A stretch of DNA of 39,081 nt from assembly GCA_025062375.1 (NCBI GenBank), contig JANXAG010000016.1:1-39081 (forward strand), given 5' to 3'. Of the stretch, positions 1 to 39,081 are shown one piece after another. The notes below the pieces were generated by a model. That model was not told the DNA's origin, did not search any database, and saw nothing but the letters and a program-made list of their open reading frames with translations. The DNA is from Anaerolineae bacterium (GTDB lineage: Bacteria > Chloroflexota > Anaerolineae > SpSt-600). The position numbers and the translations under genes are program-made. Within the stretch, counting starts at the first letter, position 1; the number at the start of each line of letters is the position of its first letter.

Positions 1-1
1 T

Positions 2-164
2 CCCGGGGGTTTGGGGGTGTCCCTCAAAAACTCAAAAAGGGAGCGAGCAGCAACCTCTTGCATCCTGCCCACGAGTGGGGCCCTTAACCGTGGTAAACCC
101 TAAGCCCACGAGGGTGGGGAAATTGGGGGCCCAGGGGGCTTGGGGGATGTGCCCCCAAAAACGA
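2..164. repeat. G-rich leader with an imperfect direct repeat
   Basis: Two related segments, at about 2-36 and 131-164, share the order CCC-GGGGG-TTGGGGG-TGT followed by a C-run and CAAAAAC. Between them are two short inverted motifs, CCCACgagTGGGG and CCCACgaggGTGGGG. The stretch lies just before the ribosome-binding site of the first gene. It may hold a terminator of an upstream gene or a 5' leader structure; nothing coding is visible. Confidence 0.4.
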
Positions 165-182
165 AAGGAGGTTAAAAACTAA

Positions 183-1319
183 GTGAAAAGCCTTCAAACC
201 CTGACTAAGTTGGCCAAACAACCCTTTCTCTGGCGAGGCCTCATAGCCTTCATCCTCCTCTGGTGGGCCATAAAGCCCGCCCCCATCCTCGTCACTCTGG
301 GCCCCCCTCAAAAGGTAGTGACCATAAATCCCAAAATGGGAGTCCACACCCGCCTCACCGATGAAGTGGAAGAATGGAAAATAAAACGCACCCTCCAGAT
401 GGTTCGGGAAATGGGCGCCCCGTGGATTGTGGAATATTTCCCCTGGGCCTACCATGAACCCAGGAAAGGCTTCTTCAACTGGGACCACGCCGATATGGTG
501 GTTGAGCACGCTTTGAACCAGGGCCTCACCGTTATAGCCAGATTGGGGTTCGTGCCCCAGTGGGCTCGCCCAAAAGAATCCGCATTCTCTTACCTGGATG
601 AAAAAAACTTTGAAGACTTTGGAGACTTCGTCTACGCCTTCGTGGACCACTTTCGGGGAAAAATCAACTACATTATCATCTGGAACGAACCCAATATCAG
701 CCTGGAATGGGGATACCGCCCTGTGGACCCCGAAGCCTATACCAGGCTCTTGAAAATTGCTTACCGGCGCGCCAGAGAGGCCGACCCTGAAATTAAAGTG
801 CTGGCAGGAGCTTTAGCTCCAACCCTCGCCCCACCCGGAGACCCATGGGGAATGAACGACTTGGAATACCTGAGAAGGATGTATCAAGCTGGGGCTAAGG
901 ATCACTTTGACATTCTGGCCGTCCATTCCTACGGCTGGACCTTTCCCCCCGATGATCCACCGGCACCGGATAAGATCAACTTCCGCCGGGTTGAACTCCT
1001 GCGTCAGATAATGGTAGAAAACGGCGATGCCCACAAACCCATCATCATAACTGAAGGTGGATGGAACGACCACCCCCGCTGGAGCAAAGCTGTTCGGCCG
1101 GCCCAGCGGATACATTACACCATAAGGGCTTACGAAATAGCCTTGAAGGAGTGGGAATGGTGCCTGGCCCTCTGCATCTGGGCCTTCCGTTACCCCTGGG
1201 CAACCCATACCTATCAAGATTACTTCACTTTTGTAGCAGTGGATTTCACCCCAAAGCCCATATACTTTGAGGTGCAGAGATATGCTCGTGGCGAACTGGC
1301 TGAAGAAAAATCTCCTTAG
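183..1319 (+). CDS. Membrane-anchored clan GH-A glycoside hydrolase-like protein
   Basis: Protein of 378 aa with one N-terminal membrane anchor (about residues 18-34, no lipobox) followed by an extracytoplasmic TIM-barrel-type domain. The segment WNEPN at 167-171 matches the Asn-Glu-Pro acid/base motif of clan GH-A hydrolases (E169), and ITEGGW at 289-294 supplies a nucleophile candidate (E291). Spacing and overall pattern resemble the GH39/GH5-like group; the exact family and substrate cannot be fixed by eye. The start is GTG at 183, chosen because AAGGAGG lies at 165-171. The 3' end overlaps the next gene by 38 bp, so the two are probably co-transcribed. Confidence 0.75.
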   Translation: MKSLQTLTKLAKQPFLWRGLIAFILLWWAIKPAPILVTLGPPQKVVTINPKMGVHTRLTDEVEEWKIKRTLQMVREMGAPWIVEYFPWAYHEPRKGFFNWDHADMVVEHALNQGLTVIARLGFVPQWARPKESAFSYLDEKNFEDFGDFVYAFVDHFRGKINYIIIWNEPNISLEWGYRPVDPEAYTRLLKIAYRRAREADPEIKVLAGALAPTLAPPGDPWGMNDLEYLRRMYQAGAKDHFDILAVHSYGWTFPPDDPPAPDKINFRRVELLRQIMVENGDAHKPIIITEGGWNDHPRWSKAVRPAQRIHYTIRAYEIALKEWEWCLALCIWAFRYPWATHTYQDYFTFVAVDFTPKPIYFEVQRYARGELAEEKSP

Positions 1320-2103
1320 ACTCCTGCCTTTACCCATTGTGTTTGCAGGCATTGCCCTGTATTTCCTCTTCCGTGGCAACGGAACCTGGGAGGAAATCCT
1401 GAGGCGTGGAGCCGTCACCGTGTGCCTTGACCCAAGTTATCCACCGTTTGAATACGTGGACGAAACCACCGGGGAAATCCGGGGCTTTGATGTGGAAATG
1501 GCCAGAGCCATCGGTGAACACCTGGGCCTCAGGGTGGAAATAGCTACAGTGGGATTTGATGGCCTCTACGATGCTGTAAAAGCGCGCAAATGTGACATAG
1601 CCATCTCGGCCCTGCCTTACGATCCCCTGTTAACCCAGGATGTGGCCTTCTCTATATCCTACTTTGAAGCCGGCCTCATGATGGTGGTGAGAGAGAACGA
1701 AGAGAACATCCGCTCTCCGGATGACCTGAAAGGAAAAAGGGTAGCCGTGGAATGGGGTTCCACGGGAGATGTAGAAGCCCGTCGCCTGAAAATAAAGCTT
1801 GGAGAATTGGAGGTAAAACCTTACCCAACCGTTGAAGAAGCGCTCCGTGCTCTTAAGGAAGGCCAAGCTGAAGCTTGCTTTGCCGACGCTGTATCTGCTT
1901 ACCTTTTCTGGGGACGAGAGGGCGGAATAAAGGTCCTGGCCCCCGCTCTGGTCAGCACCCCTTATGTCGCCGTCGTAAACCTCAAAAATAAAGTATTGCT
2001 GGGAAAAATAAACGAAGCCCTCTTCCGCCTGCGGGAGACAGGATTCCTCCACTCCTTGGCGGAAAAATACTTTGGGGTTCGCCCAGCTAATCTATGGCCC
2101 TGA
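1282..2103 (+). CDS. Family 3 extracellular solute-binding protein (amino-acid type)
   Basis: Protein of 273 aa with an N-terminal membrane anchor (about residues 8-28) and a periplasmic-binding-protein family 3 (SBP_bac_3) domain. Typical segments are LDPSYPPFEY, a GFDVEMARAIGE stretch, and DIAISALPYDP with DDLKGKRVAVEWGST. It would bind a small polar solute such as an amino acid outside the membrane and present it to an ABC permease, but no permease or ATPase gene is adjacent. The ATG at 1282 is preferred over an in-frame TTG at 1267, because GAGGTG at 1269-1274 is spaced correctly for the ATG. The gene overlaps the hydrolase gene and ends tail-to-tail with the M23 peptidase gene. Confidence 0.85.
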   Translation: MLVANWLKKNLLRLLPLPIVFAGIALYFLFRGNGTWEEILRRGAVTVCLDPSYPPFEYVDETTGEIRGFDVEMARAIGEHLGLRVEIATVGFDGLYDAVKARKCDIAISALPYDPLLTQDVAFSISYFEAGLMMVVRENEENIRSPDDLKGKRVAVEWGSTGDVEARRLKIKLGELEVKPYPTVEEALRALKEGQAEACFADAVSAYLFWGREGGIKVLAPALVSTPYVAVVNLKNKVLLGKINEALFRLRETGFLHSLAEKYFGVRPANLWP

Positions 2104-3076
2104 TCTCCACGAAGGAGATCTTCCAGCTTTCCACCACTACTTTCCGTCTGTAAAGATGAGGGCCAATCTTAACTTCCAGCATGTATTCGCCCGGCTCTAC
2201 GTCCCCAAAAACGAAGTTTTCCCCAAGCTCCTCATCGGGATTTATCCCTGGGCCGGACCGATATGTCCGGGTTTCCCTTCGTTCTTTCCCTTCCAGGATC
2301 ACTAAAACTTCCGGCGGCATTTTCCCCTGAGCATCCAGTATCCTACCTGCCACCAAACCCCGCCGGGGAAGGGGTTCCATCCATAGAAGCGGGTTATAGG
2401 TGGAAGCATAGGAATTTTCTCCAACTCTGACCTCCATGTGGAGGTGGTAACCCAGAGCTATGCCGCTTTTGCCCAAAAAGCCCACTGGTTCACCCTTCCT
2501 CACCCTCTGGCCCGGTTCTACCAACACCTTTGAAAGGTGGCCATAAAGGTAATACACAGGCCTGCCTCTGTAATCCCGCTCAAGCTTCACCACCACCAGA
2601 TTGCCGTAGAAATCAGTAGTGGGACCGTATGCAACCTCCAGATCACTTCCTGCCACCACCACCTCTCCATCGCCTGCCGCCAGAACTTCCGCATTCGGGT
2701 TCCCGGCTATATCAATGCCGTGATGGAGAAGGTATTCTCCTCCACCGGTGGTTCCGTAAGGGTAAAAGAAATTAACCCACCCCCCGTCTTTCAAAGATAT
2801 AGGCCTTGCGAGCCACAGGTGAGATGGCTCAAGGATTTTAGCCTGTGGGATTACAAAAGGCGTAGGGGACGAAACTGGAGTAGGGGTTAGAAGGGGAGTT
2901 GGAGAAGGTGTGGGAGTTGGGCTTGGAGTAGGAGTGAAGGTAGGAGTGGGGGTAAAAGTAGGGGTAGGGGTTACCAGAAGCTGCGGCGGTGAGGGGCTTT
3001 TCCAAACCTGGGAGATTGCCACTGTCGCCGAGATAAGCAAAGATATTAAAAGGCCAAGGAAATTTCTAACTCTCAA
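2087..3076 (-). CDS. Secreted M23 (LytM-type) peptidase with Thr/Pro linker
   Basis: Protein of 329 aa: an N-terminal hydrophobic signal/anchor (about 6-22), a Thr-Pro-rich linker (about 35-73), an M23 zinc-peptidase domain (about 95-235) and a C-terminal beta domain resembling carboxypeptidase regulatory folds. Zinc and catalytic residues are visible as H118-x-G-x-D122, H180 in YLYGHLS and H211-L-H213. Such enzymes cleave peptidoglycan cross-bridges outside the cell. The linker gives a low-complexity DNA stretch at about 2880-2975. The start codon is TTG at 3076, supported by AAGGAGGGG at 3080-3088. Its last 17 bp overlap the end of the convergent solute-binding-protein gene. Confidence 0.9.
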   Translation of the reverse strand: MRVRNFLGLLISLLISATVAISQVWKSPSPPQLLVTPTPTFTPTPTFTPTPSPTPTPSPTPLLTPTPVSSPTPFVIPQAKILEPSHLWLARPISLKDGGWVNFFYPYGTTGGGEYLLHHGIDIAGNPNAEVLAAGDGEVVVAGSDLEVAYGPTTDFYGNLVVVKLERDYRGRPVYYLYGHLSKVLVEPGQRVRKGEPVGFLGKSGIALGYHLHMEVRVGENSYASTYNPLLWMEPLPRRGLVAGRILDAQGKMPPEVLVILEGKERRETRTYRSGPGINPDEELGENFVFGDVEPGEYMLEVKIGPHLYRRKVVVESWKISFVEIRAID

Positions 3077-3107
3077 CGGCCCCTCCTTCTCTCAGGATTA
3101 TTTTCGG

Positions 3108-3136
3108 ATTATAACACTGCCCGGTCCAGGGAGCAA
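3108..3136 (-). promoter_or_regulatory. Putative sigma70 promoter of the M23 peptidase gene
   Basis: On the minus strand, -35 TTGCTC (3131-3136), a 17-bp spacer and a perfect -10 TATAAT (3108-3113) lie about 30 bp before the TTG start. The rest of the 3077-3290 gap shows no gene. Confidence 0.5.
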
Positions 3137-3290
3137 AAGCCCCAAGAATAAAGGTCATCTTGAAGGATGTAAATAGACTCCGAAAGTCTGCGGTGAAAAG
3201 AGAACGTTGAGTGCCTGATCCTGGGCGATCTGGCGTACCAGGCTTGCCCTCTCGTCTGCGGTTGCTTAAAAGCCTTCGTGGCTCACGTGC

Positions 3291-5957
3291 TTATTCCAGG
3301 CCCCTTCGCACATCTATTTGTATGCTATCGTTTTCCCATCTTGACCCATCTTCCTTAAAGGCAGGGAGCCTCCTCAGGGTATCAAGCTCGTAGAGACCAA
3401 CTAAAACTAATTCCGGGCTTACCCCGGGGGAAACGGGAATACGCCGGACATCTTCTATAACCTGTCCTGGGAGCCACCTGGAAGTGGGGTAAAGCCCTCT
3501 GACGGGAGGGCCATCGGCCTGGGCGATGATTTTATTCTGGTGATCCACGAGGTGGACAAAAACCTGAAAATCGCGGGAAACCTTCCTGTTGGCCTGCCAG
3601 TAGAGGGTTAAAGTTAGGAGGTAATCTCCTTTGGTCAGGTGGTATCCGAGAAGCTTTATGCCTTCGTCGGGGAAAAGTTGAAGGTATTTTATGGGTATTT
3701 TTACCGGGTGTCTGGGCTGAACGTTTACCCACTCCGAAAGCTCTATGGTCCCCAACCCCTGCATTGTTTCGCGCTCATACAATCCCACCTTTACACTGAA
3801 AGCCACCGGTGGGGTATCTGGGGGGATGCGCACATAGTGCTCATCTACGACGTATAGCGAGGGATTCCAGGTGGACGTTGGGATATAGGCAGGGTGCATT
3901 GAATCCGATTGGGCGTACAGGCGGCCATCGGTGCCGATTAAATGCACAAAAGATGAGTAATCTTTGTCCAGAAATTTCAAAGCCTGCCAGTAAAGCCTTA
4001 CGTGCAATTCGCCCCCTTGGCGCACAACCTTTGATTCAAGATCGTAACCTATAAGGGCTACTTTATCTCCGAGCCTTAAATTCACAGAATTTTGAGCTGG
4101 CAAGGCTTTGCCCGGAGGAGATTGCAGCCTGAACCAGAAAGTATGCGGCTCTATCCACCAAACTTTTAGGATTAAAATCCCTGCCACAACAAGCGCCAAA
4201 ATTGAGCTTTCCTTCCGGGCCCCATCGGTTTCCTGTCGTTTCTGCCCCCGTTTTCCCTTGAGCCATAGATTTACAGCAAAAGTTAAAAGTAACCCCAGGA
4301 GTGAAATAAATTTGCCGAACTTGCGTACAGGGGTATCCCTGAAGGCTAAGGCAATGATGTGTTCCCCAGGGGGAGCTTCAAGGCAAATGAGGCCGCTTTC
4401 CGGACAGGGCTTCAGAGGGATTTCAGTCCCATCAAGCCACCCCTGCCAGCCCGGAAAGTAGAACTGAGCCACTTCAAGCACCATAGGCTCGTGAAGGTCC
4501 ACCTTAAACTTCATGAAGTTAGATTTCACTTCCAGGATTTCCGCCTCGCCCTTGACCAGAGCTTTCCGCAAAAGGCCTGGCTCTATTGCTGGGGCCTCAG
4601 GGACCTTTACAGTCCATACGCTTAAATATTCGCTGGCAGAAGTTGTCCCCGGCTCGTTATTGGCTTGCTCATAGGAAACGAACTCTTGCGGTGTTGCCTT
4701 GAGCGGCAGGAAAGGCCGGGGAAACTGGTAGGAGAACACGGAGATTATTAATCCCACGGTGGCGACAATTACTGCCGGAAGCCTCAAGAGAGGGAGGTCT
4801 CTGACCCACAAAACCGAGGCCCCTGCGAGCAGGGAAGAGAAAATAAAGGCTATGCCGTACATCCGCGAAGGGTACTCGGTAAAGGCTATAAAGGGCAGGT
4901 GGCGCCAGAGGGGCAGGGACGGTGGCAACATCATGAAGGAGGAGAACAAAGTGCCTGCCATGGCAAAGGCCAGGTGCCACCTCTGGAAAGCGTTCAAACC
5001 TTTTCGGAAAACCGCCAGGGTGCCTATCCCTGCAAGGAGAAGGTGAAATCGGCCGAAATTGAAGGGCATCGGGGGGTTCGTAGCCCGATAATCCAGCGGT
5101 GGTGAGGGGGCAAAGAGCTCCTGAAGCCGCAGAAAATGCTGGGCGACATCAAAAAAGCCCCGGGTAAGAACATACACTTGGGTAAAATGCTGTTCCACAA
5201 GGGCAGGGAGCCAGAAGATAGCACCCCCAGCCCCGGCGAGAAGAAGCGCTCCGACCAAGGCAGGGAGCCTGTTTTTGTAAAAGCGGAAGGAATCTCCTCC
5301 CACGAAAACCACACAGGTAAGATAAAGGACAAGCACAGGCCCGAAAAGCATTGCGCTTATGTTGTGGCACAGAAGCAGAGCGGTGAGGGAAAAAACTGCA
5401 CCGGTAAAGTTTAGCCTGCGCGGTTCTTCCCACAGGCGCCGGAAGAAAAACAGAACCCAGGGATAGAGACTCCAGGCCAGGAATTGAGCATAATTTCCCT
5501 GAAAGTAGAGCTCCCGGAAGCGGTAAGTGGCAAAGGTATATGCAGCAGAAGCAACTATGGCCCCCTCTCTGCCCACTATATCTTTAGCCCATAAATACAT
5601 GGCCAATGAATAATTGAGACTGCTCAGGAACAGGACGGCCTTGAAAGCGGTGAGCAAATCTGGCAGGATCAGGTTAAAGGTGGAAGTTGTTATGTAGAGG
5701 AAGGGAGCGTAAAAGTTGAACAGCGGGTACCCGTATCCATAATAGAGCAGGGTATGCCAGCGTGGCCACAAAACGCCTTCATCCCAGCTCCACCGCCACA
5801 GAGCGGACCTGAAGAAGTGCAGAAGGCCATCAGCCGTGTTGGGTAACCCTGGCTTGAACATGGGTTCTATCAGGAGAAACGAAAACAAGATGCATACGGG
5901 GATAAAAGGGTCTATTGAGGGAAGCCTCGGCTTTAGATTTAAGCTTTGCAATTTCAC
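3291..5957 (-). CDS. Large PTPS-related / glycosyltransferase-like membrane protein with duplicated C-terminal domain
   Basis: Protein of 888 aa. The first about 570 residues carry many transmembrane segments and motifs of the PTPS-related or YfhO/PMT-like membrane family (ADGLLHFFRSA near the N-terminus, GYPLFNFYAP, YRFRELYFQGN, FTEYPSRMYG). Such proteins are thought to act in envelope polysaccharide or lipid-linked sugar transfer, but the activity is unproven. The C-terminal third has two similar soluble domains (from about 625 and about 750), each with LYWQA, FVHL, a TSxW motif and VGLYE. The GTG start overlaps the upstream thioesterase stop as GTGA, making this the last gene of the thiI operon. 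Confidence 0.7.
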   Translation of the reverse strand: MKLQSLNLKPRLPSIDPFIPVCILFSFLLIEPMFKPGLPNTADGLLHFFRSALWRWSWDEGVLWPRWHTLLYYGYGYPLFNFYAPFLYITTSTFNLILPDLLTAFKAVLFLSSLNYSLAMYLWAKDIVGREGAIVASAAYTFATYRFRELYFQGNYAQFLAWSLYPWVLFFFRRLWEEPRRLNFTGAVFSLTALLLCHNISAMLFGPVLVLYLTCVVFVGGDSFRFYKNRLPALVGALLLAGAGGAIFWLPALVEQHFTQVYVLTRGFFDVAQHFLRLQELFAPSPPLDYRATNPPMPFNFGRFHLLLAGIGTLAVFRKGLNAFQRWHLAFAMAGTLFSSFMMLPPSLPLWRHLPFIAFTEYPSRMYGIAFIFSSLLAGASVLWVRDLPLLRLPAVIVATVGLIISVFSYQFPRPFLPLKATPQEFVSYEQANNEPGTTSASEYLSVWTVKVPEAPAIEPGLLRKALVKGEAEILEVKSNFMKFKVDLHEPMVLEVAQFYFPGWQGWLDGTEIPLKPCPESGLICLEAPPGEHIIALAFRDTPVRKFGKFISLLGLLLTFAVNLWLKGKRGQKRQETDGARKESSILALVVAGILILKVWWIEPHTFWFRLQSPPGKALPAQNSVNLRLGDKVALIGYDLESKVVRQGGELHVRLYWQALKFLDKDYSSFVHLIGTDGRLYAQSDSMHPAYIPTSTWNPSLYVVDEHYVRIPPDTPPVAFSVKVGLYERETMQGLGTIELSEWVNVQPRHPVKIPIKYLQLFPDEGIKLLGYHLTKGDYLLTLTLYWQANRKVSRDFQVFVHLVDHQNKIIAQADGPPVRGLYPTSRWLPGQVIEDVRRIPVSPGVSPELVLVGLYELDTLRRLPAFKEDGSRWENDSIQIDVRRGLE

Positions 5958-6829
5958 GTTTGTGTATTCTTCTCCAGAAGCGAGCTGATGAGCTCCTCGG
6001 GAGCGCGAGTAGGCCGACCGGTGGAATTCAGGAAAGCCCCTGTGGACCAGGCTTTTGCCACAAGTTCACCTGCAGGCCACCTGTAAATATGATGCTCCCA
6101 GGTCCCGTGAGTCCGGGCCATTGCGGAAAGCTGGCTTGTTATTTTCAGTTCGTCCCCTTCCATTGCGGGTTTGATGTATTCAATCTCTGCCCGGACCTGC
6201 ACGATGGTTATGCCCATTTCCCTGAGCCGCGCGCTGGTATAGCCCACAGAAGCCATGGCTTCAAACTTAGCCTGCTCCAACCAGTTCATATAGACAGCAT
6301 TATTGACATGCCCAGCTGAATCCAGCTCATAACGCTGGACCTTGCGGAAGTGGTGGAAAGTTTGCGCCTTTTCCACAGGCCTTTCACCCCGCATTGGCTT
6401 TAGGTCTCTGACAGCAATTTTACCATTGGGGCGGAAAACCTCCCGCATCTCCTGAGGCATCCGGATGGGGCGACCACTTCTGGCATCAAGGAGAACCCAG
6501 CGGCTCCTGGCCCTGGCTATCAGGGCCCCATCGCTCTGACGAGTCAAGAGATATTCCCTGAAAGTGCTGGCTGGGGTTATCTGGCTTACCCACGTGGTGA
6601 CTTCAATGGTGTCACCGTAAAAGGCCGGAGCCACGTGCTCAAGGATTGTGTGCTTTATGACCCAGATCCAGCCCTTTTCCCGATACCTTTCCAGAGTGTA
6701 GCCAACGTTTTCTGAGGCTTCCATTGCAGCCTGTTCGCAGTACCGCAGATATACAGCATTGTTTACGTGCCCCAGGCTATCAAGTTCATAGAGGCGCACT
6801 TTGAAAGGCACCGTATGCACGTGAGTCAT
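5954..6829 (-). CDS. Tandem hotdog acyl-ACP/acyl-CoA thioesterase
   Basis: Protein of 291 aa made of two hotdog (4HBT-type) domains. Each carries the YELDS-x-GHVNNAVY signature: D17/H21 in the first copy and D170/H174 in the second, so both potential active sites are kept. Family members hydrolyse acyl thioesters; the double arrangement is like acyl-ACP thioesterases that release fatty acids. The acyl specificity cannot be read. The ATG overlaps the upstream branching-enzyme stop (ATGA) and the stop overlaps the next start (GTGA), so translation is probably coupled in this operon. Confidence 0.85.
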   Translation of the reverse strand: MTHVHTVPFKVRLYELDSLGHVNNAVYLRYCEQAAMEASENVGYTLERYREKGWIWVIKHTILEHVAPAFYGDTIEVTTWVSQITPASTFREYLLTRQSDGALIARARSRWVLLDARSGRPIRMPQEMREVFRPNGKIAVRDLKPMRGERPVEKAQTFHHFRKVQRYELDSAGHVNNAVYMNWLEQAKFEAMASVGYTSARLREMGITIVQVRAEIEYIKPAMEGDELKITSQLSAMARTHGTWEHHIYRWPAGELVAKAWSTGAFLNSTGRPTRAPEELISSLLEKNTQT

Positions 6830-8526
6830 GCTTGTTCTCTCCAGGCAAAAAGCCTGTAATCTATGTCCGGGAAAGGATTATCAAGACGGGAAATTTCCGC
6901 CAGGAACTCCTGATCCTGTGGGGATATCTCTCCACGGCGGGCAATGGAGACAAGATGGTTGAAGCGAGCCAGGTGCTGCTGGAAGCGAGCCATGGCATAG
7001 TCTCTGGCCTGGCCAGTGCTCACCAGGAAAGGCCAATCGCTGGCTTGAAGAAGGAGGAGCTCGCGGGCAGCCTGGTTCAGGAACTCCCGCAGGGGTTCAG
7101 GACCATCGGGGTAAAGCCTCACCAGTTCTTCCATTGTGCGCTCAGCATTGTGGATGAGAGGCCACATCCACTCCGTCTCGGGATTAAGCCATGTCCAGTG
7201 AGCACCTCCCAGCCCCCAGGAGCTTTCAGGGATGGCCATGGCTTCTGTGGGGGGATATCTTTCCAGATAAGAAGAAGGCGTGGTTAATTCTATCTCCGGA
7301 TCACGGGAGAGGGAACGCAGAACCTCCTTAAGCCAGAGGATACCTTCAAACCACCAGTGCCCGAAAAGCTCGGTGTCGTAAGCCGAGATTATTATTCCGT
7401 AAAGGCCTGTGCTCTGGCTAAAGTTCCTCAACCTTTCTTTTACGAGGCCGCAGAAGTGATCCACGTGGATTTTAACCTGCCCCTTGGCTCTTTCAGGGTC
7501 GTAAAGCTCTTTCTGGCCCAGGTCCACCTGAGCTCCTGTCACCCTCCAGTACTTGAGGCCTGAGTGCTCGTCTTTCCGATGGAATTCCCGGTAAAGGTAA
7601 TCGCCTGGATAGCCGTAGCTGGCCGACCAAACCTGGAGGCCGGTGCCTTCGTCCCGGCCGAAGACAGCTACCCTGGCAGCTTGAATATAATAGGGGCGGA
7701 AAGTGGTGCCCTTGCGGACAATGGGCAGCTCATCAGTTTTAATGACAAGCCTTCTCTTGGGGACTCCTCCGTATGGCCCCACCACATCGCCTGCCACCTT
7801 CCCCACCATCCTTCCCCCTTCAATGACGTAGGAATCGGTGAAGAAAAATTGAAGGTTAAGGTCTGCTAAGAATTCCTCAAGCCCGGGTTTGTAATAGGAA
7901 TGCTTTATCGGCTCCCCGGGCCTCGGGTCTTTCATAAATCCAGGACGATACCCGCATTCAGGAAGCCATATACCCCTGGGCATTCTGCCCATGTGCCTCA
8001 GGTAGGTCTGAACCCCTATCCTGAGCTGGGCGTAAATGCTGGAGTCTCGGTCCAGAAGGGGAAGGTAAGCATGGGAGGCAGCGCTGGTGAGAACTTCTAT
8101 GTAACCCTCATCTTGAAGTCGGCGGAAAGCTCCGAGGATATCTCGTCCGAACCGGCCGGTGAAACTTTCCAGTATGCCTGTGTACCAGTTTTTGTAGAAA
8201 TAGGCAAGAGCAGCTATGGCCTTTTCCCCCTGGCTTGAGTGAAATTTGGCATCCTCTTCGGCCAGCTGGATCCTTTCCTCAAGGTAAGCCACAAAGTGCT
8301 TTTTTACATCTTCATCCGCCAGCTGCTCCATAAGGATAGGGGTTATTCCGATGGCCAGATGGTAATCCACTCCCTCCTCACGCAGATCGTAAAGGGCCTG
8401 AAGGAGGGGGATGTAAGTTTCGGCCATGGCTTCGTGGAGCATTTCTTCCCCGTGGGGCCATCGGCCCGCCATCCGAACATAGGGTAGATGGGTATGAAGG
8501 ACAAAGGTAAAGGCTCCCAGCGGCAT
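6826..8526 (-). CDS. GH57 1,4-alpha-glucan branching enzyme (DUF1957 type)
   Basis: Protein of 566 aa, the usual length for the GH57 branching-enzyme group. The N-terminal LHTHLPYVR motif starts the distorted TIM barrel. E190 in WLPECGYRPG fits the nucleophile and D384 in SAYDTELFGHWWFEG fits the acid/base. A central DUF1957 helical region and the SSWGLGGAHWTWLN segment follow. The enzyme would make alpha-1,6 branches in glycogen, in the cytoplasm. The start chosen is ATG 8526, preceded by GGAGGG at 8530-8535 and overlapping the lgt stop by one base. The reading frame is open further upstream, but that stretch lies inside lgt. No other glycogen genes are nearby. Confidence 0.92.
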   Translation of the reverse strand: MPLGAFTFVLHTHLPYVRMAGRWPHGEEMLHEAMAETYIPLLQALYDLREEGVDYHLAIGITPILMEQLADEDVKKHFVAYLEERIQLAEEDAKFHSSQGEKAIAALAYFYKNWYTGILESFTGRFGRDILGAFRRLQDEGYIEVLTSAASHAYLPLLDRDSSIYAQLRIGVQTYLRHMGRMPRGIWLPECGYRPGFMKDPRPGEPIKHSYYKPGLEEFLADLNLQFFFTDSYVIEGGRMVGKVAGDVVGPYGGVPKRRLVIKTDELPIVRKGTTFRPYYIQAARVAVFGRDEGTGLQVWSASYGYPGDYLYREFHRKDEHSGLKYWRVTGAQVDLGQKELYDPERAKGQVKIHVDHFCGLVKERLRNFSQSTGLYGIIISAYDTELFGHWWFEGILWLKEVLRSLSRDPEIELTTPSSYLERYPPTEAMAIPESSWGLGGAHWTWLNPETEWMWPLIHNAERTMEELVRLYPDGPEPLREFLNQAARELLLLQASDWPFLVSTGQARDYAMARFQQHLARFNHLVSIARRGEISPQDQEFLAEISRLDNPFPDIDYRLFAWREQA

Positions 8527-9359
8527 TATTCCCTCCTGAAAACGTGTCGATATACAAGCAAAGTAGAGGCCAAGATTATACAACCTGCTGAGATAAGCTG
8601 TGCCACCGGTATGCCCCATACTTTCCAGGCATCGGGCCTCTGGAACTCGGTAATGATGCGGATCAGCGGGTACAGGATCAGGTAGAGGAAGAACAGATCC
8701 CCTTCCTTGAGGCGAGAGCTAAAGCGTCGGTTTACCCACATCAGGAAACCGAAAGCCATGAGACAAAGGATGGATTCGTATAGGAATGTGGGATGGAACA
8801 GAGTTGTTTCCACCGGGTATTTGTTTAAATCGGTGAAGGGGCCATAGCGGTGAGCAGCGTCAATCTTTATGCCCCAGGGAAGGGTCGTGGGGTACCCGTA
8901 GAGTTCCTGATTGAAGAAATTGCCCCACCTCCCTATAGCCTGGGCCAGTGGAAGCACCAGGGCTCCGAGGTCAGCCCAGCGGAGGAAGCTGAGTCTGGCA
9001 ATGCGGGTGTAGATGAAGAGTCCTAAGACTCCTCCCGCTATCGCACCATACATTCCCAGGCCCTGGAACCCTCCTTTCCAGAAGGCGATTATATCCAGAG
9101 GGTTCTGGCGGTAGTAACTCCAGCCAAGGCCCTCAGCGGGGCTGGAGAAGACGTGGTAGAGCCTGGCTCCGATGATTCCGAAGATTATACACAGGGTCAG
9201 AGCATTCCAGACGTGGTCAGGGTTGTACCCTCGCCTTCGGGCTTCTCTTTCCGCTACAAAGGCCGCCACCAGAGTTCCCAGCATCAGGAGCAGCCCATAC
9301 CACCTTACAGCAAAAGGCCCTATCCTGAAAGCTATTGGGTCGGGGAAAAAGGGGAACAT
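8526..9359 (-). CDS. lgt: Prolipoprotein diacylglyceryl transferase
   Basis: Polytopic membrane protein of 277 aa. It carries the Lgt signature GRWGNFFNQELYG, a GARLYHVF segment and a C-terminal LIRIITEFQRPD stretch typical of the family. It transfers diacylglyceryl from phosphatidylglycerol to the lipobox Cys of prelipoproteins, the first step of bacterial lipoprotein maturation. AGGAGG lies just before the ATG, inside the end of thiI. Stop and next start share one base (TAATG). Confidence 0.96.
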   Translation of the reverse strand: MFPFFPDPIAFRIGPFAVRWYGLLLMLGTLVAAFVAEREARRRGYNPDHVWNALTLCIIFGIIGARLYHVFSSPAEGLGWSYYRQNPLDIIAFWKGGFQGLGMYGAIAGGVLGLFIYTRIARLSFLRWADLGALVLPLAQAIGRWGNFFNQELYGYPTTLPWGIKIDAAHRYGPFTDLNKYPVETTLFHPTFLYESILCLMAFGFLMWVNRRFSSRLKEGDLFFLYLILYPLIRIITEFQRPDAWKVWGIPVAQLISAGCIILASTLLVYRHVFRRE

Positions 9360-9360
9360 T

Positions 9361-10530
9361 TTACTTCCTCCTCACAGGGATTTGTCTCATATTTTCCAGA
9401 GCATGGCGAACCATGCGCTCCATGTCCAGTTCTTTTTCGGCCTCAAGGACTTCCGCAAGGGTGGGCCTTGTGGCCACTTTGCGAGGCATAAGGAACTGGC
9501 AGCAGTCCTCGCCTGGCCTTATGGAGATCTCATAGGTGCCTATGGAATTAGCTATTTTTATGATTTCAGCTTTATCAAACCCGATTAGCGGTCTAAGGAT
9601 GGGCATTTGCACGGCCTGGCTTATGGCCACAATGTTTTCCAGAGTCTGGGAAGCTACCTGCCCCAGGGAATCGCCGGTCACAAGAGCCAGCCCGCCTTCC
9701 CTCTCCATAACTTTTTCAGCAATCCTGAGCATTAAGCGGCGGTATAGAACGAGCCTGAAAGCCGAAGGAGCCGAAAGCACGATTTCCTGCTGCAAATCCC
9801 CTATGGGTATAATGTAAACGTAAGGCTCCATCCCCCAATCTGTGAGAACCTTGACGATTTCAACAGCTTTCTCTTCGGAGGCAAGCCAGTTTCCGAAAGG
9901 CTGGCTGTGGAAATGTATGGGAACGACCCGGCACCCTCTCTTCAAAGCCAGGAAACCTGCTACCGGGGAATCTATCCCTCCCGAAAGGAGGAGGCCTACC
10001 TTGCCGCTTACTCCTACCGGTAACCCCCCAGGCCCTTCTTTTCTGGTAAAATAAATTAGGGCGGAAGGGTGGGTAATTTCAACATAGACGGTAATTGCCG
10101 GGTTCTTAAGGTCCACGGGGCGGCAGGTGCGGGAGCGAACTGCCTCCCCCAGCCGGCGTTCCAGTTCCAGCGAAGTCAAAGGGAAACGCTTGTCAGCACG
10201 GGAGGCTGTTATCCGGAAGGGGCCGGGAGGTTCTTGAGGGAAATTTTCCAAGACGGCTTCCTCAATGGCTTCCAGAGTCCTGGGGGTAGGAATAGCAGGA
10301 GCAAAATAAGCTATGCCGAACACAGTGCGAAGCTTCTCTTCCCAGGTGGATTCCTTCAGAGGGACAGTGGCCCGAACAAGGAAACGGCCGGGCATTCTTT
10401 CTACTCTTACTGAGTCCACCCCCTGGAAACGTTTAACGATATTTTCAGCCAGGACGCGCTCAAAAAAGGAGCGGTTGCGCCCTTTAAGCCCTATTTCAGC
10501 ATAGTGAACTACAGCAAACCGGCTCTCCAT
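9361..10530 (-). CDS. thiI: tRNA sulfurtransferase ThiI (4-thiouridine synthase)
   Basis: Protein of 389 aa with an N-terminal ferredoxin-like/THUMP region (HYAEIGLKGRNR near the start) and the PP-loop LLLSGGIDSPVAG of the adenylating domain. It lacks the C-terminal rhodanese domain found in the E. coli enzyme, as many bacterial ThiI proteins do. It should adenylate and thiolate U8 of tRNA, and may supply sulfur for thiamine thiazole. ATG 10530 is preferred over TTG 10542 because the canonical N-terminus begins soon after it. It is first in a five-gene minus-strand operon and diverges from the L,D-transpeptidase gene with only 23 bp between. Confidence 0.93.
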   Translation of the reverse strand: MESRFAVVHYAEIGLKGRNRSFFERVLAENIVKRFQGVDSVRVERMPGRFLVRATVPLKESTWEEKLRTVFGIAYFAPAIPTPRTLEAIEEAVLENFPQEPPGPFRITASRADKRFPLTSLELERRLGEAVRSRTCRPVDLKNPAITVYVEITHPSALIYFTRKEGPGGLPVGVSGKVGLLLSGGIDSPVAGFLALKRGCRVVPIHFHSQPFGNWLASEEKAVEIVKVLTDWGMEPYVYIIPIGDLQQEIVLSAPSAFRLVLYRRLMLRIAEKVMEREGGLALVTGDSLGQVASQTLENIVAISQAVQMPILRPLIGFDKAEIIKIANSIGTYEISIRPGEDCCQFLMPRKVATRPTLAEVLEAEKELDMERMVRHALENMRQIPVRRK

Positions 10531-10553
10531 ACTATCGCCCAAGGGACTGCGAA

Positions 10554-11258
10554 ATGCATACTGATAAAAACTGGGCAGGATTGGCTCTCATATTACTTGG
10601 AATGGACCTAATCCTTATAGTTGCACTCCTTTTCTTTGTAATAATGCCCCCGACCCAGCATTTTGTCAAATATACGCCTCCTCCTTCCTCGGAAAGCTCG
10701 TCTCCCCTTTCAACGCTATATACACCAGCTGCCTCTTCTACGCCAGAGCCTTCCCTTACTTCTACCTTTTATTTTACTCCATCGCCTGCTGCTACCCCAA
10801 CATTCACTCCTTCCCCCAGGCCCGCTGTTCCGTCGCCTACTCCCACACCCCATCGGGATAGGAAATGGATAGAAGTTTCCCTGCGCCAGCAGAAGCTGGT
10901 AGCCTACGAGGACGGCAAACCTGTTTTTGAGGCCCTCGTTTCCACAGGTTTGGCACGCTCTCCGACGGTAACGGGGAGGTTCAGGATTTACCTTAAGCTT
11001 CTTTACTCTGATATGTCTGGGCCTGGTTATTATTTCAGAAAGGTGCCTTATGTGATGTATTTTTACCGTGGATATGCCCTTCACGGCACTTACTGGCACA
11101 ACAATTTTGGTCGGCCCATGAGCCGCGGTTGTGTCAATTTGAGGATAGAAGATGCTCGCTGGCTTTTTAACTGGACTGACCCACCTCTTCCGCCCGGAGC
11201 AAGTTTTGTCTACTCCTCCCCTGAGAAACCCGGGACCCTGGTGATTATTTACCCCTAA
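10554..11258 (+). CDS. Membrane-anchored L,D-transpeptidase (YkuD domain)
   Basis: Protein of 234 aa with an N-terminal transmembrane anchor (about 8-31), a Ser/Thr/Pro-rich linker (about 41-99) and a YkuD domain (about 104-234). The catalytic signature is H177 in LHGTYWHNNFG followed by SRGCVNL with C193; Arg replaces the more common His in SHGC. Enzymes of this family make 3-3 cross-links in peptidoglycan or attach proteins to it outside the membrane. The only ribosome-binding site is a weak AAGGGA at 10542-10547. The linker style matches the M23 peptidase in this window. Confidence 0.92.
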   Translation: MHTDKNWAGLALILLGMDLILIVALLFFVIMPPTQHFVKYTPPPSSESSSPLSTLYTPAASSTPEPSLTSTFYFTPSPAATPTFTPSPRPAVPSPTPTPHRDRKWIEVSLRQQKLVAYEDGKPVFEALVSTGLARSPTVTGRFRIYLKLLYSDMSGPGYYFRKVPYVMYFYRGYALHGTYWHNNFGRPMSRGCVNLRIEDARWLFNWTDPPLPPGASFVYSSPEKPGTLVIIYP

Positions 11259-11403
11259 CAGGAGGCCAGCATTGCCCCCTGGCTTTTAACGCCCCCATTA
11301 TCCCGGTGGTAAAACAGATCTGGTCCAGGCAGACTGAATCTTTCGGGTCAATAGCAGGGCAATAAAGCTGTCCCGGTTCCGGAATCCTCAGACGAATGCG
11401 CAC
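11245..11403 (-). other. Possible small Cys-containing ORF or gene remnant
   Basis: An open frame of 52 codons starts at GTG 11403 and overlaps the end of the L,D-transpeptidase gene. The product has four Cys (15, 25, 30, 45) and reads plausibly as protein, but there is no clear ribosome-binding site and I do not recognise it. The neighbouring minus-strand sequence to about 11665 also reads in short open stretches, one ending with ELVGYELCNCKLVILQVPEG. This suggests a decayed gene rather than an intact one. Nothing firm is seen in the rest of 11259-11772. Confidence 0.25.
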
Positions 11404-11772
11404 CTGGCTGAGGCTGGGTCTTATCCCCTTTAGCCTTCAGGGACCTGGAGAATGACAAGCTTGCAATTACACAACTCATATCCTACAAGTTCCTCCGGCC
11501 CCCGAAGCCATCTGGAGGCTGTGCCCTGGGTTTGGCTCCATCGCGATGACCTTGCACAATCGCGGGAATTGCGTTGGTGCATATACAAATGGTGCAGGCG
11601 CCCTTGCTGTCCGCGTGCGGCAAAGTTATTTTCCAGGACCCCAAAAGTTGAGGCAGGGGTTCCATTTCCTGTAAAGGGGGCTTCCCGCCGGATTCAGGGG
11701 ACGGCAGCTTGAACTCCGGCGATAGTGCTTCCGAAATCGGCTTTTTTCCCCAGAGAGATTTACGGTCTGAAA

Positions 11773-11955
11773 CTAACCGCTATCTGGCTCTGTGGAAGAA
11801 GAAAGCTCTCCTTTGAGCCTGTTGAGCTCCTCTTCCAGTTCTTCCAGTTCTATGGCCATAGAAGTTGGAACGGAATGCTTGGGCCAGCGAGCCTTCAAAT
11901 CGGAAATTTTCTTCTCCAGTTCCCGAATTCTCGTTTCAATTTCTTTCCTTGACAC
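11773..11955 (-). CDS. Small coiled-coil protein of unknown function
   Basis: A 60-aa charged helical protein: two heptad-like Leu/Ile/Glu segments (about 5-22 and 33-51) joined by a KARWPKHSVP linker. I recall similar small proteins in related bacteria, but no function is known to me. The GTG start at 11955 is supported by AAGGAGG at 11962-11968. It is divergent from the ferredoxin/selenoprotein/trxB genes and shares their control region: its own promoter (TTGACT-16-TAAAAT) runs leftward through a CsoR-type palindrome. Confidence 0.75.
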   Translation of the reverse strand: MSRKEIETRIRELEKKISDLKARWPKHSVPTSMAIELEELEEELNRLKGELSSSTEPDSG

Positions 11956-11977
11956 CTCAGCCTCCTTCGGGTAAAAT
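11949..11977 (+). promoter_or_regulatory. Sigma70 promoter for the ferredoxin-selenoprotein-trxB operon
   Basis: Perfect -35 TTGACA (11949-11954), a 17-bp spacer and -10 TAAAAT (11972-11977). The predicted start near 11984 falls inside the 11978-11994 palindrome. The -35 overlaps the GTG start of the small coiled-coil gene on the other strand. Confidence 0.65.
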
Positions 11978-11994
11978 ATACCCCCAGGGGGTAT
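11978..11994. promoter_or_regulatory. CsoR/RcnR/CstR-type operator palindrome
   Basis: ATACCCCCAGGGGGTAT is a perfect 8-bp inverted repeat with a one-base centre. AT-flanked C-tract/G-tract palindromes of this kind are the usual targets of CsoR/RcnR/CstR (DUF156) repressors, which sense Cu(I), Ni/Co or persulfides. It sits on the predicted start sites of two opposing promoters. No such regulator gene lies in the window. Confidence 0.6.
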
Positions 11995-12020
11995 TTTAGC
12001 ACATTTCCAGCAAGAGTCAA
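11993..12020 (-). promoter_or_regulatory. Sigma70 promoter for the small coiled-coil gene
   Basis: Minus-strand -35 TTGACT (12015-12020), a 16-bp spacer and -10 TAAAAT (11993-11998). The predicted start lies near 11986, inside the same palindrome used by the plus-strand promoter. Confidence 0.6.
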
Positions 12021-12036
12021 GGGGCGAAAGCGGGTG

Positions 12037-12249
12037 ATGGAAAGCTTGAAATCTGGAAACAAAACGGGGTTGATGGTGGATCCGGTCAGGTGCAGGGCAT
12101 GCGCGAAGTGCTTGGCCAGAAGGGTGTGCAGAAGCAAAGCCCTGGTTCAGGTAGATCCAGGGGAACCACCCTTTGTGGATCCGAGCCGGTGTTACGGTTG
12201 CCTTCTTTGCGTTGTAGAGTGCCCATTTGATGCTATTATACCTTACTGA
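12037..12249 (+). CDS. Two-cluster [4Fe-4S] ferredoxin-like protein
   Basis: About 70 aa with two Cys clusters, CRACAKCLARRVC and CYGCLLCVVECP. The second is a standard CxxCxxCxxxC-P motif; the first has a slightly longer last gap. It is probably a small electron carrier or a cluster-binding partner of the thioredoxin-type proteins encoded after it. The start is uncertain: GTG 12034, ATG 12037 and ATG 12073 (giving MVDPVRC, the common ferredoxin start) are all possible, and only a weak AAGGGG (12019-12024) precedes them. The stop lies 11 bp before the selenoprotein gene. Confidence 0.8.
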   Translation: MESLKSGNKTGLMVDPVRCRACAKCLARRVCRSKALVQVDPGEPPFVDPSRCYGCLLCVVECPFDAIIPY

Positions 12250-12260
12250 AAGGAGGAACG

Positions 12261-12677
12261 ATGGCCCAGCTTTTTAGAGAGAATTTACCCATTATCGTGA
12301 TAGCTCTCATCCTCATAGCGGCATACCTTCTCCTCAGGACCCGGCCCAGTCCTGTGGAGTCTATGGAAGAGTTCAACGCTCTTATAACGGGTGGCAATCC
12401 TGTAGTGGTGGAACTTTTCTCCAATGCCTGAAGCGCCTGCCTTCTATCAAAGCCCATCGTGGATGGGCTGGAGAGAAGACTTGCAGGCAAAGCCTCTCTG
12501 GTGAGGCTGGACGTATGGGGAAAGCCAGGCCGGGATTTAGCCTCTAAATACGGGATAAGGGCTGTTCCCTCTTTCCTCATCTTTGACGGCAAGGGGAATC
12601 TGGCAGGATATTACGTTGGCATTCCTGACCAAAAGGCTATAATAGAGGTGATAGAAAGCCTGAACAGGGGGGATTAG
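12261..12677 (+). CDS. Candidate selenoprotein: membrane-anchored thioredoxin-like protein (UxxC)
   Basis: Reading the in-frame TGA at 12429-12431 as selenocysteine gives a 138-aa protein: an N-terminal membrane segment (about 9-27), then a thioredoxin fold. The TGA is codon 57 and replaces the first Cys of the redox site, giving Sec57-Ser-Ala-Cys60 after VVVELFSNA. The frame stays open and thioredoxin-like on both sides (VVVELF; VRLDVWGKPGRDLASKYGIR; AVPSFLIFDGKG with the cis-Pro). AAGGAGG at 12250-12256 serves ATG 12261, but nothing comparable serves a start after the TGA. A strong hairpin follows the TGA (separate entry). trxB begins 3 bp after the stop. A truncating nonsense mutation is the alternative, but it would not explain the exact CxxC position or the hairpin. 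Confidence 0.85.
12435..12488 (+). promoter_or_regulatory. Putative bacterial SECIS element of the thioredoxin-like gene
   Basis: The apical stem AGCCCATC (12451-12458) pairs perfectly with GATGGGCT (12462-12469) around a GTG loop. Below it CTTCT pairs with AGAAG (12441-12445/12474-12478) and GCCTGC with GCAGGC (12435-12440/12483-12488). The loop begins 27 nt after the TGA and starts with G, which fits known bacterial SECIS rules (loop 16-37 nt downstream, G in the first two loop positions). Confidence 0.75.
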
Positions 12678-12680
12678 GCC

Positions 12681-13634
12681 ATGGACCTATACGATGTCAT
12701 AATCATAGGTTCGGGGCCGGCAGGGTTAAGCGCAGCCATCTACTCCGCCAGGTCCGCCCTTAAGACTCTGGTTATAACCGGGAGAGCCATAGGAGGACAG
12801 GCAGCTCTTACGGCTGAAATTGAGAATTACCCTGGCTTCCCGGAAGGTATCTCGGGAATGGAATTGACCCGCCTCATGCAGGAGCAGGCCAAAAAGTTCG
12901 GAGCAGAAATCCAGATGGATGAAGTCCTCTCGGTGAACCTTAGAGAACATCCTTTCACCGTTACCACTTATTCCGGAGATTACCGGTGCAAAGCCCTTAT
13001 CATTGCCACCGGCGTTTCTCCCAGAAAGCTCGGAGTGCCAGGGGAGGAAGAATTCATAGGTCGGGGTGTTTCTTTCTGCGCCACCTGCGATGGGTTTTTC
13101 TTCAAAGACCAGGAAGTGGCTGTAGTGGGGGGCGGAGATAGCGCCGTGAAAGAGGCCCTTTACCTTACCCGTTTCGCCCGCAAGGTATACATAATCCACA
13201 GACGAGACCAGCTCCGGGCTGAGGCCATAATTCAGGAAAGGGCGCGCCAGAACGACCGTATTGAGTTCGTTTTAAATTCTATCGTAACCGAAATCGTGGG
13301 AAAGGAGAAGGTGGAGGGGGTCAGGATCAAGAACCTCAAAACCGGCGAGGAATCTTTCCTGAAAGTGGATGGAGTTTTTGTCTACATCGGGAACATACCC
13401 AACACTTCTCTGTTCCAGGGACAACTGGAGTTGGACGAGCAGGGCTATATCGTAACCGACAGGGCAATGCATACCAGTGTTCCCGGGGTATTTGCGGCGG
13501 GAGATGTTCAGGAGAGGATTTTAGCCCAGGTGGTGACGGCTGCGGCATCGGGAGCCATAGCGGCCATGGAGGCGGAGAAATTCATCGCCCACCTTGAAGG
13601 AAGGGAGTATCCGGGGAAAGAGTGGAGGGGTTAA
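12681..13634 (+). CDS. trxB: Thioredoxin reductase
   Basis: Protein of 317 aa, the full family length. It has the N-terminal FAD motif [12 protein letters not shown], redox site C133-A-T-C136, the NAD(P)H-binding [18 protein letters not shown], and the C-terminal [13 protein letters not shown] motif. It passes electrons from NAD(P)H to a thioredoxin-type partner, here most simply the Sec-containing protein encoded 3 bp upstream. AGGGGGG at 12665-12671 precedes the ATG. The stop overlaps the convergent DUF2085 gene by 4 bp. Confidence 0.95.
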
Positions 13635-14401
13635 AGCTTTAGGGCTGCCCTCGCTAAATTAAGGACCGCTATCTCCACCAGAGAAGCGCTAATACCCGCC
13701 GAGAAAAGGGGGAGGAATTCTCCTCCTTTTTCTATCCCGTCAGGATAAAGGTTTAAAGCGAGCTTGAGAAGCATAGCGTTTATCGTTCCCAGAAGCAGGA
13801 GAGGGCCCACCATGCTCAGGAAAGTAAGAGGATATAGTAGAAATGGGTCCCGGGTTTCTATCAAAGCCACAGACCCCACTCCCACGGTGACGAGCAGTGC
13901 CAGCTCCCGGAAGTTCTCCAGGCTCCTGCGGGGGGTCGGATTTTTGAAAGTTATGGAGTTGAAAAAGGGTATGAACCATCCTCCCCAGCTGAAACCGTAG
14001 AACAGGCCCGTGACCAATCTCAACCCGTTTGAGGGAGCATAGAGAAGAGGGCTTCCCCTCCATAAATCCCAAAAAGAATTGAAGCCATCCACCCCCCATA
14101 GGATTACGAAGCTCGCCAGGGCTAAAGAGATCTTAAGTGGGGGAAAGAGCCCGCTTTTCAATTTTCCTCTGAGAATTAGAAGAATAGTAGCCAGAAGGAG
14201 GCCAAGGTAGGTGCCGGTGCAGCGGGCACAGAGGGGGCTCTGTTCTCCCTCAAAGAAAAGGGAATGCTCCGGCAGGCGGTGGCATACCCCTGAGGCTACA
14301 AAATTGGCTTTGCCCATAAGGCTCCAAGGTGGCAGAGCCGTGAGGAGAGCTAGGGCGAAGAGACCAGAGAGCAGGAGAAAAACCCTCAGGGCTGGATTCA
14401 T
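13631..14401 (-). CDS. DUF2085 polytopic membrane protein
   Basis: Protein of 256 aa with about six hydrophobic segments and the DUF2085 signature: CHRLPEHS, then [13 protein letters not shown] (three conserved Cys and a His that could bind a metal or form a disulfide). The function of the family is unknown. The ATG overlaps the methyltransferase stop (ATGA), so it ends the nrdR operon. It converges on trxB with a 4-bp overlap. Confidence 0.8.
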
Positions 14402-15147
14402 TTTTTGTAAACCCCTACCAGGTGAACTTTTCGCCCGGGAGGGATGAACCTTTCTATAAGAACGCTCGCGCGGAAGGAAAGCCTGTTGAAGGCCAAGTAC
14501 GTGGGGTCCTCTATCACAAGCAGAGAGACCTTTTTCAGTCCGACTTTTGAGGCTTCCTCTTCGATTTTAGATGGGGTGTTAGCGCGATAGTAGGGGTAGA
14601 AGACATCCTGGCTTTGGCGCCCGTAAAGGCTCGCCACAAGGGCTCGTTGCAGGAATAACCCGGCTCTGGCTACTTCGCGGCCGAAACGGGGAATTGGGTT
14701 CAGCAGGTTAGGAGTGAGGAATATAAAGTGGCCTCCCGGTTTCAGCACTCTGGCTATTTCCCTGAAGGTTTTCTCTGGCTCGGCCAGGTGCTCCAGAACC
14801 CAGCTGCATATCACCAAGTCAAAGGAACCAGACAAGAAAGGGAGAATTTCCGCCCGGGCCTGGATCCGGAAAATGGCCGGTGCTCTATGTTCTCGCAGTG
14901 AGGCCCAATCGTAATCTACCCCAACGGTAAGGGCAGTCCGGGGGTGAAGGCGCTCCATGATCCCTCCTCGGCCACAGCCCAGATCCAGAACTCTCACCCC
15001 CGGACCAAGGTAAGAAGCCACAATTTCCTGATAAACCTCGGTGGAAGGTTTCCACCCAGGCTTTAAAGTTCGGTATAAGGCTCTGTAGTATTCTTGCCTG
15101 TCTTTCAGAGGCACTGGGAATACCCGCAGTTCCGGCAGATAACGCAT
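14398..15147 (-). CDS. Class I SAM-dependent methyltransferase
   Basis: About 249 aa. Motif I is VLDLGCGRGG; GVDYDW (motif II) and DLVICSWVLEHLAEP (motif IV region), followed by ARVLKPGGHFIFLTPN, are typical of the UbiE/Methyltransf_11 group acting on small molecules or lipids. The substrate is not readable. The start is ambiguous: ATG 15147 overlaps the end of nrdJ by 43 bp, GTG 15114 by 10 bp, and neither has a good ribosome-binding site. It is probably translated by coupling to nrdJ. Confidence 0.82.
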   Translation of the reverse strand: MRYLPELRVFPVPLKDRQEYYRALYRTLKPGWKPSTEVYQEIVASYLGPGVRVLDLGCGRGGIMERLHPRTALTVGVDYDWASLREHRAPAIFRIQARAEILPFLSGSFDLVICSWVLEHLAEPEKTFREIARVLKPGGHFIFLTPNLLNPIPRFGREVARAGLFLQRALVASLYGRQSQDVFYPYYRANTPSKIEEEASKVGLKKVSLLVIEDPTYLAFNRLSFRASVLIERFIPPGRKVHLVGVYKK

Positions 15148-18100
15148 CCCTCGCTGTATTCCAGAAGGCTCCCGCAATCCGGACACTCGGGAGAAAGCCC
15201 GAAATCAAAGGTTGAGGAAGTTTTTGATGTTGTGGGTGCTCCTGATACCTGTTGCCCCTCACCTTTTTGAGCTTTCATGTGCCGCTCCATCGCCTTCGCT
15301 ATAGCGTCAGCACAGGAGAGGATGGGGCCACCATCATGCCAGGTGGGGGCTGGGCACCTTATCCCTTTGAGCTGCTTGACTATAGCTTGGGGGTTTATCC
15401 CGCTCCTGAGGGCCAGGGATATAAGCCGACCTATAGCTTCCGACTGGGAAGCGACACATCCACCGGATTTGCCCACTTGGAGGAAAACTTCACACAGCCC
15501 TATTTGGTCCTCGTTCACGGTAACGTAGAGGTTACGGCCGCAGCCCAGAGGTATTTTCTCGGTAGTGCCATGGGTGACAAGGGGGCGAGGCCTGGGGGAT
15601 AGCACCCCAGGAAGGCCCGGCTGGGCAGCTCTGACCTCCTCTTTCTTTTCCTCAACTCCTACGTTTAATACTTGTGCCTCCCGGCTGCGGTCCCGATACA
15701 GGGTCACCCCTTTGCATCCCAGTTCATAAGCCAGCAGGATAGCTTTCTCCACATCCTCTAATGTTGCCTCAAAGGGCAGGTTTATGGTCTTGGAAATGCT
15801 GTTATCGGTCCAGCGCTGGAAAGCCGCCTGCATCCGGACGTGCCACTCCGGGGCTATATCCAGGGCTGTGACGAAAACCCGGCGCACATCGGGCGGTATC
15901 TCCTCTATATCTTGGATCCGGCCTTTTTCCGCTACCTTCCTCATGATTTCAAGGTTGTAAAAACCTCGCTCCTTAGCCACCTTTTCAAAAAGGGGGTTTA
16001 TTTCAGGAAAGGCATCTTCGTCCAGGATATGCTTGCGGGTGAAAGCCAGGGCAAAGATGGGCTCAATGCCCGATGAGCACCCGGCTATGATGGAAATGCT
16101 CCCAGTAGGGGCAAGAGTGGTGGTGGCGGCATTGCGGATACCGTGCTCCTTTATGCGCTCCACAAGCCCTACCCAGTCAAAACTGGAAGAAGAAGTTCGT
16201 GGGTCGGGCAGCGGAAGTTTGCCCTCGGGGTAGATGGAGCCTCCGAAGGCCGGGAAGGGCCCCCGTTCTCTGGCCAGTTCCACCGAGGCCTCCTTGCTCC
16301 AGTAAGCTATGGCTTCCATAATCTTTTCAGCTACCTCTAAGGCCTCTTCGGAGTCATAGGGTATCCCGAGTTTTATGAGCATATCGGCAAAACCCATAAC
16401 TCCAAGGCCGATTTTACGGGTCCGCAGCGTCGCTTCCTTTATCTGGGGGAGAGGGAATTTGTTCACGGTGATGACATTATCCAGAAAGCGAACTGCCAGC
16501 TTGACCGTCCGCTCCAGCTTTTCCCAATCAATACGGCCGTCGTCCGTAACCATATTGGAAAGGTTTATGGATCCGAGGTTGCAGGATTCGTATGGGAGGA
16601 GGGGTTGTTCACCGCAGGGATTTGTGGATTCAATTTTCCCCAGGTTAGGAGTGGGGTTGAATTCGTTTATCCGATCAAGGAAGACTACACCGGGTTCGCC
16701 GTTGCGCCAGGCCCCTTCCACGATTTTGTTGAAAACCTCTCTCGCCCTCAGGCGCCTGACTACTTCTCCATTGCGGGGGTTTATGAGCTCATATTCCCCG
16801 TCTTCCCTCAGAGCCTGGATGAAGCGGTCCGTTATAGCCACGCTTATGTTGAAGTTGGCGAAGGCCCCTTCTTTCTCTTTGCAGGTGATAAATTCCAGGA
16901 TATCAGGATGATCCACCCGCAGGATGCCCATGTTAGCCCCGCGGCGGCGGTTGTGCACCAGAAAGCCGTTGGCCACGAATTCGGCCCCCGTCACCTCTAT
17001 GTCCATGGTGTAGGCTCTATCTTTTTCTACATCTGTAACGCGAGTGTAATAGAGATTGCTCCGCAAGAGTTCATCTCTGGGCTGAAGGCCATTGCGGACG
17101 CCTGAAGCTCCGGTAAGTTTTTCTTCCAGGCGCTGTCTCTTGAGTTCGCTTCGGAACCCTATTGTTCTGGCAAAATGCAGGAGGCTTGGCCTGTGAGATA
17201 TCCTCAGCTCATAAACGGGCTTCCCGCCCTTCTTCCTCTCAGCGGCTCGTGAGACGATCCCGAGCGCCAGGAGGAGTTGCTGGACCTGCTCAATGAGTTC
17301 CTTTGAGGGGTTACGAAGGCGAACGTGCCCTTTCGGGGAAACATCCCCATTGCCTTCAAAGAGCCCCCTCAGGAAAGCCCGCACACTTTCAGGGGAAGCT
17401 GTGAGGATGAGGGCGGGAATTCCAGCGCGGGCGGTCCCTTCTTTGTTCAGTCCAGCTTCCTGCCACCACTCAGCCAGAGCAGCATTGCGAGCTACAATCA
17501 GGGATGAGGCATGGCCTTTCTTCTGCCCCCTGGCAGGGTTCAGGCCGAACTTCCGCAAAGCCTCTTCAAGCCATTTTTCTACATCCGGTGTGTTGCAAGG
17601 CGCATGGAAAACCAGGCATTCCGGCTTCCCGTTCGGAGCGGAAAGAGAGCCATTTGCGATGAAATAACCCACCAGCTCCGCCAAATCCGGATTCATCCTA
17701 TCGGGCAGGGTGATGGGGGTGACATCGTGATGCTCAAGGGGGCAGGGTGGAAGGGAAGCATCGTGCCCGGTATACCCTCCTAACCTCACCACGAGCCTGT
17801 CGCCTGGTTTTACCTTCTCCGCGGCTTTCCACTCAATTCGCCCATCCTCTGTAACCACCCGGACCAGATGGTTATAGGTGGCCTCCAGATACAGGCCCAG
17901 GTCTGTTCTTATGCGGTAAACTTCAGCGGTGCCGTTATCCTGAGCGAGGAAGGCAGGTTCAAAGCCATCGCGCCCCAATACTTCCTCATTCAGGGGGTTA
18001 TCCCCCATCGGAGGAGCGTTAAGGAACGCTCCGAGCCTCTGAAGACCCCTGGTGGTTCGGACCCATGTCCTGACCGAGAGGCATCCACCCTGTTTTATCA

Positions 18101-18551
18101 CATCGGTGGCGGTATCAAAGACTCGCATGAAACTCACCGGACCAGAAGCGATCCCTCCGGTGGAACGGACTACATCGCCTTTGGGGCGCAGGCGGGAGAA
18201 GCTGAAACCCGTGCCTCCGCCCGACTGGTGAATGAGGGCTGTGGCTTTCACAGCCTCAAAAATGCTGGACATATCATCATCCACCGGGATTACAAAACAG
18301 GCGCTTAGTTGTCCCAGAGGAGTGCCGGCGTTCATCAGGGTTGGGGAGTTGGGCAGAAAATCAAAGCTGACCATAAGCTGGTAAAACTTTTCAGCCCACT
18401 CTTCCTTCCGAGATTCCTCAGCCTCAGCCACGGCTTTGGCCACCCGGCGAAACATTTCCTCGGGTGTTTCTATAACGTTGCCTTTCTCATCCTTCCTCAA
18501 GTAGCGCTTTTTAAGAGTAGCTGCGGCGGCGGGTGAAAGCTTAAGGGTCAT
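15105..18551 (-). CDS. nrdJ: Class II (B12-dependent) ribonucleotide reductase interrupted by an intein
   Basis: Reading frame of 1148 aa; removing the 378-aa intein (residues 157-534) leaves 770 aa, normal for NrdJ. It reduces ribonucleotides to deoxyribonucleotides using adenosylcobalamin, so it works with or without oxygen. Visible features: PNSPTLMNAG near the N-terminus with C84 after LSA, the loop motif NPCGEQ with C646 and E648 (C268/E270 after splicing), APTGSIS, and a C-terminal TSCPD-type domain ending in a Cys-rich zinc ribbon (CPDCG, CVICRNCG). AAGGAGGGG precedes ATG 18551. It lies 22 bp after the flavoprotein gene, too short for a riboswitch of its own; control is probably through NrdR at the operon promoter. 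Confidence 0.95.
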   Translation of the reverse strand: MTLKLSPAAAATLKKRYLRKDEKGNVIETPEEMFRRVAKAVAEAEESRKEEWAEKFYQLMVSFDFLPNSPTLMNAGTPLGQLSACFVIPVDDDMSSIFEAVKATALIHQSGGGTGFSFSRLRPKGDVVRSTGGIASGPVSFMRVFDTATDVIKQGGCLSVRTWVRTTRGLQRLGAFLNAPPMGDNPLNEEVLGRDGFEPAFLAQDNGTAEVYRIRTDLGLYLEATYNHLVRVVTEDGRIEWKAAEKVKPGDRLVVRLGGYTGHDASLPPCPLEHHDVTPITLPDRMNPDLAELVGYFIANGSLSAPNGKPECLVFHAPCNTPDVEKWLEEALRKFGLNPARGQKKGHASSLIVARNAALAEWWQEAGLNKEGTARAGIPALILTASPESVRAFLRGLFEGNGDVSPKGHVRLRNPSKELIEQVQQLLLALGIVSRAAERKKGGKPVYELRISHRPSLLHFARTIGFRSELKRQRLEEKLTGASGVRNGLQPRDELLRSNLYYTRVTDVEKDRAYTMDIEVTGAEFVANGFLVHNRRRGANMGILRVDHPDILEFITCKEKEGAFANFNISVAITDRFIQALREDGEYELINPRNGEVVRRLRAREVFNKIVEGAWRNGEPGVVFLDRINEFNPTPNLGKIESTNPCGEQPLLPYESCNLGSINLSNMVTDDGRIDWEKLERTVKLAVRFLDNVITVNKFPLPQIKEATLRTRKIGLGVMGFADMLIKLGIPYDSEEALEVAEKIMEAIAYWSKEASVELARERGPFPAFGGSIYPEGKLPLPDPRTSSSSFDWVGLVERIKEHGIRNAATTTLAPTGSISIIAGCSSGIEPIFALAFTRKHILDEDAFPEINPLFEKVAKERGFYNLEIMRKVAEKGRIQDIEEIPPDVRRVFVTALDIAPEWHVRMQAAFQRWTDNSISKTINLPFEATLEDVEKAILLAYELGCKGVTLYRDRSREAQVLNVGVEEKKEEVRAAQPGLPGVLSPRPRPLVTHGTTEKIPLGCGRNLYVTVNEDQIGLCEVFLQVGKSGGCVASQSEAIGRLISLALRSGINPQAIVKQLKGIRCPAPTWHDGGPILSCADAIAKAMERHMKAQKGEGQQVSGAPTTSKTSSTFDFGLSPECPDCGSLLEYSEGCVICRNCGYSQCL
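16950..18083 (-). other. Intein in nrdJ with a LAGLIDADG-type endonuclease domain
   Basis: 378 aa inserted between KQGG and RRRGANMG. Splicing blocks look intact: C1 in CLSVRTWVRTTRG (block A), T-x-x-H in ATYNHLVRVV (block B), MDIEVTGAEF (block F) and VANGFLVHN ending in His-Asn (block G). The residue after the Asn is Arg (codon CGC at 16949-16947), not Cys, Ser or Thr. The central part has two LAGLIDADG-like helices, LAELVGYFIANGSL and RAFLRGLFEGNGDV; in both the catalytic Asp is replaced by Asn, so cleavage activity is probably lost. Confidence 0.9.
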
Positions 18552-18573
18552 CTTTATCCCCTCCTTCCCAGTT

Positions 18574-19857
18574 TTATTTAACCGAACCTGTGGCAGCAGC
18601 GAAAAGCCTCAGGAAACTCTCCCCTGTTCTAACTTCAGGTGGAAATTGCTCTTTGAGGTTGTAATTCCTCCTGAGCTTCCTTCCCCACTTTTCTTCCCAC
18701 CTTTCTCTGTATTCCTCCAGGGGCGATTCTCCCTGGGCAAAACGAGCGGCTACTTCTCCTGCCAGAGCTCCAGCAGCCATGGCGAAAGGAATTCCCCCGC
18801 CGGTCAAGGGGTCCACCTGCCCGGCTGCATCTCCTACCAGTATTATCCCCGGCCCCACAATGGTTTCCAGAGGTCGCAGGGGAACCAGGCCGGTAATGAG
18901 GGTTACAGGGCTTCCCTTAGAGAGGGCCGGGATGGATTCAATGAACCGCACCAGGTAATTGATTGCAGGCTCTCTGGCCAGATTGGCCTGCACCCCAAGG
19001 CCGACGTTGGCCTTCCCTTCGCCTTTCGGGAAAACCCAGGCATAACCACCGGGGGCAAACTCAGGAGTCAGGTAGTAAAGAGTAATAGATGGGTCCACCT
19101 CAATTCCGGAGAGGAGAAACTGAGCGCAGGAGATAGCTTCTTTCGGAGGCAAGGTAGTATTAATCCCTGCCCATCGCCCTGCTTCCGATTCGACTCCGTC
19201 GGCGGCTATAACCACCTTAGCTTCCACTTCTTTCTCCACTCCCGCAGCTTTAACCCTGACCCCTCTTATTCTGCCTCCGTCCATAAGCAGGCCGACGGCC
19301 GGGGTTTTGACCAGAACCTTAGCTCCAGCCCTGGCAGCTTCCTCCGCCAGGAAACGGTCAAATATCCGGCGCTCCAGGATAAAACCTTCCCCGGCCTGGA
19401 AGGATTTCCAGAGCTTAAAGGTCTTCCCATCCTGGAAATAGAAGGCGGCCCCGGTGATGGTAGAGGCCACGAAAGAAGGCATGGGTTCAAAGAATCTCCT
19501 GAGAGCCTCAGCCGATATCCCTTCGGCGCAGCGGACAGGGCTCCCTATTTCTTGTCGCTTTTCCAGAAGCAGGACCGAAGCTCCGTGGCGGGCAGCGTAC
19601 AGGGCAGCCATAGAGCCAGCCGGCCCGGCCCCGATTACCACCACATCATAGGAGGAATCAGGAGAAGGATGAACGGCCCTGGAGGTAGCCCTTGGGATAG
19701 ATAAAGCTCCACTGGGGCAAACCCTAACACACAGGCCGCAATCGTTACAGGCCTCACCGACCACAACCCTCGTTTCGGCCAGGGAGAGGGCTTTCTGAGG
19801 ACAAAGGCTGACACATCCCCCACAGTATGAGCAAAGGCCTGACTCTACTTTTACCAT
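18574..19857 (-). CDS. Geranylgeranyl-reductase-family flavoprotein with N-terminal double ferredoxin domain
   Basis: Protein of 427 aa. Residues about 1-55 hold two [4Fe-4S] motifs (CSYCGGCVSLCP and CNDCGLCVRVCP). Residues 68 onward are an FAD monooxygenase-like fold with VVVIGAGPAGSMAALYAA, the SPVRCAEGIS loop characteristic of geranylgeranyl reductases, and IILVGDAAGQVDPLTGGGI. The family saturates isoprenoid chains (for example menaquinone or lipid side chains) with reduced ferredoxin or NADPH; the fused ferredoxin suggests a built-in electron input. The substrate is inferred only. It shares one base with the nrdR stop (TAATG) and precedes nrdJ. Confidence 0.85.
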   Translation of the reverse strand: MVKVESGLCSYCGGCVSLCPQKALSLAETRVVVGEACNDCGLCVRVCPSGALSIPRATSRAVHPSPDSSYDVVVIGAGPAGSMAALYAARHGASVLLLEKRQEIGSPVRCAEGISAEALRRFFEPMPSFVASTITGAAFYFQDGKTFKLWKSFQAGEGFILERRIFDRFLAEEAARAGAKVLVKTPAVGLLMDGGRIRGVRVKAAGVEKEVEAKVVIAADGVESEAGRWAGINTTLPPKEAISCAQFLLSGIEVDPSITLYYLTPEFAPGGYAWVFPKGEGKANVGLGVQANLAREPAINYLVRFIESIPALSKGSPVTLITGLVPLRPLETIVGPGIILVGDAAGQVDPLTGGGIPFAMAAGALAGEVAARFAQGESPLEEYRERWEEKWGRKLRRNYNLKEQFPPEVRTGESFLRLFAAATGSVK

Positions 19858-20306
19858 TACTCCTCTCCCAGGAGTTTCTCTATCTCCCTCTTCAGACTTT
19901 CCAGATCCTCCAGGGGCAGGTAAACCGAGGCGAAGCGTATGTAAGCCACCTGGTCCAGCTCCTTGAGCTTCTCCAGGACCATCTGACCGATGAGGCGGCT
20001 TGGGACTTCGGCTTTGCCCATGGCCCGGATTCTATCCTCAATTTCATCGGCAAGGTTTTCAATAGTTTCAAAGGGAATGGGCCTTTTAGCGCAGGCCTTC
20101 CGGATTCCCGTTAAAAGCTTTTCCCGGTCAAACTCCTCCCTGCGTCCGTCCCTTTTAATCACCACAGGGGTAGCCATCACGGTTTCGTAGGAAGTAAACC
20201 GCTTCCCGCAGCTCTTACATACCCTTCGCCTTCGGATACCCTTGGGGCTATGGCGGGTATCGGTCACCCTGGATTCGGTGCTTCCACAGTAAGGACACCT
20301 CAGCAC
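19857..20306 (-). CDS. nrdR: Transcriptional repressor NrdR
   Basis: Protein of 149 aa starting at GTG 20306 (VLRCPYCG), supported by AAAGGAGC about 6 bp upstream and by the usual NrdR length; an open frame continues to 20414 but is unsupported. It has the zinc ribbon (CPYCG and CKSCGKRF), RRRRVC and FTSYE, and an ATP-cone domain (VVIKRDGRREEFDREKL). NrdR senses ATP/dATP and represses ribonucleotide reductase genes by binding paired boxes. It heads the operon that includes nrdJ, and two matching boxes lie before it. Confidence 0.96.
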   Translation of the reverse strand: MLRCPYCGSTESRVTDTRHSPKGIRRRRVCKSCGKRFTSYETVMATPVVIKRDGRREEFDREKLLTGIRKACAKRPIPFETIENLADEIEDRIRAMGKAEVPSRLIGQMVLEKLKELDQVAYIRFASVYLPLEDLESLKREIEKLLGEE

Positions 20307-20326
20307 TTCAGCTCCTTTACATAATG

Positions 20327-20371
20327 AACTAAATGTTTGGTCTTTGATGGGTAAAACCACAAAATTTAGTG
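20327..20371. promoter_or_regulatory. Tandem NrdR-box-like sites
   Basis: The site at 20358-20371 reads CACAAAATTTAGTG: CAC and GTG arms 8 bp apart in an AT-rich core, as in NrdR boxes (with outer C/G also paired). A weaker copy, AACTAAATGTTTGG, lies at 20327-20340. They start exactly 31 bp apart, about three helical turns and the spacing usual for paired NrdR boxes. They lie between the putative promoter and the nrdR start. Confidence 0.6.
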
Positions 20372-20385
20372 GCTTACCTTCTATA

Positions 20386-20414
20386 AGTTTAGCACACTTT
20401 CGCCCTCGTGGCAA
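20386..20414 (-). promoter_or_regulatory. Putative promoter of the nrdR operon
   Basis: Minus-strand -35 TTGCCA (20409-20414), a 17-bp spacer and -10 TAAACT (20386-20391). The predicted start near 20379 would put both NrdR boxes just downstream of it. The match is moderate. Confidence 0.35.
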
Positions 20415-20509
20415 CCCCCTAACGTGTTAAAATTTCTAATGCTTCTCTAACGTTCCTCTATCGCCTCTCTAATGCGCCTGTGCTTTAATGCCCCTTGCGG
20501 GAGGGCAGG

Positions 20510-20690
20510 ATGGGTAAGATAACCTGTGCTAATTGCGGGATCGTGATAAATTGGAAACCCACGGTGGTGGAAGGCAGGTTCTACTGCTGCGTGGGATGCA
20601 GCCAGGGAGGACCCTGTACGTGCGATTATTCCCACCTGCCCAATCCCGAAGAAATAGCTCCCATTATAATCATGGAGGAGGTGGTGGAAG

Positions 20691-20713
<23 letters not shown>
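20510..20713 (+). CDS. Small Cys-rich protein, probably zinc-binding
   Basis: A 67-aa protein with CANCG near the N-terminus, then [14 protein letters not shown] and an acidic tail; seven Cys in about 35 residues suggest a small zinc or metal site. I do not know a function. ATG 20510 is chosen because GGGAGGG lies at 20499-20505. The 3' end overlaps dnaK by 23 bp and contains the dnaK ribosome-binding site, so the two are co-translated; a role near chaperone or metal/redox stress is only a guess from context. Confidence 0.75.
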
Positions 20714-22577
<1,864 letters not shown>

Positions 22578-22586
22578 CCAACAGAA

Positions 22587-22630
22587 GCCCTGCGGGTGTA
22601 AATTAGCTCACAAGCCCGCAGGGCCTTTAA
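22587..22630 (+). terminator. Rho-independent terminator after dnaK
   Basis: GCCCTGCGGG (22587-22596) and CCCGCAGGGC (22615-22624) form a perfect 10-bp stem with an 18-nt loop, followed by a T-rich run (CTTTAATTTT). It lies between the convergent dnaK and CorC-like genes and may serve both. Confidence 0.85.
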
Positions 22631-22649
22631 TTTTCCAGCGCCCTTAGCT

Positions 22650-23966
22650 TCACTTCCTTTCCAGCTTAACCCTTACGATCCTCGGGCCCTTCATTTCCGT
22701 TACGGTTAACTTGACCTCTTGGCAGTGAAGCTCATCCCCTTCGCGGGGGACCCTCTGAAGTTGGGTGAAAATAAGGCCGGCCAGTGTCTCATAATCCTCA
22801 CTCTCCGGCAGCGTGAGACCCAGAGTCTCGTTCACCTCGTCTACTCTGAGGGCTGCGTCAAGGTAGTAAACATTATCGCTAACTTTCTCTATAAGAGGCT
22901 TTTCCAGGGCTGATTCATCAGTGACCCGCCCCACGATCTCCTCCAACAGCTCTTCCAGGGTGACAAGCCCCGCCGTGCCCCCGTATTCATCTATCACCAC
23001 TGCCATGTGGATGCGGTTCGTCCTCATCTCCTTCATAAGCTCATCTATCGGCTTGCTTTCAGGGACCACGTAGGCGGGTCGAGCTAATTCCCGCACCTTC
23101 TTCTGAAAGCTTGCAGGGTCCTGGCTCACGTTGAGAAGCACATCTTTTATGGCCACAAAGCCTATAATGTTGTCAATGGAATCCTCGTAAATTGGGTAAC
23201 GAGCATGGCGGGAGCGCTTGAACTCCTCCAGAAAATCCGCCAGGGTAAGGTCAGCTTCTATGGCTACTATTTCTGTTCGGGGTATCATGACTTCCCTTGC
23301 GGTCCTTTCCCCGAAATCGAAAACTTTCGTTAAAAGTTCTTCCTCTGCCTCCTCCAGGATTCCTTCCCGATAGCTTCCCTTTATGAGGGCTTTGAGTTCT
23401 TCAAGGGTGTGGACGGCCCGGAGGGCAGCTCCAACCTCTATGCCTATAGGTTTAAGGATGATGGCTGCGGACCGGTCCAGGAGCCAGATAAAGGGCTTGA
23501 AGATAGCATAGAACCACTGCATGGGGATTGACGAGCTCAGAAACACCTTTTCACCCCAACGGAGGGTCAGGCTCTTGGGGACCTGTTCTCCCAGAAGCAC
23601 ATGGAGGTAGGTTATTGTACCGAAAGCTAAGACTGCTCCTGCTGTGTGGGACACAAGGTCCCCAGCCCAACCAAAAAGGTAGCGGGAAAATGGCTTTAAA
23701 ATTTGAGCTACTGTTTCTTCTCCGACCCAACCCAAGGCAAGGCTTGCGATGGTTATGCCCACCTGAGAGGCAGCTATGAAACGGTCCGGGTTATTGTAAA
23801 AATGAAGGGCAATAATTGCAGACCGGCTTCCGCGAGCGGCTTTGGCTTCCAGAGAGGGCTTTTTGGTAGAAACCAGAGCGAATTCAGCGGCAGAAAAGAA
23901 AGCATTTAAGGCGATGATCGAAAACACAATGAAAAGCCTCAAGGCCAATAAAGAACCTTCCTCCAT
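22650..23966 (-). CDS. CNNM/CorC (HlyC) family membrane protein with CBS pair
   Basis: Protein of 438 aa: an N-terminal DUF21/CNNM transmembrane domain (about 1-190, with NAFFSAAEFALVS and GEQVPKSL), a CBS pair (about 210-335, REVMIPRTEIVAI and MAVVIDEYGGTAGLVTLEELLEEIVG) and a C-terminal CorC_HlyC domain (about 350-435). Family members are linked to Mg2+ or Co2+ export or its control; the hemolysin label is historical. AGGAGG precedes the ATG. It starts 21 bp after recJ and ends the rplU operon. Confidence 0.9.
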   Translation of the reverse strand: MEEGSLLALRLFIVFSIIALNAFFSAAEFALVSTKKPSLEAKAARGSRSAIIALHFYNNPDRFIAASQVGITIASLALGWVGEETVAQILKPFSRYLFGWAGDLVSHTAGAVLAFGTITYLHVLLGEQVPKSLTLRWGEKVFLSSSIPMQWFYAIFKPFIWLLDRSAAIILKPIGIEVGAALRAVHTLEELKALIKGSYREGILEEAEEELLTKVFDFGERTAREVMIPRTEIVAIEADLTLADFLEEFKRSRHARYPIYEDSIDNIIGFVAIKDVLLNVSQDPASFQKKVRELARPAYVVPESKPIDELMKEMRTNRIHMAVVIDEYGGTAGLVTLEELLEEIVGRVTDESALEKPLIEKVSDNVYYLDAALRVDEVNETLGLTLPESEDYETLAGLIFTQLQRVPREGDELHCQEVKLTVTEMKGPRIVRVKLERK

Positions 23967-23987
23967 ACACTTACCTCCTACCGTTCT

Positions 23988-25700
23988 CTAACGATAAGAG
24001 CTTGCGGAAGGGCGGAAATCCCTGAGATGGAGCTCTACCCCTTCCTGATTGCCCCAGCGGGTCAACTTGGGGGTATAGACGATGTCAAGAAACTCCCTTA
24101 CTTCCCCAGCCCTCAAGCCCATCCTGAAACCTATGGCTGCCCAGGTCCTTGAAGCCCAGGCCAGAGTCAGACGGAGGTGCCTGGATTCTTCCCCTACCAG
24201 CCGGTACTCCTGAACTTTAACCCGACGGGTCAGGAAAAGGGGTTCGGGGTTGGCGTAGCCGAAAGGTTCAAGCATAGATATATAATGGCAGAGCTCAGGG
24301 GTTATCTGGTCGAGGGAGGTTTCAGCATCAATTTTGAGGGTCGGGACAAGCTCCATGCCCTTCAGGTTTTCCCGGGCGATTTCCTCTAACCGCACCTTGA
24401 GGGCGGGAAGGTTGCGGGTTTCCAGGGTCAACCCTGCAGCTGCTGCATGCCCTCCATACTTCTGAAGGAGATCAGCGCACTGGTCCAGAGCTGCCGTTAT
24501 ATCGAATTCCGGGATGCTCCTGGCTGAGCCTCGGCTTCTTTCGGGGGATAGCTCCATAACTACAGCAGGGCGGTAAAATTCCTCCACCAGCTTACTGGCC
24601 ACAAGCCCCACTACTCCCGGAGCAAAACTCTCATCCCCCACTATTAGCACCAGGTCTCTCTCCAGTAACTCAAGGGCCTTAAAACGGGCTTTCTCTAAAT
24701 GCTCGTTCATGAGCTTCTGGCGTTGCCGGTTCCATCGGTCTAATTCCCGGGCGAGCTCTAAAGCCTTTGCTTCGTCCTGGCTTGTTAGAAGGTCCAGGCT
24801 CAGCATAGCTGTGGTGAGACGGCCTGGGGCGTTGAGGCGTGGCCCCAGGATAAAGCTTATGGCATAAGAATCGATCTCCCCGGGTGCCACCCCTGCCACC
24901 TGCATAAGGGCCCTTAGACCTGGCCTGGCTACAGAGTTGAGGCTTTGAATCCCTCGCACAGCCAGAGTCCTGTTCTCACCGGTGAGAGGGACCACATCCG
25001 CCACTGTGCCGAGAGCTACCAGGTCGTAGAGCTCTGGTTCTTCCACTGGAAGGGGTGAGATGGGAACCTGCCGGTTGGCCAGAAAGAGGGCCTGAGATAG
25101 CTTGAAAGCTACGCCGGCCCCGGCTAGTTCTTTAAAGGGGTAAAGGCAATCGGCCCTTTTTGGGTTTATTACGGCCAAGGCTGGCGGTATCTCCGGCCCT
25201 ATAGCGTGGTGATCGGTTATGATAAGGTCGAGGCCTATCTGGCGGGCATAGCGGGCTTCCTCTATTGACCGGATCCCGCAATCGGCGGTTATGACCAGTC
25301 TTATCCCCTTACGCGCAAGGGACCTGAGGGCAGGTTTGTTGAGGCCATAGCCTTCGTATAACCTGTCGGGAATATATGGAATGACGTTTCCCCCCAGAGC
25401 TCTGATAGTTTCCAGGAGGATGGCGGTGGCTGCTAATCCGTCCACATCAAAATCGCCGTAAATAGCAATGGGTTCCCGTCCCTTTATTGCCCTGCGGATG
25501 CGGGTTACAGCTTTATCCATATCCTTCATCTTGAAAGGATTGAAAGGCTCTTCTCCGCCTCTGAGGAAAGCCTCAATTTGGGATGGGGTCCTGGCCCCCC
25601 GGTTGTATAGAATTTTCACCACCAGGGGCGGGATACTGGGAAAGGAGTTCAGAAGGGAAAGCGGAGGAGAAGGAGCTATAACCCATTTGGTGAAGCCCAT
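23988..25700 (-). CDS. recJ: Single-stranded-DNA-specific exonuclease RecJ
   Basis: Protein of 570 aa with the DHH phosphoesterase motifs: IYGDFDVDGLAATAIL (motif I), VITADCGI (motif II), LIITDHHAIG (DHH motif III), GAGVAFKLSQAL, and the DHHA1 signature KYGGHAAAAGLTLE. A C-terminal OB-like domain follows. It degrades single-stranded DNA 5' to 3' in recombination and mismatch or base-excision repair, using Mn2+/Mg2+. It lies between the GYD-protein and CorC-like genes in the same transcript. Confidence 0.96.
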   Translation of the reverse strand: MGFTKWVIAPSPPLSLLNSFPSIPPLVVKILYNRGARTPSQIEAFLRGGEEPFNPFKMKDMDKAVTRIRRAIKGREPIAIYGDFDVDGLAATAILLETIRALGGNVIPYIPDRLYEGYGLNKPALRSLARKGIRLVITADCGIRSIEEARYARQIGLDLIITDHHAIGPEIPPALAVINPKRADCLYPFKELAGAGVAFKLSQALFLANRQVPISPLPVEEPELYDLVALGTVADVVPLTGENRTLAVRGIQSLNSVARPGLRALMQVAGVAPGEIDSYAISFILGPRLNAPGRLTTAMLSLDLLTSQDEAKALELARELDRWNRQRQKLMNEHLEKARFKALELLERDLVLIVGDESFAPGVVGLVASKLVEEFYRPAVVMELSPERSRGSARSIPEFDITAALDQCADLLQKYGGHAAAAGLTLETRNLPALKVRLEEIARENLKGMELVPTLKIDAETSLDQITPELCHYISMLEPFGYANPEPLFLTRRVKVQEYRLVGEESRHLRLTLAWASRTWAAIGFRMGLRAGEVREFLDIVYTPKLTRWGNQEGVELHLRDFRPSASSYR

Positions 25701-25712
25701 AGTTTTTCCCGA

Positions 25713-26012
25713 TTATTTCAGCGTTTCTACTATCTTGGCGAACTCTTTGAAGGGTATAGCCGTAAGGGTTTGAGTTGAAGTTGCTCCAAAGTAATTCAAT
25801 ATAATAGCCGCCTTTGCTGCCGAGAGGGCATCCGGGGCTTCAATAATGTGGAGAAAATCATAAGCTCCCAGGAGGGCGTAACTGGCGATGCGTTTTACCT
25901 CAGGGCAAACCTTTTTAAGCTCCTTCTCAAACTCCTCTTCCATTTTCCCCAGGTCTTTAATCCTCTTTATCCCTTCCTCTGACACCTTAGACAGGATTAC
26001 GAACGTCGCCAT
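25713..26012 (-). CDS. GYD domain protein
   Basis: A 99-aa protein matching the GYD family: [14 protein letters not shown] at the start, [13 protein letters not shown] in the middle (here GAYD instead of GGYD) and [14 protein letters not shown] near the end. This is a small ferredoxin-like alpha/beta fold of unknown function. It overlaps the end of tdk by 26 bp and is followed 12 bp later by recJ. Confidence 0.85.
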
Positions 26013-26595
26013 GGTTTTCTCCCCTCAGAACCTTATGGCAACGTCGGCAGCGGGGCTCATACATCTCCTGAGCGCCCACTAGGATGACCGGATCATCGTA
26101 AGAAGCGGGGCGTCCGTTTATAAGGCGCTGCGTTCTGGTAGCAGGAGCTCCGCATACGACACAAATAGCTGAAAGTTTATCCACCTGCTCGGCCTGAGCC
26201 ATAAGAAGAGGGACGGGGCCGAAAGGTTCGCCCCTGAAGTCCATATCAAGCCCCGCTACTATAACCCTTATGCCTCTATCGGCCAACTCGTTGCAAACTT
26301 CGGCAATTTCCCAATCAAAGAACTGGGCCTCATCAATAGCCACCACTTCCACTTCGGGCTCCAGAAGTTCCAGAATCTGGCGCGCTTCGGAAACAGGTAT
26401 TGCTTCCAGATCAGCTCCACTGTGGGATATAACCTTTTCCGGATGATAGCGCTTATCTATACCATGTTTGAAGACCTGAACCTTTTGCCGGGCAATGCGG
26501 GCCCTTTTAACCCGCCGGATTAGCTCCTCAGTTTTTCCAGAGAACATGGGCCCGCAGATCACCTCAATCCACCCTGAAGGGTAATAGGGATGCAT
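25987..26595 (-). CDS. tdk: Thymidine kinase
   Basis: Protein of 202 aa of the type II (TK1-like) family. It has the P-loop [43 protein letters not shown], zinc-binding [13 protein letters not shown] with CRRCH near the end, and a lasso ending in [11 protein letters not shown]. It phosphorylates thymidine to dTMP for nucleotide salvage. It sits 2 bp after rpmE, an arrangement I regard as common in this kind of ribosomal-protein cluster. Confidence 0.97.
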
Positions 26596-26597
26596 TT

Positions 26598-26831
26598 TTA
26601 TCCTTCCTCTTTTTTACGGCTCAGCTCTTCGGTCTTCTGGGCTCTCCTCTTGAAGCGTTCAACCTGGCCTCCAGTATCCACTATACGCTGCTCCCCCGTG
26701 AAGAAGGGGTGACAGGCGGAGCAAACGTCAGTGCGGATTACCTTTTTGGTGGCGCCGGTTATAAAAGTATTGCCACAGGCACATATCACCTGGGCGTCGG
26801 TATAAAATTCCGGATGTATTCCTTTTTTCAT
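26598..26831 (-). CDS. rpmE: 50S ribosomal protein L31, zinc-binding form
   Basis: A 77-aa protein with the [10 protein letters not shown] start, CACGNTF and [10 protein letters not shown], the four Cys of the zinc-binding (C+) L31 type. The C-terminal VERFKRR segment is typical, with a short charged extension. It follows rpmA by 20 bp in the rplU-rpmA-rpmE cluster. Confidence 0.97.
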
Positions 26832-26851
26832 CTTCTCTTTTTACCTCCTCC

Positions 26852-27109
26852 TTAAGCTGTAAGCGGCAATACGCTTACCCAGGTCCTGCCACCCTTCTTT
26901 TCAAATTTTACGATACCATCCACCAGAGCATATAAGGTGTAATCCCTCCCTACCCCAACATTGCTTCCAGGCTTAACTTTTGTTCCTCTCTGGCGGACTA
27001 AAATAGTTCCAGCCCTTACCAGCTGGCCTCCGTAGCGCTTTACACCGAGGCGCTTGGAGTTGCTATCGCGACCGTTCCGGCTGGAGCCTCCTCCTTTTTT
27101 GTGAGCCAT
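26852..27109 (-). CDS. rpmA: 50S ribosomal protein L27
   Basis: An 85-aa protein that starts [20 protein letters not shown], the peptidyl-transferase-centre tail of L27, and continues [16 protein letters not shown] and GRDYTLYAL. The N-terminus is the plain form, without the cleaved extension seen in some Firmicutes. It follows rplU by 19 bp. Confidence 0.98.
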
Positions 27110-27128
27110 TTCTCCTTCACCTCCTTTC

Positions 27129-27440
27129 TCAAGCTATTATCTCTTTAATGAGAAGGCGTGTGTAAATTTGGCGGTGGCCTTTCTTTCGGCGGTAACGCTT
27201 TTTAGGCCTGTATTTGAAAACAATGATTTTAGGGCCTTTGAAATGCTCCTGAACTACGGCCTTAACCCGGGCCCCCTCTACAAAAGGCCTCCCAATCTGC
27301 ACCTTTTCCCCGTCCACCACCATAAGGACCTTATCAATTTCAACTTCTCTTCCTGGCTCCACCGGCAACTTCTCTACCTCAATAACACTGCCGGCAGAAA
27401 CCTGGTACTGTTTGCCCCCACTTTCAATAACAGCGTACAT
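27129..27440 (-). CDS. rplU: 50S ribosomal protein L21
   Basis: A 103-aa protein beginning [14 protein letters not shown] and ending with the basic [11 protein letters not shown] block of L21. It is the first gene of the minus-strand operon rplU, rpmA, rpmE, tdk, GYD protein, recJ, CorC-like protein. GGGGGGAG precedes the ATG, and a near-consensus promoter lies about 45 bp upstream. Confidence 0.98.
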
Positions 27441-27486
27441 CGTCTGCTCCCCCCTTTCAGCATTAACGTGTCCTTAAATCATTCAA

Positions 27487-27514
27487 ATTATACTCGCTAA
27501 GGCTCTATTGTCAA
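27487..27514 (-). promoter_or_regulatory. Sigma70 promoter of the rplU operon
   Basis: Minus-strand -35 TTGACA (27509-27514) and -10 TATAAT (27487-27492), both perfect, with a 16-bp spacer. The predicted 5' UTR is about 40 nt. Confidence 0.85.
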
Positions 27515-27949
27515 ACCAATGCGCCTGGTCGGCTACCTTCAGTCATCACAATCTAAACACCCGGTTCTTCCACCGGAAGCGGAATTGGGAACCCTCTCCC
27601 ACCAGCGCATCCGTTATCCACGGCTTTCCTGTCCTCAGACTTAGCCCCATCACCTGCCCGGGAAGCGCCTCTTATGCCTTTTCGTCCACCAGCTCAGGAG
27701 GTCGGTCCCCCAGTGAGGACCCCCCTTCGGTCTTCCGGCCATTTCTTTTTAAGAAGACGACTTTCATAATATAGAGGCGGGACCTTTTTCCCTCGGGGTT
27801 GTTCCAGTCTGGAACAACCAGGGCCTCAGCCGCTGTGAGGAATGGATAGGCCTGCTCTGACGGCCTCGCCTTGCACACGGCAGATTAAACCTAAGTTCGG
27901 AGAGTTACCGGGTCCGGCGAGGGAAAATTGGCGGAAAGGATATTGCCTT
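27515..27949. other. Gene-poor stretch, probably decayed coding sequence
   Basis: No intact gene is convincing. A minus-strand frame at 27672-27878 reads protein-like (LTAAEALVVPDWNNPEGKR and onward) but has no ribosome-binding site or recognisable fold, so it may be the tail of a lost gene. A 10-bp inverted repeat, GGTTGTTCCA-gtc-TGGAACAACC, is at 27797-27819. Confidence 0.35.
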
Positions 27950-29203
27950 ATGAAAAGCCACGGACTATGGATAATGTTGGTAGGCATTTTGCTCCTTGGA
28001 AGTTGTGGGAGAACTTTGTACCCCCCCCATCGCCCCTCACCACACCCACGGTTAACCTATGCCCCTACTTCCCCCATCTCCGGAAAAAAATAACAACCTC
28101 ACCCCTGACTTACCCCGGAATCCTGCACCCACCTCTGGGCTATCGGTGGGTTGAAAGAAAAGTTGAGAGGGTTTCCCTAGTTGAGGATAGGCTGGTTTGG
28201 CTTAAGGAGGGGGTTCTGGAATGCATCCACTTCTCCGATCGTCAGGTGCTCTGGCGATACAATCCGCCCGTAAGCTTGCGGATCGCTGATATAGCAGTTG
28301 TAAAGGACAGGGTTTTCTTCTTGGCATATCAGCAATTAGGTCCATCCGCCCGACGCATTAGGGTTATAGCCCTGAGGCTTAATAGCGGTAGTCAGCTCTG
28401 GGAGCGCTCTTTATACGGTCCATTACTCCCTCTATGCTGCTGAGCATACGGTATATGTTTATGATGGGGTAATTTCCACGCTTACGGCTCTGGATTCCCA
28501 CACTGGTGAAATCCATTGGCAGTACACTGGCCAGTGTTCCGGCCCGGCACTAGCAGTGGAAGGGAGATTATGGGTGCAATGCGAGAAAAACTTAATTGAA
28601 CCGGATGAATGGACAGGAGAAATTAAGGCGCAACTGACTAATCTGGCAGCCGAACAGATTGCATATAAGGACGGCTTTTTGATAACCATCCAATCCGCCT
28701 GGCCCGAGAATATTACCCACCAAAGTCAACTTCCAGATACGTCTATAATCGTGTGGAAAAGACAACATGAACACCCGCTCTGGAGCGTTATTAACCCTGG
28801 TCCCCCTTCCGGTTTGTGGGTGAGTGAGAGGACATTAATTTACAGGGCAGGGAAGACTGTGCGGCACGTTAATCTCCAGAATGGTGCGATCGTGTGGGAA
28901 ACCAGACTTTCCGACGAAAGGGGCACAAACTTGCTTGGGGCTGGGAAAGTGCTTCTGGTGGGAAGCCATGCTGGCTATCTCCATGCGCTTGATAGGGAAA
29001 GTGGTCATCGGTTATGGAGTCGGGATCTCTGGACAAGCCTGAAGCCAGGCTCGTTCCATGTCACCGTATTGGGCGTCTATAAAGAGGCCGTTCTTCTGAA
29101 AATAGGTAAGTACGTGGCAATGCTGATTCCAAACGGGCAGACATCCTGGCCTATTCCACCGCCCACTCCTGCGCATGTGCCAGAACCGGAAGCATTTGAG
29201 TGA
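27950..29203 (+). pseudogene. Frameshifted PQQ/WD-like beta-propeller lipoprotein
   Basis: The first frame (ATG 27950) starts with a lipoprotein signal, MLVGILLLGSCG. The propeller part continues in a second frame to 28443 and a third frame to 29203. PQQ-type repeats are spread over the later two frames: LNSGSQLWERSL, then ALDSHTGEIHWQY, NLQNGAIVWETRL and ALDRESGHRLWSRDL. The first shift lies at or between a C8 run (28020-28027) and an A7 run near 28083-28089. The second, near 28411-28435, is not in a homopolymer and looks like a real indel. The intact form would be a membrane-tethered propeller protein of about 415 aa; the gene is either broken or affected by sequence errors. Confidence 0.75.
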
Positions 29204-29781
29204 AAAGCTCCCAAAATATCCAGACCGCCTGAGGACTGGTCTCCCCCTTCCCCTGCGGAAATTACCAGACTCTCACCCAAGTAAATGGCCGAAGCCCATC
29301 TTCAGATATTAACCAATTTCAAAGGAGCAAGAAGATACGCTGCCTGGGGGTTGTCTGGCCTCTGATTATTGGTCACAGATATATTTTTTCCCTGCCGATA
29401 GAGGTGGAGGAACGTAATTAATTCCGGTTCAGACCTGAATTTGAGATATCTGGCTTCGCTAACTCTATCATTCGGCCTGACATACTCCCATTAGCCCTTG
29501 TGCCAGGTCGTTATCGATGCTCAACCTGCGGAGTCGCTTGGGATAAGAGCTCCCCACGTCCAGCACCCTTTCGTCAGGCTGTACTGAGGGGCTTGAAGGC
29601 CATTTCCACCGTTTGGAAAATCCTGATGGGCTCCAAAATTACTACTGGGGGCTCTGGGCAACTTTTCTGCCGGAGTGCTGGTGCAGCAAAATATCCTGAT
29701 ACTCATCCGAACCTCAGCTTAAGTTTTTTGACATTGATGCCCATGTATGGTATTTTATCAGTGTTAAATTGAGAATCGGAG
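29204..29781. other. Gene-poor stretch before the Cas10-like gene
   Basis: No intact gene is supported. Plus-strand frames switch often; a short open stretch around 29575-29700 (ending NYYWGLWATFLPECWCSKIS) looks like former coding sequence. No CRISPR repeats are visible. Confidence 0.35.
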
Positions 29782-29787
29782 GTGGAT

Positions 29788-31932
29788 ATGAGCTCCCCCT
29801 TCTTCCCAGAAATGCACGACCTGGTCAAACTTGTTAACCCTAAGGGCTCATTCCCCACCAGGGATGGGAAACCTTTAACCCTTGCCGACAGCAGTGGTAA
29901 GGTCTTTGCCAATCTGGACCTTTCAAAGCTTGGTTTAGAAGACAAGAAATTCTTGCCCACCCTTCAGGCTATTTTTTACGCCGGCCATTTTCCTGAAGAG
30001 GAGTTGATCGATGCTCAGCTCAGAAAGAAGTTATTCTTGCTCGAATTAGCTCATAAGTTGGCCTCTGCCTTCCCGGAAAACGTTGTTCCCGCCTCAGGGG
30101 AGCCCACCTTTTCCTTTTATAAACTCTGGCAGCCTCAGCATGCTTCTTTAACTCAATTTACCCCTCCTATAAGCAACAGTCAGGCCTTAAAGGAAGCCCT
30201 GGAAATGGCCACCTCCTGGGAAAAGGGCCAGAGCTTTTGGGAGAAGTTTTCCTCGCATTTAAAGGTTCGGAGCTACTACGATTACAAGCCCTTTAACATA
30301 GCATCCCTTTTCGCTCATTCCTACCTCACTTCCCAATTTTACAAGGCCCTGGAAGAAAAAGTGGTAGAAATGGAATCTCCATGGAGACTTGCCCTTGAAG
30401 GGGAAGAAGCTTTTACACCTGAAGAAGCTGAGCAGAAGTGGTTTGGCCGTGTTGTATGGGGCCAGGTAAATTTCTACCAGAAGCCCCAGGTCCTTGATGA
30501 CCTCAAAGTTTTCCGCAAGCTTCAAGAAATTATAGCTGATTTAGAAGAGGCTTTCAATTCCAACGTAATCGCCACTTTTTACAATCACTTCTGGCTTTTT
30601 ATCCCGGGCAGAGACAAACAAAGCTTGGAAAAAATCGCCGATTTCTTTACAGAGAAAGGCTTTCCGGTGACCCTTCGCTACCAGGAAGCTCCTCTGGCTA
30701 CGTTAGGAGAATCCAGGGCTATAGAGTTCAGGATAATCCTCCTGGAAGCCATGGCTTCAGAACTGACACGCCTTAAAGGCGAAGAGGAAAGCCGGAAGGT
30801 GCAGCTGGAAGAAGACCTCAAAGTTCAAGAAAGACTTGCAGCCGAGTTGGAGAGAGAGATAGCGAAGCTTGAAGAGGAGCTCAAACGCCTTACCTCTCCC
30901 AAAACCCGTCATGCTACCCGTAAATTGAAGAAAGAAAGGGAGAAAACCTACGGGAACGTAACTTCTCGCCTTCAAACTCTGCGGCAAGAAATCAGCAATA
31001 TTGAGGGGAAGCTGAAGAAGATAAATGAAGAAATAGCCTGGCTGGAAGAGCAATTAGTTAGGGAAAGAGCCGAGAAAAGCAAAGGCCCTACATGGTACCA
31101 GGAAGAAAAACATCCCCCTGAGATACGAAAAAGACAAAAGGGGATAGAATTATGCCAGGTCTGCGAGGCAAGGGAGCCTGCTAAAGGCAGCGAACTTTGC
31201 TCCATATGTCAGGAGATCAGGACATCGGAAGGGGATTTTTCCAGCCAGATTTCCTGGCTTTCAGGAGGTTATCTCCTCTGGCTCTACTGTTTCTTTGAAC
31301 CAAGGTTCTGGCAACACGCCATACTCACCCTCTTCAGCAATTACCTGGACAAAGTAAACCCTGGCCTCTGGGGGGCCAGCCAGCGTTTTCATCTGAAGAC
31401 TTCTTTGCGGTGGCCTGTAATAATTAGAGACTTTATAGATGACCTTCAAAGCTTTCTCAAAGAGCTGGAGCTGGAAATATGCCGGCTCGTGGGAGCCAGA
31501 AATCGCATCCGCTTGGCTGATAACCTCTGGATTATGCCTATATCTCGGGGAACAAAAGTGGTAATCCTTCTCAGAAGTTACATAGCTCTCCTGGAGAAGT
31601 TTTTCCCTTCCCTTATCCCCTTAGCTGATATGCCCATATACCTGGGGATAAGCATAGCTCCAGCGTCAGAACCATTCTTCAGTCAGTGGCACTATTTGAG
31701 GCGCCCCCCTCAGCCGATAAGCCTTAAGCTTCCAGATCAGGAACGCCTGGAAGTGAGCATCAATATCATGAAGGAACTCATCCGCTACGGCGAAGTCATG
31801 ATAAGTTACCGCCAGAGGCGACGCCCATCTCTGGAGCAGGTCAGGATTGAGGAGCTTATTGCCAGGAATATAATCAAGCGCCAGGATGTGAAGACCTTCC
31901 AGCAGCTCATTGGCTGGGAAGCCCCCTCTTAA
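29788..31932 (+). CDS. Cas10-like (Csx11/Cmr2-type) protein lacking GGDD, with a central coiled coil
   Basis: Protein of 714 aa. Features that fit Cas10: an HD dyad at the N-terminus ([10 protein letters not shown]10-D11); [11 protein letters not shown] in the place of the family's AD-L-S helix; YKLWQP; a [17 protein letters not shown] stretch resembling the P-N-x-SL-x-DHS-x-LTA motif of Cas10 (H177; the Asp is Ala); a zinc ribbon C456xxC459-C471xxC474; and a C-terminal part with [18 protein letters not shown] like the second palm domain. The cyclase GGDD is absent; the matching place reads SRGT (586-589). A long coiled coil fills about 330-435. ATG 29788 follows GGAGG at 29778. No other cas gene or array is near. 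If not Cas10, it is an unknown zinc-ribbon/coiled-coil protein. Confidence 0.5.
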
Positions 31933-32032
31933 CAAAAAAGCCTGGAAGGAGTCACTAGGTCTCGGAGAGCTATCCAGAAACAATGGCCAGAGAGCTGGAA
32001 AAGGGAATACTTTGTTTCCTCGGAGGGGAAAA

Positions 32033-32482
32033 GTGAAAGTCCTGCTTTTAGCGAACGTGAAAGGATTAGGTAAAGCTGGAGATATCAAGGATGTGGCCGA
32101 CGGCTATGCTCGTAATTATCTTATCCCCAAGGGCTTAGCTGTGCCTGCTACACCTGAGAATTTGAGCAGGGCGGAATTCAAAAAGCGTGTCCAGGAAGAG
32201 AAAATGAAACGCCTGGCCGAAGATATGCACGCCTTAGCTGAGTTTCTCTCTGGCATGACCCTTACATTTAAAGTTAAGGCTGGGGAAAAAGACAAGTTAT
32301 TTGGTGCTGTAACGACTGCTGATATAGCCTTAGCCCTGGAAAAGGAACTGGGCCGCCCCTTTGATAAACATAAAATAGAGCTTGAAGAGCCTATAAAACA
32401 GCTGGGGATCTACAATGTCCCCATAAGGCTGATGCCTGGCCTTGTAGCTCAGGTCAGGGTAGTGGTAGAAAAAGAATCTTAG
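32033..32482 (+). CDS. rplI: 50S ribosomal protein L9
   Basis: Protein of 149 aa. The N-terminal domain has [33 protein letters not shown] and the long connecting helix; the C-terminal domain has [12 protein letters not shown]. The start is GTG 32033 with GGAGGGG at 32022-32028; the frame is open further upstream, but that part is not coding. It lies 100 bp after the Cas10-like gene and overlaps the convergent yjbQ gene by 4 bp. The usual partners rpsF, ssb and rpsR are absent. Confidence 0.97.
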
Positions 32483-32874
32483 AAGGACTCCACATGAATC
32501 AGGACCCGGCGGCTGCGGGGGCCATCGAATTCCGCCAGGTAAATGCCCTGCCAGGTCCCCAAAGTGAGCTTTCCGTCGGACACAAAAACGAAAGCGCTGT
32601 TTCCCACCACTGATGTTTTAACGTGGGCGTCAGCATTTCCTTCGGTATGATGATAGTGAGCTCCGGGAGGAGCCACCTTCCGTAAAACTTCCACTATGTC
32701 TTTCCTTACAGAAGGGTCCCATGTTTCGTTAACGGTTATTCCAGCGGTTGTATGGGGCACAAAAAGGTAGCAGATTCCTTCTTTAACCCCGCTCCCAGCC
32801 ACAACTTTCTGCACTTCCCCTGTTATATCCACCAGTTCTTCTTTGGAACGGGTTTGCACTTCAATAACTTTCAT
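32479..32874 (-). CDS. yjbQ: YjbQ family (UPF0047) protein
   Basis: A 131-aa protein of the YjbQ/UPF0047 family, with [11 protein letters not shown] and the [14 protein letters not shown] block, then [16 protein letters not shown]. The conserved His and Glu residues form a metal or phosphate pocket; E. coli YjbQ has weak thiamine-phosphate synthase activity, and the true role is unclear. GGAGGTGAGG precedes the ATG. It follows the GDT1-type gene by 6 bp. Confidence 0.93.
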
Positions 32875-32880
32875 CTTTCC

Positions 32881-33435
32881 TCACCTCCAAATTTCTAAAA
32901 GTTGCCAGAATCCGATGAGAATAAATAACGAACCAGCAAGATAAGACCGGAGCCGGGGTTCAACCTTTGCAAACAGGGATTGGCCCAGGTATATAGCCAC
33001 CACAGAAAGGAGGCCCAAAGCGCAGAGCACCCCCAGGAATACCGTAAAGGGCTCGTAGGAAACCGCAAAGAGGGCTGTTGCTATTTGAGTTTTATCCCCC
33101 ATCTCCGAAACAACGATCATAGTAAAAGCCGTAGAAAAGGGATCTTTAAGCTCGCATTTCATGCTTTCGTCAGAAGATTTGAGCGGGGTTAAAAGGCCAA
33201 AGCCTATAAAAATAACACCAGCAATGATTTTCACCCAGACCAGAGGAATAACTCGCGCTATAAATTCTCCGAACAGTATAGCCAGGCCATCGGTAATGGC
33301 GAATGCCAGCAGTGCCCCCAGCAGGAGAGATGCACGTTTATGGGTCCTTGAAGCGAGGCAGAACAAGGCCAGCTGGGTCTTATCGCCGATTTCAGCTAGG
33401 CTTATTGTGACAAAAGGGATTAAAAAACTCTGCAT
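32881..33435 (-). CDS. GDT1/TMEM165 (UPF0016) family cation transporter
   Basis: A 184-aa membrane protein with six predicted helices and the two family signatures E-x-G-D-K-T: EIGDKTQLAL in the first repeat and EMGDKTQIAT in the second. Family members exchange Mn2+ or Ca2+ for H+; a Mn2+ exporter role (MneA-like) is the likely bacterial function. AGGGGTG precedes the ATG. A promoter lies about 30 bp upstream, leaving no room for a manganese riboswitch. Confidence 0.92.
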   Translation of the reverse strand: MQSFLIPFVTISLAEIGDKTQLALFCLASRTHKRASLLLGALLAFAITDGLAILFGEFIARVIPLVWVKIIAGVIFIGFGLLTPLKSSDESMKCELKDPFSTAFTMIVVSEMGDKTQIATALFAVSYEPFTVFLGVLCALGLLSVVAIYLGQSLFAKVEPRLRSYLAGSLFILIGFWQLLEIWR

Positions 33436-33463
33436 TTTTCACCCCTTTTAAAATTCCCGGGGC

Positions 33464-33492
33464 ATTATAGCAGAAAAGGTTTTCTGAGACAA
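33464..33492 (-). promoter_or_regulatory. Promoter of the GDT1-type gene and yjbQ
   Basis: Minus-strand -35 TTGTCT (33487-33492), a 17-bp spacer and a perfect -10 TATAAT (33464-33469). Confidence 0.65.
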
Positions 33493-33584
33493 AAACACCT
33501 GTGAAACTTTGCCGTATTCAGGTGCAGCTTCTAAATCAGAGGGCTTCAGGTTGGCAAGGATGGGTCTAAAGCAAAATTTCCAAA

Positions 33585-33613
33585 TTGACAGGAAGTCCTG
33601 GCTCTGGTAATAT
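33585..33613 (+). promoter_or_regulatory. Promoter of the tRNA-Ser gene
   Basis: TTGACA (33585-33590), a 17-bp spacer and TAATAT (33608-33613). The predicted start coincides with the first bases of the tRNA. Confidence 0.7.
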
Positions 33614-33620
33614 TATCTTC

Positions 33621-33707
33621 GGAGGGATGGCCGAGTGGACGAAGGCGGCGGTCTTGAAAACCGCTGTGGGGTAAGCCCCACCGTGGGTTCGAATCCCACT
33701 CCCTCCG
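33621..33707 (+). tRNA. tRNA-Ser (anticodon TGA)
   Basis: Acceptor GGAGGGA pairs with TCCCTCC, discriminator G. The anticodon arm is GCGGT-CTTGAAA-ACCGC with TGA at 33655-33657. A long variable arm (GTGGGG/CCCCAC) and a T arm GTGGG-TTCGAAT-CCCAC follow. The class II shape and anticodon identify tRNA-Ser reading UCA and related codons. CCA is not encoded. Confidence 0.97.
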
Positions 33708-33729
33708 CCTTGCAGGTGCAGAAAAAGAT

Positions 33730-33969
33730 TTACTGGCTGAAAAAACTGAGGATTTTCTCTAAATTTGCCCCAAAACCGCTGAAAATATGATCATCCACAA
33801 TTATGGTCGGGGAGAGGACTCTGCCGGTTAGCTTTTTGAGTTCTTCAGCGAAAGCTGGATTTGTGCTAAAGTCCCTTTCTTCAAAGGGTATATTTTTCTG
33901 AGCAAAGAAACTCTTTGCTGCTTCACAATCGGCTCAGTGAGGCTGAGTGTAAATTATTACTTTCCTCAC
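33730..33969 (-). CDS. Candidate selenoprotein: short glutaredoxin-like protein (UxxC)
   Basis: Reading the in-frame TGA (33936-33934) as selenocysteine gives 79 aa with a full glutaredoxin fold: [10 protein letters not shown], then Sec12-Ala-Asp-Cys15, [18 protein letters not shown], and LSPTIIVDD with the cis-Pro, then [10 protein letters not shown]. The TGA sits exactly at the first Cys of the glutaredoxin CxxC. The GTG start overlaps the DUF255 gene stop (GTGA), so it is translated by coupling, and the frame is otherwise intact to TAA. A 7-bp hairpin follows the TGA. It resembles short Sec-containing glutaredoxin-like proteins of anaerobes. Without Sec decoding only an 11-residue peptide would be made. 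Confidence 0.85.
33901..33919 (-). promoter_or_regulatory. Putative bacterial SECIS element of the glutaredoxin-like gene
   Basis: On the minus strand AGCAAAG and CTTTGCT form a perfect 7-bp stem with loop AGTTT. The loop begins after 21 nt from the TGA and has G among its first two bases, as bacterial SECIS elements do. Confidence 0.65.
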
Positions 33970-36020
33970 AGTTTGTTCCCTCCGAGAATTTTCTCCAATT
34001 CTTCAGGCCTGGCTATAGGAAGGCGGCAGGTGTAGTTTTCACACAAATACACAATAGCCTGGCCTTCAGCAAGGGGTAAAGGCTCAAGCCAGGGAGCAAT
34101 TTTCAGGATGTTTTGCCTATCAGGGCCCCCGGGCCAGAAGAGAACTATCGCCTCTGGCAAAAACCGGACGCTAAGGATTCGTAAGAAGGTTTCGGCTTCC
34201 TGAGGGGATTTTGCTGCCACCACTATTTCCTTGACGGGGCCGAGGGCAAAGTCCATGGCTGTAAGCATAGAGGTGTAAGCTGAAGGCGCCCTGCCTATTA
34301 GACCAGCGGCCCCTTCCAGGATTTTCCATCCTTCTCTTTCCAGCTCGGTTTTTCCGGTAATACGGCTAAGTCGCAGGAGGACCAGGGCGGCCACAGAGTT
34401 ACCGGATGGAACGACCCCATCGTGAAAGGCTTTCATCGTTAAGGGCAGAGCCTGGTCTTTGACCCTTGAGAAGAGAAGGCCGTAGCCTTCAGGATCCCGG
34501 AAAAGTTCCAGCATTTTCTCCGCCAGAAGAAGGGCTTCTTCCAGGTAGCGGTGGTTGAAAGTAGCGCCGTAAAGCTCCAGTAACCCCCAGGCCAGAAAAG
34601 CATAGTCGTCCAGGAAAGCGGGGATTGCGCTTTCTCCATCAAAAAAGCGGTGGAACAAAACGCCCTCGCTCGTGCGCATTTCCCTCAGCAGAAATTCAGC
34701 CGCCTGAACAGCTGCCGCTGTATAAATTTTATCGTTCAGGATCCTGCCTCCCATGGCTAGAGCCGCTATCATCAGGCCGTTCCAATCCGTCAGGATTTTC
34801 TCGTCCTTCAAGGGGTGCGGACGCTGAAGGCGAGCCTGGAAAAGGGCTTGCCTGCCTTCTTCCAGAAACCTCTCAAGCTCTTCCAGGGTTAAACCTCTCT
34901 CGGTGGCGAACTCCTGTGGACTTCTGGCGATGAAGGGTACGCTTTTCTGGGCGCTTATCCCATAGAACGAACTAAAAAGCTCACCCCTTTCTTTGCCGAG
35001 AACAGCTTCCACTTCTTCCCTGGTCCAGAAGTAAAACCCTCCTTCTTCCCCGCTGCTCTCTGCGCTTTCGGAGGAATAGAAACCTCCCTCCGGGGATCTC
35101 AGGTCTCGGAGGGCATATTCAAAAATGCGGGATGCCATGGTTGCATAGAAGGAGTTGCCGGTAACCTGGAAAGTTTCCAGAAAGGCTATCGCCAAGAGGG
35201 CCTGGTCATACAACATTTTCTCAAAGTGGGGGATACGCCATCTTTCATCCACAGAATAACGGTGGAATCCGAACCCAATGTGATCCCAGATTCCACCTCT
35301 GCTCAAACCTTCCAGGGTTTTCTCAACCATCGTGAGGGCTAATTTTTCCCCCGAACGTTTCCACCACCGAAGGAGAAAATTTATGTGGGAGGTGATCGGG
35401 AATTTAGGGGCTTTTCCAAACCCACCATAGTGAGGGTCAAATTGGGAAGAAAGATTTTCGTAAGCAAGGCGAAGGAGGTTTTCTGTTACGGCTCCGGCAT
35501 AGGAAGCCTTAGGGGTTTTCTCCAGGAATTCTTTTACTCTTCCTCCAGTTCGCAGCAGTAAATCCTTCTGGTTTTCCCATAAGTAAGCTATCCTTTTTAG
35601 AAGATCCTTCAGACCTGGAAGGTTGTGACGGCTTTCTTTTGGGAAATAGGTGCCGGCGAAAAAGGGCTCTCCCTCCGGCGTAAGAAACACTGTTAGAGGC
35701 CATCCACCCCCGCCCGTCATAGCCTGGCATGCGGCCATGTAGAAGTGATCCACATCGGGCCTCTCTTCCCTATCCACTTTAACGGGGATGAAGTGACGGT
35801 TGAGAAGCTCTGCTATCTCTTCGTCTTCAAAGGACTCCCTCTCCATCACCATGCACCAGTGACAGGCAAGGTATCCTATAGAGAGAAAGATGGGTTTATC
35901 TTCGCGGCGGGCTTTTTCAAAGGCCTCTTCCCCCCAGGGATACCAATCAACAGGATTGTAGGCGTGATGGAGAAGGTAGGGACTTTTTTCATGGATTAGG
36001 CGATTTGGTTTCCCCTTCAT
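33966..36020 (-). CDS. DUF255 thioredoxin-domain protein (YyaL/SSP411 family)
   Basis: Protein of 684 aa. The N-terminal thioredoxin-like DUF255 domain has [21 protein letters not shown], a CHWC redox-like motif in [11 protein letters not shown], and [18 protein letters not shown]. The rest is an (alpha/alpha)6-type domain related to N-acylglucosamine epimerases ([23 protein letters not shown]). The function is not established. ATG 36020 overlaps the nitroreductase stop (ATGA); an upstream GTG at 36029 is less likely. It is coupled to the Sec-glutaredoxin gene after it. Confidence 0.92.
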
Positions 36021-36574
36021 GGTTCCCACCTGTTCAGGAAAACATATTTTTCCAGGGGAAGCCTCGGGGGCCTTGTCCTCTCGGCTTCCACCTGTTTTTC
36101 GGTTAAGAGCGGACTCATCGTTCTGGAGTGTTTCCCCACAATGATTAAAGTTATCACTTTCATGTCTTCTGGGATTCCCAATATCTCTTTGACTTTATCT
36201 TCTTGATAACCGGCTATTGGGTGAGCCACGAGTCCCAGCTCAGTGGCTCTCAGGATGAGAAAAGCGGTAGCTAATCCGGTGTCGAAGAGGTAGTATTCCC
36301 GGCCTTTTATATCGCAATCCAGATCCTTTCGCGTAACTACTGCTATGATCATGGAAGAAAGCCTGGTCCACTCGTTCCCCCGGCTCATAGCTTGCCATAA
36401 TTTTTCCAGTACTTCTCGCTCGTAGACAAACACAAAGCGCCAGGGTTGATTGTTGAAGCAGGACGGAGCAAGCCCGGCACTTTCACCCAGATCTCTTATC
36501 AATTCAGGAGTTATTTCAACAGGTTCCAGAGAGCGGTATGCTCTGCGAGTTCTTATAGCTTCTATCACATCCAT
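36017..36574 (-). CDS. Nitroreductase family FMN protein
   Basis: A 185-aa protein with the nitroreductase pattern: [13 protein letters not shown] near the N-terminus (phosphate-binding Arg residues), [15 protein letters not shown], the central helix [16 protein letters not shown], and [15 protein letters not shown] near the C-terminus. Such enzymes reduce nitro groups, quinones or other small acceptors with NAD(P)H; the substrate is unknown. It is the first gene of a redox operon with the DUF255 and Sec-glutaredoxin genes, and begins 9 bp after the hemerythrin/PAS gene. Confidence 0.92.
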
Positions 36575-36583
36575 AGAACCCCT

Positions 36584-37789
36584 CTAATCCAGCAATCTTT
36601 TCTCGCCCTCAAGCCGCTTAATATCGGTTATATCCTGGGTTACCTCCAGGACCCCAAGGTATTCTCCCTGGGGGCTTCGGACCGGAAAGTAACGGATGTG
36701 CAAAAAACGTCCCCTGTAATTTATCCAGAACTCGGCCACGTCTCTAACGCCGGCTTTGAATTCTTCTATTATTCGGTTGACCACGTGGATACTTTTCTGG
36801 GGGTGGCACTGTTGAACGGTTCTTCCCAGAACAGCACGAGTTCGGGGGAAGATTCTGGTTTCGGCCCGGTTGAAGTAACGCACTATGTCGTTTTTATCCA
36901 CAAAGGTTATCTCTATCGGGAGGGTGTTGAGGATAGCTTCCAGTTCCTGATAGGTGAGGGTGCCGGTCTCAAAGGCGATTTCCCCTTCCAGACGGGCTGG
37001 CTCTTTAAGTTCTACAGGCGCAGGCATCGCTTCCACTGGAGTGAAGCAGCAGTAGCCCAGTTCATCAAACTGAAGCCTTATGTCGGCCCACTCCTGCTGG
37101 CCTATCACCTGCAGTGAAAGGGGGAAAAGGATGTTGTTCTCTTTGTGGAAGTGGGTGGTAAGCCAATTCTGGAGCGATTGCGCGGTGCTGGTTAATTCCT
37201 GAACGAGCTGGGGAAAGGATATGGCTGAAGCCCTCTCCAGTATCTGATAGAGCTTCTTTTTCACTTCCCTTATCTGCTGATGCTCCATCCACATTATTGC
37301 CGGCGGTTCCGTAATACCATGTTTTTCTATGTAAGGGAAAAGGACGTTTTCTTCCCGAACGTAATGGCTCTCGGAATCTCTGAAATGCTCAGCTAAGTGT
37401 GAAAGGTGGTCGCGGATTTCTGGCTCTAATGTTCCAAGTTCTCCAAGCTTATGAGCAAGCTCCACAAGCTCGGCGGCGTTTTCCAGGAGAATGCGGTGTT
37501 CTTCCATCAGGATGTGGATGGGATGCCATGGGGGAGCCAGGGTTGGGCCTCTCTTTTCAAGGCCTTCTCTGAAAACAGCCAGATGGACTTCACAGAGCCT
37601 GTGGACCTCTTCCCGCGGCAGTCCTTCTTTTATCAACTCTTCTTCAGCTCTGGCTATTTCCATAGCTGAGACGTTTTGAAGAAGGGTCTGAAACTGCGCT
37701 TTAACCTCTTCCGGATTGGCTCCCTGATGGATTTTTCGGATGATTTCCTTCAGGATTTCCTTCCGGTCTTTCCCGAAAAGCTCGCTCAT
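36584..37789 (-). CDS. DUF438-hemerythrin-PAS protein
   Basis: Protein of 401 aa in three parts: a DUF438 helical domain (about 1-75), a hemerythrin HHE domain (about 88-240) with HPIHILMEEH, HLAEHF, HYVREENVLFPYIEKHG, MWMEHQQI and HFHKENNILFPL supplying the di-iron His and Glu ligands, and a PAS domain (about 270-395) with ITFVDKNDIVRYFN. It probably binds O2 or NO and signals or repairs damage from them. It is divergent from an Rrf2 regulator gene. Promoter TTGAAT-17-TAAAAT lies at 37820-37848. Confidence 0.9.
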   Translation of the reverse strand: MSELFGKDRKEILKEIIRKIHQGANPEEVKAQFQTLLQNVSAMEIARAEEELIKEGLPREEVHRLCEVHLAVFREGLEKRGPTLAPPWHPIHILMEEHRILLENAAELVELAHKLGELGTLEPEIRDHLSHLAEHFRDSESHYVREENVLFPYIEKHGITEPPAIMWMEHQQIREVKKKLYQILERASAISFPQLVQELTSTAQSLQNWLTTHFHKENNILFPLSLQVIGQQEWADIRLQFDELGYCCFTPVEAMPAPVELKEPARLEGEIAFETGTLTYQELEAILNTLPIEITFVDKNDIVRYFNRAETRIFPRTRAVLGRTVQQCHPQKSIHVVNRIIEEFKAGVRDVAEFWINYRGRFLHIRYFPVRSPQGEYLGVLEVTQDITDIKRLEGEKRLLD

Positions 37790-37819
37790 ATACTTCCTCC
37801 CCAGGAATTTTCTTAGAGA

Positions 37820-37848
37820 ATTTTATCCAATTGTGCCAATGGATTCAA
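37820..37848 (-). promoter_or_regulatory. Promoter of the hemerythrin/PAS gene
   Basis: Minus-strand -35 TTGAAT (37843-37848), a 17-bp spacer and -10 TAAAAT (37820-37825), about 30 bp before the start codon. Confidence 0.6.
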
Positions 37849-37940
37849 CGACTTTTGTCTCAGGTCGGGGAAGCTGGGGCTGAGGCCTTTTCCTTCACCA
37901 CCATCTGGCAGCAAGTTCCGGCGCAGGACTTAAGGTTAAG

Positions 37941-37969
37941 TTGACATTGCTTCGTTTTTGTAGCATAAT
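37941..37969 (+). promoter_or_regulatory. Promoter of the Rrf2 regulator gene
   Basis: -35 TTGACA (37941-37946), a 17-bp spacer and -10 CATAAT (37964-37969). The predicted start near 37976 leaves a short leader of about 28 nt. Confidence 0.7.
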
Positions 37970-38003
37970 GTTGAGAGAAATAGTAGCATTCAGGAGCTGG
38001 GAA

Positions 38004-38444
38004 ATGTTGGTGAACCGTGAGACCGATTATGCTATAAGGGTTATTTTATACCTTGCCATGCAACCGGAAGGCACCAGGGTCAGCGCAAAGCGGCTGGCAG
38101 TAGAAAAGGTCATCCCTAAAGCTTTTACACGGCGCATTTTGACCAGGCTTGCAAAAGCGGGCCTTCTAAAAAGCTTAAAGGGGCTGAAGGGCGGAGTTTA
38201 TCTGGCCAAGATGCCCTCCCAGATAAGTATCCTGGAAGTAATGGAGGCGGTGGGAAGAGTTCCCCGGGTAAGCCCTTGCATTGAGGACCCCAGGGCATGC
38301 CCTTTTACTTCCACTTGCCCCGTTCGTGAATTGTGGATTGATATAGATAAGGAGTTAAAGGAACACCTCAGGGAGACCACTTTTGAGCAATTAGCCTACA
38401 GATTCAGCAAACAGGAGGAAAAAAGCCCCACGGGAAGTGCATAA
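38004..38444 (+). CDS. Rrf2 family Fe-S-type transcriptional regulator
   Basis: Protein of 146 aa with the Rrf2 winged helix (MLVNRETDYAIRVILYLA, AKRLAVEKVIPKAFTRRILTRLAKAGLL, KGGVYLA). A cluster-binding loop has three Cys in C-x6-C-x5-C (SPCIEDPRACPFTSTCPVRELW region). This is the IscR/NsrR layout, so it probably senses NO, iron-sulfur status or redox through a cluster. ATG 38004 follows AGGAG at 37992-37996; upstream in-frame TTG starts fall in the promoter. Its divergent hemerythrin neighbour suggests an NO or O2 response. Confidence 0.9.
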   Translation: MLVNRETDYAIRVILYLAMQPEGTRVSAKRLAVEKVIPKAFTRRILTRLAKAGLLKSLKGLKGGVYLAKMPSQISILEVMEAVGRVPRVSPCIEDPRACPFTSTCPVRELWIDIDKELKEHLRETTFEQLAYRFSKQEEKSPTGSA

Positions 38445-38515
38445 TGAGAAAAATGACTGAAGGGCTTTGGTGCACAAATCTGGACATCTGATTGAAAAAG
38501 AGCATAATTGGGGGT

Positions 38516-38990
38516 ATGAGGAGGAAAAAGTGCTCCCACCCCCGACCACAGAAGCACCCGGAAAAGCGAAAGAAGCAACCCAGGAAGACCCGCTACTGGG
38601 TGCGGAATTGGCCAGAATATGACCGGGCTCTGGTCCAGAGGGGCTCTGGGACCCTCTGGATATCGGATGAGGCCATCGCCGGATGGCGGTATGAAAGGCC
38701 GAATCATCGGGGAGCCCCTTTCTTCTACAGCGATATTGCCATAGAGACGGTCCTGACCCTTCGGGAGGTCTTTCTCCTTCCCCATCGGGGAGCAGAGGGC
38801 TTTGTCCGTTCGGATTCCCCTGCCGGTTCTGGACCCTACGACCCTTTCCCGGCGAGGCCGAAAGATGGACGTCCGTCTTCCGAAGCGGGCTCAGGGACCC
38901 CTGCATCGGGTTCTGGATAGTAGTGGTCTGAAGGTCTATGGGGAAGTGGGTCGGGAGGTCTATCAGGCCCTGCAGGAGCACAGCCCAGGT
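38516..38990 (+). pseudogene. Broken IS5-family transposase
   Basis: The first frame (ATG 38516) carries the N-terminal IS5-type domain: RYWVRNWPEYDRALVQRGS, LWISDEAIAGW, YSDIAIETVLTLREVF, LPHRGAEGFVR. Near 38800 the frame shifts and the next segment continues IPLPVLDPTTLSRR, PLHRVLDSSGLKVYGE. A stretch appears lost at the shift and another after VYGE, where the DDE core should begin; the sequence then passes into YQALQEHSPGIRMAIPP. It is a non-functional remnant. No terminal inverted repeat was identified. Confidence 0.75.
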
Positions 38991-39012
38991 ATTCGGATGG
39001 CTATTCCTCCCC

Positions 39013-39081
39013 TACTTTGCGGAGCGGACGATTCAGGATGCCGAATCGGAAAAGGGATGGGATGAATTCCGGGCGCTCAAA
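39013..39081 (+). pseudogene. Fragment of a second transposase, cut by the window end
   Basis: In a third frame, YFAERTIQDAESEKGWDEF followed by RALK resembles the VER-x-F-x-DAK-x-E-x-G motif near the C-terminus of IS4/IS701-like DDE transposases. It is different from the IS5 piece before it. The fragment runs off the window. Confidence 0.4.

Follow-up and report, generated by a model that had tools for sequence, protein, structure and literature searches.

A gene of 138 codons at positions 12261-12677 of the 39,081-nt Anaerolineae contig analysed here (the window; coordinates refer to its forward strand unless stated otherwise) very probably encodes a small membrane-anchored thioredoxin with selenocysteine (Sec) in its active site. 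Conservation of the codon, a SECIS hairpin, the Sec machinery, the fold and the anchor are all established at the level of sequence, and Sec would be inserted at codon 57. Chloroflexota are abundant and mostly uncultured bacteria, and the finding assigns to them a conserved Sec-using thioredoxin. Routine gene prediction would cut it short, as none of the NCBIfam models reaches its cut-off with the family, the window protein included. Furthermore, the many Sec/Cys replacements, with SECIS elements kept or decayed and selA and selB lost, provide a natural series for the exchange between Sec and Cys.

The reading frame and its thioredoxin domain

The frame 12261-12677 ends in a TAG stop (12675-12677) and was found uninterrupted except for a TGA at 12429-12431, which is codon 57 and the first position of the CxxC motif, as the first-pass annotation had recognised. 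The active-site motif USAC (Sec-Ser-Ala-Cys) occupies 12429-12440, with the resolving Cys60 at 12438-12440. A Shine-Dalgarno sequence, AGGAGG at 12251-12256, was read directly 4 nt 5' of the ATG, in agreement with the ribosome-binding site described earlier for this upstream start. Mechanical ORF calling splits the gene into a 56-aa ORF before the TGA and a 72-aa ORF after it.

Residues 9-26 (12285-12338) form a predicted hydrophobic helix that would serve as an N-terminal membrane anchor, and a hydrophobic 19-mer was present at the N-terminus of 96 of 105 homologues. The thioredoxin domain spans residues 34-132 (12360-12656), as indicated by Pfam, invariant alignment columns, AlphaFold and Foldseek. 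Pfam Thioredoxin (PF00085) matches these residues with 39.2 bits against a gathering threshold of 23.5, and the match runs across the TGA, so that the earlier description of a fold intact on both sides of it holds. Thioredoxin and Thioredoxin_2 were the only Pfam matches of the window protein, and a Redoxin or AhpC-TSA domain was searched for in Pfam but not found. The cis-Pro position, P103, is invariant in the family alignment, as are both redox residues. The AlphaFold model, built from a two-sequence alignment, reached a pLDDT of 87 and a pTM of 0.75; Foldseek searches with it returned solved thioredoxins at E about 1e-8 with a TM-score to the target near 0.8. Both hallmarks of a thioredoxin, the fold (as modelled) and a cis-Pro facing the CxxC, are seen in the window protein.

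Codon conservation, SECIS hairpin and selenocysteine machinery

Among 150 related genomes, nearly all strong matches carried exactly one in-frame TGA. A family profile built from 23 members (alignment A1) detected the family at E <= 1e-18 in 138 of 396 Anaerolineae genomes and in 55 of 400 genomes sampled from Chloroflexota, the weakest of these matches possibly including ordinary thioredoxins. The codon at the site had been proposed at the outset as a check on the reading; all 107 distinct Chloroflexota members have either TGA (79) or a Cys codon (23 TGC and 5 TGT) there, with no other codon. The protein tree implies 6 or more switches between Sec and Cys on branches with good support, and 12 by parsimony. 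The family signature is SNxUxxC...KPxVDxxE, and the active site of the main family reads SNx[U/C]xxC. Searched with this one sequence, genome contigs yielded a single named relative, an Anaerolineae record (L048). No relative was found in viral contigs, and only ordinary thioredoxins, with partial coverage, were found on plasmids among the matches listed.

Two groups of loci were also noted. A divergent branch carries a QSP-x-U-IxC motif (L089, L090, L092, L093, L097, L098, L102-L104, L106 and L148), and its next gene downstream falls into one cluster with a SAM-dependent methyltransferase. The loci L033, L056, L064 and L139 have a related methyltransferase-like gene on the upstream side. The second group, family f50 within Anaerolineae (L110-L113, L115 and L117-L120), contains Cys forms without selA and selB, and in several of its loci trxB, a disulfide-oxidoreductase-like gene, OsmC and a cupin are located upstream of the thioredoxin gene.

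A strong hairpin follows the TGA. RNA folding of the 62 nt from the TGA gave -30.6 kcal/mol (z = -4.2), and none of 200 shuffles was as stable. The whole three-tier stem spans 12435-12488, in which two lower tiers lie beneath the upper stem AGCCCAUC-GUG-GAUGGGCU (12451-12469), formed by pairing of AGCCCAUC with GAUGGGCU around a 3-nt apical GUG loop (12459-12461). The strength of this hairpin had been noted correctly, but the hairpin itself does not start 27 nt after the TGA as first stated; that distance belongs to the loop. In the bSECIS model quoted in a 2026 catalogue (PMC13188914), a loop of 3-9 nt with G in the first two positions followed by G/U, at 16-37 nt from the UGA, caps an upper stem of 4-16 bp with an MFE <= -7.5. 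The window hairpin, with its 3-nt GUG loop, 8 bp, 27 nt and upper stem of -12.9 kcal/mol, falls within this model in loop, stem, spacing and MFE, which bears out the bacterial SECIS geometry proposed earlier. A search of Rfam for known RNA elements returned tRNA only.

Covariation and a synonymous-codon test support the upper stem. Among the 79 TGA forms, the loop position is GUN in all 79, and the 8-position upper stem contains a mean of 7.29 standard pairs (minimum 6) against 5.40 +/- 0.10 (maximum 5.84 in 2000 trials) in a null in which synonymous codons were randomised using the family's own codon usage. The 28 Cys forms, with a mean of 3.96 pairs vs 3.92 in the null, stand at background. 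As judged from these alignments, the hairpin is under selection only in TGA forms, beyond the need of coding for protein. Compensatory changes were observed at two stem pair positions (G-C 44 / A-U 32 and C-G 55 / U-A 20), and some of them involve replacement of the amino acid, for example Ile/Val and Gly/Arg. Conservation is confined to the upper stem and does not extend to the full stem, and the folding energy of the whole hairpin discriminates weakly, being slightly more favourable than in the synonymous null (mean z -0.57). In two Cys forms nested among TGA forms, L064 (genome G266) and L121 (genome G167), 7 of the 8 pairs of the upper stem persist, as would be expected had Sec been exchanged for Cys recently; these hairpins look like remnants of such an event.

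In a draft assembly of 94 contigs, a TGA one base away from TGC or TGT might stem from faulty sequencing or assembly, or from a recent nonsense mutation in a pseudogene. This explanation is exceedingly improbable and is refuted by the comparative data, in which 79 distinct homologous sites of separately assembled genomes share the TGA at this codon, the remainder of the frame is conserved and the hairpin is selected in TGA forms only.

The genome of the window (2.15 Mb, 95% complete) encodes all of selA, selB, selC and selD, the machinery that had been named as a further check. The tRNA-Sec (selC) carries the anticodon UCA, and the proteins score above their cut-offs, SelB with 356 bits (cut-off 242), SelA with 590 bits (cut-off 268) and SelD with 374 bits (cut-off 125). 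SelB was detected in 67 of the 79 verified TGA genomes, and SelA in 10 of the remaining 12; among the 28 Cys genomes, SelB was detected in 13, and SelA in just one of the remainder. At least one of the two proteins is therefore found in 77 of 79 TGA genomes vs 14 of 28 Cys genomes (Fisher p = 3e-8, a value that overstates the evidence owing to the kinship of the genomes). The SelD of the same genome (L050), located on contig C19 of that genome (C19:27743-28678, minus strand), has an in-frame TGA at the motif CAGUAGK, and a hairpin with a 3-nt GUC loop 33 nt after this TGA resembles the GUG loop of the thioredoxin; SelD itself is predicted to be a selenoprotein.

An in-frame TGA within a conserved protein might also reflect reassignment of TGA as an ordinary sense codon, or a readthrough without Sec. 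This is hardly credible and is excluded in practice by the comparative data, as TGA terminates the upstream ferredoxin gene and several homologues of the selenoprotein gene, the internal TGA alternates with Cys codons only, and the genome encodes the full Sec machinery, including tRNA-Sec(UCA), which across genomes goes together with the TGA form.

Gene neighbours, electron donor and membrane side

Upstream of the selenoprotein gene, a small 4Fe-4S ferredoxin-like gene of the Pfam Fer4 family (12037-12249) ends in a normal TGA stop, and 11 nt separate this gene from the ATG. Downstream, trxB for thioredoxin-disulfide reductase (12681-13634; TIGR01292, 433 bits, above cut-off) begins 3 nt after the stop and probably lies in the same operon. 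This adjacency had suggested a dedicated reductase, a reading that the comparison supports in part. Such an arrangement does recur, with trxB in 14 of 106 loci when wider flanks were taken, but it is not constant; in the first homologue set, with 1.5-kb flanks, trxB was directly downstream only in the sister species. Classical trxA was found directly upstream in 20 loci (WCxPC motif seen) to 28 loci (clustering) of 106, and other neighbours over the 106 loci include a CsoR-type repressor (17), OsmC (10) and a protein disulfide oxidoreductase-like gene (10). These neighbour counts are minima, part of the loci having a flank of 1.5 kb only. As a general rule, trxB as a fixed operon partner was rejected, since the adjacency is absent from most loci; the linkage to the thioredoxin system, as seen in gene order, is real, yet not fixed.

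Two further observations concern the surroundings. The CsoR-type metal-sensing repressor near the selenothioredoxin, in 17 loci including L070, L079, L133, L134, L141, L144 and L151, hints at metal- or persulfide-responsive regulation. Elsewhere in the window, an adenosylcobalamin-dependent ribonucleotide reductase (15105-18551, minus strand) is encoded in a frame with an apparent intein; the matches to ribonucleotide reductase are interrupted, and intein-containing models match around residues 350-480.

In the established chemistry of thioredoxins, the first Cys of CxxC is the attacking residue and the second the resolving one. For the window protein a mechanism is proposed in which the ribosome would read UGA codon 57 as Sec. 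SelB would bind the hairpin, with its loop 27 nt beyond the codon, and bring in Sec-tRNA(Sec) supplied by the action of SelA and SelD. In the product, a single N-terminal helix would hold at the membrane a thioredoxin domain with the active site Sec-Ser-Ala-Cys. Disulfides of the substrate, or oxidised groups of another type, would be attacked by the Sec57 selenolate, Cys60 would resolve the mixed selenosulfide, and the Sec-Cys bond would be reduced again, probably by the NADPH/TrxB/Trx system, genes of which recur beside the selenoprotein gene. TrxB, or Trx fed by TrxB, is a rather probable electron donor. Since the W and GP found in WCGPC thioredoxins are missing from its active site, the protein may have a different redox partner.

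An extracytoplasmic thioredoxin domain would be ill suited to direct reduction by cytoplasmic TrxB, and a selenoprotein acting outside the cytoplasm in the manner of membrane-tethered TlpA/ResA, with no direct reduction by TrxB, is a possibility of appreciable but lesser weight. The single N-terminal anchor and the inconstancy of trxB as a neighbour agree with it, as does the charge bias at the helix across the family, where 1.55 K/R per 8 residues before the helix vs 0.70 after it points to an N-in/C-out orientation and weakly favours a domain outside the cytoplasm. Against it, the window protein carries Arg on both sides of the helix, leaving its own orientation signal ambiguous, and Pfam assigns the domain to PF00085 thioredoxin, with neither Redoxin nor AhpC-TSA among its matches. 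Furthermore, the gene neighbours trxA, trxB, the protein disulfide oxidoreductase-like gene and OsmC are cytoplasmic redox genes and suggest a cytoplasmic domain. TrxB or Trx as donor is the reading preferred here, and the domain may face either side of the membrane.

A broader interpretation, tentative and somewhat doubtful, regards the protein as an ancient, Chloroflexota-wide, membrane-tethered Sec thioredoxin, possibly extracytoplasmic, in which Sec has repeatedly changed to Cys and whose function is unlike that of soluble thioredoxin. If so, this old tethered subfamily might serve, for example, in electron transfer to membrane or envelope targets, and Sec-to-Cys changes would often have gone along with loss of the Sec machinery, with remnants of the SECIS still to be recognised.

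Comparison with known thioredoxin-like proteins

The literature searched, which included few subscription papers, yielded no description of the family for selenoproteins of Anaerolineae or Chloroflexota, and the name Chloroflexota was absent from the recent selenoprotein reviews searched for it. SaoT (NF040730) and the HUIPC type (NF047660) resemble the window protein as UxxC thioredoxin-like selenoproteins, but neither NCBIfam model matches it, even at E 0.1.

TlpA/ResA proteins have one N-terminal anchor and Redoxin/AhpC-TSA domains. The window protein shares the thioredoxin fold and the single N-terminal anchor with these oxidoreductases but differs in that neither domain was detected in it, and its motif is UxxC rather than the UGC of the catalogued TlpA selenoprotein family. 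With classical TrxA it has in common the fold, the cis-Pro, two redox centres and the genomic link to trxB and trxA. It differs from the WCGPC type in carrying Sec for Cys, in an active site devoid of Trp and Gly-Pro and in its membrane anchor, and it scores 45.5 bits with the TrxA equivalog TIGR01068, below the NCBIfam cut-off of 96.8. A WCGPC thioredoxin is also encoded in the same genome (contig C14, L002).

The closest comparison is with Sec-thioredoxin. Trx (PF00085, UxxC) is listed as an experimentally verified selenoprotein family with the representative WP_010956703.1 (PMC13188914), and the window protein resembles it in the thioredoxin domain, in Sec for the attacking Cys of CxxC and in a bacterial SECIS after the UGA. 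In contrast to that family as catalogued, the window subfamily has an N-terminal membrane helix, and SNxUxxC...KPxVDxxE in place of W-U/C-G-P-C. The first-pass annotation had called the selenoprotein new; this holds for the subfamily but not for the kind, UxxC thioredoxins being established (PMC13188914). In conclusion, the novelty is moderate: a known kind of selenoprotein is represented here by a membrane-anchored subfamily unreported in the searched literature, which by its sequences is distinguished by the anchor, the SNxUxxC...KPxVDxxE signature and the Chloroflexota-wide spread.

Follow-up and report, generated by a model that had tools for sequence, protein, structure and literature searches.

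The window analysed here (the whole stretch of 39,081 nucleotides) contains at 29788-31932, on the forward strand, an intact 714-codon frame encoding a protein of 714 aa. The frame starts with ATG 29788, 5 nt downstream of a Shine-Dalgarno sequence GGAGG (29778-29782, forward strand); an alternative call of 716 aa, from GTG 29782, overlaps the same GGAGG. A preliminary description, made from the sequence alone, had read this frame as intact, and both the frame and its start behind the GGAGG were confirmed.

Downstream, on the same strand, an N-acetylmuramoyl-L-alanine amidase gene survives only as its last 30 codons, with one TAG (31944-32033), and is followed by an intact rplI gene for ribosomal protein L9 (32033-32482). 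Two related genomes, G001 and G002, carry orthologues of the 29788-31932 gene (the window's own genome is designated G000). The amidase gene is intact in G001, where the orthologue overlaps it and it overlaps rplI in turn; in G002 the orthologue also overlaps an amidase gene, inside which the contig ends. As the window retains only a remnant of the amidase, this enzyme cannot be an indispensable partner. An amidase-Cas10 defence pair was ruled out, because amidases of this kind are present in 33 of 41 genomes (the window's remnant included) and because, in 18 amidase loci inspected outside the family carrying the orthologues, rplI was never nearby.

Upstream, a gene for a BamB/PQQ-like lipoprotein (27951-29203) is broken over several frames; no homologue of it was found in G001 or G002. 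Thus, the earlier impression of decayed flanks holds for this gene and for the amidase remnant, but not for rplI, which is intact beyond the remnant. Elsewhere in the window, a strong match to the Pfam family NAD-GH (PF10712) at 21036-22538 on the reverse strand lies antisense to a 628-aa ORF (20691-22577, forward strand) and probably represents a spurious frame; a tRNA gene (33621-33707, forward strand) was the sole Rfam match.

Relationship to Cas10 of subtype III-F

Searches of Pfam, NCBIfam and PDB sequences with the window protein returned coiled-coil or chance matches only. The PADLOC Cas10a/Cas10f profile (PDLC01558) matched aa 7-658, almost the full length of the protein, with E=6.2e-41, and in hhalign a profile of the three orthologues was aligned to a profile of seven III-F Cas10s with probability 100 and E=6e-67. 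The by-eye assignment to Cas10 in the preliminary description was therefore correct as to the family, although the subtype, III-F, had been missed. Judged by these comparisons and by the orthologues, the gene at 29788-31932 (forward strand) is a genuine Cas10, the large subunit of a rare type III subtype, here standing alone. The rarity of III-F is seen from the same profile, which matched 11 of the 346 genomes of the class sampled; three of the 11 belong to the orphan family described here and eight are others.

Phylogeny had been proposed as a check. In a midpoint-rooted tree, built without an outgroup and with few III-F members, the three orphan Cas10s formed one clade (100/100) that grouped with the III-F Cas10s of loci L046 and L044. 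The stem of this clade is long (1.59) and its inner branches are short, a shape that would fit rapid early change and later constraint, such as a switch of function in a protein should leave behind.

The HD dyad (H10, D11; 29815-29820), kept in all orthologues and in III-F Cas10s, the ten-residue block beginning at aa 173 and the zinc ribbon CxxC...CxxC (C456-C474; 31153-31209) are present as first described. Behind the zinc ribbon lies a conserved region (aa 490-640; 31255-31707) that by order is the equivalent of the cyclase/palm-2 domain, without GGDD. At the position where GGDD had been said to be replaced, we do find SRGT (aa 586-589; 31543-31554) and no cyclase motif; still, this alignment column is variable in III-F (RDG, EKG, SAG). 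None of the motifs GGDD, GGD, GDD, GDE and GGE occurs in the three orthologues, and GGDD is absent from all 10 aligned sequences, including all seven complete III-F Cas10s examined. It is known that III-F Cas10s generally keep the HD domain and that the cyclase motif is missing in all of them (PMC11229360). The loss of GGDD is therefore a trait of the subtype, and we ruled it out as a peculiarity of this gene.

Similarly, the coiled coil before the zinc ribbon, at about aa 308-431 (30709-31080; helices 308-367 and 371-431), was correctly noticed, but it is not an insertion private to this gene. The distance from the DLxxF motif to the zinc ribbon is 218 residues here and 206-209 residues in the two nearest III-F Cas10s, which have a similar coil-like stretch; in two shorter III-F Cas10s it is 129-130 residues. 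Acquisition of the coil by the window gene alone was thus ruled out. The part after the zinc ribbon is shortened, with 259 residues in the orphan protein versus 297-350 in III-F Cas10s.

AlphaFold2 models of the full-length protein and of its N-terminal part (aa 1-323) were poor, with mean pLDDT of 40.6 and 37.3, the coiled coil being the sole confident part (pLDDT mostly 85-93 over about aa 330-410). In the N-terminal model, aa 222-318 follow the order of a palm/RRM domain (strand-helix-strand-strand-helix-strand and a last strand), with pLDDT mostly <60.

Among known systems the nearest relatives are the III-F Cas10s, which share with the orphan protein the full-length profile match, the domain order, the absence of GGDD, the zinc ribbon, the SLxxH motif and, in the closest of them, the coil. 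Csm1/Cas10 of III-A has the same order of motifs (HD, with HH and AD following in Csm1, then SLxxH and the zinc ribbon) but Csm1 has GGDD and an intact HD site; direct similarity between Csm1 and III-F profiles was confined to the zinc ribbon. Subtypes III-G, III-H, III-I and III-C, with the cyclase inactivated or lost, likewise have a Cas10 without cyclase activity; these are multi-gene effector loci (PMC12669027), whereas the orphan is a single gene. Another Cas10 relative outside CRISPR is mCpol of Panoptes, a minimal stand-alone Cas10-type enzyme that is reported to be a miniature signalling enzyme (PMC12657230, PMC12657218). Unlike mCpol, the orphan protein is of full size and lacks the cyclase motif, and no effector gene is near.

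Searches for partner genes

The gene had been described as solitary, with no array or effector gene near, and this was borne out. We saw no other cas gene beside 29788-31932, the neighbours being the amidase remnant and rplI, and no CRISPR array in the window; most III-F loci are without arrays according to the literature. Genome searches for III-F partners covered cas5 and cas7 in three draft assemblies (G000 95% complete, the other two 82 and 84%). Profile searches found no III-F Cas5 and no DevR/Cas7 in G000, G001 or G002, and no RAMP gene (PF03787) in G000 or G002; III-F Cas7 was also missing from G000 and G002; in G001 its profile gave only a weak match (5e-5), on a different RAMP gene. 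The same RAMP, Cas5 and Cas7 searches succeeded in the III-F genomes G013 and G018, and those for Cas5 and Cas7 in G136 as well.

Among the eight other genomes matched by the Cas10 profile, HMM searches identified Cas5_IIIf, Cas11f and Cas7_IIIf beside cas10 in the operon of G013, Cas5_IIIf and Cas7_IIIf in G018 and G136, and an adjoining RAMP-family Cas7 in G117 and G059; G218, G044 and G097 have similar ORF layouts, with cas5 and cas7 judged by eye only. The orphan gene differs from these III-F Cas10s in having no adjoining Cas5, Cas11 or Cas7. All three assemblies carrying it being draft, one could suppose that it belongs to an ordinary III-F locus, the other genes of which were left unassembled. 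We consider such an artefact highly improbable: effector genes share the operon with cas10 in the five III-F loci with HMM-checked partners, whereas amidase/rplI come next in all the assemblies that show neighbours, and none of the three genomes yielded a III-F Cas5. Incompleteness might have cost one assembly a partner gene, but hardly all three. We conclude that the protein belongs to the III-F Cas10 family but stands outside any III-F system.

Several features of the III-F loci may be mentioned in their own right. Two loci of III-F type (L044:2293-4337 and L048:625-2566) have a separate reverse transcriptase gene (PF00078) and cas1 beside cas7, making up an RT adaptation module. In a third (L045:4825-8932) the genes upstream of cas10 include cas1, one predicted to be cas6-like and one for a Cas3d-like helicase. 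In G018 the III-F cas10 occupies two overlapping frames (L041:1562-3302), due to a frameshift or an assembly error, and a four-repeat array is present in the same locus (5286-5552). A five-repeat CRISPR array (L046:10510-10857) is situated downstream of a III-F operon with cas6.

It is conceivable that the orphan protein is still in use as a CRISPR large subunit and associates, in trans, with crRNAs or Cas proteins that are encoded in other parts of the genome. Material for such an association exists to some extent: one contig of the window's genome (G000:C53, L049:2-3280) carries, at its edge, the end of a Cas5a-like gene with cas4, cas1, cas2 and cas6 (cas4 and cas2 recognized by eye), and further type III modules, Csm1 included, are present in G001. 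There is no array on C53, and DevR-type Cas7 was not found. Against action in trans speaks the absence of RAMP-family genes from G000 and G002 and of III-F Cas5 and DevR/Cas7 from all three genomes. A further objection is the shortening of the C-terminal region, where, judged by position, Csm complexes make contact with Cas11. We regard this explanation as quite unlikely.

Orthologues and selection

A search of relatives for the same solitary gene and a dN/dS analysis had also been suggested, and both were carried out. The orthologues have intact frames and identities of 76% (same genus) and 61% (same family); that of G001 is divided between two contigs, on each of which the frame runs open as far as the edge. 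When 84,980 GTDB species genomes were scanned for patterns with short exact-peptide seeds, by which distant relatives could be missed, only the same two orthologues came back; no relatives were found in viral contigs or plasmids.

For the three orthologues the GY94 estimate of omega was 0.094 overall, indicating purifying selection; all omega values are approximate, because most pairwise dS values were saturated. The lowest values were observed for aa 126-315 (0.044) and aa 490-638 (0.061), and higher ones for the HD region (0.149), the zinc ribbon (0.152) and the coil (0.117). With respect to G001, dN was 0.151 for the orphan Cas10, 0.099 for rplI and 0.313 for GDT1.

With the partners gone, the adjacent amidase a remnant and the upstream gene broken, the gene could be taken for a functionless, decaying relic of a lost III-F locus. 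Nevertheless, three frames have stayed intact across saturated synonymous change with omega of about 0.09, and dN to G001 is close to the rplI value and lower than the GDT1 value; a relic is thus a very doubtful explanation, and the orphan Cas10 is not a dying remnant. The preliminary description had offered two readings, and the same data disfavour the first, the last survivor of a type III locus, and make the second, a domesticated Cas10 relative, the better one.

The HD site and possible roles

The permuted HD site of Lactococcus lactis Csm1 consists of His13, Asp14, Asp80 and His206 (PMC8964682). By motif order, Csm1s of the Anaerolineae class show HD, HH, AD and SLYDH, and III-F Cas10s show HD, HH (the first His in 7 of 7), ADHL or SDHL with the Asp (7 of 7) and SLxxH. 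In the alignment all three orphans keep HD and SLxxH, but have Ala-Gly in place of HH (A65, G66; 29980-29985) and His in place of the conserved Asp (LADHL to LAHKL; H89, 30052-30054). By motif order, H89 probably matches Asp80 of the L. lactis protein; SLFAH (30304-30318) corresponds to SLYDH, the C-terminal His block of Csm1, and its His probably matches His206. The H, D, D, H site is therefore incomplete: H10, D11 and H177 are kept, while the Asp is His89 and HH is AG. In a Csm1 of G001 (L069, G001:C271) the HD dyad itself is lost (LLKHIGKF versus LLHDIGKF elsewhere) and GGDD is kept.

Since many Cas10s are known from the literature to have no recognizable HD domain, the H, D, D, H site being usual and not universal, these changes bear on activity rather than on family membership. 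The classical HD nuclease activity was probably lost or changed in the orphan Cas10; H10-D11-H89-H177 may still coordinate a metal in the HD fold. The separate HD nuclease role suggested earlier, when the replacements of HH by AG and of Asp by His had been overlooked, is weaker on their account.

One could still think of a solo HD phosphohydrolase or nuclease, in which the palm is dead and the HD site, with His for Asp, binds metal and cleaves ssDNA or another substrate in stand-alone defence or repair. The three orthologues all have H10, D11, H89 and H177, isolated Csm1 was reported to be active as a DNase (discussion in PMC8964682), and III-F Cas10s generally retain HD, as said above. On the other hand, none of the three orthologues retains the HH motif or the conserved Asp, and omega in the HD region exceeds the 0.04-0.06 of the palm regions; we consider such an enzyme unlikely. 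As constraint is strongest on the two palm-containing regions and not on HD, we favour a non-catalytic role, probably in binding or as a scaffold, with the palm at its centre. Retention of HD and SLxxH would be compatible with a surviving metal site, and so with a possible enzymatic role.

With somewhat better than even confidence, then, we see here a III-F Cas10 domesticated after the loss of its system for a new role outside crRNA-guided immunity, a reading that draws on three genomes of one family. In the ancestor of this Anaerolineae family the III-F operon would have disappeared except for its Cas10. In its new role the protein may work alone or with a non-Cas partner, possibly as a scaffold, based on the two palm-like regions, that binds nucleic acids or nucleotides, the coiled coil serving for self-association or partner binding. 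It is, by a small balance of probability, a non-CRISPR cellular protein: a stand-alone Cas10, cyclase-less and altered in HD, maintained by purifying selection beside housekeeping genes in one Anaerolineae family. If so, the large subunit of a class 1 system would clearly have been exapted, with a full-size Cas10 outliving its effector complex and remaining under selection, and one could then ask what a Cas10 does when it has neither crRNA nor cyclase nor a normal nuclease site.
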